The translations under genes were made by a program, and so were the position numbers. From positions 1 through 49,285 of the forward strand of contig JAGAUI010000022.1 of NCBI GenBank assembly GCA_017620815.1: DNA of 49,285 nt. Reading direction: 5' to 3'. Positions 1 through 49,285 of this stretch are shown here, in pieces; position 1 is the first letter of the stretch; every line of letters begins with the position of its first letter. This stretch comes from Flavobacteriales bacterium (GTDB lineage Bacteria; Bacteroidota; Bacteroidia; Flavobacteriales; UBA1820). The notes under the pieces are model-generated. The model was not told where the DNA came from and did no database searches. It saw nothing but the letters and a program-made list of their open reading frames with translations.

Positions 1-690
1 ATAAGGGTATTCAGATTGAAGGGAAAAATGAGAATCAGATTCGGTAGGACAAGAATAATCATAAGGCAAGAAACGCTTTACACTCTCCTTGTTTAAATCC
101 AAATCCATAGACACCCATTTATGAGGAGCTCCATACATATCGGTTCTGAAATCCTCTATGAAAACAATCCCAAAATATATTCTATCCCCCAGTATAAAAC
201 TTCTTGCGGCACTTATCACATTTTGATACACGTGTTTGGTAGAAACGCGACGTATAAAATTACAATCCAAGTCATAATAAAGCACCTTTCTACTATATGT
301 GTCAAATATACATATAAGACTGTCTGATAGAGTAACATTTTTTATTTTAAGATATTCATTAGGTCCTTCACCTTTGTCTGCTATTTTATCAATGAATTTA
401 CCATTCTCATCAAACATAAACACACTTTCTGTCTGTTCTTCCCATACATATATTCTACCATTACGATACCACACGTTCATGATGTCTTTCCCCACCAGAC
501 ATTCTGCGGTGGTCTCCAGTGGAATAGCCTTGAAGAATGAGGTATCCAGATATTCAGACATATCCATGTGTTTTTCGGCTGTATTAACATCTACATGAAT
601 ATGTGGGACATCTTGTGAAGATTTCTTATCTATATTTCCACAGCCCATGAGTATAGAAAGAGCTATCAAGATAAATAGTGTTTTTTTCAT
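1..690 (-). CDS. 6-bladed beta-propeller lipoprotein, 3' part outside window
   Basis: Reading the minus strand from the ATG at 688-690 gives 230 codons without a stop to base 1, so the gene is cut by the left edge. The N-terminus is a lipoprotein signal: MKKT, a hydrophobic stretch, then a lipobox with Cys17 (LMGCGN), so the protein is probably anchored to a membrane and faces the periplasm or surface. After it come IPLETT (about residue 54) and the FDENGKFIDKIADKGEGP stretch (about residues 85-105). This arrangement is typical of the Bacteroidota 6-bladed propeller family (BF3164 or DUF4934-like), whose function is unknown. Repeated aromatic and Asp/Gly-rich segments follow, as expected for propeller blades. 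Only the first blades are visible. The family call is from pattern memory; the open frame and signal peptide are seen directly. Confidence 0.75.
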   Translation of the reverse strand, partial: MKKTLFILIALSILMGCGNIDKKSSQDVPHIHVDVNTAEKHMDMSEYLDTSFFKAIPLETTAECLVGKDIMNVWYRNGRIYVWEEQTESVFMFDENGKFIDKIADKGEGPNEYLKIKNVTLSDSLICIFDTYSRKVLYYDLDCNFIRRVSTKHVYQNVISAARSFILGDRIYFGIVFIEDFRTDMYGAPHKWVSMDLDLNKESVKRFLPYDYSCPTESDSHFSLQSEYPY

Positions 691-828
691 AGTAGTAGAT
701 ATTTTTATTTATGTGGCTAATTTAGTGAAAAAAACATTATCCCGATAAAGAGGGATAAATCTTTTGTTAAACTTCGTTTGTAGGGAAAAGATAATAAAAT
801 GACTCGTGGGAGATAATAAAAATGTGGA

Positions 829-859
829 TTGCAGGAGAGAGGAAATATACGTATCTTTG
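829..859 (+). promoter_or_regulatory. Bacteroidota-type promoter of tRNA-Arg
   Basis: TTG at 829-831, a 20-base spacer, then TATCTTTG at 852-859, an exact match to the Bacteroides -33/-7 pattern (TTG, N19-21, TAnnTTTG). Transcription would start a few bases after 859, about 10 bases before the tRNA 5' end at 875. Confidence 0.75.
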
Positions 860-874
860 TATAACTGAATGATT

Positions 875-946
875 GCCCCCGTAGTTCAACGGATAGAACG
901 ATGGTTTCCGGTACCATTGATGTGGGTTCGATTCCCGCCGGGGGTG
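875..946 (+). tRNA. tRNA-Arg, anticodon CCG
   Basis: A full cloverleaf can be drawn. The acceptor stem is 875-881 with 939-945 (first pair G-T). The D stem is 884-887 with 896-899. The anticodon stem is 901-905 with 913-917, around a 7-base loop with anticodon CCG at 908-910. The T stem is 922-926 with 934-938 around the TTCGATT loop. The discriminator base is G946. CCA is not encoded. It reads the CGG arginine codon. Confidence 0.95.
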
Positions 947-1137
947 CTATTTACTGCTATTTTATTACACTCCACACTACTACATAACAGCCTCCAAATA
1001 AAAAATCTATATTTCTTGTTATAAAAATTTATTTATTGAAAAAAAATACCGAACTTTCACTGCCATTTTGTGCCTATACTCACACAGTGGCCTTAAAGGC
1101 TAGAAAATTGATTAATAACACTATATGATTAACTGCT

Positions 1138-2946
1138 ATGAAGGATTTCAGAAAACTATTTGAAATATCCTGGGAAGTATGTAACCAAAACGGTGGTATA
1201 TACACCGTCATACGTTCCAAAATGCCGTCCGTTACCGAATACTTCGGACAAAACTACTATGCCATAGGACCTTTCACGTCCAAATCACGCGGCGAATTTG
1301 AATATGAAGACCTACCCGATGATGCTGTAGGTGAAGTCATTCGCGAGATGTGGGCAGAAGGATTTGATATCCACTATGGTACTTGGCTTATAACAGGTAA
1401 ACCTCGCACTATCCTTTTTAACTACACAGGTAAAGATACTTCCGATTTTAAATACCACCTATGGAGAGAAGCAGGTGTGGATTCTGGAAGTATATCTCCA
1501 CTGGCCAATGACGTGGTATCATTCGGATATGCGGTATATGTATTCTTTAAAAAACTAGCCAGCAAAAAAGAATTCTTTGACAACGAAGTAATGCTGCAAT
1601 TCCACGAATGGATGGCCGGTATCCCACTGCCTTTCATTCGCAATGAGAAAATGCCTTACAAGACCGTATTTACGACTCACGCTACACTGCTAGGTCGTTA
1701 TCTGGCATTTAATGACCCTAGCTATTATTCACGTCTGCCATACGTGGATTGGCACAAGGAAGCAGTACATTTCAATATCCTAGCCGAATCACAGATAGAA
1801 CGTGCAGCCGCCCACGCAGCCGACTCATTTACTACCGTGAGCCAAGTGATGTGTGACGAATGTAAGTTCCTGCTAGGTCGTGAACCAGACCACATCACTC
1901 CAAACGGTCTTAATATAAACAAATTCACCTCTTTCTATAAAGTAGAAATCCTCCACCAAGACCTTAAGAACAAGATACATCAGTTCATACGTGGACATTT
2001 CTTTGGCTCATACTCGTTTGATTTATCTCGTACGTTGTATTTCTTTACATCGGGACGTTATGAGTATAAGAACAAAGGTTTTGACATGACTCTGGAAGCA
2101 TTGGCTCGTCTTAACCACAAACTAAAAATGATAGGTAGCGACGTTACAGTGGTGATGTTCTTCATTACCAATCGCCCTTGCCATAGCATCAACCCAAATG
2201 TCCTCAATACCCGCGGTATAATGGAAGAGCTGTATAAAAACAGCCAACAGATAGGTAAAGAAGTAGGTGATAAACTATTTGCCCACCTATCATCCAATGC
2301 TGGACACAGCCAGATGCCAGACCTTAACGCATTTATGAACGAAACTATGCGTTTCCGCGTTAAACGTACATTGCAGAGCTGGAATACCGATACTCTTCCA
2401 CCTGTAGTTACACATAACATCATAGACGACCACAAGGACGACATCCTCAACTTTATACGCTCATCTGGTCTTATAAACAAAAAAGAAGACCGCGTGAAGA
2501 TAGTTTATCACCCAGCGTTCATCTCTCCAGATAATCCACTATTTGGTATGGAGTATAGCGAATTTGTACGTGGTTGTCACCTAGGTGTATTCCCTTCATA
2601 CTATGAACCATGGGGTTATACTCCTTGTGAGGCGCTAGCATCGGGAGTGCCTGCTGTAACGTCAGATTTGGCAGGTTTTGGTGACTATGTAGAAAACCTT
2701 ACCAGTGGTGACGAAGACCGCGGCATCAAGGTTCTTCACCGCCGCGAATGCTCATTTGATGCAGCAGCAGAAGACTTGGCAAACTACATGCTCAAATACG
2801 CCACATCTACTTCCAGCGAACGTATCATGTTACGTACCCGTGCCGAAGACTACGCTATTGAGTTTGACTGGAAGAACCTCATACGCTACTATTTTGACGC
2901 ATACGACCATATATGTGGCGTGAAAGAGAAAAAAACAGTGATATAA
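1138..2946 (+). CDS. Glycogen synthase, GT3-like (602 aa)
   Basis: This is a cytoplasmic glucosyltransferase that extends alpha-1,4-glucan from a nucleotide-glucose donor. The N-terminus (ISWEVCNQNGGIYTVIRSK, residues 10-28) is the hallmark of the eukaryote-like GT3 glycogen synthases, in contrast to the KxGGL start of bacterial GlgA (GT5). HEWMAG lies at 156-161. The C-terminal catalytic signature YEPWGYTPCE gives the family's E-x7-E pair at Glu490 and Glu498, followed by the SGVPAVTSDLAGFG region. The full GT-B fold length is present. GT3 enzymes of animals and fungi use UDP-glucose; whether this one does cannot be told from sequence alone. The gene lies 17 bp upstream of the DUF4301 gene on the same strand, so the two are probably cotranscribed. 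No clear -7 box was found upstream; TATATTTC at 1008-1015 is a near match only. Confidence 0.9.
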   Translation: MKDFRKLFEISWEVCNQNGGIYTVIRSKMPSVTEYFGQNYYAIGPFTSKSRGEFEYEDLPDDAVGEVIREMWAEGFDIHYGTWLITGKPRTILFNYTGKDTSDFKYHLWREAGVDSGSISPLANDVVSFGYAVYVFFKKLASKKEFFDNEVMLQFHEWMAGIPLPFIRNEKMPYKTVFTTHATLLGRYLAFNDPSYYSRLPYVDWHKEAVHFNILAESQIERAAAHAADSFTTVSQVMCDECKFLLGREPDHITPNGLNINKFTSFYKVEILHQDLKNKIHQFIRGHFFGSYSFDLSRTLYFFTSGRYEYKNKGFDMTLEALARLNHKLKMIGSDVTVVMFFITNRPCHSINPNVLNTRGIMEELYKNSQQIGKEVGDKLFAHLSSNAGHSQMPDLNAFMNETMRFRVKRTLQSWNTDTLPPVVTHNIIDDHKDDILNFIRSSGLINKKEDRVKIVYHPAFISPDNPLFGMEYSEFVRGCHLGVFPSYYEPWGYTPCEALASGVPAVTSDLAGFGDYVENLTSGDEDRGIKVLHRRECSFDAAAEDLANYMLKYATSTSSERIMLRTRAEDYAIEFDWKNLIRYYFDAYDHICGVKEKKTVI

Positions 2947-2963
2947 ATAAAAAAGAAATAGAT

Positions 2964-4511
2964 ATGTTTACACCTCAAGATTTAGAACAAATGTCTGCTC
3001 ACGGTATAAGCCGTGAAAAAGTAGAACAGCAGATAGAATACTTCAAAAGCGGTTTCCCTGCACTGGACATAGTACAGTGTGCTACGATAGGAAAAGGCAT
3101 AGTACGTATGGATGATGAGCAGGTAGAAAAATACGTAAAACTATACCAAGACGCTTGCCACAGTAAAAAGATAGTAAAATTTGTCCCTGCAAGTGGTGCT
3201 GCCACTCGTATGTTCAAGGACCTATTTGTATTCATAGAAAAATTCCTCGCTTCAGAAATGGGATTTGAAGAGTTTACTGCTGCCAATAAACTAGGCAGTG
3301 TAAAATCTCTTATGGAAAAGATACGCAACATAGCCTTCTTCCCAGAACTTAAAGCCATCTATGAAGCTGCTGGTGATGATATAGAAAAACACATAGAGAG
3401 TGGAGATTACCTAGATATAGCCCGTAAAATCCTTCTAGAGGAGGGATTGGGATATGGTTCTCTACCCAAAGGGCTTATCTCTTTCCACTCATACCCACAG
3501 AAAGCTCGTAAAGCTGCCGAAGAACAATTGGCAGAAGGTGTACAGTATGCCATAGGTGCTCACCGCGAAGTAAACCTACACTTTACCGTTTCGGCAGAAC
3601 ACGAGGCTCTTTTTGAGGCATTGGTACGCAGCGTAAAACCTGCACTAGAGAAAGACGAACACATAACCCTTAACGCTTCCTTCTCACAACAAGCCAAAAG
3701 CACCGATACTATAGCCGTAGATATGGAAAACAAACCATTCCGCAAAGATGATGGTTCATTGGTTTTCCGCCCAGGTGGACACGGTGCCCTTATAGAGAAC
3801 CTCAACACTATAGATGCAGACGTTATCTTTATTAAAAACATTGACAACGTCGTTCCAGACTCTCTTAAAAAACCTACTATCACATATAAAGAAGCTGTAG
3901 CAGGTCTTCTTCTAGAAATGCAGGAAACAGCACACCGCTACCGTCACATACTGGATATGGGTATAGATAAAGAGGCTATGGAATCTCTAGAAAAATATGT
4001 AGAAGACGTTCTATGCCACAGCCTGCCTACTGCATATTCTAGTTGGAATGATGATGAAAAGAAAGACTACATGAGAGCATTCCTTTCTCGTCCTATGCGT
4101 GTGTGCGGTATGGTTAAAAACGAAGGCGAACCCGGTGGTGGACCATTCTGGGTACGCGAAAAAGATGGCAGCGTTTCTCTACAAGTGGTAGAGTCTGCAC
4201 AGATAGACATGAGCGACCCCGCCAAAAAAGCCATATTTGATGCTTCCACACACTTCAATCCAGTGGACCTAGTATGTGCCGTTAAGGACTATAAGGGAGA
4301 AAAGATAGACCTTACAGACTACATAGACCATATGGCTGGATTCATCTCTCACAAGAGTCTTTCTGGTCGCGACCTTAAAGCACTGGAACTACCGGGATTG
4401 TGGAATGGGGCGATGAGCCGTTGGATTACGGTCTTTGTAGAGGTGCCTATCGAGACATTTAACCCTGTCAAGACTGTAAACGACCTGTTGCGTGCAGCTC
4501 ACCAAGGTTAA
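2964..4511 (+). CDS. DUF4301 protein, possible sugar-nucleotide pyrophosphorylase
   Basis: The frame is open from 2913, but the first family-like residues (MFTPQDLEQM) start at 2964, which also removes the overlap with the preceding gene; this gives 515 aa. The protein has no signal peptide. It is recognised as DUF4301, an uncharacterised Bacteroidota family. The motif order matches UDP-sugar pyrophosphorylases: a glycine-rich loop followed by TRM (SGAATRM, 77-83, compare GxGTRM), TVSAEHE at 208-214, SFSQQ at 239-243, RPGGHGAL at 269-276, and FIKNIDNVV at 289-297, where DN could bind metal. A conserved-looking NEGEPGGGPFW block lies at 386-396. Its position next to glycogen synthase fits supply of nucleotide-glucose. 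The nucleotidyltransferase role is my inference; the family call is firmer. Confidence 0.8.
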   Translation: MFTPQDLEQMSAHGISREKVEQQIEYFKSGFPALDIVQCATIGKGIVRMDDEQVEKYVKLYQDACHSKKIVKFVPASGAATRMFKDLFVFIEKFLASEMGFEEFTAANKLGSVKSLMEKIRNIAFFPELKAIYEAAGDDIEKHIESGDYLDIARKILLEEGLGYGSLPKGLISFHSYPQKARKAAEEQLAEGVQYAIGAHREVNLHFTVSAEHEALFEALVRSVKPALEKDEHITLNASFSQQAKSTDTIAVDMENKPFRKDDGSLVFRPGGHGALIENLNTIDADVIFIKNIDNVVPDSLKKPTITYKEAVAGLLLEMQETAHRYRHILDMGIDKEAMESLEKYVEDVLCHSLPTAYSSWNDDEKKDYMRAFLSRPMRVCGMVKNEGEPGGGPFWVREKDGSVSLQVVESAQIDMSDPAKKAIFDASTHFNPVDLVCAVKDYKGEKIDLTDYIDHMAGFISHKSLSGRDLKALELPGLWNGAMSRWITVFVEVPIETFNPVKTVNDLLRAAHQG

Positions 4512-4536
4512 ACAGATATGAAGAACAGATACCACC

Positions 4537-4569
4537 AAAAAATCCTCGCCCTGTGGGCGAGGATTTTTT
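4537..4569. terminator. Bidirectional intrinsic terminator
   Basis: A perfect 15-bp inverted repeat (4537-4551 with 4555-4569, loop TGT) has a GC core flanked by an A-run on one side and a T-run on the other. It lies between the convergent DUF4301 and MFS genes and can serve both. Confidence 0.92.
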
Positions 4570-4584
4570 ATAGGTCATATCTTT

Positions 4585-5775
4585 TTACCTTAATTTTTTC
4601 TTCATAAAATATCCTTTGGCATATAGGAAATAGACAGCCACACCTATGGCATTTCCTATCCACATAGCCCAGAACGCTTGATGATAACCCCAATGCTCTA
4701 CTATGTAGCCCCCTATGAGCATACCCAGCCCCATCCCCGTGTCCCATGAGACATAAAGAGTAGAATTGGCTGTGCCGCGTTGGGAGTTAGGTGCTAGATT
4801 GAGGAATATGGTCTGGTATGCAGGGAACATATGCCCATTACCTAGACCTATTATAAATGCTGCTCCGTAGTATGCCCACGCACTATGAAATGCCGCAAAT
4901 GTGAAATACCCCACTAAAGATACCAGCATTCCTATCGATGCATTTTGTACTATCTTTCCCTCTCTTAATGTACGGCTACCCGTAAGACGAGAAAGGATAA
5001 GTCCTATGGATAGCAGCATAAAGAATAGCCCTGTACCGCCTGTTATGCCCAGTTCCTCTTTTCCATAGACCGCCACATATGTAGCTATCACTCCATATGA
5101 AAAACTCAGACACACCATAGATATGATAAACGGCCACGAACGGAGCAATATAAACCTATCCAACGATAGTTTCTGAACGGTTTTCTTTTCACGGGGAGAA
5201 AGACGCAATGTATAATTACAATAAAGCCCAGCACCCGATACTATGATAGCCATTATAAACAAAAGTTCATAGTTGCCAGTATATCCATATATAAACAGGG
5301 CTATAGTAGGAGCTATGGCTGTGGCTACGTTATTACTCAATCCATAGTAACCTATACCTTCGGCTCGGCGGGAAGAAGGTAGCACGTCTATTGCCACAGT
5401 GCTATTGGATATAGTTGCAAGTCCAAACGGAGCTCCGTGCAATGTACGCACCACAGCAAAAAGCCACAGACTTCCTGCCAATGGGTAACCTATAAACAAT
5501 ACAAAAAACAGGAAGAAACTGGAAAGCAAGACCGTCTTTCTAGGCAGACTATCTACCAGATATCCCCCAAATGGACGCACCAGTAGAGCCGTAAGAGTAT
5601 AACCAGAAAGCACCAGTCCTATCGTCTGTTTGCTAGCTCCAAATACTTCTGAAAGATAAAGTGGAAAGAGAGGTGTGAGGAGCATAAAGGAAAAAAACAG
5701 CATAAAGTTTGCTGTCCACACGCGTACATAATTTCTATTCCATAATTTTTCTGATACCATTTCCATTTTACCCAA
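4585..5775 (-). CDS. Major facilitator superfamily transporter (396 aa)
   Basis: This is an inner-membrane secondary transporter. The protein is very hydrophobic, with about 12 membrane segments. The MFS motif A region sits between segments 2 and 3 (GGYLVDSLPRK, near residues 70-80), and a GNGHMFPAYQ stretch occurs in the second half. Length is normal for the 12-helix MFS. The start at 5775 is the longest; Met4 or Met6 (MEMVSEK) are equally possible. The substrate cannot be read from the sequence; the general look is that of sugar-efflux or multidrug-type permeases. It is convergent with DUF4301, and clc lies upstream on the same strand after a 73-bp gap. Confidence 0.85.
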   Translation of the reverse strand: MGKMEMVSEKLWNRNYVRVWTANFMLFFSFMLLTPLFPLYLSEVFGASKQTIGLVLSGYTLTALLVRPFGGYLVDSLPRKTVLLSSFFLFFVLFIGYPLAGSLWLFAVVRTLHGAPFGLATISNSTVAIDVLPSSRRAEGIGYYGLSNNVATAIAPTIALFIYGYTGNYELLFIMAIIVSGAGLYCNYTLRLSPREKKTVQKLSLDRFILLRSWPFIISMVCLSFSYGVIATYVAVYGKEELGITGGTGLFFMLLSIGLILSRLTGSRTLREGKIVQNASIGMLVSLVGYFTFAAFHSAWAYYGAAFIIGLGNGHMFPAYQTIFLNLAPNSQRGTANSTLYVSWDTGMGLGMLIGGYIVEHWGYHQAFWAMWIGNAIGVAVYFLYAKGYFMKKKLR

Positions 5776-5848
5776 TGTTTTTATTTACTCTATGAGTCTT
5801 TGTGGTAGCAGATAGTTATAATTAAGTTATTATAGATAAGTCTTAAAA

Positions 5849-7702
5849 CTAGAACAATTCATGTTCTTTTTTATGTTCTAGCATCTTCTCACGATAGATA
5901 GAGAGGACTTTGCTCTTGGAGATGAATCCCACATAACGATTGTGATAACCTACCACAGGAAGATTCCATGCCGATGTCTTTTGGAATTTGTGCATAATGT
6001 CTGTTATGCTATCCTCTCCATGCACTACAACAGATGGGGCCTGTACCATCACATCCTCTACCTTTACTTTATTATAGAGATGGCTTTGGAACATTATCTG
6101 TCTTATATCATCCAGCAGTATCACTCCACGCAAATGATTATGGCGAGATACTACAGGGAATATATTACGAGAAGAAATAGATATAGCATCACGGACTATA
6201 TCTCCCAGTGTAGCATCTACTGGCACTTTGACAAAATCTCGTTCTATGATACGTTCTACATCTATATCATCCAGTATTGTCTTGTCTTTATCGTGGGTAG
6301 GCAGGTCGCCTTTTTTTATGAGTTCTTCGGTATAGACGCTGTAACGCACATAGAAACGCGTGATAACATATGACATAGCCGATACTATCATCAGCGGAGC
6401 TATAAGCGAATACCCTCCTGTAGTCTCTACTATGAGAAAGACAGCTGTAAGCGGTGCCTGCATCACTCCCGCCATAAGTCCTGTCATTCCCACCAGAGCA
6501 AAAAGATGCACAGGCAGTGCAGCCGCAGGATAGACGAGATTCACCGCCATAGCAAATGTAGCTCCCGCCACAGCACCCATAAATAGTGTAGGTGCAAACG
6601 TTCCTCCTATACCCCCAGCTCCAAATGTAATAGTCGTTGCCAACATCTTAAGGTACAACATCACCAGCATTAACACCACTACCACCACAGGACTCTCCCA
6701 ACCTTTTGCCCACATAAAATCTGTGATAGACTCTTCGGCTAGCAAAGCATTTATAGTTCCATATCCCTCACCATAGAGTGTAGGCATAAAAAACAGCAAT
6801 ACTCCCAGCGATAGAGAACCTACAAGCAGTCTGGTGTATGTACTACTTAACTTCCGCTCAAAAAAATGACCTACACGGGAATATATCTTGGTAAAATGTA
6901 TAGATGCCATAGCAGTAAAAAACGCTAGTGCCACATAATACATTATGTTTTTTAACTGGAATGAAGTCGTAGCGTCAAAATCAAGGGTAAGTGTCTGTCC
7001 CATAAAGAAATATGACACCAGTACCCCCGTAGCCGATGATAGCATTAGCGGGATAAGCGATGCCATAGTAAGGTCTAGAGAAAACACCTCTATCACAAAT
7101 ATGATACCCGTTATAGGCACCTTAAATATAGCCGAAAGTGCTGCTGCTGTACCACAAGCCAAAAGCAACTGTCTGGCACGGGAATCCAGATGTACCATTC
7201 GCGAGAAATTGGAACCTAGAGCTGCTCCCGTTGCCACCGCTGGGCCTTCCAGACCCGCACTACCACCAAAACCTACAGTAAGAGGAGCCGTTATGAGTGC
7301 CGAATATGTACTCTTGAATGGCAAGACAGATTTTTTACGGGAGATAGCATATAGGACATTTGGTATTCCATGACCTATCTTTTTGCGTATGATATACTTT
7401 ACCACCAGCAATGTGAGTGATATACCTATGATAGGAAAGGCAAAATAAAAACCATTTATCCCCCATTTTTCCACCAATATATCCTCTACAAAATACTGTA
7501 TGTAGTGCGTCATATTTTTAAGGATAACAGATGACACACCTCCCGCTATACCTATCACTATACTGCATAGTATGAGAAACTGACGCATAGACATATGACG
7601 ATACCGCCATAGTATAAACCTACGCAAAGCCCCTCCGCTTACCACAAGACGGAAGAGATAACTACACATTCTACTCACACTATGTATAATGCGTTTATGC
7701 AT
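5849..7702 (-). CDS. ClC family chloride channel/transporter with CBS domains (617 aa)
   Basis: This is an inner-membrane anion channel or H+/anion exchanger. The ClC signature segments are in order: GHGIP at 110-114, GLEGP at 150-154 with the gating glutamate Glu152, and GGTFAP in the second half. A C-terminal cytoplasmic region (from about residue 480) carries two CBS-type repeats. At the position of the internal proton glutamate of the E. coli exchanger (second E of FIIEE), this protein has valine (FVIEV, Val206), as vertebrate ClC channels do. That hints at channel rather than exchanger behaviour, but this is inference. The aspS gene lies upstream on the same strand, separated by a terminator, so clc probably has its own promoter; I could not identify one. 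Confidence 0.92.
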   Translation of the reverse strand: MHKRIIHSVSRMCSYLFRLVVSGGALRRFILWRYRHMSMRQFLILCSIVIGIAGGVSSVILKNMTHYIQYFVEDILVEKWGINGFYFAFPIIGISLTLLVVKYIIRKKIGHGIPNVLYAISRKKSVLPFKSTYSALITAPLTVGFGGSAGLEGPAVATGAALGSNFSRMVHLDSRARQLLLACGTAAALSAIFKVPITGIIFVIEVFSLDLTMASLIPLMLSSATGVLVSYFFMGQTLTLDFDATTSFQLKNIMYYVALAFFTAMASIHFTKIYSRVGHFFERKLSSTYTRLLVGSLSLGVLLFFMPTLYGEGYGTINALLAEESITDFMWAKGWESPVVVVVLMLVMLYLKMLATTITFGAGGIGGTFAPTLFMGAVAGATFAMAVNLVYPAAALPVHLFALVGMTGLMAGVMQAPLTAVFLIVETTGGYSLIAPLMIVSAMSYVITRFYVRYSVYTEELIKKGDLPTHDKDKTILDDIDVERIIERDFVKVPVDATLGDIVRDAISISSRNIFPVVSRHNHLRGVILLDDIRQIMFQSHLYNKVKVEDVMVQAPSVVVHGEDSITDIMHKFQKTSAWNLPVVGYHNRYVGFISKSKVLSIYREKMLEHKKEHELF

Positions 7703-7732
7703 CCTGATAGGTATATTTTATGATATGGGTTC

Positions 7733-7761
7733 AAAAAGACCTCTGCCTGCGGCAGAGGTCT
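7733..7761 (-). terminator. Intrinsic terminator of aspS
   Basis: An 11-bp stem (7737-7747 with 7751-7761, loop TGC) is followed on the minus strand by a T-run (A-run at 7733-7737 on the plus strand). It lies directly after the aspS stop. Confidence 0.85.
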
Positions 7762-7767
7762 ATGATA

Positions 7768-9516
7768 TTACTCTTGTACTATTTTTATAGAGAGTTCATC
7801 TAGTTGTTCATCTGCCAATGCTGATGGAGCGTCTATCATCACATCGCGTCCCGAATTATTTTTAGGGAATGCTATAAAGTCGCGTATGATTTCATTTCCT
7901 CCCAATATGGCTACCAGACGGTCTAGTCCAAATGCCAGACCTCCATGAGGAGGTGCTCCATAACGGAATGCGTCCATCAAAAAGCCAAACTGCTCGTGAG
8001 CTGCCTCGGGTGTAAAACCTAGATGGTCAAACATCATCATCTGTGTCTTGGGGTCGTGGATACGTATGCTACCACCACCTATCTCGTTACCATTTAGGAC
8101 TATGTCATAGGCATTGGCATGAACAGCTCCTGGGTCGGTATCCAACAGGTGCATATCTTCTGCCTTGGGGGAAGTGAATGGGTGGTGCATAGCATAGTAA
8201 CGCTGTGTTTCCTCATCCCATTCAAATAATGGAAAGTCAACTACCCATAGCGGTGCAAATACATCTGGATTACGCAATCCTAGACGTGTAGCCATCTCTA
8301 GACGCAATGCTCCTAGAGCCTTACGTACCTTGGCGTCTTCACCACATAGTATAAGTATAAGCGAGCCAGCTTTTGCTTCACATGCTTCGGCTATCTTTTT
8401 AAGGTCTTCGCTGCTGTAGAACTTATCTACCGATGATTTATAAGTACCGTCCTCGTTACATTTTATCCATACGAGTCCTGCCGCTCCTATCTGTGGACGT
8501 TTTACCCAGTCTGTAAGTTCGTCTGTCTGCTTACGAGAATATCCACTGCAACCATCTACTGCTATACCAGCCACTAGATGTGCATTGTCAAACACTCCAA
8601 AACCATGACCTTTGGTAACTTCGTTAAGCTCGTGGATACGCATGTCAAAACGAATGTCTGGCTTATCGCTACCATAATAACGCATAGCGTCATCATACTG
8701 CATACGTGGGATAGAGTCCATCTCTATACCGCGTATCTCTTTAAGCAAGTGAAGGAACAGTCCCTCAAACGTGCGTATAACATCCTCCTGCTCTACAAAT
8801 GACATCTCACAATCCACCTGTGTGAATTCTGGCTGACGGTCGGCACGTAGGTCTTCATCTCGGAAACATTTTACTATCTGGTAGTATTTATCCATACCAG
8901 CTACCATCAGCAGCTGTTTGAATGTCTGTGGAGACTGTGGCAGTGCATAGAACTGACCTTGGTTCATACGGGATGGCACCACAAAATCTCTCGCTCCCTC
9001 GGGAGTAGATTTTATAAGATATGGCGTTTCTATGTCTATAAATCCTTCCCCTGCTAGATAGTTACGTATGGCTATGTTTATACGGGCACGTAGAAGTAGA
9101 TTTTCCTTGATAGGGTTACGGCGTATGTCTAGATAACGGTATTTCATACGTAGGTCATCACCTCCGTCAGACTCGTCTTCTATTGTGAATGGAGGGGTAT
9201 CACTCACGTTAAGCACACGCAATTCCTCTACAAATATCTCTATCTCTCCAGTAGGGTTTTTGGGGTTTTTGGAGGCACGTTCTATGACCTGTCCTGTGGC
9301 TTGGATAACGTATTCACGTCCCAATGTCTTGGATTGTTCTAGAAGTCCTGCTGCCGATTTTTCATTAAATGACAGCTGTGTGATACCATAGCGGTCGCGT
9401 AGGTCTATAAACACCATTTGACCTAGGTCGCGGTTGTGTTGCACCCAACCTGCTAGTGTTACTTTTTCGCCTATGTTTGCGGCAGAAAGTTCACCGCAAT
9501 TATGTGTTCTGTACAT
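7768..9516 (-). CDS. aspS: Aspartyl-tRNA synthetase (582 aa)
   Basis: This enzyme charges tRNA-Asp in the cytoplasm. It is the bacterial-type class II synthetase: an N-terminal OB-fold anticodon-binding domain ([20 protein letters not shown], about residues 18-37), then [10 protein letters not shown], motif 2 as [18 protein letters not shown], the bacterial GAD insertion domain (about 285-410), and motif 3 as [14 protein letters not shown] near the C-terminus. Length is normal. The start at 9516 is supported by a good promoter about 30 bp upstream. Downstream of the gene is a terminator, so it is probably a single-gene transcript or a readthrough target from upp. Confidence 0.97.
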
Positions 9517-9543
9517 CTTTATCTATGTCTTTATTTTAAACTG

Positions 9544-9573
9544 CAAAATTAGCCAATAATTCCATCACTGCAA
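9544..9573 (-). promoter_or_regulatory. Promoter of aspS
   Basis: On the minus strand TTG (9573-9571), 19 bases, then TAATTTTG (9551-9544) fits the Bacteroidota -33/-7 consensus. The leader to the aspS ATG would be about 20-25 bases. Confidence 0.7.
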
Positions 9574-9602
9574 TCACTGTACCTCAATTTTTTACCTGCA
9601 TA

Positions 9603-10259
9603 TCACAGTTTCTCTCCAAATGCCAAATCTCCTGCATCTCCTAGTCCTGGAACTATGTATTTGGCAGGGTTGAGAGCATCATCTACAGTTGCTACCCACA
9701 GGTCACAAGCAATAGTAGAAAAATACTCCTTTACCGTTTCTATAGCCTGTGTTGAGCCTATGACAGACATTATATGGATATGTGATGGTGTGCCTAGTTT
9801 CTTGAGAGCTTTGCTTACAGCTATGATAGATGAACCTGTGGCAAGCATTGGGTCGGCAAGGATGAGAACCTTACCCTCCAGTGATGGAGATGCCAGATAC
9901 TCAACCTCTATGGTAAATTCCTCTTCGCTACCATCATGACGACGATATGCAGAAATAAATGTGTTTTCTGCATTATCATAAACATCCAGCAGAGCATTAT
10001 GCAGTGGAAGACCTGCCCTTAATATAGAACACACCACCACCTCATCATCTATGACAGAACATTTTTTCACCCCCAGCGGAGTAGTTACATCTATCTTTTT
10101 ATAGTTAAGGGTCTTGGATATCTCATAACCCAATATACGACCCACGCGTTCTATATTACGGCGGAAGTGATGACGGTCTTTCTGGGTATTGATATCTCTT
10201 AGGCGGGAGATGTATTCGCTCAATGTCGAAGATTCGGCACTATAATCGTGTATTTTCAT
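9603..10259 (-). CDS. upp: Uracil phosphoribosyltransferase (218 aa)
   Basis: This salvage enzyme makes UMP from uracil and PRPP. The PRPP-binding loop is VLILADPMLATGSS (about residues 131-144). CSILRAGLPLHNALL (about 76-91) is the family's N-terminal active-site segment, and the C-terminal YIVPGLGDAGDLAFG (from about 202) is the uracil-binding region typical of UPRTases. Length is close to the usual 208-217. The gene lies upstream of aspS on the same strand with an 86-bp gap and is divergent from the Dabb gene. Confidence 0.95.
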   Translation of the reverse strand: MKIHDYSAESSTLSEYISRLRDINTQKDRHHFRRNIERVGRILGYEISKTLNYKKIDVTTPLGVKKCSVIDDEVVVCSILRAGLPLHNALLDVYDNAENTFISAYRRHDGSEEEFTIEVEYLASPSLEGKVLILADPMLATGSSIIAVSKALKKLGTPSHIHIMSVIGSTQAIETVKEYFSTIACDLWVATVDDALNPAKYIVPGLGDAGDLAFGEKL

Positions 10260-10289
10260 AGCAAAAATATATTTCTGTTTTCTTCATAA

Positions 10290-10297
10290 CAAAAATA
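10290..10297 (-). promoter_or_regulatory. Putative -7 box for upp
   Basis: On the minus strand TATTTTTG lies 30 bp upstream of the upp ATG and matches TAnnTTTG. No good -33 TTG is visible. A second TATTTTTG (10262-10269 on the minus strand) lies only 2 bp from the ATG and would give an almost leaderless message. Confidence 0.4.
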
Positions 10298-10302
10298 AGG
10301 AT

Positions 10303-10310
10303 TATTTTTG
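10303..10310 (+). promoter_or_regulatory. Putative -7 box for the Dabb gene
   Basis: TATTTTTG at 10303-10310 matches TAnnTTTG. The implied start site is about 40 bp before the ATG at 10357. No clear -33 element is seen, so this is tentative. Confidence 0.45.
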
Positions 10311-10356
10311 CACATAAAGAATAGTATAACATATAATTATAAAAACACTTTGTAAA

Positions 10357-10647
10357 ATGGTAAAACACATCGTTATGTTTAAGCTCCGTAGCGACGCTCC
10401 TGCCGATGCTCCTGCTCGTGCCAAAGCAGAACTAGAAGCTATGGTGGGGGTTGCTCCCACTCTACGCTCTATGGAAGTAGGAATAGACTACACTGGAAAT
10501 AACCCTACTGCAGACCTCGTTCTCACTTCTACATTTGATGACCGTGAAGGTCTTGCTGCATATGCGGTAAGTGAGGTACACGTCGCTTTTCTAGAATGGT
10601 TCCGTCCTCTTATCGCAACTAGAACAGTAGTAGATTACGAAAAATAG
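10357..10647 (+). CDS. Dabb (stress-response A/B barrel) domain protein (96 aa)
   Basis: This is a small cytoplasmic ferredoxin-like alpha/beta-barrel protein. The family pattern is clear: MVKHIVMFKLR at the start, then a helix rich in Ala/Glu, LRSMEVGIDY at about 37-46, ADLVLTSTFDDREGLAAYAVSEVHVAF at about 53-79 (with the His typical of Dabb proteins), and a C-terminal VVDYEK strand. Members are widespread and the molecular role is usually unknown; some plant homologues are salt-stress induced and some relatives are polyketide cyclases. The gene stands alone between upp (divergent) and a long perfect hairpin. Confidence 0.9.
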   Translation: MVKHIVMFKLRSDAPADAPARAKAELEAMVGVAPTLRSMEVGIDYTGNNPTADLVLTSTFDDREGLAAYAVSEVHVAFLEWFRPLIATRTVVDYEK

Positions 10648-10663
10648 TTTCTTTTACTTTCTA

Positions 10664-10708
10664 TCATCAACGATGGGCAGACCCTACGGGTCTGCCCATC
10701 GTTGATGA
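10664..10708. repeat. 21-bp perfect inverted repeat, loop TAC
   Basis: Bases 10664-10684 pair without mismatch with 10688-10708 (core GGGCAGACCC / GGGTCTGCCC). It lies 17 bp after the Dabb stop. No T-run follows on either strand, so it is not a textbook terminator, although it may still end or protect the Dabb transcript. Confidence 0.95.
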
Positions 10709-10723
10709 GGGCGGGTGGGTGGG
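10709..10723 (+). other. G-quadruplex motif with one-base loops
   Basis: GGGCGGGTGGGTGGG starts at the base after the long hairpin. Four G3 runs separated by single bases are the pattern expected for a very stable parallel quadruplex in DNA or RNA. A near-identical motif occurs at 28253-28267. Confidence 0.85.
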
Positions 10724-10780
10724 TGAACCTTCCTATTTGTTAAAAATCATATTGTTTATTTATTTTAAGTAAAAAATCAC

Positions 10781-10875
10781 TATCTTTACTTATATCAAGA
10801 CCTAAAAACTAACACCTTTATTAAACATTTTATTATCTAGATGGCAGGAAAATATTTTTTCCTGCCTCTTTTTTT
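10781..10875 (+). ncRNA. Possible small RNA (about 80 nt)
   Basis: TATCTTTA at 10781-10788 is one base off the -7 consensus, and 55-85 bp later lies a strong terminator (10843-10875) with no open frame between. Promoter plus terminator within 95 bp could give an RNA of about 80 nt. No -33 element at correct spacing was found, and the terminator could instead stop readthrough from the Dabb gene. Tentative. Confidence 0.2.
10843..10875 (+). terminator. Intrinsic terminator
   Basis: A 10-bp stem (10843-10852 with 10857-10866, loop TATT) is followed by TC and a run of seven T. It lies about 60 bp before the dehydrogenase gene and about 200 bp after the Dabb stop. Confidence 0.85.
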
Positions 10876-10897
10876 CTTACTGCTAGATATAAAACCG

Positions 10898-10905
10898 TAC
10901 ATTTG
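10898..10905 (+). promoter_or_regulatory. Putative -7 box for the 2-hydroxyacid dehydrogenase gene
   Basis: TACATTTG at 10898-10905 is an exact TAnnTTTG match, just after a terminator and 31 bp before the ATG. No TTG lies at the expected -33 spacing. Confidence 0.5.
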
Positions 10906-10936
10906 TAGGGTTAAAGAAATATGAACCATATAAACG

Positions 10937-11881
10937 ATGAATATACTATTTATAGACACCACCGACCCATACCTATGGGACACCCTCACCTCTAGTGGAC
11001 ATAACTGCACACTGGACGATACTCGTTCGCGTGAGGAGATAATGCGTGACATGCACCTATATGATGGATTTATCATACGTTCACGATTTAAGATAGACAA
11101 GGAATTTATAGACAGCTGTACTAGATTGCGTTTTATAGCACGTGTAGGTGCAGGGCTTGAAAACATAGACTGTGAGTACGCTGCTTCACGTGGTATTAAA
11201 CTCATATCTGCTCCCGAAGGCAACCGCCAGGCCGTAGGCGAACACGCTGTAGGTATGTTACTCTCCCTCATGCGTAGGATACTCATCGCCGACAGCGAAG
11301 TAAGACACGGACGTTGGATACGGGAAGGAAACCGAGGTTATGAGATACAAGGTCGCACCATAGGTATCATAGGATATGGCAATATGGGAGGTAGTTTTGC
11401 ACGTTGTGTATCGGGATTCCGCCCTGCCGAAGTCTTGGCCTATGACATCAAGGAAGGTGATTATTCAGACTCTTATGCACGTTGTGCATCTATGGAGGAA
11501 CTATATGAAAAAGCCGATGTGATAAGTCTTCACGTCCCTCTTACAGAACTTACTCGTGGTATGATAAATGAAGAGTTCTGGAAAGGATTTAAAAAACCCA
11601 TCTATTTTATAAATACAGCTCGTGGAGCTTGCTGTGATACAGCTGCACTGGTAAATGCCATAGAAAAAGGTATAGTTACAGGTGCTGCACTAGACGTACT
11701 AGAATATGAAAAATCTTCGTTTGAGAACTTTTTTGATGGGGAGAAGATGCCTGCTGCATTTGAATATCTCATATCATCTCCTCGTGTGGTTCTCACTCCA
11801 CACATAGGAGGTTGGACTCATGAAGCCAATCATAAAATGGCCTGTGCTATCATAGATAAGATAGCAGCATTGGAGGCTTAA
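10937..11881 (+). CDS. D-2-hydroxyacid dehydrogenase, 3-phosphoglycerate dehydrogenase-like (314 aa)
   Basis: This is an NAD-dependent cytoplasmic oxidoreductase of the D-isomer-specific family. The first half is a catalytic domain with VGAGLENID (about 70-78). The Rossmann motif GIIGYGNMG lies at about 143-151. The family's INTARG (catalytic Arg, about 224-230), DVLEYE (Glu, about 253-258) and TPHIGG (His, about 285-290) are all present. There is no C-terminal ACT domain, so it is the short form. Serine biosynthesis (SerA) is plausible, but other hydroxyacids cannot be excluded and no serC lies next to it. ATG at 10921 is out of frame. Confidence 0.85.
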   Translation: MNILFIDTTDPYLWDTLTSSGHNCTLDDTRSREEIMRDMHLYDGFIIRSRFKIDKEFIDSCTRLRFIARVGAGLENIDCEYAASRGIKLISAPEGNRQAVGEHAVGMLLSLMRRILIADSEVRHGRWIREGNRGYEIQGRTIGIIGYGNMGGSFARCVSGFRPAEVLAYDIKEGDYSDSYARCASMEELYEKADVISLHVPLTELTRGMINEEFWKGFKKPIYFINTARGACCDTAALVNAIEKGIVTGAALDVLEYEKSSFENFFDGEKMPAAFEYLISSPRVVLTPHIGGWTHEANHKMACAIIDKIAALEA

Positions 11882-11899
11882 AAAAAAGATGTATATTTG
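11870..11899 (+). promoter_or_regulatory. Promoter of the 551-aa protein/dnaG/waaA operon
   Basis: TTG at 11870-11872, 19 bases, then TATATTTG at 11892-11899 is a full consensus match. The -33 element overlaps the last codons of the dehydrogenase gene. The leader is about 40 bases. Confidence 0.75.
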
Positions 11900-11942
11900 T
11901 ACTGTGAGCCTAGATAAATAACAACTACAATCCTTCATAGAC

Positions 11943-13598
11943 ATGACTCATACCCGTGCCCAAGAATCCAGCCGAGCCCTTGAAAGGATATACGTCACCA
12001 TGAGACACCTCTTTAACCGCGGTTTTTATAAACCGGGAGGAATATCTGGTGATGCACTATTAAAATCACTACTCACACTATCTCCCGAGATTTACGGTAG
12101 TATGACAGACATAGAAAAGGTAGAACTAGACGGAATGGTTTATGTTCTAGAGCGTCTGCCTATGGGCATAGAGGAATGTCGTTATATCCATTTTACGTCT
12201 GAAGAAGGGTATGAGAAATCATTTAATCCCATCATACCACAGCGTCGTCGCAACTACTGTTTCCGCATAGACGCCGAACAAATGAACATACAGATAACCC
12301 ATGGACGCAGTGACCTGTATGACATGCTCTCCCACCTTACATTTCTTTTCAATGAGTCTGAAAAGATAATGCAGCACGCCATGCCAAAAGAAAACGTCTT
12401 TTCCCGCGAATGGAAAAAGATAGAAGAATTGGTCGTGGGAGGTGGCTCGCTGGACAAAAACAAAGAAGACATATACATATCATATCTAGCGGTACTGCTA
12501 GGACGTTCATATGAGGAGGTGATGGTAACCACTCGCAGGCTCGCCACCAAGGAGAACCCTTACCGTATATTCCACATTATCTACCATCTAGGACGTCTTT
12601 CCATAGAGGAATCTACATCTGGTACAGACCGTGAGATATCATTTTCTTCGCTTCTACGCGAACGCATAGGTCATCATGTCTATGGTTCTATGTGGGCTGC
12701 CGAAGTCAAAAAAATACTGGTAGAAAAATCCCTTGAAAAGAGACCTCTCCACATCATAAGTGCCAATATGCACAGCGTGATGAACACTTTCTATGCCGCC
12801 GATGCTCTTTCACACACAGAACCCTGTGATGGCTTATATGTCAATCTATCCCTAGACGAAAATAGTAATCTACGCTCTAGTGTTAAAGAATATGCCTTAA
12901 AACACGGCATGACATACATAAATGACTCCTCTGGTGCAAATGTCGATGTACAGATATTTGATTGCAGTCTTATCCCATCTATCAATGATAGATATAAAAA
13001 CACTGCCATAGAAGATATTCCTGTCATACTGGTTATAGATTATGCATTTGGAGAGCAGGCTTATGAGATAATGGACGAACTCTTACGTCCCATAGAACCA
13101 TATAATCACACCAAACTCTTTATGGATATAAAGTCTATATCCATCATGGGCAAAGCTGGCATACTATGTGGCAAGAAAGGTGAGATAATGATACCTACGG
13201 CACATATTTTTGAAGGCACTGCCGATAACTACCCTTTTGAGAATGCTCTTAAAGTAGATGATTTCAATGGTTGCGGTATCCCTGCATACCAAGGTCCCAT
13301 GATTTCGGTTTTAGGCACTTCGCTTCAGAACAAGGACATACTGGAGTTCTTTATGCGTTCCTCGTGGAGGGTTATAGGTCTGGAAATGGAAGGGGCTCAC
13401 TACCAGAAAGCCATCCAAGCACATTCGCGTATAAGGGGAAATATATCCAGTGATGTGGTATTGAGATATGCTTATTACGCATCAGACTGCCCGCTGGATA
13501 CTTCCACCACCCTAGCACAAGGTCCTATGGGAGTAAGTGGTGTAAGCCCTACATACCTCATCACCCGTAAAATCATAGAACAGATAATATCACAATAG
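11943..13598 (+). CDS. Conserved Bacteroidota protein with nucleoside phosphorylase-like C-terminus (551 aa)
   Basis: I do not recognise a characterised function. It may correspond to DUF6909, which I could not check. There is no signal peptide or membrane segment. Residues 1-260 look mostly helical. The C-terminal part (about 265-551) shows the order of motifs of the PNP/MTA nucleosidase fold: IMGKAGILCGKKGEIMIP (401-418, compare the GxAGGL...GDxVI region), IGLEMEGAHY (478-487, compare the ribose-binding VDMEGAA), and YASDCP (512-517, where Asp would be the catalytic residue of MTAN-like RxISD). This resemblance is by eye. The stop lies 1 bp before the dnaG ATG, so it is translationally close to primase and probably the first gene of that operon. 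Confidence 0.7.
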   Translation: MTHTRAQESSRALERIYVTMRHLFNRGFYKPGGISGDALLKSLLTLSPEIYGSMTDIEKVELDGMVYVLERLPMGIEECRYIHFTSEEGYEKSFNPIIPQRRRNYCFRIDAEQMNIQITHGRSDLYDMLSHLTFLFNESEKIMQHAMPKENVFSREWKKIEELVVGGGSLDKNKEDIYISYLAVLLGRSYEEVMVTTRRLATKENPYRIFHIIYHLGRLSIEESTSGTDREISFSSLLRERIGHHVYGSMWAAEVKKILVEKSLEKRPLHIISANMHSVMNTFYAADALSHTEPCDGLYVNLSLDENSNLRSSVKEYALKHGMTYINDSSGANVDVQIFDCSLIPSINDRYKNTAIEDIPVILVIDYAFGEQAYEIMDELLRPIEPYNHTKLFMDIKSISIMGKAGILCGKKGEIMIPTAHIFEGTADNYPFENALKVDDFNGCGIPAYQGPMISVLGTSLQNKDILEFFMRSSWRVIGLEMEGAHYQKAIQAHSRIRGNISSDVVLRYAYYASDCPLDTSTTLAQGPMGVSGVSPTYLITRKIIEQIISQ

Positions 13599-13599
13599 A

Positions 13600-15585
13600 A
13601 TGATATCCAAAGATACCATAGAGAGAGTATTTTCCACCCTTCAGATAGAGGAGGTGATAGGTGATTTTGTTCAGCTCAAACGTTCGGGAGCCAACTACAA
13701 AGGTCTCTCACCCTTTTCAGATGAAAAGACACCTTCTTTTATGGTATCTCCTGCCAAAGGCATCTGGAAAGACTTTTCTTCTGGTAAGGGAGGTAATGCC
13801 GTTACATTTGTAATGGAGATAGAGCATTGCTCATACCCCGAAGCCATACGTTACATAGCTCGCAAGTATAATATAGACATAGAAGAAACCGAAGTCTCTC
13901 CACAGGTAAAAGAAGCCGCACAGGAACGTGATAGTCTATACATAGTTACAGAATATGCCGCCTCTTGGTTTAAGGAGCAGATGCACTCCACTTCGGCAGG
14001 ACGCAATATAGCACTCTCATACTTCCGTTCTAGAGACATAAACGATGCTATGATAGAGCGTTTTGCATTGGGATATTGTCCAGATGCTTGGGACTCTTTC
14101 ACACAGAATGCTATTGCAGCTGGATATAAGAAAGAATATCTGGAAAAGACAGGGCTTACCATATTCCGTGAGGATGGAAAGGCTATGGACCGTTTCCGCT
14201 CGCGTGTCATATTCCCTATACATACATTTTCGGGACGCATAGCTGGATTTGGTGGGCGTACGATGCAAAGCGAAAAAACCATCGCCAAATACCTCAACTC
14301 TCCAGAAAGCGATATCTACCATAAAAGCGACATACTCTATGGTATCTACCAAAGCAAAAACGCCATCATTAAACAAGACTCTTGTTATCTAGTAGAGGGT
14401 TATATGGACGTCATCTCACTGCATCAGAGTGGGATAGAAAACGTGGTGGCTTCATCGGGCACATCCCTCACCGAAGGACAGATACGCCAGATAAAACGCC
14501 TCACACAGAACATAACGGTACTCTATGACGGCGATGCTGCAGGCATACGTGCTTCATTCCGCGGTATAGACATGTTACTATCTGCCGGGATGAACGTGAG
14601 AGTGCTTTCATTCCCCGATGGAGATGACCCAGACTCATTTGCTCGTAAACACACAGCCACAGAACTTAAAGAATACCTCGAGGGTCAGAGAACAGATTTC
14701 ATAGACTTCAAGGCCAGAATGCTACTAGACGAAGCACAAGGCGACCCCATACTTAAATCTCGTCTGGTACGCGATATAGTGGTATCTATATCCAAGATTT
14801 CCGACCATATAAAACGTGAGCTATACATCAAGCAGTGTTCTCGTATAATGGACGTGAGTGAGGCTTCGCTCTTCCGCGAACTATCACAGATAGACCACCA
14901 CAATGCCCGCGAATACCAGCAGGCGGCACTACGTGCCGCTAATCGTGAAGCAGCCGCTGCACGACTCAAAGTAGCACGCGAGGGTGAAAACACACGGGAG
15001 GAAGACACCTACATTAGGAGGCTGGAAGAAGATATCATATCTATATTACTAAACCATACACATCTGCCTATACATATGGAAGAGGTGATAGATACAGTAG
15101 ATGAAAATGGGAAACCTCAACAAGAGAAACATTCGTATGATACGACAGTAGTGGAAGAAGTGATAGACAGTCTTTCGGCCGATGGGATAAGTTTTACCGA
15201 CAGCACCCTGTCAATAGTATATAACGGGATAAAGAGTGCCTATGATGCTGGCGAAGAGATATCACATCATCTTTTCCTAACGAGTGATAATACCGATGTT
15301 ATAACTGCCGTATCAGATATTATGGCAGACCCTCCTGCTCTGCACAACTGGAACAAAGTAGGGGTAGATGTCATAGACTTCAAATACATAGCACACACAT
15401 ACACACGAGACCTCATATTAAGATATCGTGTAGTGATGGTGGATAAAATGATAAAAGAGACCGAGAAAGAAATATCTCAACTGCAAGGTGAAGGAAAACA
15501 TGACGAAGAGCTAATAAAGAAACTAATGATGCTTAAAAACATCAGTACTAGACTTAATAAGGAATTGGGAGGAAGAGTAGTATGA
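13600..15585 (+). CDS. dnaG: DNA primase (661 aa)
   Basis: This enzyme synthesises RNA primers at the replication fork. Domains are an N-terminal CHC2-like zinc-ribbon region (1-97), the RNA polymerase core with FRSRVIFPIHTFSGRIAGFGGR (199-220), Toprim motifs EGYMD (266-270, catalytic Glu266), DGDAAG (310-315) and PDGDDPD (339-345), and a C-terminal helicase-interaction region (about 440-661) with a charged helical tail. The zinc ligands are absent: where other primases have CPFH and CFGC, this protein has SPFS (37-40) and DFSS (58-61). The remaining conserved residues (EKTPSF, GKGGNAV) are intact, so the domain is kept without metal. It is adjacent to the gene before it and overlaps waaA by 4 bp (ATGA). 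Confidence 0.96.
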   Translation: MISKDTIERVFSTLQIEEVIGDFVQLKRSGANYKGLSPFSDEKTPSFMVSPAKGIWKDFSSGKGGNAVTFVMEIEHCSYPEAIRYIARKYNIDIEETEVSPQVKEAAQERDSLYIVTEYAASWFKEQMHSTSAGRNIALSYFRSRDINDAMIERFALGYCPDAWDSFTQNAIAAGYKKEYLEKTGLTIFREDGKAMDRFRSRVIFPIHTFSGRIAGFGGRTMQSEKTIAKYLNSPESDIYHKSDILYGIYQSKNAIIKQDSCYLVEGYMDVISLHQSGIENVVASSGTSLTEGQIRQIKRLTQNITVLYDGDAAGIRASFRGIDMLLSAGMNVRVLSFPDGDDPDSFARKHTATELKEYLEGQRTDFIDFKARMLLDEAQGDPILKSRLVRDIVVSISKISDHIKRELYIKQCSRIMDVSEASLFRELSQIDHHNAREYQQAALRAANREAAAARLKVAREGENTREEDTYIRRLEEDIISILLNHTHLPIHMEEVIDTVDENGKPQQEKHSYDTTVVEEVIDSLSADGISFTDSTLSIVYNGIKSAYDAGEEISHHLFLTSDNTDVITAVSDIMADPPALHNWNKVGVDVIDFKYIAHTYTRDLILRYRVVMVDKMIKETEKEISQLQGEGKHDEELIKKLMMLKNISTRLNKELGGRVV

Positions 15586-16850
15586 TACACTTTTTATATA
15601 ACATAGCCATGTATGCCCTATGGGGAGCGATGAGACTTCACGCTCTCTTTAACCACAAGACACGTCTGGCAGTAAAAGGGCGTGAAAACTGGAGAAAGAA
15701 TATAAAGGAAAAAATAAATGCTCTGCCTGCAGGCGGTAAAAGAGTATGGTTTCATGCTAGTTCGTTGGGAGAGTTTGAACAGGGACGACCTGTGATAGAG
15801 AGTCTTAAAAAATCACACCCAGACGTGAAGATAATACTCTCATTTTTCTCACCTTCGGGTTATGAGGTGCGATATGACTATGATGGTGCCGACGTCATAA
15901 CTTACCTGCCAATAGATACTCCTAGTGCAGCACATGATTGGGTAAAGATTATAAAACCAGATGCCGCTGTGTTTATCAAGTATGAATTCTGGGCAAATTT
16001 CCTGTATGAGACAGCCAGAAAAAATATCCCTCTATACCTTATAAGTGCCCGTTTCTACAAGGAGAGTATATTCTTCCGTTCCTATGGAGGATTTATGAGA
16101 AAACTGCTCCATCTATTCACCCATATCTACACCCAAGACACCCGTAGTGAGATACTGCTGGATTCATTAGGATTAGAAAATCATTCTATGGCTGGTGACA
16201 CTCGTTTTGACCGTGTACGCGACATCTTAAACCAAGACTGCTCCCTGCCATTTATGGATACATTCTGTAAGGATAAAAAAATAATAGTAGGAGGCTCCAT
16301 GTGGAAAGACGACTACCGCGTGATGAAATCACTCATAAAAGAGTTATCTTCACATAGCGACATCCGTTACGTCATTGCTCCGCATATCATAGACAGGGAA
16401 GAGATAGAAGAATTCCGTAATTCTATCCCAGTGACATCTGTATGTTACAGCCAAATGACTCCATCTGCCCTGCAAGAGGCACGTGTACTTATACTGGATA
16501 CCATAGGCATACTCACACGAGTTTATTCCTATGCACATATATCATATGTGGGAGGAGGTTGGACGCCTTCGGGAATACACAACGTACTGGAACCTGCTGT
16601 ATTCTCACGTCCTGTGATATGTGGCCCTCTTTACAATCCATACATAGAGGCAGTAGGGATGTACAAATCAGGAGGTCTTATAGTGATAAATGACAGCTCA
16701 TCACTTATTTCGGCTGTTAAAAACTGTATGTATGATCAGGAATTCTATAACACCACTGCACGTGCGGCAGGACTATATGTAGAGCAGAATGCAGGTGCTA
16801 CCATGCGTATAATGAAAGCACTTAACTCCTCTCTCTATCCAGCTTATTAA
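15582..16850 (+). CDS. waaA: 3-deoxy-D-manno-octulosonic acid (Kdo) transferase (422 aa)
   Basis: This GT30 enzyme adds Kdo to the lipid A precursor at the inner face of the inner membrane. One N-terminal membrane anchor (residues 1-22) is followed by FHASSLGEFEQGRP (57-70) containing the general-base Glu64, then IKYEFWANFLYE (about 128-139), a GGSMWKDD loop near 232, and the C-terminal GGGWTPSGIHNVLEPA (about 324-339) and GPLYNPY nucleotide-sugar site typical of KdtA. Full length. The start overlaps the dnaG stop by 4 bp, suggesting coupled translation. Its presence shows a Gram-negative envelope with lipid A. Confidence 0.95.
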   Translation: MIHFLYNIAMYALWGAMRLHALFNHKTRLAVKGRENWRKNIKEKINALPAGGKRVWFHASSLGEFEQGRPVIESLKKSHPDVKIILSFFSPSGYEVRYDYDGADVITYLPIDTPSAAHDWVKIIKPDAAVFIKYEFWANFLYETARKNIPLYLISARFYKESIFFRSYGGFMRKLLHLFTHIYTQDTRSEILLDSLGLENHSMAGDTRFDRVRDILNQDCSLPFMDTFCKDKKIIVGGSMWKDDYRVMKSLIKELSSHSDIRYVIAPHIIDREEIEEFRNSIPVTSVCYSQMTPSALQEARVLILDTIGILTRVYSYAHISYVGGGWTPSGIHNVLEPAVFSRPVICGPLYNPYIEAVGMYKSGGLIVINDSSSLISAVKNCMYDQEFYNTTARAAGLYVEQNAGATMRIMKALNSSLYPAY

Positions 16851-16870
16851 CCATCAAAATCTATCCCAAG

Positions 16871-17164
16871 ATGAAAGACAACACAGCATCACAAGAGGCT
16901 TTTTACCGTAAATTCAAGACAGAACTGGAAACAAGCACACATTTTCCATCTACATACACATATAAATTCATAGTCCCCACTACGGGAGATGCGTCTAGTC
17001 GTATATCGGCTATATTTGACTCTATGGGGGCATTTATATCTACCAAACCATCATCACGTGGCACATACACATCCATAACCATAAAGGCCATGATGGAATC
17101 TGCCGATGATGTGATAGAAAAATATCGTGCTGTAAGCAGTATAGAAGGTGTGGTTATGCTTTAA
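16871..17164 (+). CDS. DUF493 (YbeD-like) protein (97 aa)
   Basis: A short cytoplasmic protein with the ferredoxin-like, ACT-related fold of the DUF493 family: [26 protein letters not shown] at the N-terminus and [24 protein letters not shown] in the C-terminal half, ending in GVVML. Members are proposed to be small regulatory domains, with no proven function. The gene follows waaA after 20 bp and overlaps the convergent ybjQ-like gene by 4 bp at the stop codons. Confidence 0.8.
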
Positions 17165-17484
17165 TCTTCCACATATACAGCAGTGCCTGCTGCTGTAACC
17201 ATTAGCATACTACCGTTGGCACCTACTGTTTCATAGTCTAGGTCAACACTTATAACCGCATTGGCTCCCAGAGCGGCTGCTCTTTCTTGCATCTCTTGTA
17301 GTGCCGCATCTTTGGCTTTGCGTAACACGCCCTCATATGAGGAAGAACGTCCTCCTACTATATCTGTAATAGACGCAAAAAAGTCTTTAACGACATTGGC
17401 TCCTACTATGGATTCACCAGTTACTATACCGTAATAACGTGTGATACGGCGACCTTCGATGTTGGGTGTAGTGGTTGTGAGCAT
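17161..17484 (-). CDS. YbjQ/UPF0145 family protein (107 aa)
   Basis: A small soluble protein of the YbjQ family, proposed to form pentamers and sometimes named heavy-metal-binding, without solid evidence of function. Family features visible are the N-terminal [20 protein letters not shown], the GGRSSSYE segment, a long helix ([20 protein letters not shown]) and the strand [10 protein letters not shown] longer reading starts at 17517, but the start at 17484 gives the usual length of 107 aa, and the -7 box at 17515-17522 lies over the longer start. Confidence 0.88.
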
Positions 17485-17514
17485 AATATGTTTTCTTAAA
17501 GTTATTACTATGAA

Positions 17515-17522
17515 CAAATATA
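17515..17522 (-). promoter_or_regulatory. -7 box of the ybjQ-like gene
   Basis: On the minus strand TATATTTG, an exact consensus match, with its end 30 bp from the ATG at 17484. No -33 TTG at proper spacing. It decides against the longer start at 17517. Confidence 0.55.
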
Positions 17523-17643
17523 GAACTTTTTTCTATTCTATCTATATCATTTTATCACCCACTGATAGGTGAAGTTTTTATACATTAGACGAGAGAAACA
17601 TCATAAAGGTTACAAGAATAGCAAAATTTAACATTTAAAATAA

Positions 17644-17669
17644 AAAAGGGCGTGCCATCACGCCCTTTT
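17644..17669 (-). terminator. Intrinsic terminator after the double-FISUMP gene
   Basis: An 11-bp stem (17644-17654 with 17659-17669, loop CCAT, core GGGCGTG/CACGCCC), A/T-flanked, lies 26 bp after the stop of the minus-strand gene. Confidence 0.75.
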
Positions 17670-17695
17670 CCCAAATAGTATTTATGTTTTATCCT

Positions 17696-19144
17696 CTAGT
17701 CTGATACTGGGCGGATACTATATCCAGAATTACGTTTTCCTGCTGACATATAATATCTTTCTTCATATATACGGAAAAAATATGCATCATAATAATAACT
17801 ATCTCTTTTGGGTGTAGAAGTCCAATATGAAGCTACACTATTGATATCATTAGCTCGCGGATAGACAGAATAACTACCTATAAATTCACCCGATGATGGC
17901 AAGAAAATATAGTTACCATTTATCTTGCTCGTTAACTTCATTCCATTACGTCGTCCTATGCTTGTCAATTCCACCGTACAATTACTCATCAGTTCTATGA
18001 ATTCTTCTTCGGTAGGGAGTCTCCATGTTCCACCCCACAATGCTCTCGCTGCATCATAACGTGCATTGCCAGATATATCACCAATTTGTTTACCAGACAT
18101 CTCATTTTTACCTGATGATTTATCTAGATATGGTATAGTCTCTCCCCAAGAATAGTAATCCCCATCTTGGTCAACATCATCTGTACCTAGGTTACAAGTA
18201 GCCCATTTAACCCCAGAAGGCAATCCCAAATCTACCCATTTGTGGCCATTTATTTCTCCAGACGATGGGATTTGGGTATTTACATCATAGTCTATAACAG
18301 GTCGTACAGAATAGCCATAATAACGTTCTGAAATTCCCATCTCACCCAAAGCACCACCGAAATGGTAGTCATGAGCTCCATTATTTACAGTGCTTTTATA
18401 AGGAGTAGAAGTCCAATACATTCCACAAGCATTGGGTTCATTATGTTTGGCTCCATCTTTGGCACCAGAGGCTGGAAGGAAAATAGAGTTTTTGGTCTTG
18501 GGGCTAGTGATTTCTGCTCCCCAACGTCCATTTTTCTGAACATATTTCCAATTGCAATAATGCACCAATTCGCTGAATTGCTCATAGGTAGGCGTTTTCC
18601 AACCTGCTCCCCATTTGGCTGTGGCCACATCACTTACTTTATCACCAGAAAAATCATCTACATCTTTTCTATAGTTTTTGGTATTTGATTCTGCATATGA
18701 TGTTTTGGTAACCGTTTCTCCCCACGAATAATGTTTACCCGGTTGTTCAGGAGTAGAGGCATCTACATTACAAGTAGCCCATCTCGTTCCAGAAGGCAGC
18801 CCCATATCCACCCACTTGTGGCCGTTATGCTCCCCTGTGAGAGGGCCATATGGAATCACTGCTTCTGCCTGTGGAGCATATTTTACTGCATATGCTTCTT
18901 TTGAAGTGTTTGTAGATTTGGGAGCAGGCTGGGACTGTTTCTCTTCCCTAGACTGATTTTCATCTAGTTTATCAAATCCCTTACTTACCTGTTTCTCGAC
19001 CTCTTTGGTAACTTGTTTTTCAACAGCTTTTTCTACTCCCCTTTCTACGGCATTGCCTATTCTTTTCAAGAAACTTTGAGCCGATGCATCTGTTGTAAAA
19101 ACCGGCAGCAATACCGCCAGTGCTATATATACATATTTTTTCAT
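17696..19144 (-). CDS. Secreted protein with two FISUMP-type domains (482 aa)
   Basis: The N-terminus is a signal peptide (MKKYVYIALAVLL...DASA, cleavage near residue 22). Residues about 28-60 form an amphipathic charged helix with a repeating VEKxV/EKQV pattern. Two homologous domains follow, about 105-285 and 296-482. Each begins with NGHKWVD(M/L)GLPSG and continues with WATCN, YSWGET, W(K/R)(T)P(T) near its middle, SGxxxG, YWTSTP and a GYS(V/I)RPV end. This is the pattern of the Fibrobacter succinogenes major paralogous domain (TIGR02145-like), found in many Bacteroidota surface or secreted proteins of unknown function. It has its own -7 box and is separated from susD by a terminator. Confidence 0.8.
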   Translation of the reverse strand: MKKYVYIALAVLLPVFTTDASAQSFLKRIGNAVERGVEKAVEKQVTKEVEKQVSKGFDKLDENQSREEKQSQPAPKSTNTSKEAYAVKYAPQAEAVIPYGPLTGEHNGHKWVDMGLPSGTRWATCNVDASTPEQPGKHYSWGETVTKTSYAESNTKNYRKDVDDFSGDKVSDVATAKWGAGWKTPTYEQFSELVHYCNWKYVQKNGRWGAEITSPKTKNSIFLPASGAKDGAKHNEPNACGMYWTSTPYKSTVNNGAHDYHFGGALGEMGISERYYGYSVRPVIDYDVNTQIPSSGEINGHKWVDLGLPSGVKWATCNLGTDDVDQDGDYYSWGETIPYLDKSSGKNEMSGKQIGDISGNARYDAARALWGGTWRLPTEEEFIELMSNCTVELTSIGRRNGMKLTSKINGNYIFLPSSGEFIGSYSVYPRANDINSVASYWTSTPKRDSYYYDAYFFRIYEERYYMSAGKRNSGYSIRPVSD

Positions 19145-19173
19145 TGTTAATACATAATTGTTTTATACAAAAG

Positions 19174-19181
19174 CAAATATA
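19174..19181 (-). promoter_or_regulatory. -7 box of the double-FISUMP gene
   Basis: On the minus strand TATATTTG, 29 bp upstream of the ATG at 19144, between the susD terminator and the gene. The -33 element is not evident. Confidence 0.5.
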
Positions 19182-19224
19182 TAATTTTTCCCCAGATAAT
19201 TTCATAAATTTTCACTCTTATTAA

Positions 19225-19251
19225 AAATGGGCGTGTGTAGCACGCCCATTT
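19225..19251 (-). terminator. Intrinsic terminator after susD
   Basis: An 11-bp stem (19225-19235 with 19241-19251, loop TGTAG) is followed on the minus strand by a T-rich stretch; it lies 10 bp after the susD stop. The core GGGCGTG is the same as in the terminator at 17644. Confidence 0.85.
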
Positions 19252-19261
19252 GACAATGATG

Positions 19262-20773
19262 TTAATACTCAGGGTTCTGTGTAAGACTTCCTCCCGAAAG
19301 CTGGATTTGACGAGCAGGGATAGGGAACAGTGCATTACGAGGCCATGAGAAACGGGAATTTGGATTTTTCCCTTCTCCCAATGCCGATATAGGAATAAGA
19401 GGGTCATACAGCCTGCCTTGTCGTATAAGGTCAAAAAACCTATCATATTCCATAGCCATCTCTCGGCGTCTTTCCAGCAGTATAGCATCTAGAAGGTCTT
19501 GAGAAGTGGCATAGTCATCTGCCGTAACAGGCATAAGTCCTGCACGTTGTCTTATAGACGAAAGATATGTATATATCTCTTCATTCTGTGGGTCTATGTT
19601 CCATAGTGCCTCACATAGTATGAGCAGGACATCGGCATAACGCAAGACACGATAATTTTTATTACTCTGCCAAGAATCCTCTGTTGCCGATTCACTATGT
19701 TTAGATACATATGCTTTGTAGTTGTAATAAGTGTTTTCGGTAGGGGATATAACCTGCACCCCATCCCATAGAGTCTGACCTGCCTCTATAAATATAGCAT
19801 CATCTCTCACATCGTTGGCATCATATATAGAACGTAAATCTTCGGTAGGAGTATTAAATCCCCAACCATACATACCTCTTATTCCCTGTGTTTCTGTAAA
19901 TCCGCCTATAGCAGTAGCTGGTGTAAGCCCACGACACTGCACCTCAAATATAGACCCCGAAGTGTTTTCTCCCACCTCTTTCCATATATCTTCATAAGGT
20001 GTAGAGAGGTCATACACTCCCTGTGATATAACGCTACGGGCATCACGTGCTGCCTCCTCCCAATGTCCACCATAGAGATAGACCTTGGAGCGTAGGGCTA
20101 GTGCCGCTCCCGAAGTAGCTCTCCCCAGTTCCAATGCAGGGAGATAGGAGAGTGCAGGCAATGACTCCACCGCTACGTCAAGGTCTGAAAGTATATGATT
20201 ATACACCTGCATGGAAGTGGCTCGGGTACGGGATAATTTCTGTTGTTCTTCATCACTAGGGTCTGGGACAAATGTTATAAGAGGTACTCCCCCGAAACAA
20301 CGCCATAGATTCCAATAAAAATATGCCCTTAAAAAACTAGCTTCTCCCACCAGACGTTTTTCTTTTTCTTTATCTATCCCCAGAGTAGGGAGAGTAGATA
20401 AGGCATAGTTGGCTCGTATGATACCTATGTAGTTTGCCTCCCACACATTATCAAATGATATAGCATCGGCAGTGAATGTGAAATTATCCAAGTCCTGTTT
20501 ATCGGTACCTGTATCCCCCGGGGAAGAGCCTTTTGATGCATCATCAGACGTGATGGAAGCTACTCCTATCCATGGGAAACCGTGCATATTGGTCTGTAAG
20601 AGTGCGTTATACACTGCATTGACCAGTGATGTGGGAGCATCAGAAGAAGATGAGAAATAATCATCTGGGCTCATCTGTGAATAAGGCGGTACGTCCAGAA
20701 ACGAACTGGCACACCCTCCTATTCCAATTCCTAATGCCATACACATCATGATTTTCACTATATATCGTTTCAT
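19262..20773 (-). CDS. SusD/RagB-type outer-membrane lipoprotein (503 aa)
   Basis: This is the surface glycan- or peptide-binding lid of a SusCD importer. The signal peptide has a lipobox with Cys21 (GIGGCASS), then FLDVPPYSQMSPDDYFSS, the usual SusD N-terminal sequence. TPR-like helices include LRAYFYWNLWRCFGGVPLI (about 147-165) and LALRSKVYLYGGHWEEAA. The C-terminal SusD signature is LLERRREMAMEYDRFFDLIRQG (split by variable residues) and the final FPIPARQIQLSGG...NPEY. It lies 4 bp downstream of susC, so the two are cotranscribed. No glycoside hydrolase, peptidase or regulator is adjacent, so the ligand cannot be guessed. Confidence 0.95.
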   Translation of the reverse strand: MKRYIVKIMMCMALGIGIGGCASSFLDVPPYSQMSPDDYFSSSSDAPTSLVNAVYNALLQTNMHGFPWIGVASITSDDASKGSSPGDTGTDKQDLDNFTFTADAISFDNVWEANYIGIIRANYALSTLPTLGIDKEKEKRLVGEASFLRAYFYWNLWRCFGGVPLITFVPDPSDEEQQKLSRTRATSMQVYNHILSDLDVAVESLPALSYLPALELGRATSGAALALRSKVYLYGGHWEEAARDARSVISQGVYDLSTPYEDIWKEVGENTSGSIFEVQCRGLTPATAIGGFTETQGIRGMYGWGFNTPTEDLRSIYDANDVRDDAIFIEAGQTLWDGVQVISPTENTYYNYKAYVSKHSESATEDSWQSNKNYRVLRYADVLLILCEALWNIDPQNEEIYTYLSSIRQRAGLMPVTADDYATSQDLLDAILLERRREMAMEYDRFFDLIRQGRLYDPLIPISALGEGKNPNSRFSWPRNALFPIPARQIQLSGGSLTQNPEY

Positions 20774-20777
20774 CTCA

Positions 20778-23753
20778 CTAAAAATTTATGTTCATACCCA
20801 GTATATAAGACGCTACCTGTGGATATGAGTCTATATCCACTCCCGAATTAAGTGTACCCGCTGGTAGCTGTGGCGAATACCCCGTATATGCTTTAAGCAC
20901 CAAAGGATTAAGTGCCGAAATATATATCCTCATACGTTTTACGTGCATACGGGACATAGCAGACTCTGGTATGGTAAATCCTACGGTAGCGGTATTTACC
21001 TTGAGATACTTGCCATCTGTGATATAGAAATCACTGGCTAGAGGTACTGCGTTTGATGCACGAGGGGTAGAGGTATCTGTATATCCATCTCTCCAACGAT
21101 TTCTCAAACTATATTGTATGTTCTCATTACCAAATCTCTGTGCCATATTTCCATTAAATATCTTGTTACCAAAGACACCATATAACTCTATCCCAAAATC
21201 CCATGCCCCACACTCCATAGATAGATTAAGCCCCATAGTCCACGGCGTGGAATATGCTCCGGGAGAGTAACGGTCATCATCGTTGAGGATGCCGTCCCCC
21301 GTACGGTCTACATAACGCATATCTCCCACACGAGTACCTTCCCTTACAGGTTTTCCTGCAGCTTTCCATGCGTCCAATTCTTCCTGTGTACGGAATATGC
21401 CATCGGTTTCATATACCCAGAATGCTCCTACTGGGAGGCCTTCTTGTGTGCGGGTGGTTACCTGCCCATTACCCAGATATCCACTCACTATGGGTAGTCC
21501 TCCCTTTATGGCTGTTATCTGGTTGTCATTGTAGTTGAGGTTATATGATACATTATATGTACTGCGGGAAGATATTGCTTTATATCCTATGGTAAATTCT
21601 ACACCTCGGTTGCGGATGTCGGCTTTATTGGTAAGGTATGCACCATCTGGGTCACCAAATACAGCATCTACTGGGGCATAGATAAGTGCATCACTCGTTT
21701 TTTTAATGTAATAGTCTATACTTCCCCATAGGCTTTGAGAGAAAAAACCAAAATCTATCCCGAAATCCCATTCGCTGGTCTTCTCCCAATTGAGGTCTGG
21801 GTCTTTGACATCGGTAACAGTAGCACCGGGGATGATGTATTGGTCACTGCCTTGCACATAGTTAAGTCCTGTGGCAATGGTATAAAGGAATGCATCACTA
21901 CCTATGTTGTCATTACCCAGCATTCCCCACGATGCACGCAATTTAAAGTCTGAAATGACATTGCTCTTTCTCATAAAAGGTTCCTGTGATAATCTCCACG
22001 CCAACCCTACCGATGGAAACACCGCCCAACGATTACCCTTCGGGAAACGAGAAGACCCATCCAAACGTCCTGTGAGTGTAATAAGATACCTATCATCCCA
22101 ACTATAAAAAAGACGTGCCATATATGATGTACGATTCATCTTGGAATGGGAGGAAGAATTGGTAGCGGTAGATATATCTCCCAAATCCAATGTCCAATAG
22201 TTATCATCTGGTGGGACATTCTGGCGAGAGGCAGAAAGAAAGGATGATGTCTGCTGTTCACTACTCATACCTATCATCACACTCATACGGTTTTTTCTCC
22301 ACTCTTTCTCATAAGTAAAATAGTTATTCCATACCCACGATATGTTTTTATAACGTGACAGCGAAAGCAGAGAAACACTTCTGGACTGCATAGACGACAC
22401 ATAGTATTCTGGTTCATAGAGAGTAGCATTTTCTGAAAACCAATCCACTGCTATCTCGCTCTTATAAGACAGTCCCTTTATCCATGGTTTTATAGTGATG
22501 TATGCACTGGACTGTATGCGGGTACCACGAGAAGTATCATCACGATATTCCAGTAGTGCTACAGGATTGGCTACATTTGACTGGGGGAAATAAGCATATG
22601 AACCATCTGGATTTTTCACAGGTATAGTAGGAGCTGCTTTATATGCAGCTGTGAATGCCGCATACGGAGCATTACCACTGCGATATGTAGAAAGACCTAT
22701 GTTTATCCCAGCGTCTATAGAACGGGATATGGTATAGTCGTTGGATAGGCGGATGGTCATTCTCTCATAGGAAGAAGTCTGCAATATACCATCATTCTTA
22801 TAGTATGATGCCGATGCAAAATATCGTGCCGCTTTACCTCCCCCACTTACAGATATATTTTGTTCTTGAAGGATTCCTGTGCGGCTTATCTCGTCTATCC
22901 AGTGTGTGTCATATTCTATGGGTGAAGAAAGGTCAAATATAGGAGATTGGCCGCTGTATTGCAGAGCTTCGTTGGTGTACTGCATAAAAAGAGACGAAGA
23001 TGCCATACGCACACGATTCTGTATGGCATTAAAACCCATATAGTTGGAATATGATATTTTCATCTCTCCAGTCTGTCCTCGAGATGTGGTGATGATTATC
23101 ACTCCATTGGCTGCTCTTACTCCATAGATGGCAGCAGACGAAGCGTCTTTAAGCACCTCTACCGAAAGTATGTCTTGGGTATTGATGTTGCGTATATCAC
23201 TAGTGAGAACACCGTCCACCACATAGAGAGGGTCTGCTCCCGACAATAGTGTACCAGTACCTCTTATACGCACCTGTGGAGCAGAACCCGGGGCTCCGCT
23301 AGATATGATATTAAGCCCTGCTACCTTGCCTTGGAGGGAGGCAGTAGCTGTGAGTGCTGGAGTAGAGGAGAGTGTTTCAAGATTTACAGTGGATATAGCT
23401 CCCGTAAGGTCTTTTTTCTCTTGTGTGCCATAACCCACCACAACTATCTCATCTAGCGATGAAGTATCTGTTTCAAGTATCACATCTATACTTTTCTCTC
23501 CAGCATATACTACATCACGTGTGAGGTATCCCACATAACTCACCCTGAGTGTATCGCCCATCTCTACTCCCGTTATAGTAAAAGTACCATAGGGAGAACT
23601 TACGACGCCTCGTGTGGGGGTAGAAGTGATATATACCGTTGCCCCTACGAGAGGCTCACCACTCTCGTCTCGTACCGTTCCCTCCAGTGTACTCTGGGCA
23701 TTACATAAAGTAAGACTTACTACACATAAAAATGTGGTGATAATAGTTCTCAT
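20778..23753 (-). CDS. SusC/RagA-type TonB-dependent outer-membrane transporter (991 aa)
   Basis: This outer-membrane beta-barrel imports the ligand captured by SusD, powered by TonB. The signal peptide ends near ...LCNA (residue about 19). A carboxypeptidase-regulatory-like domain follows (LEGTVRDESGEPLVGATVYI, about 23-42, to 95). The TonB box region is SLDEIVVVGYG (about 103-113), then the plug with LQGKVAGLNI, VRIRGTGTL, PLYVVDGV, VEVLKDASSAAIYGVRAANGVI, and the barrel to the C-terminal MNINF. There is no N-terminal STN domain, so control by a partner anti-sigma factor is unlikely. Length is slightly short for the family. Position 4 bp before susD is the standard order. Confidence 0.96.
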   Translation of the reverse strand: MRTIITTFLCVVSLTLCNAQSTLEGTVRDESGEPLVGATVYITSTPTRGVVSSPYGTFTITGVEMGDTLRVSYVGYLTRDVVYAGEKSIDVILETDTSSLDEIVVVGYGTQEKKDLTGAISTVNLETLSSTPALTATASLQGKVAGLNIISSGAPGSAPQVRIRGTGTLLSGADPLYVVDGVLTSDIRNINTQDILSVEVLKDASSAAIYGVRAANGVIIITTSRGQTGEMKISYSNYMGFNAIQNRVRMASSSLFMQYTNEALQYSGQSPIFDLSSPIEYDTHWIDEISRTGILQEQNISVSGGGKAARYFASASYYKNDGILQTSSYERMTIRLSNDYTISRSIDAGINIGLSTYRSGNAPYAAFTAAYKAAPTIPVKNPDGSYAYFPQSNVANPVALLEYRDDTSRGTRIQSSAYITIKPWIKGLSYKSEIAVDWFSENATLYEPEYYVSSMQSRSVSLLSLSRYKNISWVWNNYFTYEKEWRKNRMSVMIGMSSEQQTSSFLSASRQNVPPDDNYWTLDLGDISTATNSSSHSKMNRTSYMARLFYSWDDRYLITLTGRLDGSSRFPKGNRWAVFPSVGLAWRLSQEPFMRKSNVISDFKLRASWGMLGNDNIGSDAFLYTIATGLNYVQGSDQYIIPGATVTDVKDPDLNWEKTSEWDFGIDFGFFSQSLWGSIDYYIKKTSDALIYAPVDAVFGDPDGAYLTNKADIRNRGVEFTIGYKAISSRSTYNVSYNLNYNDNQITAIKGGLPIVSGYLGNGQVTTRTQEGLPVGAFWVYETDGIFRTQEELDAWKAAGKPVREGTRVGDMRYVDRTGDGILNDDDRYSPGAYSTPWTMGLNLSMECGAWDFGIELYGVFGNKIFNGNMAQRFGNENIQYSLRNRWRDGYTDTSTPRASNAVPLASDFYITDGKYLKVNTATVGFTIPESAMSRMHVKRMRIYISALNPLVLKAYTGYSPQLPAGTLNSGVDIDSYPQVASYILGMNINF

Positions 23754-23858
23754 AGTCTTATATGTTTGGTTTTAAGGTCTATGAGAATTTACAAAGAATC
23801 ACATATTTACCGTCTTATTTTATGGCATTTAACTTTTGAAAAAAGTTCCATCTCTTAC

Positions 23859-24728
23859 CTATATTATCTCCTTATAAGGATGGCACACTGGAAGACATCC
23901 TTTTTTATCATAGTACATGTCGTGATATTCTTCCTCTTCGGCATAGAATATATCCAGTGGCAAAATATATGTAGCAGGATTATATCCTTTTGATTTCAGT
24001 TCTTCTATCATCATTTCTGCTATATTTTTCTGCTCCAATGTAGTGTAATAAATAGCACTGGTATAACGATAGCCTATATCTACGCCTTGCCCGTCGCACT
24101 GCTCTACATCGTGGGTATTAAAATACATACGCAATATATCCCGCACATCAACCCTAGAAGAGTCATATACTACCTCCACACATTCGCGGTGTCCTGTAGC
24201 ATCTCCATAGACCTCTCTATATAGCGGATTCTTACGCCAACCGCCTATATATCCCACACGAGTAGCAATCACTCCGCCTACCTTTGATAGCCAATATTGC
24301 GTCCCCCAGAAACAACCCGATGCTAGAACTATGGTCTTAATACCTCCTGTTTCTGTATCCTTGACATCGGGAGCAAATGCCATAGAAATACTATTGACAC
24401 AGTAACGCGTGTTCTTTTCTGTGAATCTCTCCCCACGGAATACATGTCCTAGATGTCCTCCACAGTGTGAGCATACTATCTCCACACGTACACCATCATC
24501 ATCTGGGATTTCACGCACTGCCCCCTCTATACACTCATCAAACGAAGGCCAACCACAGTGTGATTCAAATTTATCCTTACTTTCAAATATCCTACTACCA
24601 CACTTACGGCATAGATATGTACCATCTGCCTTAAAGTCTAGATACTTACCAGTAAATGGGCGTTCGGTCATCTTTTCTTCCAATACTCTCACTTCGGTAG
24701 GAGTAAGTGGCGGCATATTTCTTTCCAC
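23859..24728 (-). CDS. msrBA: Fused methionine sulfoxide reductase MsrB-MsrA (289 aa)
   Basis: This protein repairs oxidised methionine; the two domains reduce the R and S sulfoxides. The N-terminal MsrB domain (1-125) has zinc cysteines C40, C43, C86 and C89 and the catalytic Cys110 (RYCVNS). The C-terminal MsrA domain (130-289) has the GCFWG motif with catalytic Cys139, GYIGG and TGHRECVEVVYD. The B-then-A order is seen in other Bacteroidota and in spirochaetes, the reverse of the Neisseria PilB order. No signal peptide is present, so it is probably cytoplasmic. A weak 7-bp A/T stem (23831-23847) could end the transcript. It is the last gene of the minus-strand cluster that starts at comF or argB. 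Confidence 0.95.
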   Translation of the reverse strand: MERNMPPLTPTEVRVLEEKMTERPFTGKYLDFKADGTYLCRKCGSRIFESKDKFESHCGWPSFDECIEGAVREIPDDDGVRVEIVCSHCGGHLGHVFRGERFTEKNTRYCVNSISMAFAPDVKDTETGGIKTIVLASGCFWGTQYWLSKVGGVIATRVGYIGGWRKNPLYREVYGDATGHRECVEVVYDSSRVDVRDILRMYFNTHDVEQCDGQGVDIGYRYTSAIYYTTLEQKNIAEMMIEELKSKGYNPATYILPLDIFYAEEEEYHDMYYDKKGCLPVCHPYKEII

Positions 24729-24746
24729 GAGACTATGATTTAATTT

Positions 24747-25121
24747 TCAACCATTAAATATATTAAAAACAATGATGATAAGTACTACCAGCGTTATAAA
24801 CACATAGAGATAATCTCTCTCTATCATAAATGCCAGAATAGAAAATACAACCCTTAGGATAGGAGTGGCAAGAAGTATAAGCAATGCCAGCTGTATGACC
24901 GATACCGCATCCAGTACTAATACACCATTTATCACTTCGCCTATGCTCTCCACTGCCATAGCAGCAGTAAATTCAGAAAAATCTACACTATTTCCTCCAT
25001 ACTGCACCACATACATCACCCCTCCCAATACCGCAACTATGCAGGAAGTGAACACTCCCACGCGTAACATACGTCCTATGAACATTTCCATCTGTCTAGG
25101 TGTGATATTTATCTTAATCAT
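24747..25121 (-). CDS. DUF1634 membrane protein (124 aa)
   Basis: A small inner-membrane protein with three predicted membrane segments (about 21-41, 64-86 and 90-118). The arrangement, the length and the position directly after a TauE/SafE permease fit the DUF1634 family, which is commonly coded next to such permeases and is probably an accessory subunit. The start overlaps the permease stop by 4 bp. Confidence 0.8.
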   Translation of the reverse strand: MIKINITPRQMEMFIGRMLRVGVFTSCIVAVLGGVMYVVQYGGNSVDFSEFTAAMAVESIGEVINGVLVLDAVSVIQLALLILLATPILRVVFSILAFMIERDYLYVFITLVVLIIIVFNIFNG

Positions 25122-25957
25122 AGTCTGCCTGTGTATCCGTTATAAATCATTTCTATAGCCAGTATGGTTATCACTATACTGAACAGTATTCTCAATGGGC
25201 GTACTCTCACCCTTACCAGTAGTTTTGACCCTACGAATGCTCCTATAAGCACTCCTACCACTATGGGCATAGCTATCACAGGGTCTATGTATCCGCGTTG
25301 GAGGTAAACCACAGCACTTGCCACGGCAGTTACTCCTATCATAAAGTTACTAGTGGTGGTAGATACCTTAAAAGGTACTTTCATAACTATATCCATAGCT
25401 AGCACCTTGAGGGCTCCACTTCCTATACCTAGCAGTCCCGATACCACTCCCGCCAATCCCATCAGTGAAAATCCTCCTGCTACATTACGCACTTGGTATG
25501 ATTCCATCTTACCATCTACTGGGTATGTTCCATCTAGTTTAAGACGTTCGCCCCACCTGTCTTTTTTATGGGAAATACTGGTATGAATATCGTGTTTTCT
25601 TATGGACATCACAGCCGAAAATATAAGCACACACCCAAATATCATAGCCACTATACTGGTAGGCAACCACATAGCTATCATAGCACCACATACAGCACCT
25701 ATGGTAGTGGCTATCTCTAGGAACATACCTATACGCACATTGGTAATACCCTCACGTATGTATGCCGCCGCTGCTCCCGACGAATTGGCGATAGAAGCAA
25801 CAAGCGCTGCTCCCACAGCATACCTCATATCCACTCCCAGCCCTAGCGTGAGAAGCGGTATGACTACCACACCTCCACCCAGTCCAGTAAGTGAACCCAA
25901 TAGTCCTGCTGCTACAGCACCTATGAACATCACCGCTATAAATAATTCGACTTCCAT
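25118..25957 (-). CDS. TSUP (TauE/SafE) family permease (279 aa)
   Basis: An inner-membrane transporter, typically for sulfite, sulfonates or related organic anions. The protein has two repeated halves, each with the glycine-rich opening of the family: GSLTGLGGGVVVIPLLTLG (about 21-39) and SGLLGIGSGALKVLAM (about 173-188). Eight or so membrane segments. A hydrophilic insert of about 40 residues (about 118-158) separates the halves. The gene overlaps hemW by 1 bp upstream and DUF1634 by 4 bp downstream. The substrate is unknown. Confidence 0.9.
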   Translation of the reverse strand: MEVELFIAVMFIGAVAAGLLGSLTGLGGGVVVIPLLTLGLGVDMRYAVGAALVASIANSSGAAAAYIREGITNVRIGMFLEIATTIGAVCGAMIAMWLPTSIVAMIFGCVLIFSAVMSIRKHDIHTSISHKKDRWGERLKLDGTYPVDGKMESYQVRNVAGGFSLMGLAGVVSGLLGIGSGALKVLAMDIVMKVPFKVSTTTSNFMIGVTAVASAVVYLQRGYIDPVIAMPIVVGVLIGAFVGSKLLVRVRVRPLRILFSIVITILAIEMIYNGYTGRL

Positions 25958-27135
25958 TATGCTTTGTTATTTAAACTGTCATCATCGGTAAGGAATAAAT
26001 CGGCTTCTATACCATCTGATAGGAATACCCCCCGGCGAGTAAGACACAATCTATCCTTTTCCAATACCACAAGACCTTCATCTACATAACGTGCAGAAAG
26101 GCTTTTTATCCTCTCTACATACTCCTCTCCAAATCTTTCTCTTATATCGTCCAAATCCACTCCTTCTACACATCGTAGTGAGGTCATCACTATCTCGTTA
26201 TGCACATCACGCCATGTAAGGCTCTCCTGTTCCCAATACTCAGCAGCATCATTCATACCCTTGATGTATCCACCCACACTGCTCACATTCCACCTCCTTT
26301 TATCCCCACAGAATGAGTGTGCCGAAGGCCCTATCCCTATATATGGTACACGTTTCCAGTAAGCACTATTGTGGATAGAACGATAACCCTCCAATGCAAA
26401 ATTGGATACTTCATAGTGTGTGAATCCAGCTTTTTCCAGTTCATCACACACTATATGGTATTGGCTCTCCATCATCTCTTCGTCAAGTGGTGGGAAAGTA
26501 CCTCGTTTTATCATCTTATCCATTACAGTACCTTCCTCACGGGTAAGAGCATAGGCCGATATGTGTTTTGCTCCCGATGTCACTGCTCTATGTATGTCCT
26601 CTATAAGATGTTCATCACTCCTTTCTGGAATACCATATATAATATCTACAGATACGTTTTCTATCCCTGATGTACGTATTATATCTATAGCCTCATATGC
26701 TCTTTTTCCCGTATGACGACGTCCTATCTTTTTAAGTGTTTCATCATAAAAACTCTGCACACCTATGGACACTCGGTTTATTCCTGCATCCATCCATTGG
26801 CGAGTTTTTATGGATGTTACATCATCGGGATTGGCTTCTATGGTGATTTCGGCATCTGGAGATACATTCATACATCCTCTCACACACTCCATCAAGGAAC
26901 ATATTTCTTCCCCTCCCAGGAGCGAAGGCGTACCTCCTCCTATGTAGATAGTCGCTACCCTATAATCTCTCCACTCTCCTGCACGGGAGGCTATCTCTTT
27001 ATGCAAACAATCCAATAATTCCCTCTTTTTCCCTACCGATGAGAGCGAATAAAAATCACAATACACACACTTACTATGACAGAATGGTATGTGTATATAT
27101 ACTCCACAGGGAGAAAGTGGATTATTTTCGTTCAT
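25957..27135 (-). CDS. hemW: HemW-type radical SAM protein (392 aa)
   Basis: A radical SAM protein long annotated as oxygen-independent coproporphyrinogen III oxidase; HemW proteins act instead as heme chaperones. The [4Fe-4S] motif is HIPFCHSKCVYCDFYS with Cys19, Cys23 and Cys26. GGGTPSLL lies at about 66-73, and VSIGVQSFYDETLKKIGRRH at about 118-137. The HemW C-terminal domain (about 300-380) is present. True HemN has a longer N-terminus and extra residues, which are missing here. Lies between thiL (upstream) and the TSUP permease. Confidence 0.92.
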   Translation of the reverse strand: MNENNPLSPCGVYIHIPFCHSKCVYCDFYSLSSVGKKRELLDCLHKEIASRAGEWRDYRVATIYIGGGTPSLLGGEEICSLMECVRGCMNVSPDAEITIEANPDDVTSIKTRQWMDAGINRVSIGVQSFYDETLKKIGRRHTGKRAYEAIDIIRTSGIENVSVDIIYGIPERSDEHLIEDIHRAVTSGAKHISAYALTREEGTVMDKMIKRGTFPPLDEEMMESQYHIVCDELEKAGFTHYEVSNFALEGYRSIHNSAYWKRVPYIGIGPSAHSFCGDKRRWNVSSVGGYIKGMNDAAEYWEQESLTWRDVHNEIVMTSLRCVEGVDLDDIRERFGEEYVERIKSLSARYVDEGLVVLEKDRLCLTRRGVFLSDGIEADLFLTDDDSLNNKA

Positions 27136-27153
27136 ATAAGAGATGAAAAACGT

Positions 27154-28233
27154 TTATTCTTTTTTATCAAAATCACTGGAATAAGTATCATCAAAACTAT
27201 TCCAACCACGGGCTTTGAGTTCCACCACACTGCCATCTCTCAATACCAACTGACGAGGAGTGCCTTCGGGTGTAATATGACCTATAGGGCTAAGGTCTGG
27301 ATTCCCTTTTATAAGGTCATATTCAGAAAGAGGCATAGTAAAGAGAAGTTCATAGTCTTCACCTCCGCTTAATGCCACCATAGATGAATCTAGGGAGAAT
27401 TCGTCGGCTGTGGTTATCATCTGGGGGTCTTTGGGAATTTTTTCCTCATAGAGCTGAACACCCACACCAGACTCCTTGCATAGATGCAACACTTCCGAAG
27501 AAAGTCCATCTGATATATCTATCATAGATGTAGGGTGTACTCCCAGTTTCTCAAGCAATGGACGTATATCGGCTCTGGCTTCGGGTTTAAGCTGACGTTC
27601 TATAATGTATTGGTATGGGCTAAGGTCTGGTTGGGATTGAGGATTTACCTTCCATACTTCTTTTTCTCTACGCAATACTTGCAGTCCCATATATGCCGCC
27701 CCCAAATCTCCTGTAACTACCAGCAAGTCTCCAGCTTTGGCTCCGCTACGACGCACCTCGCTACCTTTTTCTGCATATCCCACCACAGTAATGGATATCA
27801 CCAGCCCTGTTGTAGATGACGTAGTATCTCCGCCTACTATATCTACCCCATAGACTTTTCCTGCCAGACGCATACCTTCATATAGTTCCTCTATCGCCTC
27901 TACAGTAAACCTAGACGAAACCGCTATCCCTACCAATATCTGTTCGGCAATACCGTTCATAGCACATATATCAGACACGTTCTCAACCACCGCCTTATAA
28001 CCTACGTGTTTAAGCGGGGTATATGAAAGGTCAAAATGTACTCCCTCTATGAGCATATCGGTAGAGATGAGAGTATGGCGGTCTCCACTATCCAAAACTG
28101 CCGCATCATCTCCTATGCCTAGCACACTAGATGGGTTTTTAAGCTCCACATATCGGGAGATATGCTCTATAAGTCCAAATTCTCCCAATGTAGATATAGG
28201 GGTAAGGCTCTGGGGTTTCTTTTCATCAAACAT
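27154..28233 (-). CDS. thiL: Thiamine-monophosphate kinase (359 aa)
   Basis: ATP-dependent phosphorylation of thiamine monophosphate to the diphosphate cofactor. The GIGDDAAVLDS and LISTDMLIEGVHFD motifs (about 42-68 from the chosen start) form the Mg/ATP site; GGDTTSS (about 116-122), DISDGLSSEV (about 219-228) and ALSGGEDYELLF (about 270-281) are typical of ThiL. The frame is open up to 28350, but residues before MFDEKK (28233) read through a C-rich stretch and the end of a small ORF and look noncoding, so the start at 28233 is preferred. No other thi genes are in the window. Confidence 0.93.
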   Translation of the reverse strand: MFDEKKPQSLTPISTLGEFGLIEHISRYVELKNPSSVLGIGDDAAVLDSGDRHTLISTDMLIEGVHFDLSYTPLKHVGYKAVVENVSDICAMNGIAEQILVGIAVSSRFTVEAIEELYEGMRLAGKVYGVDIVGGDTTSSTTGLVISITVVGYAEKGSEVRRSGAKAGDLLVVTGDLGAAYMGLQVLRREKEVWKVNPQSQPDLSPYQYIIERQLKPEARADIRPLLEKLGVHPTSMIDISDGLSSEVLHLCKESGVGVQLYEEKIPKDPQMITTADEFSLDSSMVALSGGEDYELLFTMPLSEYDLIKGNPDLSPIGHITPEGTPRQLVLRDGSVVELKARGWNSFDDTYSSDFDKKE

Positions 28234-28252
28234 CTCTATGTAAAATTTAAAT

Positions 28253-28267
28253 GGGTGGGTGGGCGGG
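28253..28267 (+). other. G-quadruplex motif in the gap before thiL
   Basis: GGGTGGGTGGGCGGG on the plus strand; the thiL message therefore carries the C-rich complement. It fills half of the 34-bp gap between the small ORF stop and the thiL ATG. The same loop bases (T, T, C) occur in a different order at 10709-10723. Confidence 0.8.
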
Positions 28268-28447
28268 TTAAAATTCGTTCCTATTTTTCCGTGCCCAATC
28301 TTTGGAGCGGGCACGGTCATATTTTTTAAGATTACGAGATATATGCACACATCCTATGGGGCGTGTGTGAGATTCTATTTCTTCACGTCTTGACTCTCTT
28401 TTGAGAGCTTTGAGTAAGCGTATGTTTATGTTTCTCTTTCCTTTCAA
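28268..28447 (-). CDS. Small basic protein between rpe and thiL (59 codons, TTG start)
   Basis: After the rpe stop, the same frame stays open for two codons, TTG (28447-28445) and 58 more codons to TAA at 28270-28268. The product begins KGKRNINIRLLKALKRES and ends RARSKDWARKNRNEF. It is strongly basic and probably helical at the start, with no Cys pairs or membrane segment. All five isoleucines are ATA, as in the neighbouring genes, which supports coding. It fits neatly between rpe (6-bp gap) and thiL (34-bp gap). Against: the start is TTG, no ATG exists, and its last codons overlap a sequence similar to the flank of the G-quadruplex at 10709. A nucleic-acid or ribosome-binding role is possible but not shown. 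Confidence 0.5.
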   Translation of the reverse strand: MKGKRNINIRLLKALKRESRREEIESHTRPIGCVHISRNLKKYDRARSKDWARKNRNEF

Positions 28448-28453
28448 TTGTCT

Positions 28454-29113
28454 TTACAGACCTTTGAGTATTTCTATGGCTCGCGAAGGATTCTCATGAC
28501 GGAACACATAGTTTCCTGCTACGAGCATATCGGCTCCTGCATCAAAGAGTTTTGAGGCATTATCTCCATTTACTCCTCCGTCTATTTCTATACGTGCCTT
28601 TGAGCCGCTTTTTTCTATCATCTCACGCAGTCTAGCTATCTTGGCATAGGTGTTTTCTATAAATTTCTGTCCACCAAATCCAGGGTTTACAGACATTATC
28701 AACACCCAATCCACATCACATATTATATCTTCCAGTACACTTACTGGTGTAGCAGGATTTATAGACACTCCTGCTTGTACTCCTTTTGCCTTAATCATTT
28801 GTACGGCACGGTGCAGGTGATGTGTCGCTTCGGCATGGATAGTAAGGATATCTGCTCCCAACTCTACAAAACGGTCTATGTAGCGTTCTGGTTCCACTAT
28901 CATTAGGTGTACGTCTAGAGGTTTGCTAGCACATTTATTTATACTATCCAGCACTGGCATACCATATGATATATTGGGGACAAATACACCATCCATTATA
29001 TCTATATGGAGATAATCTGCACCAGATGCATTCATAATCTCTACATCACGTCCTAGATGTGAGAAATCTGCCGAAAGCAGCGAAGGAGATATCAGTTTTT
29101 CTTTCATAATCAT
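28454..29113 (-). CDS. rpe: Ribulose-phosphate 3-epimerase (219 aa)
   Basis: Interconverts ribulose 5-phosphate and xylulose 5-phosphate in the pentose phosphate pathway. It has the TIM-barrel family sequence: ISPSLLSADF at the N-terminus, DYLHIDIMDGVFVPNIS (about 33-49, metal-binding His and Asp), DVHLMI, MSVNPGFGGQKFI (about 141-153), IEIDGGVN (about 175-182) and GADMLVAGNYVF. Length is normal. Met3 (29107) is an alternative start. It lies 8 bp downstream of argB. Confidence 0.96.
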   Translation of the reverse strand: MIMKEKLISPSLLSADFSHLGRDVEIMNASGADYLHIDIMDGVFVPNISYGMPVLDSINKCASKPLDVHLMIVEPERYIDRFVELGADILTIHAEATHHLHRAVQMIKAKGVQAGVSINPATPVSVLEDIICDVDWVLIMSVNPGFGGQKFIENTYAKIARLREMIEKSGSKARIEIDGGVNGDNASKLFDAGADMLVAGNYVFRHENPSRAIEILKGL

Positions 29114-29121
29114 ATAGTGAG

Positions 29122-29892
29122 TTACAATACTATTTCTGTGTGAGGAGCATTTTGGTCTGTGATATATGCAGGAGAAGTGATGATTACTTTTTTCACTCCT
29201 GCCTTAAGTGCTGCAAATGCGTTTTCCATCTTTGGCAGCATTCCACCAGAGATTACTCCACTTTCTTTAAGAGAGGCATATACAGCAGTATCTATATGAG
29301 GGATGACACTAGTATCATCATCGGGACAGGAGAGTACTCCGTCTTTTTCAAAACAGAATATAAGCTCCACGTCTTCCAGTGATGCCACGCCACACGCCAC
29401 AGACGAAGCTACTGTATCGGCATTGGTATTGAGCAGAGTACCGTTTCCATCATGTGTTATAGCACAGAATACTGGTGTAAAACCAGCATCGGTAAGTTTT
29501 TTTATAGCAGCCGCATCTACTCTATCCACATCACCCACATATCCATAGTCTATGTCTTTATTTATACGTTTATGGGATGTGATAGAACCCGCATCGGCAC
29601 CAGAAAGACCTATGGCATTACAACCATGAGACTGGAGGGCTGCCACCACGTTTTTATTTATAAGTCCAGCATAGACCATAGTTACCACATCTAGTGTAGG
29701 GCGGTCTGTAACGCGACGTCCTCCTACCATAACAGTCTCTATTCCTAGTTTTTGGGATATCTGTGTAGCTATTTTACCACCACCATGGATAAGGATTTTA
29801 CTACCCTCCATACAGGCAAAATCTCTTTGGAAAGCTTCCAATGCGGTCGTGTTATCTATCACGTTACCGCCTATTTTTATAACCTTTATCAT
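29122..29892 (-). CDS. argB: Acetylglutamate kinase-type amino acid kinase (256 aa)
   Basis: Phosphorylates N-acylglutamate in arginine biosynthesis. Motifs are VIKIGGNVID at the N-terminus (catalytic Lys), LIHGGGK (phosphate binding), VGGRRVTD (about 58-65, acylglutamate site), GLSGADAG, and MLPKMENAFAALKAGV near the C-terminus. Some Bacteroides relatives act on succinylated rather than acetylated intermediates, and this cannot be judged here. Met at 29901 is upstream in frame, but ATG at 29892 gives the usual N-terminus and the longer start lies inside the -7 box. It is the only arginine gene in the window. Confidence 0.9.
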   Translation of the reverse strand: MIKVIKIGGNVIDNTTALEAFQRDFACMEGSKILIHGGGKIATQISQKLGIETVMVGGRRVTDRPTLDVVTMVYAGLINKNVVAALQSHGCNAIGLSGADAGSITSHKRINKDIDYGYVGDVDRVDAAAIKKLTDAGFTPVFCAITHDGNGTLLNTNADTVASSVACGVASLEDVELIFCFEKDGVLSCPDDDTSVIPHIDTAVYASLKESGVISGGMLPKMENAFAALKAGVKKVIITSPAYITDQNAPHTEIVL

Positions 29893-29898
29893 AATGTA

Positions 29899-29929
29899 CA
29901 AATGTATGATTATCCTCTGTAAAAACCAA
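29899..29929 (-). promoter_or_regulatory. Promoter directly before argB
   Basis: On the minus strand TTG (29929-29927), 20 bases, then TACATTTG (29906-29899): a full -33/-7 match. The box ends 6 bp from the argB ATG, so the message would have almost no leader. Confidence 0.6.
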
Positions 29930-29941
29930 TTAAAAAAACAC

Positions 29942-30676
29942 TTATTCTCCCGTTGCCAGTGTGGCTACAGCTATTTGCTTCACACCTGCCTCTCTTAACA
30001 CCTTCACTGCCGATGCCATGGTAGCCCCCGTTGTAAGCACATCATCCACTATGATTACCCTCTTACCCACTAGTGTATGACACGATTCTTTCAATGAAAA
30101 AATCCCCTCTGCATTCTCCCAACGCTCACTACGTCCTAGATGTGCTTGGGCAGTAGTGCGACTGCACCTTTCCAACGCTTCGTTTATCTCTATGGGATAT
30201 TTATGTACTATTCCTTTGCACATCTGCATCGCTTGATTATACCCTCTTTCTTTTTCTCTAGATGGGTGCAATGGTATAGGTATGATATAATCATATCCTT
30301 TCCATCTTTCAGCCTTGGATAGTTCTTCTCCTACCAGCTCTCCTGCCCATAGTGCCAAATCGCAGCGATGATGATACTTAAAAGCCTCTACCACCCTTCC
30401 CGCAAATCCTTCGTGGGTATAGACACATAGAGCCATAGCCTGCAAAGGAGTTCCTGTGAGCCTATGCAGTTTCTGTTCTATGGGATTGGACGGCAAGAGA
30501 GCAAAATCTGTGTACATAACTTGGGATAAACACGACTCACACACTAGAGTTCTCCCGTCTATAACCTGCCCACATACAGCACATTTTCTAGGCATGAGGA
30601 CATCCCATATAGAACATAAAAAGTCCCAAAAAGGAACGAAAAAGGCGTTTTTTGAAAAATTCATAAAAATTTCCAT
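29942..30676 (-). CDS. comF: ComF family phosphoribosyltransferase-like protein (244 aa)
   Basis: A cytoplasmic protein linked in other bacteria to DNA uptake or to DNA processing. An N-terminal zinc ribbon has Cys32, Cys35, Cys46 and Cys49 (CAVC...CESC). The C-terminal PRTase domain has the PRPP-binding-like motif VIIVDDVLTTGATM (about 206-219), with YDYIIPIPLHPSREKERGYNQA (with breaks, about 127-147) typical of ComF. Full length. Met5 (30664) is a possible alternative start. It is first in the minus-strand cluster and divergent from pgi. Confidence 0.92.
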   Translation of the reverse strand: MEIFMNFSKNAFFVPFWDFLCSIWDVLMPRKCAVCGQVIDGRTLVCESCLSQVMYTDFALLPSNPIEQKLHRLTGTPLQAMALCVYTHEGFAGRVVEAFKYHHRCDLALWAGELVGEELSKAERWKGYDYIIPIPLHPSREKERGYNQAMQMCKGIVHKYPIEINEALERCSRTTAQAHLGRSERWENAEGIFSLKESCHTLVGKRVIIVDDVLTTGATMASAVKVLREAGVKQIAVATLATGE

Positions 30677-30687
30677 TATCAGATATG

Positions 30688-30695
30688 CAAATTTA
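30688..30695 (-). promoter_or_regulatory. Putative -7 box of comF
   Basis: On the minus strand TAAATTTG matches TAnnTTTG and lies 11 bp before the ATG at 30676. No -33 TTG at 19-21 bp. Confidence 0.4.
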
Positions 30696-30749
30696 GTTTT
30701 TTATATTACTTTTAAACCCTCAAAATAACATTTCAGAAAAAATATTATT

Positions 30750-32402
30750 ATGGCTCTTAAAAACATCAATCCTACTACTACAGCGGCATGGGAAGCACTG
30801 GACGAACACATCTGCACACTAGATGAAACGTCTCTTTCAGAACTATTTGCAGCAGATGCTTCACGTTTTGACCGTTATCATATCACACACGGTGACATAC
30901 TGGTTGACTTCTCCAAAAACCTAGTTACCGACGAAACCATGAAACTTCTTTATTCTCTGGCAGACGAGACAGAATTACGCGATGCCATAGAAAAGATGTT
31001 TACAGGAGATAAAATTAACCAGACCGAAGGTCGTGCTGTGCTACATACTGCTCTACGCAACCGTGCCAATACTCCTGTTATGGTGGACGGAGTGGACGTT
31101 ATGCCAGCAGTAAATGCCGTACTGGGACAGATGAAAAACTTCTGTGAGAAAGTTATATCTGGACAGTGGAAAGGATACACAGGAAAAGAGATTACCGATG
31201 TCGTAAATATAGGTATAGGTGGTTCAGACCTAGGACCTCTTATGGTTACCGAAGCTCTTAAACACTACCGTACACGTCTTAATATGCACTTTGTGTCAAA
31301 TGTAGATGGCACTCACATAGCCGAAACATTAAAAGGCCTAGACCCTGCCACTACACTGTTCATAATCGCCTCAAAGACTTTCACCACACAGGAGACTATG
31401 ACCAATGCACACACCGCCAAAGACTGGTTCCTTTCTAGCGGTGCCACACAAGAAGATGTTGCCAAACATTTTGTAGCACTATCTACCAATGCTGACGAGG
31501 TTTCAAAATTTGGTATAGACACTGCCAATATGTTTGAATTCTGGGATTGGGTAGGTGGTCGTTACTCACTATGGAGTGCGATAGGTCTTTCTATAGCATT
31601 GGCTATAGGATTTGATAAATTTGAAGAACTGCTTTGTGGGGCTCACGATATGGACTGCCACTTCCGCAATACTGAATGGGATAAAAACATACCTGTTACT
31701 CTAGCCTTGCTAGGAATATGGTACACAAACTTCTTTGAAGCAGAAACAGAAGTAATACTACCATATGACCAATACCTACATCGTTTTTCTGCTTATTTCC
31801 AACAAGGAAATATGGAATCAAACGGTAAATCAATAGACCGCGATGGTCAGCCACTAGACTACCAGAGTGGGCCTATCATATGGGGTGAACCAGGAACCAA
31901 TGGTCAGCATGCTTTCTATCAGCTCATACACCAAGGAACCAAACTTATCCCTGCCGATTTCCTTGCTCCAGCACAGACTCTTAACCCAGTAGGTGACCAC
32001 CATATGAAACTTCTATCCAATTTCTTTGCACAGACAGAAGCATTGGCATTCGGTAAAGACGAGGAAACAGTAGTTGCAGAACTAGTAAAAGCAGGTAAGA
32101 GTGAAGAGGAGATAGCATTCCTTAAAGAATACAAGATATTTGACGGAAATCGCCCTACCAACTCTATCCTCTTCAAACGCCTCACCCCTTATGTTCTAGG
32201 ACAGTTGGTAGCTATGTATGAACACAAGATTTTCACTCAGGGTGTTATATGGAACATATTCTCATTTGACCAGTGGGGTGTGGAACTAGGCAAACAGCTA
32301 GCAGGACGTATCCTTCCAGAACTAGCTGGCGATGAGCCTATAAGCTCTCACGATAGCTCTACAAATGGGCTTATCAATGCTTATAAACAGATGAGAAAAT
32401 AA
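30750..32402 (+). CDS. pgi: Glucose-6-phosphate isomerase (550 aa)
   Basis: Interconverts glucose 6-phosphate and fructose 6-phosphate in glycolysis and gluconeogenesis. The PGI family blocks are clear: [14 protein letters not shown] (about 152-165), [17 protein letters not shown] (about 204-220), [12 protein letters not shown] (about 269-280), [18 protein letters not shown] (about 379-396) with catalytic Glu/His candidates, and [14 protein letters not shown] near the C-terminus. This is the long (E. coli-like) form. It is divergent from comF. A weak TACTTTTA at 30707-30714 could be its -7 box. Confidence 0.98.
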
Positions 32403-32448
32403 TTTTAATCATAAAAATTCATATTTTACAAACAAATATCATATCACT

Positions 32449-33753
32449 ATGCTTAAATCATTTATAAAGTATTTATGCCTGCTATGTGGAGTAGCACTTA
32501 CCATTGTTTCCTGTTCCAAAGGCGACGGAAGCTATGAAGGAACCATAATCCTCAAAACTGCTCCAGTAGACTATATCCTAGTAGGTGAAAGTATGGCAGT
32601 AAAGGTAGAGTTAACCCCTGCCGACCTCAAAGTAAAATTCACTAGTGAAAACCCCAAAGTAGCTACAGTAAATGGCAACGGTATAGTAACCGCCGTAGGT
32701 GGTGGTGTTACCAATATCACTATATCGGCAGTGGACAATCCTCAGATATCCACTAGCTACAGACTAACCGTTAAACCTCTTTACACCGCTCCTGCCAATA
32801 CAGGATTTAAACAAGTAGGCTACATACCTTACTATCGTACTGTCACTGCCAGCGGCATTCCAGACAGTAAACTCAAAATGATGGACGTAGTATGCTATGC
32901 TTTTGCTCATATAAATGAGACAACTCTTATGCCTGAAATACAGGAACCTTCCAAACTTAAAACACTAGCCTCACGTTGTAAGGCATTGGGAGTAAAATGT
33001 ATGCTATCATTTGGTGTGAACTCCAAAAAATCTATGGTCAAAATGGCCTCAAGTAAAGAGACTCGCGACAAATTTGCAGATGAACTCATAAAAATGGTAA
33101 AACAGTATGACCTAGACGGACTAGATAACGACTGGGAATACCCTTCTACTTCTGATGGTAGTGCCCAGACCAATCTAGAGCTTATGAAACGTCTAAGCGC
33201 ATACTGCCATGACCCTGCGGTTAATAAACTGCTTACTATGGCTATCACTCCTGCTATTTACATGGGTGGTTATGCCGAAGGTGTACTAGATGCTCTACAC
33301 CAGTATGTGGATTGGTATAATGTGATGGTATATGGTTGGGCAGCAGGAGAAAGCGAGATAGGTATGTATCCTACCGTTATGTCAAAACTGGAAAAAAGTT
33401 ACAATTACTACATCAATACTCGTAAGATGCCTACTTCCAAATATCTTACAGGTATAGGTTGTTATGGTAATCCATCTGGTATATCATCATCGGGTAGAAC
33501 ACTTACATATGCATCTATCGTTAACCAAGACCCTGCCAACTCTCAAAAGAACGAAGCCGTAGTGGTTTCTTCTTCACACCCTGGACAGCCTTTTACTATC
33601 TATTATGATGGTCAGCCTCTCGTTGCACAGAAGACCACTTGGAGTATGGATAGAAAGCTAGGAGGTATGATGTACTGGGAAGTAGCACAAGATAAACACG
33701 ATGACCACTCACTCATCAAAGCATCAAACGATGCCCAAGGTCGCTCATACTAA
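32449..33753 (+). CDS. GH18 family lipoprotein with Big_2-like domain (434 aa)
   Basis: This is an exported lipoprotein with Cys22 in the lipobox (TIVSCSKG). Residues about 30-110 form a bacterial Ig-like (Big_2) domain (VGESMAVKVELTP, NPKVATVNGNGIVTAVGGG). The rest is a GH18 barrel (about 118-430) starting VGYIPYYR. The catalytic strand is LDGLDNDWEYP, giving the DxxDxDxE set with acid Glu230; an Asn stands where most members have a hydrophobic residue. GH18 enzymes cut chitin or the beta-1,4-GlcNAc core of N-glycans (endo-beta-N-acetylglucosaminidase). Which applies here is open. It lies 46 bp after pgi and ends at a strong terminator. Confidence 0.9.
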   Translation: MLKSFIKYLCLLCGVALTIVSCSKGDGSYEGTIILKTAPVDYILVGESMAVKVELTPADLKVKFTSENPKVATVNGNGIVTAVGGGVTNITISAVDNPQISTSYRLTVKPLYTAPANTGFKQVGYIPYYRTVTASGIPDSKLKMMDVVCYAFAHINETTLMPEIQEPSKLKTLASRCKALGVKCMLSFGVNSKKSMVKMASSKETRDKFADELIKMVKQYDLDGLDNDWEYPSTSDGSAQTNLELMKRLSAYCHDPAVNKLLTMAITPAIYMGGYAEGVLDALHQYVDWYNVMVYGWAAGESEIGMYPTVMSKLEKSYNYYINTRKMPTSKYLTGIGCYGNPSGISSSGRTLTYASIVNQDPANSQKNEAVVVSSSHPGQPFTIYYDGQPLVAQKTTWSMDRKLGGMMYWEVAQDKHDDHSLIKASNDAQGRSY

Positions 33754-33775
33754 TTTTACATTCATATAAATCATT

Positions 33776-33805
33776 CACCCCCGCCACAGGCGGGGGTGTT
33801 TTTTT
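33776..33805 (+). terminator. Intrinsic terminator after the GH18 gene
   Basis: A 10-bp GC stem (33776-33785 with 33789-33798, loop ACA) is followed by seven T (33799-33805). It is 22 bp after the stop. Confidence 0.95.
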
Positions 33806-33851
33806 ATCGGGAGAAAGTCCATACATTTGCTCATAATTATTTATCCATACT

Positions 33852-34334
33852 ATGAATGATATAAATTTACTAGATACCCCTACCCTCCAGTGCCAATGGA
33901 TACGCTCTACATTTATAGAACAGGTACCACAACTAGTAGCAGATGGTTATACTATGATAGCATACATGGTCATAGCACAGGGCATAGAAACTATGGGAGC
34001 ATTTATAGATAAAAAACCTTTTAAAGCTCGCGGACAGGGAGCTGCACGTTTTGCTTTGGCACTGGAAAAATTATTTCCAGATAGATATTCGGCATTTAAT
34101 AGACGAGACTTCCTCTACCAAAACCTACGCGGTAACCTCACGCATCTTTCTGTGGGCAGTCCCTACATAGTATTAGGAAGCAGAAAAGATAATGTAAAAC
34201 ACCTATGGGTGGAGAATAAAAAAACTTCGATAGTGATAGAAGATTTATTGGATGATTTTACATCGGCATGGGAGAGAGTGATTCAAATGATAGAGAGTGG
34301 AGTGTTAAAAACCAAACCACTGGTAAAAGGTTAG
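33852..34334 (+). CDS. Uncharacterised protein, possible HEPN-like fold (160 aa)
   Basis: I do not recognise the family. The protein has no signal peptide or membrane segment and appears mostly helical: helices at about 13-55, 62-75, 84-96 and 126-150. RGNLTH (Arg93, His98) at the end of a helix fits the R-x4-6-H signature of HEPN domains, and the helix-turn before it (FNRRDFLYQNL) is compatible with that fold. This is a weak pattern-based suggestion. No nucleotidyltransferase (MNT) partner lies beside it, unlike HEPN/MNT toxin-antitoxin pairs. It stands alone between two strong terminators, so it has its own promoter, which I could not identify. Confidence 0.6.
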   Translation: MNDINLLDTPTLQCQWIRSTFIEQVPQLVADGYTMIAYMVIAQGIETMGAFIDKKPFKARGQGAARFALALEKLFPDRYSAFNRRDFLYQNLRGNLTHLSVGSPYIVLGSRKDNVKHLWVENKKTSIVIEDLLDDFTSAWERVIQMIESGVLKTKPLVKG

Positions 34335-34340
34335 AAACTA

Positions 34341-34387
34341 GGCGACCTAAAAAGCGGCACCCTGCGGGTGCCGCTTTTTAGGTCGCC
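34341..34387. terminator. Bidirectional terminator, 22-bp perfect stem
   Basis: Bases 34341-34362 pair perfectly with 34366-34387 (loop TGC). An internal A5/T5 stretch lies on each side of a GC-rich tip (GCGGCACCC). It separates the convergent HEPN-like gene and oxyR and ends 7 bp from each stop. Confidence 0.9.
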
Positions 34388-34394
34388 ATCGTCA

Positions 34395-35330
34395 TCACAC
34401 GTCTAGTGGACTTGTTATCCTAGTCTGCTCATAGACTATCATCGCACGAATGATACCTCGTATGGTTGTTATAAGAGATTGGTTTACTTTATGACGTAGG
34501 CTGTCCTGCATATGTATAAGACTTATCTGTCGTGAAGGTGTAGGAGATATGAAATCTCGCAACATCTCACGGTCTGCCTCTGGAAGAGTAAGCGTGTTGA
34601 GATAAGGCAAGACTGTATTTCCAAAACCCTCCTTGGATAGCTCTACCAACGTCTGGAAATTACCAGTAGATAGTCCAAATTTCTGTTCTATAGCAGATGA
34701 CTCACTACACAGGCTCAATACATTGTTACGGAAACAATGTCCTCTCTCTAGCAATAGCAGAGGTTCGCTAGTAATCATAGTAGGGTCTATCACCTTTTCT
34801 GTCCTCATCGCCGAATCACGATTGAGGAATACCAGCATAGGTTCGTCATAGAGCGGATGTTCTACTACTGCCTCTTCACGCAATGGAGTAGCTGCTATAC
34901 CTGCATCTATCTGCCCAGCACGCAACGCCATAATCATAGATGAAGTCTGTAACTCCTCTATGTGTAGTTTTAATTTAGGATAGCGTTTGGTGTAGGTTCT
35001 TAAAAATAGAGGCAAAAGAGTTGGCATTACGCTAGGTATTATACCCAGACGATACTCACCTACCACGTCTTCTTTCTGTTCATCCACTATGTCCTTGATG
35101 CGGGTACTTTCACTTATCACACGTCCCACTTGTGATATGAGTTTCTCCCCTATAGGTGTAAGGGTGATAGGCTTACGAGTACGGTCAAATATCTGCACAC
35201 CTAGTTCATCTTCTAGTTTCTGAACTTGCATAGAGAGTGTAGGTTGAGTAACATAGCACTTTTCGGCGGCAGTGGTAAAGCTACCATAACGTGCCACTGC
35301 CATAATGTATTGTAATTGTGTGATAGTCAT
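34395..35330 (-). CDS. oxyR: OxyR-type LysR family peroxide regulator (311 aa)
   Basis: A transcription regulator that senses hydrogen peroxide. The N-terminal winged helix-turn-helix (1-60) has the LysR sequence AEKCYVTQPTLSMQVQKLE. The C-terminal sensor domain has two cysteines at exactly 199 and 208 (GHCFRNNVLSLCSE), the same numbering as the redox pair of E. coli OxyR, which argues for a true OxyR. Also present are LLLLERGHC and TLVELSKEGFGNTVLPYL. Targets are not evident here, although msrBA nearby is an oxidative repair gene. No dps, kat or ahp gene is in the window. Confidence 0.92.
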   Translation of the reverse strand: MTITQLQYIMAVARYGSFTTAAEKCYVTQPTLSMQVQKLEDELGVQIFDRTRKPITLTPIGEKLISQVGRVISESTRIKDIVDEQKEDVVGEYRLGIIPSVMPTLLPLFLRTYTKRYPKLKLHIEELQTSSMIMALRAGQIDAGIAATPLREEAVVEHPLYDEPMLVFLNRDSAMRTEKVIDPTMITSEPLLLLERGHCFRNNVLSLCSESSAIEQKFGLSTGNFQTLVELSKEGFGNTVLPYLNTLTLPEADREMLRDFISPTPSRQISLIHMQDSLRHKVNQSLITTIRGIIRAMIVYEQTRITSPLDV

Positions 35331-35397
35331 AGTAACAACATTTGATATGGCTAATGTACGGCATTATTTTCACATTTGTTTCTTTTTTTCTTAAAAT

Positions 35398-35430
35398 TTT
35401 GGGCAGTAGAGTATCCAATCTTTATCTTTA
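35398..35430 (+). promoter_or_regulatory. Promoter of the GWxTD gene
   Basis: TTTG at 35398-35401, 21 bases, then TATCTTTA at 35423-35430 (7 of 8 positions of the -7 consensus counting free bases). The leader to the ATG at 35455 is about 20 bases. Confidence 0.5.
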
Positions 35431-35454
35431 ATTTAAGAACTACACCCAGCCTCT

Positions 35455-36756
35455 ATGAAAGATTTTTTATTTATCTCCCTGTGCATAGTGTTCCTCTCCT
35501 GCTCAAACAACGTGCGTACCATCTACCTACGACCTCTTGGAACTCCTTCTCCCAACGTATGTATCAAGACCCATCATCTATCCAAAGATACCACCAGAGT
35601 TTACTATAAAATCCCATCTGAATTTATAGTATGCTCCCGCGACCCTCACAGCTCACGTTATAGAGGGCGTGCCTATATGCAATGTGCGTTTTATAGCTAC
35701 CCCACAGCCTCCACTTTGCTTTTCTCAACATCCTCCACCATAGAAATAGATACCACACATATCCCATGTGAAGGTTTCTGCGGACAAATTGATTTGGCTA
35801 TTCCACAGGGAGAGAAATACACTATTCGTATCACCATAAACGATGCAAACAGCCCACAAAAGAATTCGGCACTGTTTTTCTTGGATAAAAAAAGTGATTA
35901 TAACCCTTCGCTTTTTCTACTAAAGGACAGCATAGGAAATATCATCTATGATAATTTTACCTCTCACCATGACAGTGTAAGCATACACATAGCACAAGGG
36001 TATGTCCCCTACATATATATCACACGTTACAACTCACAGACACGTCACGCTGCCCCATCATATGTCCTAGGCAGTGATGATAGCGAGAAATTCAAAACCG
36101 ATACCACATTTGTGATAGAAAACGGAGAAAAAGTTGTACTTTCGCCACAGGGATTGTACCTATTGCGAATAGATAGTAGTCATAACCGAGGATACTGCCT
36201 ACTGTCTCTATATGATGGATTCCCAGCTATCACACAGAAAGAAGCACTAATCCCCGCTATGCGTTATATATGTTCAGACGAAGAGTATAACCACATAAGG
36301 TATTCGCCAATGGGTAAAACAGCGGTAGAGAAACTATGGTTAAAAAGCGGAGGCTCTCTATCCAATGCCCAACGTATGATACGCGAATACTATAGCCGTG
36401 CAGAATATGCCAATAGGAATTTTTCGTCTTATAAAGAGGGAATACTCACAGACCGCGGTATGATATACATCATCTATGGCCCTCCTACCAAAGTATATCA
36501 AGCTACCACCTCACAGCGTTGGATATATGGAGATGAGGCATCGGGACTAGAGGTGAGTTATACATTTGACAAAGTGGACAACCCCTTTTCAGACGAAGTA
36601 TATATCCTCCAGCGTAACCTAAATAAAAAGAGCATGTGGGAGACAGCTGTAAAATCATGGCGAGAAGGAAAGATATTTGATAACAACGAGATAAAAAAGA
36701 TACAACAAGAATATGACAGACAGAGATATTACGACACTTACCACATTTGGTATTAG
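35455..36756 (+). CDS. GWxTD-domain lipoprotein (433 aa)
   Basis: A lipoprotein signal with Cys16 (VFLSCSN) shows export and membrane anchoring. The C-terminal domain (about 290-420) has the GWxTD-family pattern: ...YSRAEYANRNF, then KEGILTDRGMIYIIYGPP, then the RWIYGDEASGLEVSYTF strands. Here the name-giving Trp is Ile (GILTD). Residues 20-280 are beta-rich and poorly conserved. The function of the family is unknown. The last 44 bp overlap the start of rlmB, indicating a tightly packed operon. Confidence 0.8.
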   Translation: MKDFLFISLCIVFLSCSNNVRTIYLRPLGTPSPNVCIKTHHLSKDTTRVYYKIPSEFIVCSRDPHSSRYRGRAYMQCAFYSYPTASTLLFSTSSTIEIDTTHIPCEGFCGQIDLAIPQGEKYTIRITINDANSPQKNSALFFLDKKSDYNPSLFLLKDSIGNIIYDNFTSHHDSVSIHIAQGYVPYIYITRYNSQTRHAAPSYVLGSDDSEKFKTDTTFVIENGEKVVLSPQGLYLLRIDSSHNRGYCLLSLYDGFPAITQKEALIPAMRYICSDEEYNHIRYSPMGKTAVEKLWLKSGGSLSNAQRMIREYYSRAEYANRNFSSYKEGILTDRGMIYIIYGPPTKVYQATTSQRWIYGDEASGLEVSYTFDKVDNPFSDEVYILQRNLNKKSMWETAVKSWREGKIFDNNEIKKIQQEYDRQRYYDTYHIWY

Positions 36757-37468
36757 ACCACTTATAGAGGCTATAAATAGTGGAAAGATACCAGATAGAG
36801 TATTTATACAGCGAGGACTCAAAGGAGATAATGTTCCCGAACTAATGGGATTACTCAAATCCCACGACATAGCATATAAAGTAGTCCCCGAAGAAAAACT
36901 CAACCGCCTTACACGCGAAAACCATCAGGGTGTTTTTGCTTTTTTGTCTCCTATAGAATTTGCATCGGTAGAGGGGATAGTAGAACAGGAATTGGAGGCT
37001 GGACGTGAGCCTATGGTTCTCATACTAGACCACATTACAGACGTGAGAAACCTAGGAGCAATAGTCCGCACTGCCGAATGCACTGGTGTATGTGCTGTGG
37101 TTATCCCATCGGAAGGGAATGCCCCCATAAGCGGCGAAGCTATAAAATCATCGGCAGGAGCACTATTCCGTGTGCCTATATGCAAGACTCGCAGCGTGAT
37201 AGATACTGCATACTACCTCCAACAATGTGGATTGCGTATAATATGTGCCACAGAAAAAACACAGAACACTGTATATGAAACCGATATGACTGGCCCTATA
37301 GCCATAGTCATGGGCAACGAAGAAAAAGGAATATCCAAATCAATGCTTAAAATATGTGATAGCAGAGCCAAACTACCACTGGAAGGGGAGATAGGTTCAC
37401 TTAACGTATCGGTAGCATGTGGTGCTGTACTATACGAAGCAGTAAGACAACGTCACTTAAATAAATAA
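36713..37468 (+). CDS. rlmB: 23S rRNA 2'-O-methyltransferase, TrmH/RlmB family (251 aa)
   Basis: A SPOUT-class RNA methyltransferase, of the type that modifies Gm2251 of 23S rRNA. The N-terminal substrate-binding domain starts with FGIRPLIEAINSGKIPDRVFIQ (residues about 12-33). The C-terminal knot has LDHITDVRNLGAIVRTAEC (about 102-120, motif 1 with catalytic Arg), IVMGNEEKGI (about 198-207, motif 2) and LNVSVACGAVLYEA (about 230-243, motif 3). Full length. The first Met lies 44 bp inside the preceding gene and no later Met is near the N-terminus, so the overlap seems real. Confidence 0.92.
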   Translation: MTDRDITTLTTFGIRPLIEAINSGKIPDRVFIQRGLKGDNVPELMGLLKSHDIAYKVVPEEKLNRLTRENHQGVFAFLSPIEFASVEGIVEQELEAGREPMVLILDHITDVRNLGAIVRTAECTGVCAVVIPSEGNAPISGEAIKSSAGALFRVPICKTRSVIDTAYYLQQCGLRIICATEKTQNTVYETDMTGPIAIVMGNEEKGISKSMLKICDSRAKLPLEGEIGSLNVSVACGAVLYEAVRQRHLNK

Positions 37469-37481
37469 CTAGGCAATACAC

Positions 37482-37515
37482 AAAAAAAGCGAGCCCTCGG
37501 GGGCTCGCTTTTTTT
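37482..37515. terminator. Bidirectional terminator
   Basis: A 15-bp stem (37482-37496 with 37501-37515, loop TCGG) with a GC core (GCGAGCCC) and A7/T7 flanks lies between the convergent rlmB and DUF4468 genes. Confidence 0.93.
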
Positions 37516-37530
37516 TGTATCATCGTTATG

Positions 37531-38733
37531 TTATCTGGATTCTACTTTTATTACCTCACCTATGAACATAGTCATATTTCCAGCTACATCACTTGAGGAC
37601 ATCTTACTGCACTCTATAACGTGATATTTTATACCACCTACTGTGATAGTGAATTTATCATCGGAAGAAAGCATAGTATGTGCTGGACGTGATTTAGGGA
37701 CAAATAGTGTGATTACCATCTTATCATTAAGATATGCCACACCTCCCCATTGGGCATTTGCTACGCGTCCTGCTGCCGATACTACGATACCATCTTCCTT
37801 GATAAGGTTCACAAGGTCTGCTGGTAGAGTAGCCGATGATGATGCTACAACAGGTGCTACCACAGGAGATGGTTTTTCCACTGGCACAGGGGCTTCAGAA
37901 GGTTTTTCTTCCTTGAGTGGAGCAGGAGATACTGCTGGAGCTACTTCTACTGGTGCAGTTGGAGCTGGTGTTGCAGCAGCTGCTTTTTTCTGGGCAGCCA
38001 TCTGGGCTTGTAGTTCTGCCATAGTAGGCTGTTTGGCTGCTGGAGCAGGTGTAGTAGAACTCATAGAAGTAGGAGTATGACGTTCATAAGAAATCTTACG
38101 AGGCAGGTCAGTCTTGTCTGCACGATTAAGTGCATCGGCCAATTTGGCTATTTCGGCATTGAGTAAGAGTTCTAGCTCTTTGGTATATTCGTCCACCATA
38201 TCTATGGTCTTGATACGGAATTTGCTGGTAAGACGATTGAGTTTGGTTTTGGTTTTATCCAGAGCATACTCATCTGTTATACATTTTTCGGCAGGATAGC
38301 GTTCTGGTTCTTTGGCAGCACCTGGGTAATACTCGTAAGTTATATCCCACAATTCCATCTTAAGGTTTTCATCACTGGCAGTAAGACGTATGCGATACTT
38401 GATAAATGTACGGTCAACCGATATCATAGTCTTTTTGAACACCAGAAAATGTTCTGGCATACTAGCCATCCAAGCATTGGAAGGGTCATCACTTTCAAAT
38501 ATCTGGGGATTTTTTACTCCTTCATCATCTAGATGGTCTTCCAGCCATAGATAAGCCGTCTTATAGATGTGGTTGCTAGAGAGTGTAGGAGCCTTGATAC
38601 TACGTTCAAAATAAACTTTTCCGTCTTTCTCTATGATAGCCCCTACCAAATATTTGCTCATATCTATCTCTTCTTCCTGTGCTAGCAGTGATATAGAAAA
38701 CAGAGCAATGATGCTTAAAAATATCTTTTTCAT
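37531..38733 (-). CDS. Exported DUF4468 protein with split-barrel-like C-terminus (400 aa)
   Basis: The frame opens at 38769, but the signal peptide MKKIFLSIIALFSISLLAQ begins at 38733 and the longer start overlaps a -7 box. Residues about 25-135 look like the DUF4468 (TBP-like) domain, followed by a helical segment (155-205) and a Pro/Ala-rich linker (about 225-300). The C-terminal part (303-400) reads QWGGVAYLNDKMVITLFVPKS then TMLSSDDKFTITV, similar by eye to flavin reductase-like split barrels (compare WGxLGxLWxKPV and RYTxExL). Its true fold and substrate are unknown. It is single between two terminators. Confidence 0.75.
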   Translation of the reverse strand: MKKIFLSIIALFSISLLAQEEEIDMSKYLVGAIIEKDGKVYFERSIKAPTLSSNHIYKTAYLWLEDHLDDEGVKNPQIFESDDPSNAWMASMPEHFLVFKKTMISVDRTFIKYRIRLTASDENLKMELWDITYEYYPGAAKEPERYPAEKCITDEYALDKTKTKLNRLTSKFRIKTIDMVDEYTKELELLLNAEIAKLADALNRADKTDLPRKISYERHTPTSMSSTTPAPAAKQPTMAELQAQMAAQKKAAAATPAPTAPVEVAPAVSPAPLKEEKPSEAPVPVEKPSPVVAPVVASSSATLPADLVNLIKEDGIVVSAAGRVANAQWGGVAYLNDKMVITLFVPKSRPAHTMLSSDDKFTITVGGIKYHVIECSKMSSSDVAGNMTMFIGEVIKVESR

Positions 38734-38766
38734 GTCTATATGTATATTTATTTTTCTTTTACCGAG

Positions 38767-38774
38767 CAAATGTA
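38767..38774 (-). promoter_or_regulatory. -7 box of the DUF4468 gene
   Basis: On the minus strand TACATTTG, exact consensus, 33 bp before the ATG at 38733. No -33 TTG at proper spacing. Confidence 0.5.
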
Positions 38775-38839
38775 ATGATATTTATCTATATAATCTCACT
38801 TAATGAAAGACTATAAGATTTTTTTATGACATATTTAGC

Positions 38840-38877
38840 TAAATAAAAAACCGCCACGCGTGGCGGTTTTTTATTTA
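38840..38877 (-). terminator. Terminator at the end of the ilv/leu cluster
   Basis: A perfect palindrome (38840-38877) with GC core CCGCCACG/CGTGGCGG and A/T-rich arms lies 12 bp after the ilvA stop. It also insulates the DUF4468 promoter. Confidence 0.9.
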
Positions 38878-38889
38878 ATATCACCTCAA

Positions 38890-40149
38890 CTATATCACTA
38901 GTTCAAATAAGCTGATGTTATCATTTACATACTGATAATTTACACCTTCGGCGTCCATTTTTTCTATTATGGCTTTTATGTCTTCGCTCTTTTGGACTTC
39001 TATGCCTACTAGTGCAGGGCCTTCATCACGGCTGGTTTTTTTCTTATATTCAAAATATGTGATATCATCGGTAGGGCCCATGATGGTAGTCAAGAAATTT
39101 TTAAGAGCTCCGCTACGCTGAGGGAATGATATGATGAAATAGTGTTTAAGCCCTTCATATAGCAACGAACGTTCTTTTATCTCCTCCATACGAGTGATAT
39201 CATTGTTACTACCACTCACTATGCACACCACGTTTTTGCCTTTGATTTTATCGGCATAGGTATCGAGTGCACTTATAGATAGGGCACCTGCTGGTTCTAC
39301 CACTATCGCATCGGCATTGTAGAGGTTAAGGATGGTAGTACATACCTTGCCTTCGGGAACAGTAACTATATCACTTGTAACCTTGCTACATATATCATAA
39401 GTAGTCTCTCCTACCAATGCCACCGCTGCTCCATCTACAAATTTGTCTATTTCTGCCAGTTCTACCACCTTACCTGCTTCTACCGAAGCCTTCATACCGG
39501 CAGCACCTGCTGGCTCTACACCTATCACTTGTGTATGTGCACTCAACTGATTAAATACACTACCCACACCCGATAGCAATCCACCACCACCTACTGGTAC
39601 AAATAAGAAATCAAACTGCTCTTTGGAGTTTTGAAGGATTTCAAGACCTACTGTAGCCTGTCCTTCTATTATCTTGGGGTCATTAAAAGGGTGTATGAAT
39701 ACCATACTGCTTTTTTCACATTCGCTAGCGGCAGCACGTGAGGCTGCATCAAATGTATCTCCTACCAGCACTACTTCTACATACTGCCCGCCAAACATCT
39801 TTACTTGGCTTATTTTCTGTTTAGGAGTAGTGGTAGGCATAAAGATTTTACCTTTTATCCCTAGCTTGCTACACGAATATGCCACACCTTGTGCGTGGTT
39901 ACCTGCCGATGCACACACTACTCCTCGTTCTCTCTCTTCGCTAGACAGCGAACGTATTTTGTTATATGCACCACGTATCTTATAAGAACGTACCATTTGC
40001 AGGTCTTCACGTTTAAGATAAACATTGGCTCCGTATTTTTCAGAAAGACTACGGCTACGATGTAGTGGTGTAGGTTCTAGAATTTCATTAAGCGTTCTTT
40101 CGGCCGAAAGCACGTCTTTGAGTACAGGAAAGTATTTTTGCTTGTCCAT
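38890..40149 (-). CDS. ilvA: Threonine ammonia-lyase, biosynthetic (419 aa)
   Basis: Converts threonine to 2-oxobutanoate, the entry to isoleucine. A PLP enzyme of fold type II: Lys57 in RSYKIRGAY binds PLP, CASAGNHAQG (about 79-88) is the substrate loop and VPVGGGGLLSG (about 182-192) binds the phosphate. One C-terminal ACT-like regulatory domain (about 330-419) is present, as in the short IlvA form of Bacillus and corynebacteria; it would sense isoleucine and/or valine. Last gene of the cluster, 15 bp after leuB. Confidence 0.95.
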   Translation of the reverse strand: MDKQKYFPVLKDVLSAERTLNEILEPTPLHRSRSLSEKYGANVYLKREDLQMVRSYKIRGAYNKIRSLSSEERERGVVCASAGNHAQGVAYSCSKLGIKGKIFMPTTTPKQKISQVKMFGGQYVEVVLVGDTFDAASRAAASECEKSSMVFIHPFNDPKIIEGQATVGLEILQNSKEQFDFLFVPVGGGGLLSGVGSVFNQLSAHTQVIGVEPAGAAGMKASVEAGKVVELAEIDKFVDGAAVALVGETTYDICSKVTSDIVTVPEGKVCTTILNLYNADAIVVEPAGALSISALDTYADKIKGKNVVCIVSGSNNDITRMEEIKERSLLYEGLKHYFIISFPQRSGALKNFLTTIMGPTDDITYFEYKKKTSRDEGPALVGIEVQKSEDIKAIIEKMDAEGVNYQYVNDNISLFELVI

Positions 40150-40164
40150 AATTGTATAATGTTT

Positions 40165-41229
40165 TTATATAATCGATGCTATGAAATCACCTACGGCTTG
40201 TGTGCCATATGGCTTACTACCTCTGGTGGCTATGTCTTCGGTTACCACACCGCCTAAGATACTTTTATCTACGGCACGGCGTATGGCGGCTCCTTCTTCT
40301 TTCATGTCAAATGCATATTCCAACATCATAGCTGCCGATAGTATCGTGGCGATAGGATTGGCTATATCACGACCTGCTGCCTGTGGATATGAGCCATGTA
40401 TAGGCTCAAATAGACTGGTGTGTACTCCTACGCTAGCACTAGGCAATAATCCTAGAGAACCTGTTATCACGCTGGCCTCGTCTGTAAGGATATCACCAAA
40501 CATATTTTCTGTAACTACCACATCAAAATGTGAAGGACACTGTATGAGTTTCATGGCTGCATTATCTACATACATGTATTCCACATCTACATCGGGATAT
40601 TCTGGAGCTATATCCTGTACTGTTTCACGCCATAGACGTGATGTAGCTAGGACATTGGCTTTATCTACTACTGTGAGTTTTTTACGGCGGGATACTGCAT
40701 ACTTAAATGCAAGTCTTACTATGCGTTCTATCTCATCGCGAGTATATACACAACTATCATAAGCTGTCTTTCCGTCTTCGCTACGTCCCTGTGGACGACC
40801 GAAATATATACCGCCTGTAAGTTCTCTCACACATACAAAATTGGCTTCTTCTATGAGTTCTTCCTTAAGCGGCGAACGATTTATAAGAGTGCGGAAAGGT
40901 TCTACTGGGCGGATATTGGCATATAGACCCAGTTTTTTTCTCATGGCTAGCAGTCCTTGTTCTGGACGCACACGAGCAGATGGATTGTTATCATATCTAG
41001 GGTCTCCTATCGCTCCAAATAACACCGCATCACTTTCCATACATATAGCATGTGTTTCTTCTGGATATGGGTCACCTACTGCATCTATGGCAGCAGCTCC
41101 TACTTTTGCATATGTATATTCAAAATGATGACCATAACGTGCAGCTACTGCATCTAGCACTTTGATGGCTTGTGATACTATCTCTGGTCCTATACCATCA
41201 CCCGGCAAGACCGCTATTTTCTTATTCAT
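40165..41229 (-). CDS. leuB: 3-isopropylmalate dehydrogenase (354 aa)
   Basis: NAD-dependent oxidative decarboxylation in leucine synthesis. The family features are [14 protein letters not shown] at the N-terminus, [23 protein letters not shown] (interrupted, about 88-110), [10 protein letters not shown] (about 135-144), VDKANVL, the metal site [17 protein letters not shown] (about 244-260) and [12 protein letters not shown] (about 272-283). Length is normal. It probably has its own promoter because a terminator and a -7 box precede it. Confidence 0.97.
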
Positions 41230-41253
41230 ATCTACATCTTTATATTCTGCCTA

Positions 41254-41261
41254 CAAATGTA
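41254..41261 (-). promoter_or_regulatory. -7 box upstream of leuB
   Basis: On the minus strand TACATTTG, exact consensus, directly after the T-run of the leuD terminator and 24 bp before the leuB ATG. No TTG at -33 spacing, so it may need an activator or be weak. Confidence 0.5.
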
Positions 41262-41288
41262 AAAAAACGACAGGAATTACTTCCTGTC
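41261..41288 (-). terminator. Intrinsic terminator overlapping the leuD stop
   Basis: On the minus strand GACAGGAA (41288-41281), loop GTAA, TTCCTGTC (41276-41269), then G and seven T (41267-41261). The stop codon of leuD lies in the loop, so the stem can form only after ribosomes leave the last codons. Confidence 0.8.
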
Positions 41289-41870
41289 ATTTTCATATTT
41301 TTCTATCTCACCGCGAATACTTACCAGATAATCTATATCATCATATCCGTTTATGAGGCATTCTTTTTTATAAGGGCTCACTTCAAACTCCTCACACATA
41401 TCTGTGCCTTCTATCGCTATGGTTTGTTTTTCTAGATTTACCACTATACGAGTATCGGGATTATTTTTCACTCTCTCAAATATAGCAGCGAGGAAATCAT
41501 CGCTCACCTTTACAGGTAGCAGACCATTATTAAGGGCATTATTGCGGAATATATCGGCAAAAAAGCTAGATACCACCACGCGGAAACCTGCACCGTATAT
41601 AGCCCAAGCAGCGTGTTCGCGGCTACTTCCACACCCGAAGTTTTTACCTGCTACCAGAACCCTAGAAGATAACCACCTCTCTTTTTCCACAGGGAAATCC
41701 CCACGGAGATTACCCTTGTCATCATACCTCCAATCATAAAAAGCATTCTCTCCAAAACCCTCACGAGTAGTGGCTTTAAGAAAACGAGCAGGTATTATTT
41801 GGTCTGTATCTATGTTTTCTATCTCTAGCGTAGCAGCAGTAGAGTAGAGAGTAGTAAATTTTTCTATCAT
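41277..41870 (-). CDS. leuD: 3-isopropylmalate dehydratase small subunit (197 aa)
   Basis: Swivel subunit that completes the isopropylmalate isomerase active site with LeuC. Visible motifs are [13 protein letters not shown] (about 20-32), [17 protein letters not shown] (about 77-93, substrate-binding loop) and [13 protein letters not shown] (about 108-120). Length is typical of the bacterial LeuD. It follows leuC after 20 bp and ends in a terminator hairpin. Confidence 0.97.
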
Positions 41871-41890
41871 TTTTTCTCTTTATAAAAACA

Positions 41891-43279
41891 TTAGACTTCT
41901 GGAATGGTTATCTCTCCGCTTATAGCAGCAGCGGCAGCCACTAGTGGCCCACATAGTATGGTACGTGCTCCTACACCTTGACGACCTTCAAAATTACGGT
42001 TGGACGTAGATAGACAGTAGGCTCCCTGTGGGATAGTATCACCGTTCATAGCCAGACACGCCGAACAACCCGGTTCACGCATCTCAAATCCAGCCTCACG
42101 TAACGTTTCTTCTATGCCTTCTTCACGGGCCATACGTGCTACCTGCCTACTGCCTGGTACTATCCATGCTGTAACAGAAGGATGTTTTTTATGTCCTTTC
42201 ACATAAGAGGCAAAAAGACGCAAATCCTCTATACGGCCATTGGTACAGCTGCCTAGGAAGACATAATCTATTTTTTTGCCTGCCATCTTTTCTCCGGCCT
42301 TGAATCCCATATAGTCCAGTGCCTTTTCAAATGACGCTCTGGAAGATTCTTCTATTTCCTCTACATGTGGTATATGCCCGTTTACAGGCACTCCCATACC
42401 GGGATTGGTACCATATGTAACCATAGGTTCTATTTCACTAGCGTCAAAATACTCCTCACGGTCAAATACCGCATCACTATCACTTTTTAATGTCTTCCAT
42501 CTCTCTACCGCAGCATCCCATTCTGCACCACTAGGAGCATATGGACGCCCTTTGAGGTATTCAAATGTAAGCTCATCGGGGGCTATCATACCTCCACGAG
42601 CACCCATCTCTATGCTCATGTTACATATAGTCATACGTGCTTCCATAGAAAGAGAACGTATGGCACTACCTGCAAACTCCACAAAATATCCAGTACCTCC
42701 ACCTGTACCTAGGCGAGATATGATATGCAGGATGATGTCTTTTGAACATACACCTTTTTTAAGTTCTCCTTCTATGTTTATACGCATAGAGCGAGGCTTG
42801 GTCTGCATGATACATTGAGAGGCGAGAACCATCTCTACTTCTGATGTCCCCACACCAAAGGCCACCGCACCCATAGCACCATGGGTAGAAGTATGACTAT
42901 CTCCACACACTATGGTCATACCCGGCTGTGTAAGTCCTACCTCTGGCCCTACCACGTGAACTATGCCGTTGCGTGGAGTTCCCACAGCAAATATCTCTAT
43001 ATCGTTTTCTCGGCAATTGGTAGCGAGAGCCTCTAGTTGTGAAACCGATAGTGGGTCGGCAGGAGGTAGATGTTGGTTAAGGGTGGGGACATTGTGGTCT
43101 GGAGATGCAGTTATCTGTGAAGGACGGAATACGCCCACGCCACGTTTCTTTATCCCCGCAAATGCCTGTGGTGATGTAACCTCGTGTATGTATTGGCGGT
43201 CTATATATAAGACGCACGTACCTTCGGCTATGGTTTTAACCGTATGTGCGTCCCATATCTTATCAAATAATGTGTTCAT
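41891..43279 (-). CDS. leuC: 3-isopropylmalate dehydratase large subunit (462 aa)
   Basis: The aconitase-family [4Fe-4S] subunit of isopropylmalate isomerase. Cluster cysteines are in [13 protein letters not shown] (about 343-355) and GCSACLAMN (C-x2-C, about 405-413). [15 protein letters not shown] (about 124-138) and the early [14 protein letters not shown] (about 27-40) are LeuC-typical. Full length. Stop-to-start spacing with leuD and leuA is 20 and 9 bp, so translation of the three genes is likely coordinated. Confidence 0.97.
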
Positions 43280-43288
43280 TTAAAGTAT

Positions 43289-44782
43289 TTATGATATTTT
43301 ACCTATGGCGTCCAGAAGACTCTCTACCGATGCCGAAACAACGTCTGTATTGGCTCCGAAACCATAGTACATGCGTCCCTTGTGTGATATCTGAACGTGT
43401 ACTTTACCTAGGTCATCACTACCACGAGTGATGGCCTGTACCAGATATTCTTCCACATGGAAACGACGTTTGGTAATGTTTTTTATAGCGTTGAAAGCTG
43501 CATCCACAGGGCCGTTACCGCTTGCACTTTCTGTAAACGTATCTCCACCGAAGCTCACACATACAGTAGCAGTAGGTATGGTAGAAGTACCACACATCAC
43601 TTGGAGGGCTTCCAGTTTATAGACTTTGTTTTCTTTATTACCCATACCTGCTAGTATCTCTAGGTCGCGTATGGAAATATCTTTTTTCTTGTCTGCCAGA
43701 GATAGGAATTTCTGATATATATCATCTAGCTCATCTGGTTCTGGATAGATACCTATGTCCTTGAGATGGTGTTTGAGAGCAGCACGACCGCTACGTGCGG
43801 TAAGGATGATACTTGACTGGTCAACACCTACTTCTTCTGGGTCTATGATTTCATAGGTCTGGCGGCTTTTAAGTACTCCATCCTGATGTATGCCCGATGA
43901 ATGTGCAAACGCATTACGTCCTACTATGGCTTTATTTGGTTGGACTGGCATACGCATAAGAGATGATACCAGCTTACTGGTATTGAGTATCTCACGAGTA
44001 TTGATACCTAGTTCATAATCCATATTTGAATGACAAGCCACAGCCATAACGACCTCTTCCATGGCCGTATTACCAGCACGTTCGCCTAGACCATTTACCG
44101 TTACCTCTACCTGACGTGCACCCGCTATCACACCCGATAGAGTATTGGCAGTAGCCATACCCAAGTCGTTGTGGCAATGTGTAGAGATGATAGCTTTTTT
44201 AATGTTTGGCACATTATTTACCAGATAGGCTATCTTTTCGCCGTATTCGTGAGGAAGACAGTAACCAGTAGTATCGGGGATGTTTACTACCGTAGCTCCA
44301 GCATCTATGACAGCCTCTACTACTCGGGCGAGGAATTCTGGTGCAGTACGTCCAGCGTCTTCGGCATAGAATTCCACATCATCTACATATTTACGAGCAT
44401 GGCGTACAGCAGCCACAGCACGTTCTATGATTTTTTCTGGTGTGGAGTTAAGTTTTTCATATATATGGTAATCACTAGTACCAATACCTGTATGTATGCG
44501 AGGATGGACTGCATATTTGAGGGCTTCGGCAGCTATGTCTATGTCCTTTTCCACCGCACGTGTAAGAGCACAGATGATAGGACGTTTAACAGCCTTGGAT
44601 ATCTCCACCACCGAATTAAAATCCCCCGGCGATGAAGCAGGAAAACCAGCTTCTATGACATCTACACCCAGTTTCTCCAACTGACGTGCTACCTCTATCT
44701 TTTCTATCGTGTTAAGCTGACAACCCGGCACCTGTTCGGCATCACGCAATGTAGTATCAAAAATATAAATCTTTTCACTCAT
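43289..44782 (-). CDS. leuA: 2-isopropylmalate synthase (497 aa)
   Basis: First committed step of leucine synthesis: acetyl-CoA plus 2-oxoisovalerate. The HMGL-like barrel has [12 protein letters not shown] (about 9-20, metal-binding Asp), [10 protein letters not shown] and [11 protein letters not shown] (about 199-209, metal-binding His pair). The C-terminal regulatory domain (about 365-497), which binds leucine in homologues, is intact. This is the LeuA of standard bacterial length. Followed by leuC after 9 bp; preceded by a 9-bp hairpin in the gap to ilvC. Confidence 0.96.
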
Positions 44783-44826
44783 AGTCTTGTGGATAAATAA
44801 TGAGTTTATGTAAAACAGATGTATGG

Positions 44827-44848
44827 GCAGGAGAGTCCTCCTGCCCCA
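44827..44848 (-). terminator. Intercistronic hairpin between ilvC and leuA
   Basis: A 9-bp stem (44827-44835 with 44840-44848, loop AGTC; GGGCAGGAG/CTCCTGCCC) lies 17 bp after the ilvC stop. No clear T-run follows on the minus strand, so it may be a weak terminator or an RNA-processing/stability element. Confidence 0.5.
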
Positions 44849-44864
44849 ATTGAAAAATAATAGT

Positions 44865-45911
44865 CTAGTTGTTTTCTGGGCGTAGACGACGTACTACCTG
44901 CCCTGCCTGCCACATTTCAGAATCGTGAAGTTCCTGAAGTTCGGCATTGAGTTTTTCACGATAGTCGCTCTGGCTATTTGAGTCAATGCTACGCTGTGCT
45001 TCGTTACCTATCTCTACCTCGTGATATAGTTCTTCAAACACTGGTTTGGCTGCATCGCGGAATTTTTTCCACCAGTCCAGTGCACCACGTTGAGCGGTAG
45101 TAGAACAGTTGGCATACATCCAGTCCATACCGTTTTCGGCGATAAGAGGCATAAGGCTCTGTGATAGCTCTTCTATAGTTTCGTTAAATGCTTCCGATGG
45201 AGTATGTCCATGGGCACGTAGAGTATCATACTGTGCCGCAAATATACCCTGAATAGCTCCCATCAGAGTACCACGTTCTCCTGTAAGGTCTGAATAAACC
45301 TCGCGTTTGAATGTAGTTTCAAATAGGTATCCACTACCCACACCTATACCTAGAGAGATAACACGCTCCATTGCACGTCCAGTAGCGTCCTGGAATATAG
45401 CATAGCTAGAGTTAAGACCACGACCCTGAAGGAACATACGACGTAATGATGTACCAGAACCTTTGGGAGCTACAAGGATAACGTCCACATCTTCTGGTGG
45501 GACAATGCCTGTACGTTCTTTATATGTTATACCAAATCCGTGAGAGAAATAAAGAGCCTTGCCCGGTGTGAGGTGCTTTTTAATAGTAGGCCACATAGAT
45601 ATCTGTCCAGCGTCTGAAAGCAGATACTGTATGATAGTACCACGAGAAGCAGCCTCTTCTATCTCAAAAAGGTCTTTGCCTTCTACCCAACCATCGGCTA
45701 TAGCTTTATCCCAACTCTTGGAACCTTTACGCTGACCTACTATAACGTTAAAACCATTATCCTTGAGGTTAAGAGACTGACCAGGGCCTTGTACACCGTA
45801 GCCTATCACCGCTATTGTTTCATCTTTAAGTGTTTCCAATGCTTTTGAAAGAGGGAATTCCTCACGTGTTACGACATCTTCTACTGTGCCGCCAAAGTTC
45901 ATTTTTGCCAT
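44865..45911 (-). CDS. ilvC: Ketol-acid reductoisomerase (348 aa)
   Basis: NADPH-dependent isomeroreductase in valine and isoleucine synthesis. The Rossmann motif is [16 protein letters not shown] (about 34-49), and RKGSKSW (61-67) carries the Arg/Ser residues expected for NADPH phosphate binding. The KARI domain has [20 protein letters not shown] (interrupted, about 197-216) with metal-binding Asp/Glu, and a C-terminal ...[12 protein letters not shown] region. Length of about 348 is the form seen in Bacteroides. Follows ilvN after a 51-bp gap. Confidence 0.97.
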
Positions 45912-45962
45912 TTTTTCAGAGTTTTAATGTTTATATTTCCTTTTTTTAATATCTATTTTGGT

Positions 45963-46493
45963 TTAATAATTTCCATATTGTGGGTCGTGAAGAGAGAGAT
46001 AGTGATGTAGGTCTTCGCGTTCGGCATCGCTTTTGGGGAGGCTTACCACCCCACTACGTACAAACTGCAGTAATCCATGGGGTTTGAGGTTCTCAAATAA
46101 CTCTCGAGTCTCACTGGCGTGTCCCGTCTTTTCCAGTACCATATAATCCTCTCCTACCTCCAATACTCTTACATTAAATTTACGGACTATATGCTCTATA
46201 CTAGCCGAACGACGTACACGATACATAGCTATCTCCTGCTGTACCACTTGGTCTAGGGTATAGACATATGCCTTGAGGACATCTACTTTTTTCTCTATCT
46301 GCTTTACTACTTTTTCTATTTTTTCCTGGTCTGTATGAACCACGATAGTATAACGGTGTATGCCACTTATAGCCGATTCCGATGCTGTAACACTCTCTAT
46401 GTTTATGTTACGACATGTGAAGATAGTAGTAACCTGATTAAGCAGACCTACCTTGTTTTCTGAAAATATAGTTATGATATATTCTTTTTCCAT
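45963..46493 (-). CDS. ilvN: Acetolactate synthase small (regulatory) subunit (176 aa)
   Basis: Regulatory partner of IlvB that confers valine feedback control. The N-terminal ACT domain (3-75) has the standard IITIFSENKVGLLNQVTTIF and RNINIESVTAS segments. The C-terminal part (about 80-165) resembles the ALS_ss C-terminal domain (FNVRVLEVGEDYMVLEKTG). It lies 20 bp after ilvB. Confidence 0.95.
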   Translation of the reverse strand: MEKEYIITIFSENKVGLLNQVTTIFTCRNINIESVTASESAISGIHRYTIVVHTDQEKIEKVVKQIEKKVDVLKAYVYTLDQVVQQEIAMYRVRRSASIEHIVRKFNVRVLEVGEDYMVLEKTGHASETRELFENLKPHGLLQFVRSGVVSLPKSDAEREDLHHYLSLHDPQYGNY

Positions 46494-46513
46494 CTCTTTT
46501 TACTCTTTTTCTG

Positions 46514-48235
46514 TTACTCCAACATTATATCTGTAACGGCAGCTCCTGCTGGAACCATAGGGAATACATTTTCTCCACTATCTACCTTTACTTCCATTAT
46601 AAAAGCGTCGTCATGAAAGAACATACGTTCTATAGCTGCATCTAGGTCGTCGCGTTTTTCTACACGGGCATATTCTATACCGTTGGCAGCAGCAATGAGT
46701 GAGAAATCTGGATTTACCAATGTAGTAAAGCTATAACGTTCGTTAAAGAAGAGCTCCTGCCACTGACGCACCATACCTAGATAACCATTATTAAGGAGAA
46801 TGATTTTCACCCCTACTCGAGTCTGAAGTATGGTACATAGTTCCTGTATATTCATCTGGAAACCACCGTCCCCTACAAACAAACATACTCTTTTTCCCGG
46901 CATGCCAAGTTTGGCTCCTATGGCAGCAGGAAGACCATATCCCATAGTACCTAGACCTCCCGATGTGATGATAGAACGAGGATTGTAATACTTAAAGTAA
47001 CGTGCCGCCATCATCTGATGCTGACCTACATCTGTTACCATTATAGCACTATCTCTCACAGCAGTAGATATTTTATGTACCACCTCTCCCATACGTACCG
47101 CACCCGAAGTAGGACATGTTTCTTCACGAATGATTTTTTCATATTCCACATCATAACAAGCGCGGAATTCATCTATCCACTCTTCATATTTACCACCAGA
47201 GATACGTTCTGTAATCATAGGTAGAGTATCTTTTATATCTCCTATGACAGGCACATCGGCATAGATGAGTTTATTTACTTCCGATGGGTCTATCTCTAGA
47301 TGAACCACTTTGGCATTGATACCAAAATCCTCTACACGTCCTGTAACCCTATCATCAAAACGCATACCTATGGCTACCAGAAGGTCACATTCGCGGTTTT
47401 TGACATTGGGACCATAGTTACCGTGCATGCCCAGCATACCTACATTCTGTGGGTGAGAGGAAGGCAGTGATGAAAGCCCCAGCAGTGTAGATGCAGCAGG
47501 CATACCACTCTTTTCCAGAAATGCCAAAAGTTCTTTTTCTGCCCCTGCCAACTGCACTCCCTGCCCTACAAGTGCCATAGGACGACGTGATAGATTGATA
47601 AGCTGTACAGCGTCTTCTATACTGCGTATATCTACTTCTGGACGACTCACATAAGAACGTATGTTTTCTGTACGGGAATACTTGAAAGGAGTGCGTGCTA
47701 CTTGTGCGTCTTTGGTTATATCTACAACTACAGGGCCGGGACGTCCGCTACGGGCTATGTAAAATGCACGGGAGATAGCATCAGGAATATCCTCGGCACG
47801 TTTTACCTGTATGTTCCATTTGGTTACGGCCTGTGTGATACCCACAAAATTTGTCTCTTGGAACGAGTCTGTACCTAGAAGAGAAGCACTTACTTGTCCG
47901 CTTATAAGAACCACTGGTGTAGAGTCCATCATTGCATCGGCTAGTCCAGTGACAGCATTGGTAGCTCCGGGTCCCGATGTAACCATGCACACTCCTACTC
48001 GTCCTGTGGCGCGGGCATAGCCTTCGGCAGCGTGGACGGCAGCCTGCTCGTGGCGTACTAGAACGTGATGTATGCGGTCTGTATAATCATATAGTGCATC
48101 ATATATGGGGATGACCTGTCCTCCGGGGTAACCAAACATAACGTCTGTACCTTCGGCTATGATGGATTCTATGATAGCCTGCGAGCCTGTAAGTATGCGT
48201 GGTTCTATGGCTGTATCTATAGTTGTGATACTCAT
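46514..48235 (-). CDS. ilvB: Acetolactate synthase large (catalytic) subunit (573 aa)
   Basis: Thiamine-diphosphate enzyme that condenses pyruvate with pyruvate or 2-oxobutanoate. Glu63 in RHEQAA activates the cofactor. The FAD-type middle domain is at about 190-340. The ThDP/Mg motif runs from GDGG (455-458) to NNGYLGMV (482-489), with the usual 26-residue spacing. Full length. It follows ilvD after 42 bp. Confidence 0.97.
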   Translation of the reverse strand: MSITTIDTAIEPRILTGSQAIIESIIAEGTDVMFGYPGGQVIPIYDALYDYTDRIHHVLVRHEQAAVHAAEGYARATGRVGVCMVTSGPGATNAVTGLADAMMDSTPVVLISGQVSASLLGTDSFQETNFVGITQAVTKWNIQVKRAEDIPDAISRAFYIARSGRPGPVVVDITKDAQVARTPFKYSRTENIRSYVSRPEVDIRSIEDAVQLINLSRRPMALVGQGVQLAGAEKELLAFLEKSGMPAASTLLGLSSLPSSHPQNVGMLGMHGNYGPNVKNRECDLLVAIGMRFDDRVTGRVEDFGINAKVVHLEIDPSEVNKLIYADVPVIGDIKDTLPMITERISGGKYEEWIDEFRACYDVEYEKIIREETCPTSGAVRMGEVVHKISTAVRDSAIMVTDVGQHQMMAARYFKYYNPRSIITSGGLGTMGYGLPAAIGAKLGMPGKRVCLFVGDGGFQMNIQELCTILQTRVGVKIILLNNGYLGMVRQWQELFFNERYSFTTLVNPDFSLIAAANGIEYARVEKRDDLDAAIERMFFHDDAFIMEVKVDSGENVFPMVPAGAAVTDIMLE

Positions 48236-48277
48236 ATATATTGTTTTATGTTTCTATTGTGTTTATAGTAATAGGGC

Positions 48278-49285
48278 TTATTTTATCTCTCTTACCGCAC
48301 CCTTGTCTGCCGATGCGACTAGGCTGGCATAGGCTTTAAGACTGCTGGATATGACTCTATCACGTCCCTCTGGTTCAAATACTTTGATGGCGGCCATACG
48401 TTCTGCTAGTTCTTCATCGCTTATACATAGGTTTATAGTACGGCGTGGTATGTCTATCTCTATCATATCTCCATCACGTACGGCAGCTATCTGCCCTCCC
48501 GATGCTGCCTCGGGAGATACATGTCCTATGGAAAGCCCCGAACTACCTCCAGAAAAACGTCCGTCTGTAAGCAGTGCACATTCTTTATCCAGATGTACAG
48601 ACTTAAGATATGATGTAGGATATAACATCTCCTGCATACCAGGGCCTCCACGAGGTCCTTCATAACGTATGACCACTACATCTCCTGCCTTGACCTTTCC
48701 TCCCAATATGCCGTCCACCGCCTGCTCTTGACTTTCAAATACACAAGCACTACCACGGAAAGTAAAAAGGGATTCGTTTACACCGGCGGTCTTTACTATA
48801 CAGCCATTTGCAGCTATGTTCCCAAATAGCACAGCCAATCCTCCATCATTAAAATAAGCATGTTCTATATCTCTTATACAGCCTGCACTACGGTCGGTAT
48901 CCATTACCTGATAGTATTTTTCTTGGGATGCCATCTCTTGTGATGCTACTCCCGCTGCTGCCGATGTGTATATCTTACGGGCTTCATCTGTAAAGTTCTT
49001 ACTTCCTGTGTAGTATTTATCTAGGCAATCTTCTAGGGTCTTAAATCCTACTCTGTTTACAGCAGTATTTATAAGTCCTCCTTCTGCCAATTCTCCCATT
49101 ATGGCCATTATACCTCCTGCACGGTTCACGTCCTGCATATGATAATGACCATTTGGAGCTACTTTACATAGCACAGGTATCTTACGCGATAGACGGTCTA
49201 TATCTTTCATAGTAAAATCAACTCCCGCCTCATGTGCTACTGCTAGTAGATGTAGAACGGTATTGGTACTGCCACCCATAGCTAT
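48278..49285 (-). CDS. ilvD: Dihydroxy-acid dehydratase, 5' part outside window
   Basis: Iron-sulfur enzyme making the 2-oxoacids of valine and isoleucine. The frame is open to the right edge (the upstream codons read I-A before MGGSTN), so at least 40 percent of the protein (the N-terminal part, including start codon and promoter) is missing. The visible part has [35 protein letters not shown] (about 210-223 of the visible part), [18 protein letters not shown] and the C-terminal [10 protein letters not shown]. First gene of the cluster within the window. Confidence 0.96.

Follow-up and report, generated by a model that had tools for sequence, protein, structure and literature searches.

DUF4301, paired with a glycogen synthase gene, may instead be an unrecognized enzyme of NAD synthesis

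The glycogen synthase-DUF4301 gene pair

The window (i.e., the whole stretch of 49,285 nucleotides analyzed here) carries two complete genes on the same strand: a GT3-type glycogen synthase (GS; 602 aa; positions 1138 to 2946, +), matching PF05693 at 617 bits (5e-185), and a DUF4301 protein (515 aa from the ATG at 2964; positions 2964 to 4511, +), matching PF14134 at 720 bits (1.9e-216) against a gathering cutoff of 27 bits. The gap between them (2947 to 2963) is exactly 17 bp, confirming the gene order and spacing of the original prediction. We infer that the two genes are co-transcribed from this spacing alone, because a scan for sigma-70 promoters and terminators gave no clear excess over shuffled sequences. 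Elsewhere in the window lie a tRNA-Arg(CCG) gene (875 to 947) and, directly upstream of dnaG, a gene for a DUF6909 protein of 551 aa (11943 to 13598, +).

Five motifs had been named in DUF4301 as resembling blocks of UDPGP-type enzymes, and all of them—namely, SGAATRM (residues 77 to 83), TVSAEHE (208 to 214), SFSQQ (239 to 243), RPGGHGAL (269 to 276), and FIKNIDNVV (289 to 297)—occupy the residues given for them. When conservation was scored over 119 DUF4301 homologues, their core residues (S77, G78, R82, Q243, G272, H273, N292, and D294) proved invariant, which argues that the motifs are not chance look-alikes. Weak matches of the protein to other models (NCBIfam DhaM, E 0.0036; Pfam Ku/HTH) were far under cutoff and were disregarded.

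Predicted fold and active site of DUF4301

An AlphaFold2 model of the window's DUF4301, built with 50 homologues, reached a pLDDT of 94 and a pTM of 0.92. In a Foldseek search with this model, all 42 matches at E ≤ 1e-3 were UDP-glucose or UDP-GlcNAc pyrophosphorylases, among them human UGP at 4.9e-12. VIA superposed 317 residues on yeast Ugp1p (Z 24.2; 3.2 Å) and ~340 residues on UDP-GlcNAc pyrophosphorylases (Z ~21). The best 50 structural matches listed were of the UGP/UAP/RmlA/GlmU type, the HxGH fold not being among them. At the sequence level, a single-protein phmmer search of the window's DUF4301 against the PDB found no match; the family profile matched yeast Ugp1p (2i5k) as its sole PDB sequence (E 0.95), with the motifs PxGHG/NxDN and ExxQ/FN/FxPVKTxxDLL colinear. 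By hhalign, the C-terminal part of DUF4301 aligned to UGP (E 5e-4, probability 32%) with E410, F431-N432, and FNPVKTVNDLL in register. The window protein had no match at E ≤ 1 to PF01704 (UDPGP; cutoff 22 bits), the best DUF4301 homologues scoring 15.9 bits (E 0.0057) and 18.5 bits, under that cutoff, nor at E ≤ 1 to cytidylyltransferase-like or NadD/NadR models. The confident model, with its nucleotidyltransferase core matching UGP and UAP, thus bears out the UDPGP-like fold originally proposed; the model and the alignments indicate that in both fold and active site DUF4301 is a nucleotidyltransferase of the UDPGP type, from which its chemistry is predicted. Proteins of ~1,100 aa with partial PF01704 matches over cutoff (L150 to L154 and L157) form another large UDPGP-related family in Bacteroidota.

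Residue equivalences were drawn from the ligand contacts reported for UGP (PMC10470519), with the numbering checked on PDB 8c0b. The UGP phosphate and metal residues His228, Asp258, and Lys403 correspond to H273, D294, and K503 of DUF4301, all three invariant in the 119 homologues. G272 and H273, within RPGGHGAL (3768 to 3791, +), align by HMMER to the PPGHGDL motif of 2i5k and stand for the UGP uridine contact G227 and phosphate contact H228. In FIKNIDNVV (3828 to 3854, +), N292 matches the sugar contact N256 and D294 the metal ligand D258, as judged from the 2i5k alignment. K503 falls in FNPVKTVNDLL (residues 499 to 509; 4458 to 4490, +), the counterpart of FLPVKTCSDLL in UGP, and E410 (4191 to 4193, +) is the counterpart of E307, which contacts sugar hydroxyls; both were placed by HMMER and hhalign. 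Q243 (3690 to 3692, +) is the candidate equivalent of the uridine-contacting Q198 of AnUGP, as it has the same 29-residue spacing to the Gly of PxGHG. All of G272, N292, E410, and Q243 are likewise invariant.

Other positions depart from UGP. The SGAATRM loop (3192 to 3212, +), which follows the strand at residues 70 to 74, is the predicted nucleotide-binding loop, and A76, S77, G78, and R82 are invariant; depending on register, Gly123-Gly124 of UGP corresponds to A76-S77 or S77-G78, so that at least one Gly is lost. Mutation of this Gly-Gly inactivates human UGP (PMC10470519). K85 is nearly invariant among the 119 homologues, at a spacing that differs from that of Lys135 in the UGP loop. In N432-P433-V434 (4257 to 4265, +), N432, also invariant, preserves UGP N329, and V434 occupies the position of the glucose-contacting N331, which is Val throughout the 119 homologues apart from Thr in three. 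The catalytic core also holds an additional, highly conserved loop, NEGEPGGGPFW.

Compared with eukaryotic UGP (PF01704; 2i5k, 4r7p, 8c0b), DUF4301 shares the GT-A-like core, the order of the motifs, the PxGHG His, the NxD metal Asp, the sugar-contact Glu and Asn, and the FxPVKTxxDLL Lys, but scores below the PF01704 cutoff, reads PASGA where UGP has NGGLG, carries Val for N331 and the inserted GEPGGGPFW loop, and lacks the C-terminal oligomerization domain of UGP, its chain ending after FxPVK. With UDP-GlcNAc pyrophosphorylase (AGX1/UAP1; 1jv1, 6tn3) it shares the fold, whereas the loop and genomic context differ and no sequence match is above threshold. Because the UGP catalytic contacts are invariant and the PASGA loop, the N331-to-Val change, and the EPGGGPF loop are distinctive, the sequences point to a protein in which the nucleotidyl-transfer machinery is retained and the specificity loops are altered. 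The active-site columns are alike in kinase-linked, GS-linked, and unlinked DUF4301 proteins, only residues 124 and 510 separating the kinase-linked ones from the rest, which favors one reaction for the whole family.

Genomic partners of DUF4301

The family is bacterial, mainly of Bacteroidota with some Desulfobacterales MAGs, and was present in about one-sixth of the sampled Bacteroidota genomes (32/198), including gut Bacteroides and Parabacteroides. No viral contig was found to carry it, the phage set holding only three unannotated fecal contigs with DUF4301, and plasmid matches were unannotated or named DUF4301 alone. The literature searched contains one passing mention of DUF4301 and no assigned function.

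GS lies directly upstream of DUF4301 in all four sampled genomes of the window's genus (G000 to G003) and in all three of a second family, f2 (G004, G019, and G030), whose DUF4301 is ~50% identical to the window's. The expected adjacency was thus seen in all seven genomes from families f1 and f2, yet across the phylum the two genes did not co-occur: of 198 Bacteroidota genomes, 7 had GS, 32 had DUF4301, and 2 had both (Fisher p=0.32), leaving five of the seven GS genomes without DUF4301, and GS was absent from every DUF4301-carrying Flavobacteriaceae genome sampled. In a quick tree, the DUF4301 sequences of f1 and f2 do not group as sisters, so that the pair need not have arisen only once. The glycogen-synthesis cassette originally proposed therefore found no support in phylum-wide co-occurrence, and the dominant partner of DUF4301 was instead a NadR-type riboside kinase.

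This kinase (NRK) adjoins or shares a reading frame with DUF4301 in ~47 Flavobacteriaceae loci, normally behind pnuC; in ~30 of these the order is pnuC-NRK-DUF4301, the kinase stop often overlapping the DUF4301 start. Among the loci placed in the tree, 13 have NRK and DUF4301 fused in a single frame, and the starred branches of this tree require fusion to have been gained or lost three or more times. The PnuC proteins of DUF4301-linked loci pass TIGR01528, and the linked kinase matches only residues ~163 to 321 of TIGR01526, that is, the kinase half of NadR. In NadR, the N-terminal domain is an NMN adenylyltransferase (PMC7221760). Both Flavobacteriaceae and f2 show the arrangement expected of a riboside-salvage operon, with pnuC and riboside kinase adjoining DUF4301 or joined to it in one frame. 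Within f2, one genome (G019, L177) carries pnuC (2575 to 3207), NRK (3162 to 3716), GS (3892 to 5688), and DUF4301 (5763 to 7331) in succession, and another (G030, L178) the order NRK, GS, DUF4301. In the window genome, pnuC-NRK is on contig C15, separate from the DUF4301 contig, and the NRK is kinase-only, aligning to residues 171 to 345 of Haemophilus influenzae NadR.

At one pnuC locus DUF4301 varies by simple presence or absence: G136 and G205 have DUF4301 immediately after pnuC, without NRK, and then an ArfB-like gene, and G031, G140, and G158 have the same ArfB-like gene after pnuC-NRK. That gene (SSGAGGQHVNKVSSK) ends the pnuC-NRK-(DUF4301) locus with or without DUF4301 (L161, L162, L163, L174, and L175). 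DUF4301 was found in 19 of the 32 genomes with pnuC beside a kinase-only gene versus 1 of the 12 with pnuC beside a NadR-length frame (p=0.003), and it was commoner in PnuC genomes (p=0.0008); for both comparisons, genes were sorted by length and counted manually, and the genomes are not phylogenetically independent, no phylogenetic correction being applied. NadR-length riboside-kinase frames also occur near pnuC in GS-bearing genomes without DUF4301 (G104, G124, G197, and G237).

Other observations cut against a role in NAD synthesis. In 10 of the 32 genomes with DUF4301, PnuC, a convincing NRK, and NadV are all missing, the absence of the last eliminating it as their source of NMN. NAD-dependent DNA ligase could supply NMN in these ten. 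A further 13 genomes carry pnuC-NRK but lack both DUF4301 and a gene of NadR length, and since NadD and NadE are near-universal among the genomes surveyed, no genome needs DUF4301 for NAD. Presence/absence reasoning with NadD, NadE, and GalU was accordingly uninformative, the first two being near-universal and GalU nearly absent. Outside Flavobacteriaceae and f1/f2 we saw neither linkage of DUF4301 to NAD genes nor any other recurring partner; further neighbors (RelA/SpoT, 3-keto-disaccharide hydrolase, POR, UPF0047, and LigD_N) were lineage-specific and shared no pathway. In Bacteroides/Parabacteroides-type genomes, DUF4301 divergently adjoins the RelA/SpoT gene (L009, L010, L012, L020, L022, L025, L036, and L037).

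Proposed function and alternative explanations

The explanation we put forward, tentatively and at somewhat less than even odds, is that DUF4301 is an NMN adenylyltransferase of UDPGP (GT-A) fold that makes NAD in nicotinamide riboside (NR) salvage. It would act as a magnesium-dependent nucleotidyltransferase, coupling an NTP with a small phosphorylated molecule and releasing pyrophosphate. PnuC would take up NR, the NadR-type kinase would convert it to NMN, and DUF4301 would stand in for the missing adenylyltransferase half of NadR (NMN + ATP → NAD + PPi), a substrate suggested by the fusions, operon order, and pathway logic. If one reaction is favored for the family, the substrate is better indicated by the kinase fusion than by an inserted GS, because the kinase yields NMN and the half of NadR that is missing is an NMN adenylyltransferase. 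In the window lineage, GS may have come to lie beside DUF4301 by rearrangement of an older pnuC-NRK-(GS)-DUF4301 block, as L177, L178, and L128 suggest. Like NadR systems (TIGR01526; 1lw7, 6gye), DUF4301 loci would combine PnuC, riboside kinase, and nucleotidyltransferase, in one chain in the fusions; DUF4301, however, has a UDPGP fold and follows the kinase, whereas in NadR the adenylyltransferase, a Rossmann-like domain of the HxGH type, precedes it on the N-terminal side. The fuller claim, that DUF4301 represents a novel type of NMN adenylyltransferase, with the UDPGP/GT-A fold in place of that of NadD, NadM, and NadR, that replaced the NadR domain in Bacteroidota NR salvage and was repeatedly fused to the kinase, we hold a little more tentatively still. 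As a counterweight, the UGP sugar contacts E307, N256, and N329 and the uridine contacts Q198 and G227 appear to be kept, and these fit a sugar nucleotide equally well.

Those contacts, together with the UGP-like fold, also speak for the sugar-1-phosphate nucleotidyltransferase of the original prediction, supplying UDP- or ADP-glucose to GS, as does the GS adjacency in all seven genomes of the two families. According to a review, Bacteroidetes lack GlgC, the source of the donor being left open there (PMC10395257). The window genome has no GalU over cutoff, no PF01704 match over cutoff, and no recognizable GlgC; however, the absence of GalU says little, given that canonical GalU exceeded its cutoff in only 3/198 genomes. 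This genome does encode RmlA, a ManC-like protein, and one unassigned NTP transferase, which could itself make the donor. This last protein (L160:1486-2394, contig C23 of G000; 302 aa; MKPTLLILAAGMGSRYGGLKQ) has no NCBIfam equivalog and might provide UDP-glucose where GalU is lacking. A donor role for DUF4301 is further at odds with the distribution of GS described above, with the riboside-kinase fusion, for which it hardly accounts, with the placement of the GS-DUF4301 pair of one family inside pnuC-NRK-GS-DUF4301 (L177), and with a loop lacking the Gly-Gly needed by UGP and Val or Thr at the glucose contact in all 119 homologues. We consider this reading alive though weaker, and unlikely.

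A nucleotidyltransferase acting on some other phosphorylated metabolite, one that unites linked and unlinked contexts and makes the pnuC-NRK link an unrecognized side route, would suit both the isofunctional-looking active site with and without PnuC/NRK and the conserved extra loop in the catalytic core; given that no further partner recurs outside Flavobacteriaceae and f1/f2, we regard it as rather doubtful, albeit a serious competitor to NMN adenylation. That DUF4301 is instead a non-enzymatic or regulatory UDPGP-fold protein bound to NRK (e.g., a NAD-precursor sensor) is suggested only by its position in pnuC-NRK operons and the fusions, and seems highly improbable, because the invariance of H273, D294, E410, N292, K503, and Q243 implies catalysis.

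Should DUF4301 make a sugar nucleotide, it could answer how GS obtains its donor in Bacteroidota lacking GlgC. As weighed here, it may instead be an enzyme of NAD synthesis that has gone unrecognized; if so, a universal reaction would have a new solution in a UDPGP-fold enzyme that makes NAD, and the annotation and models of NAD salvage would change.
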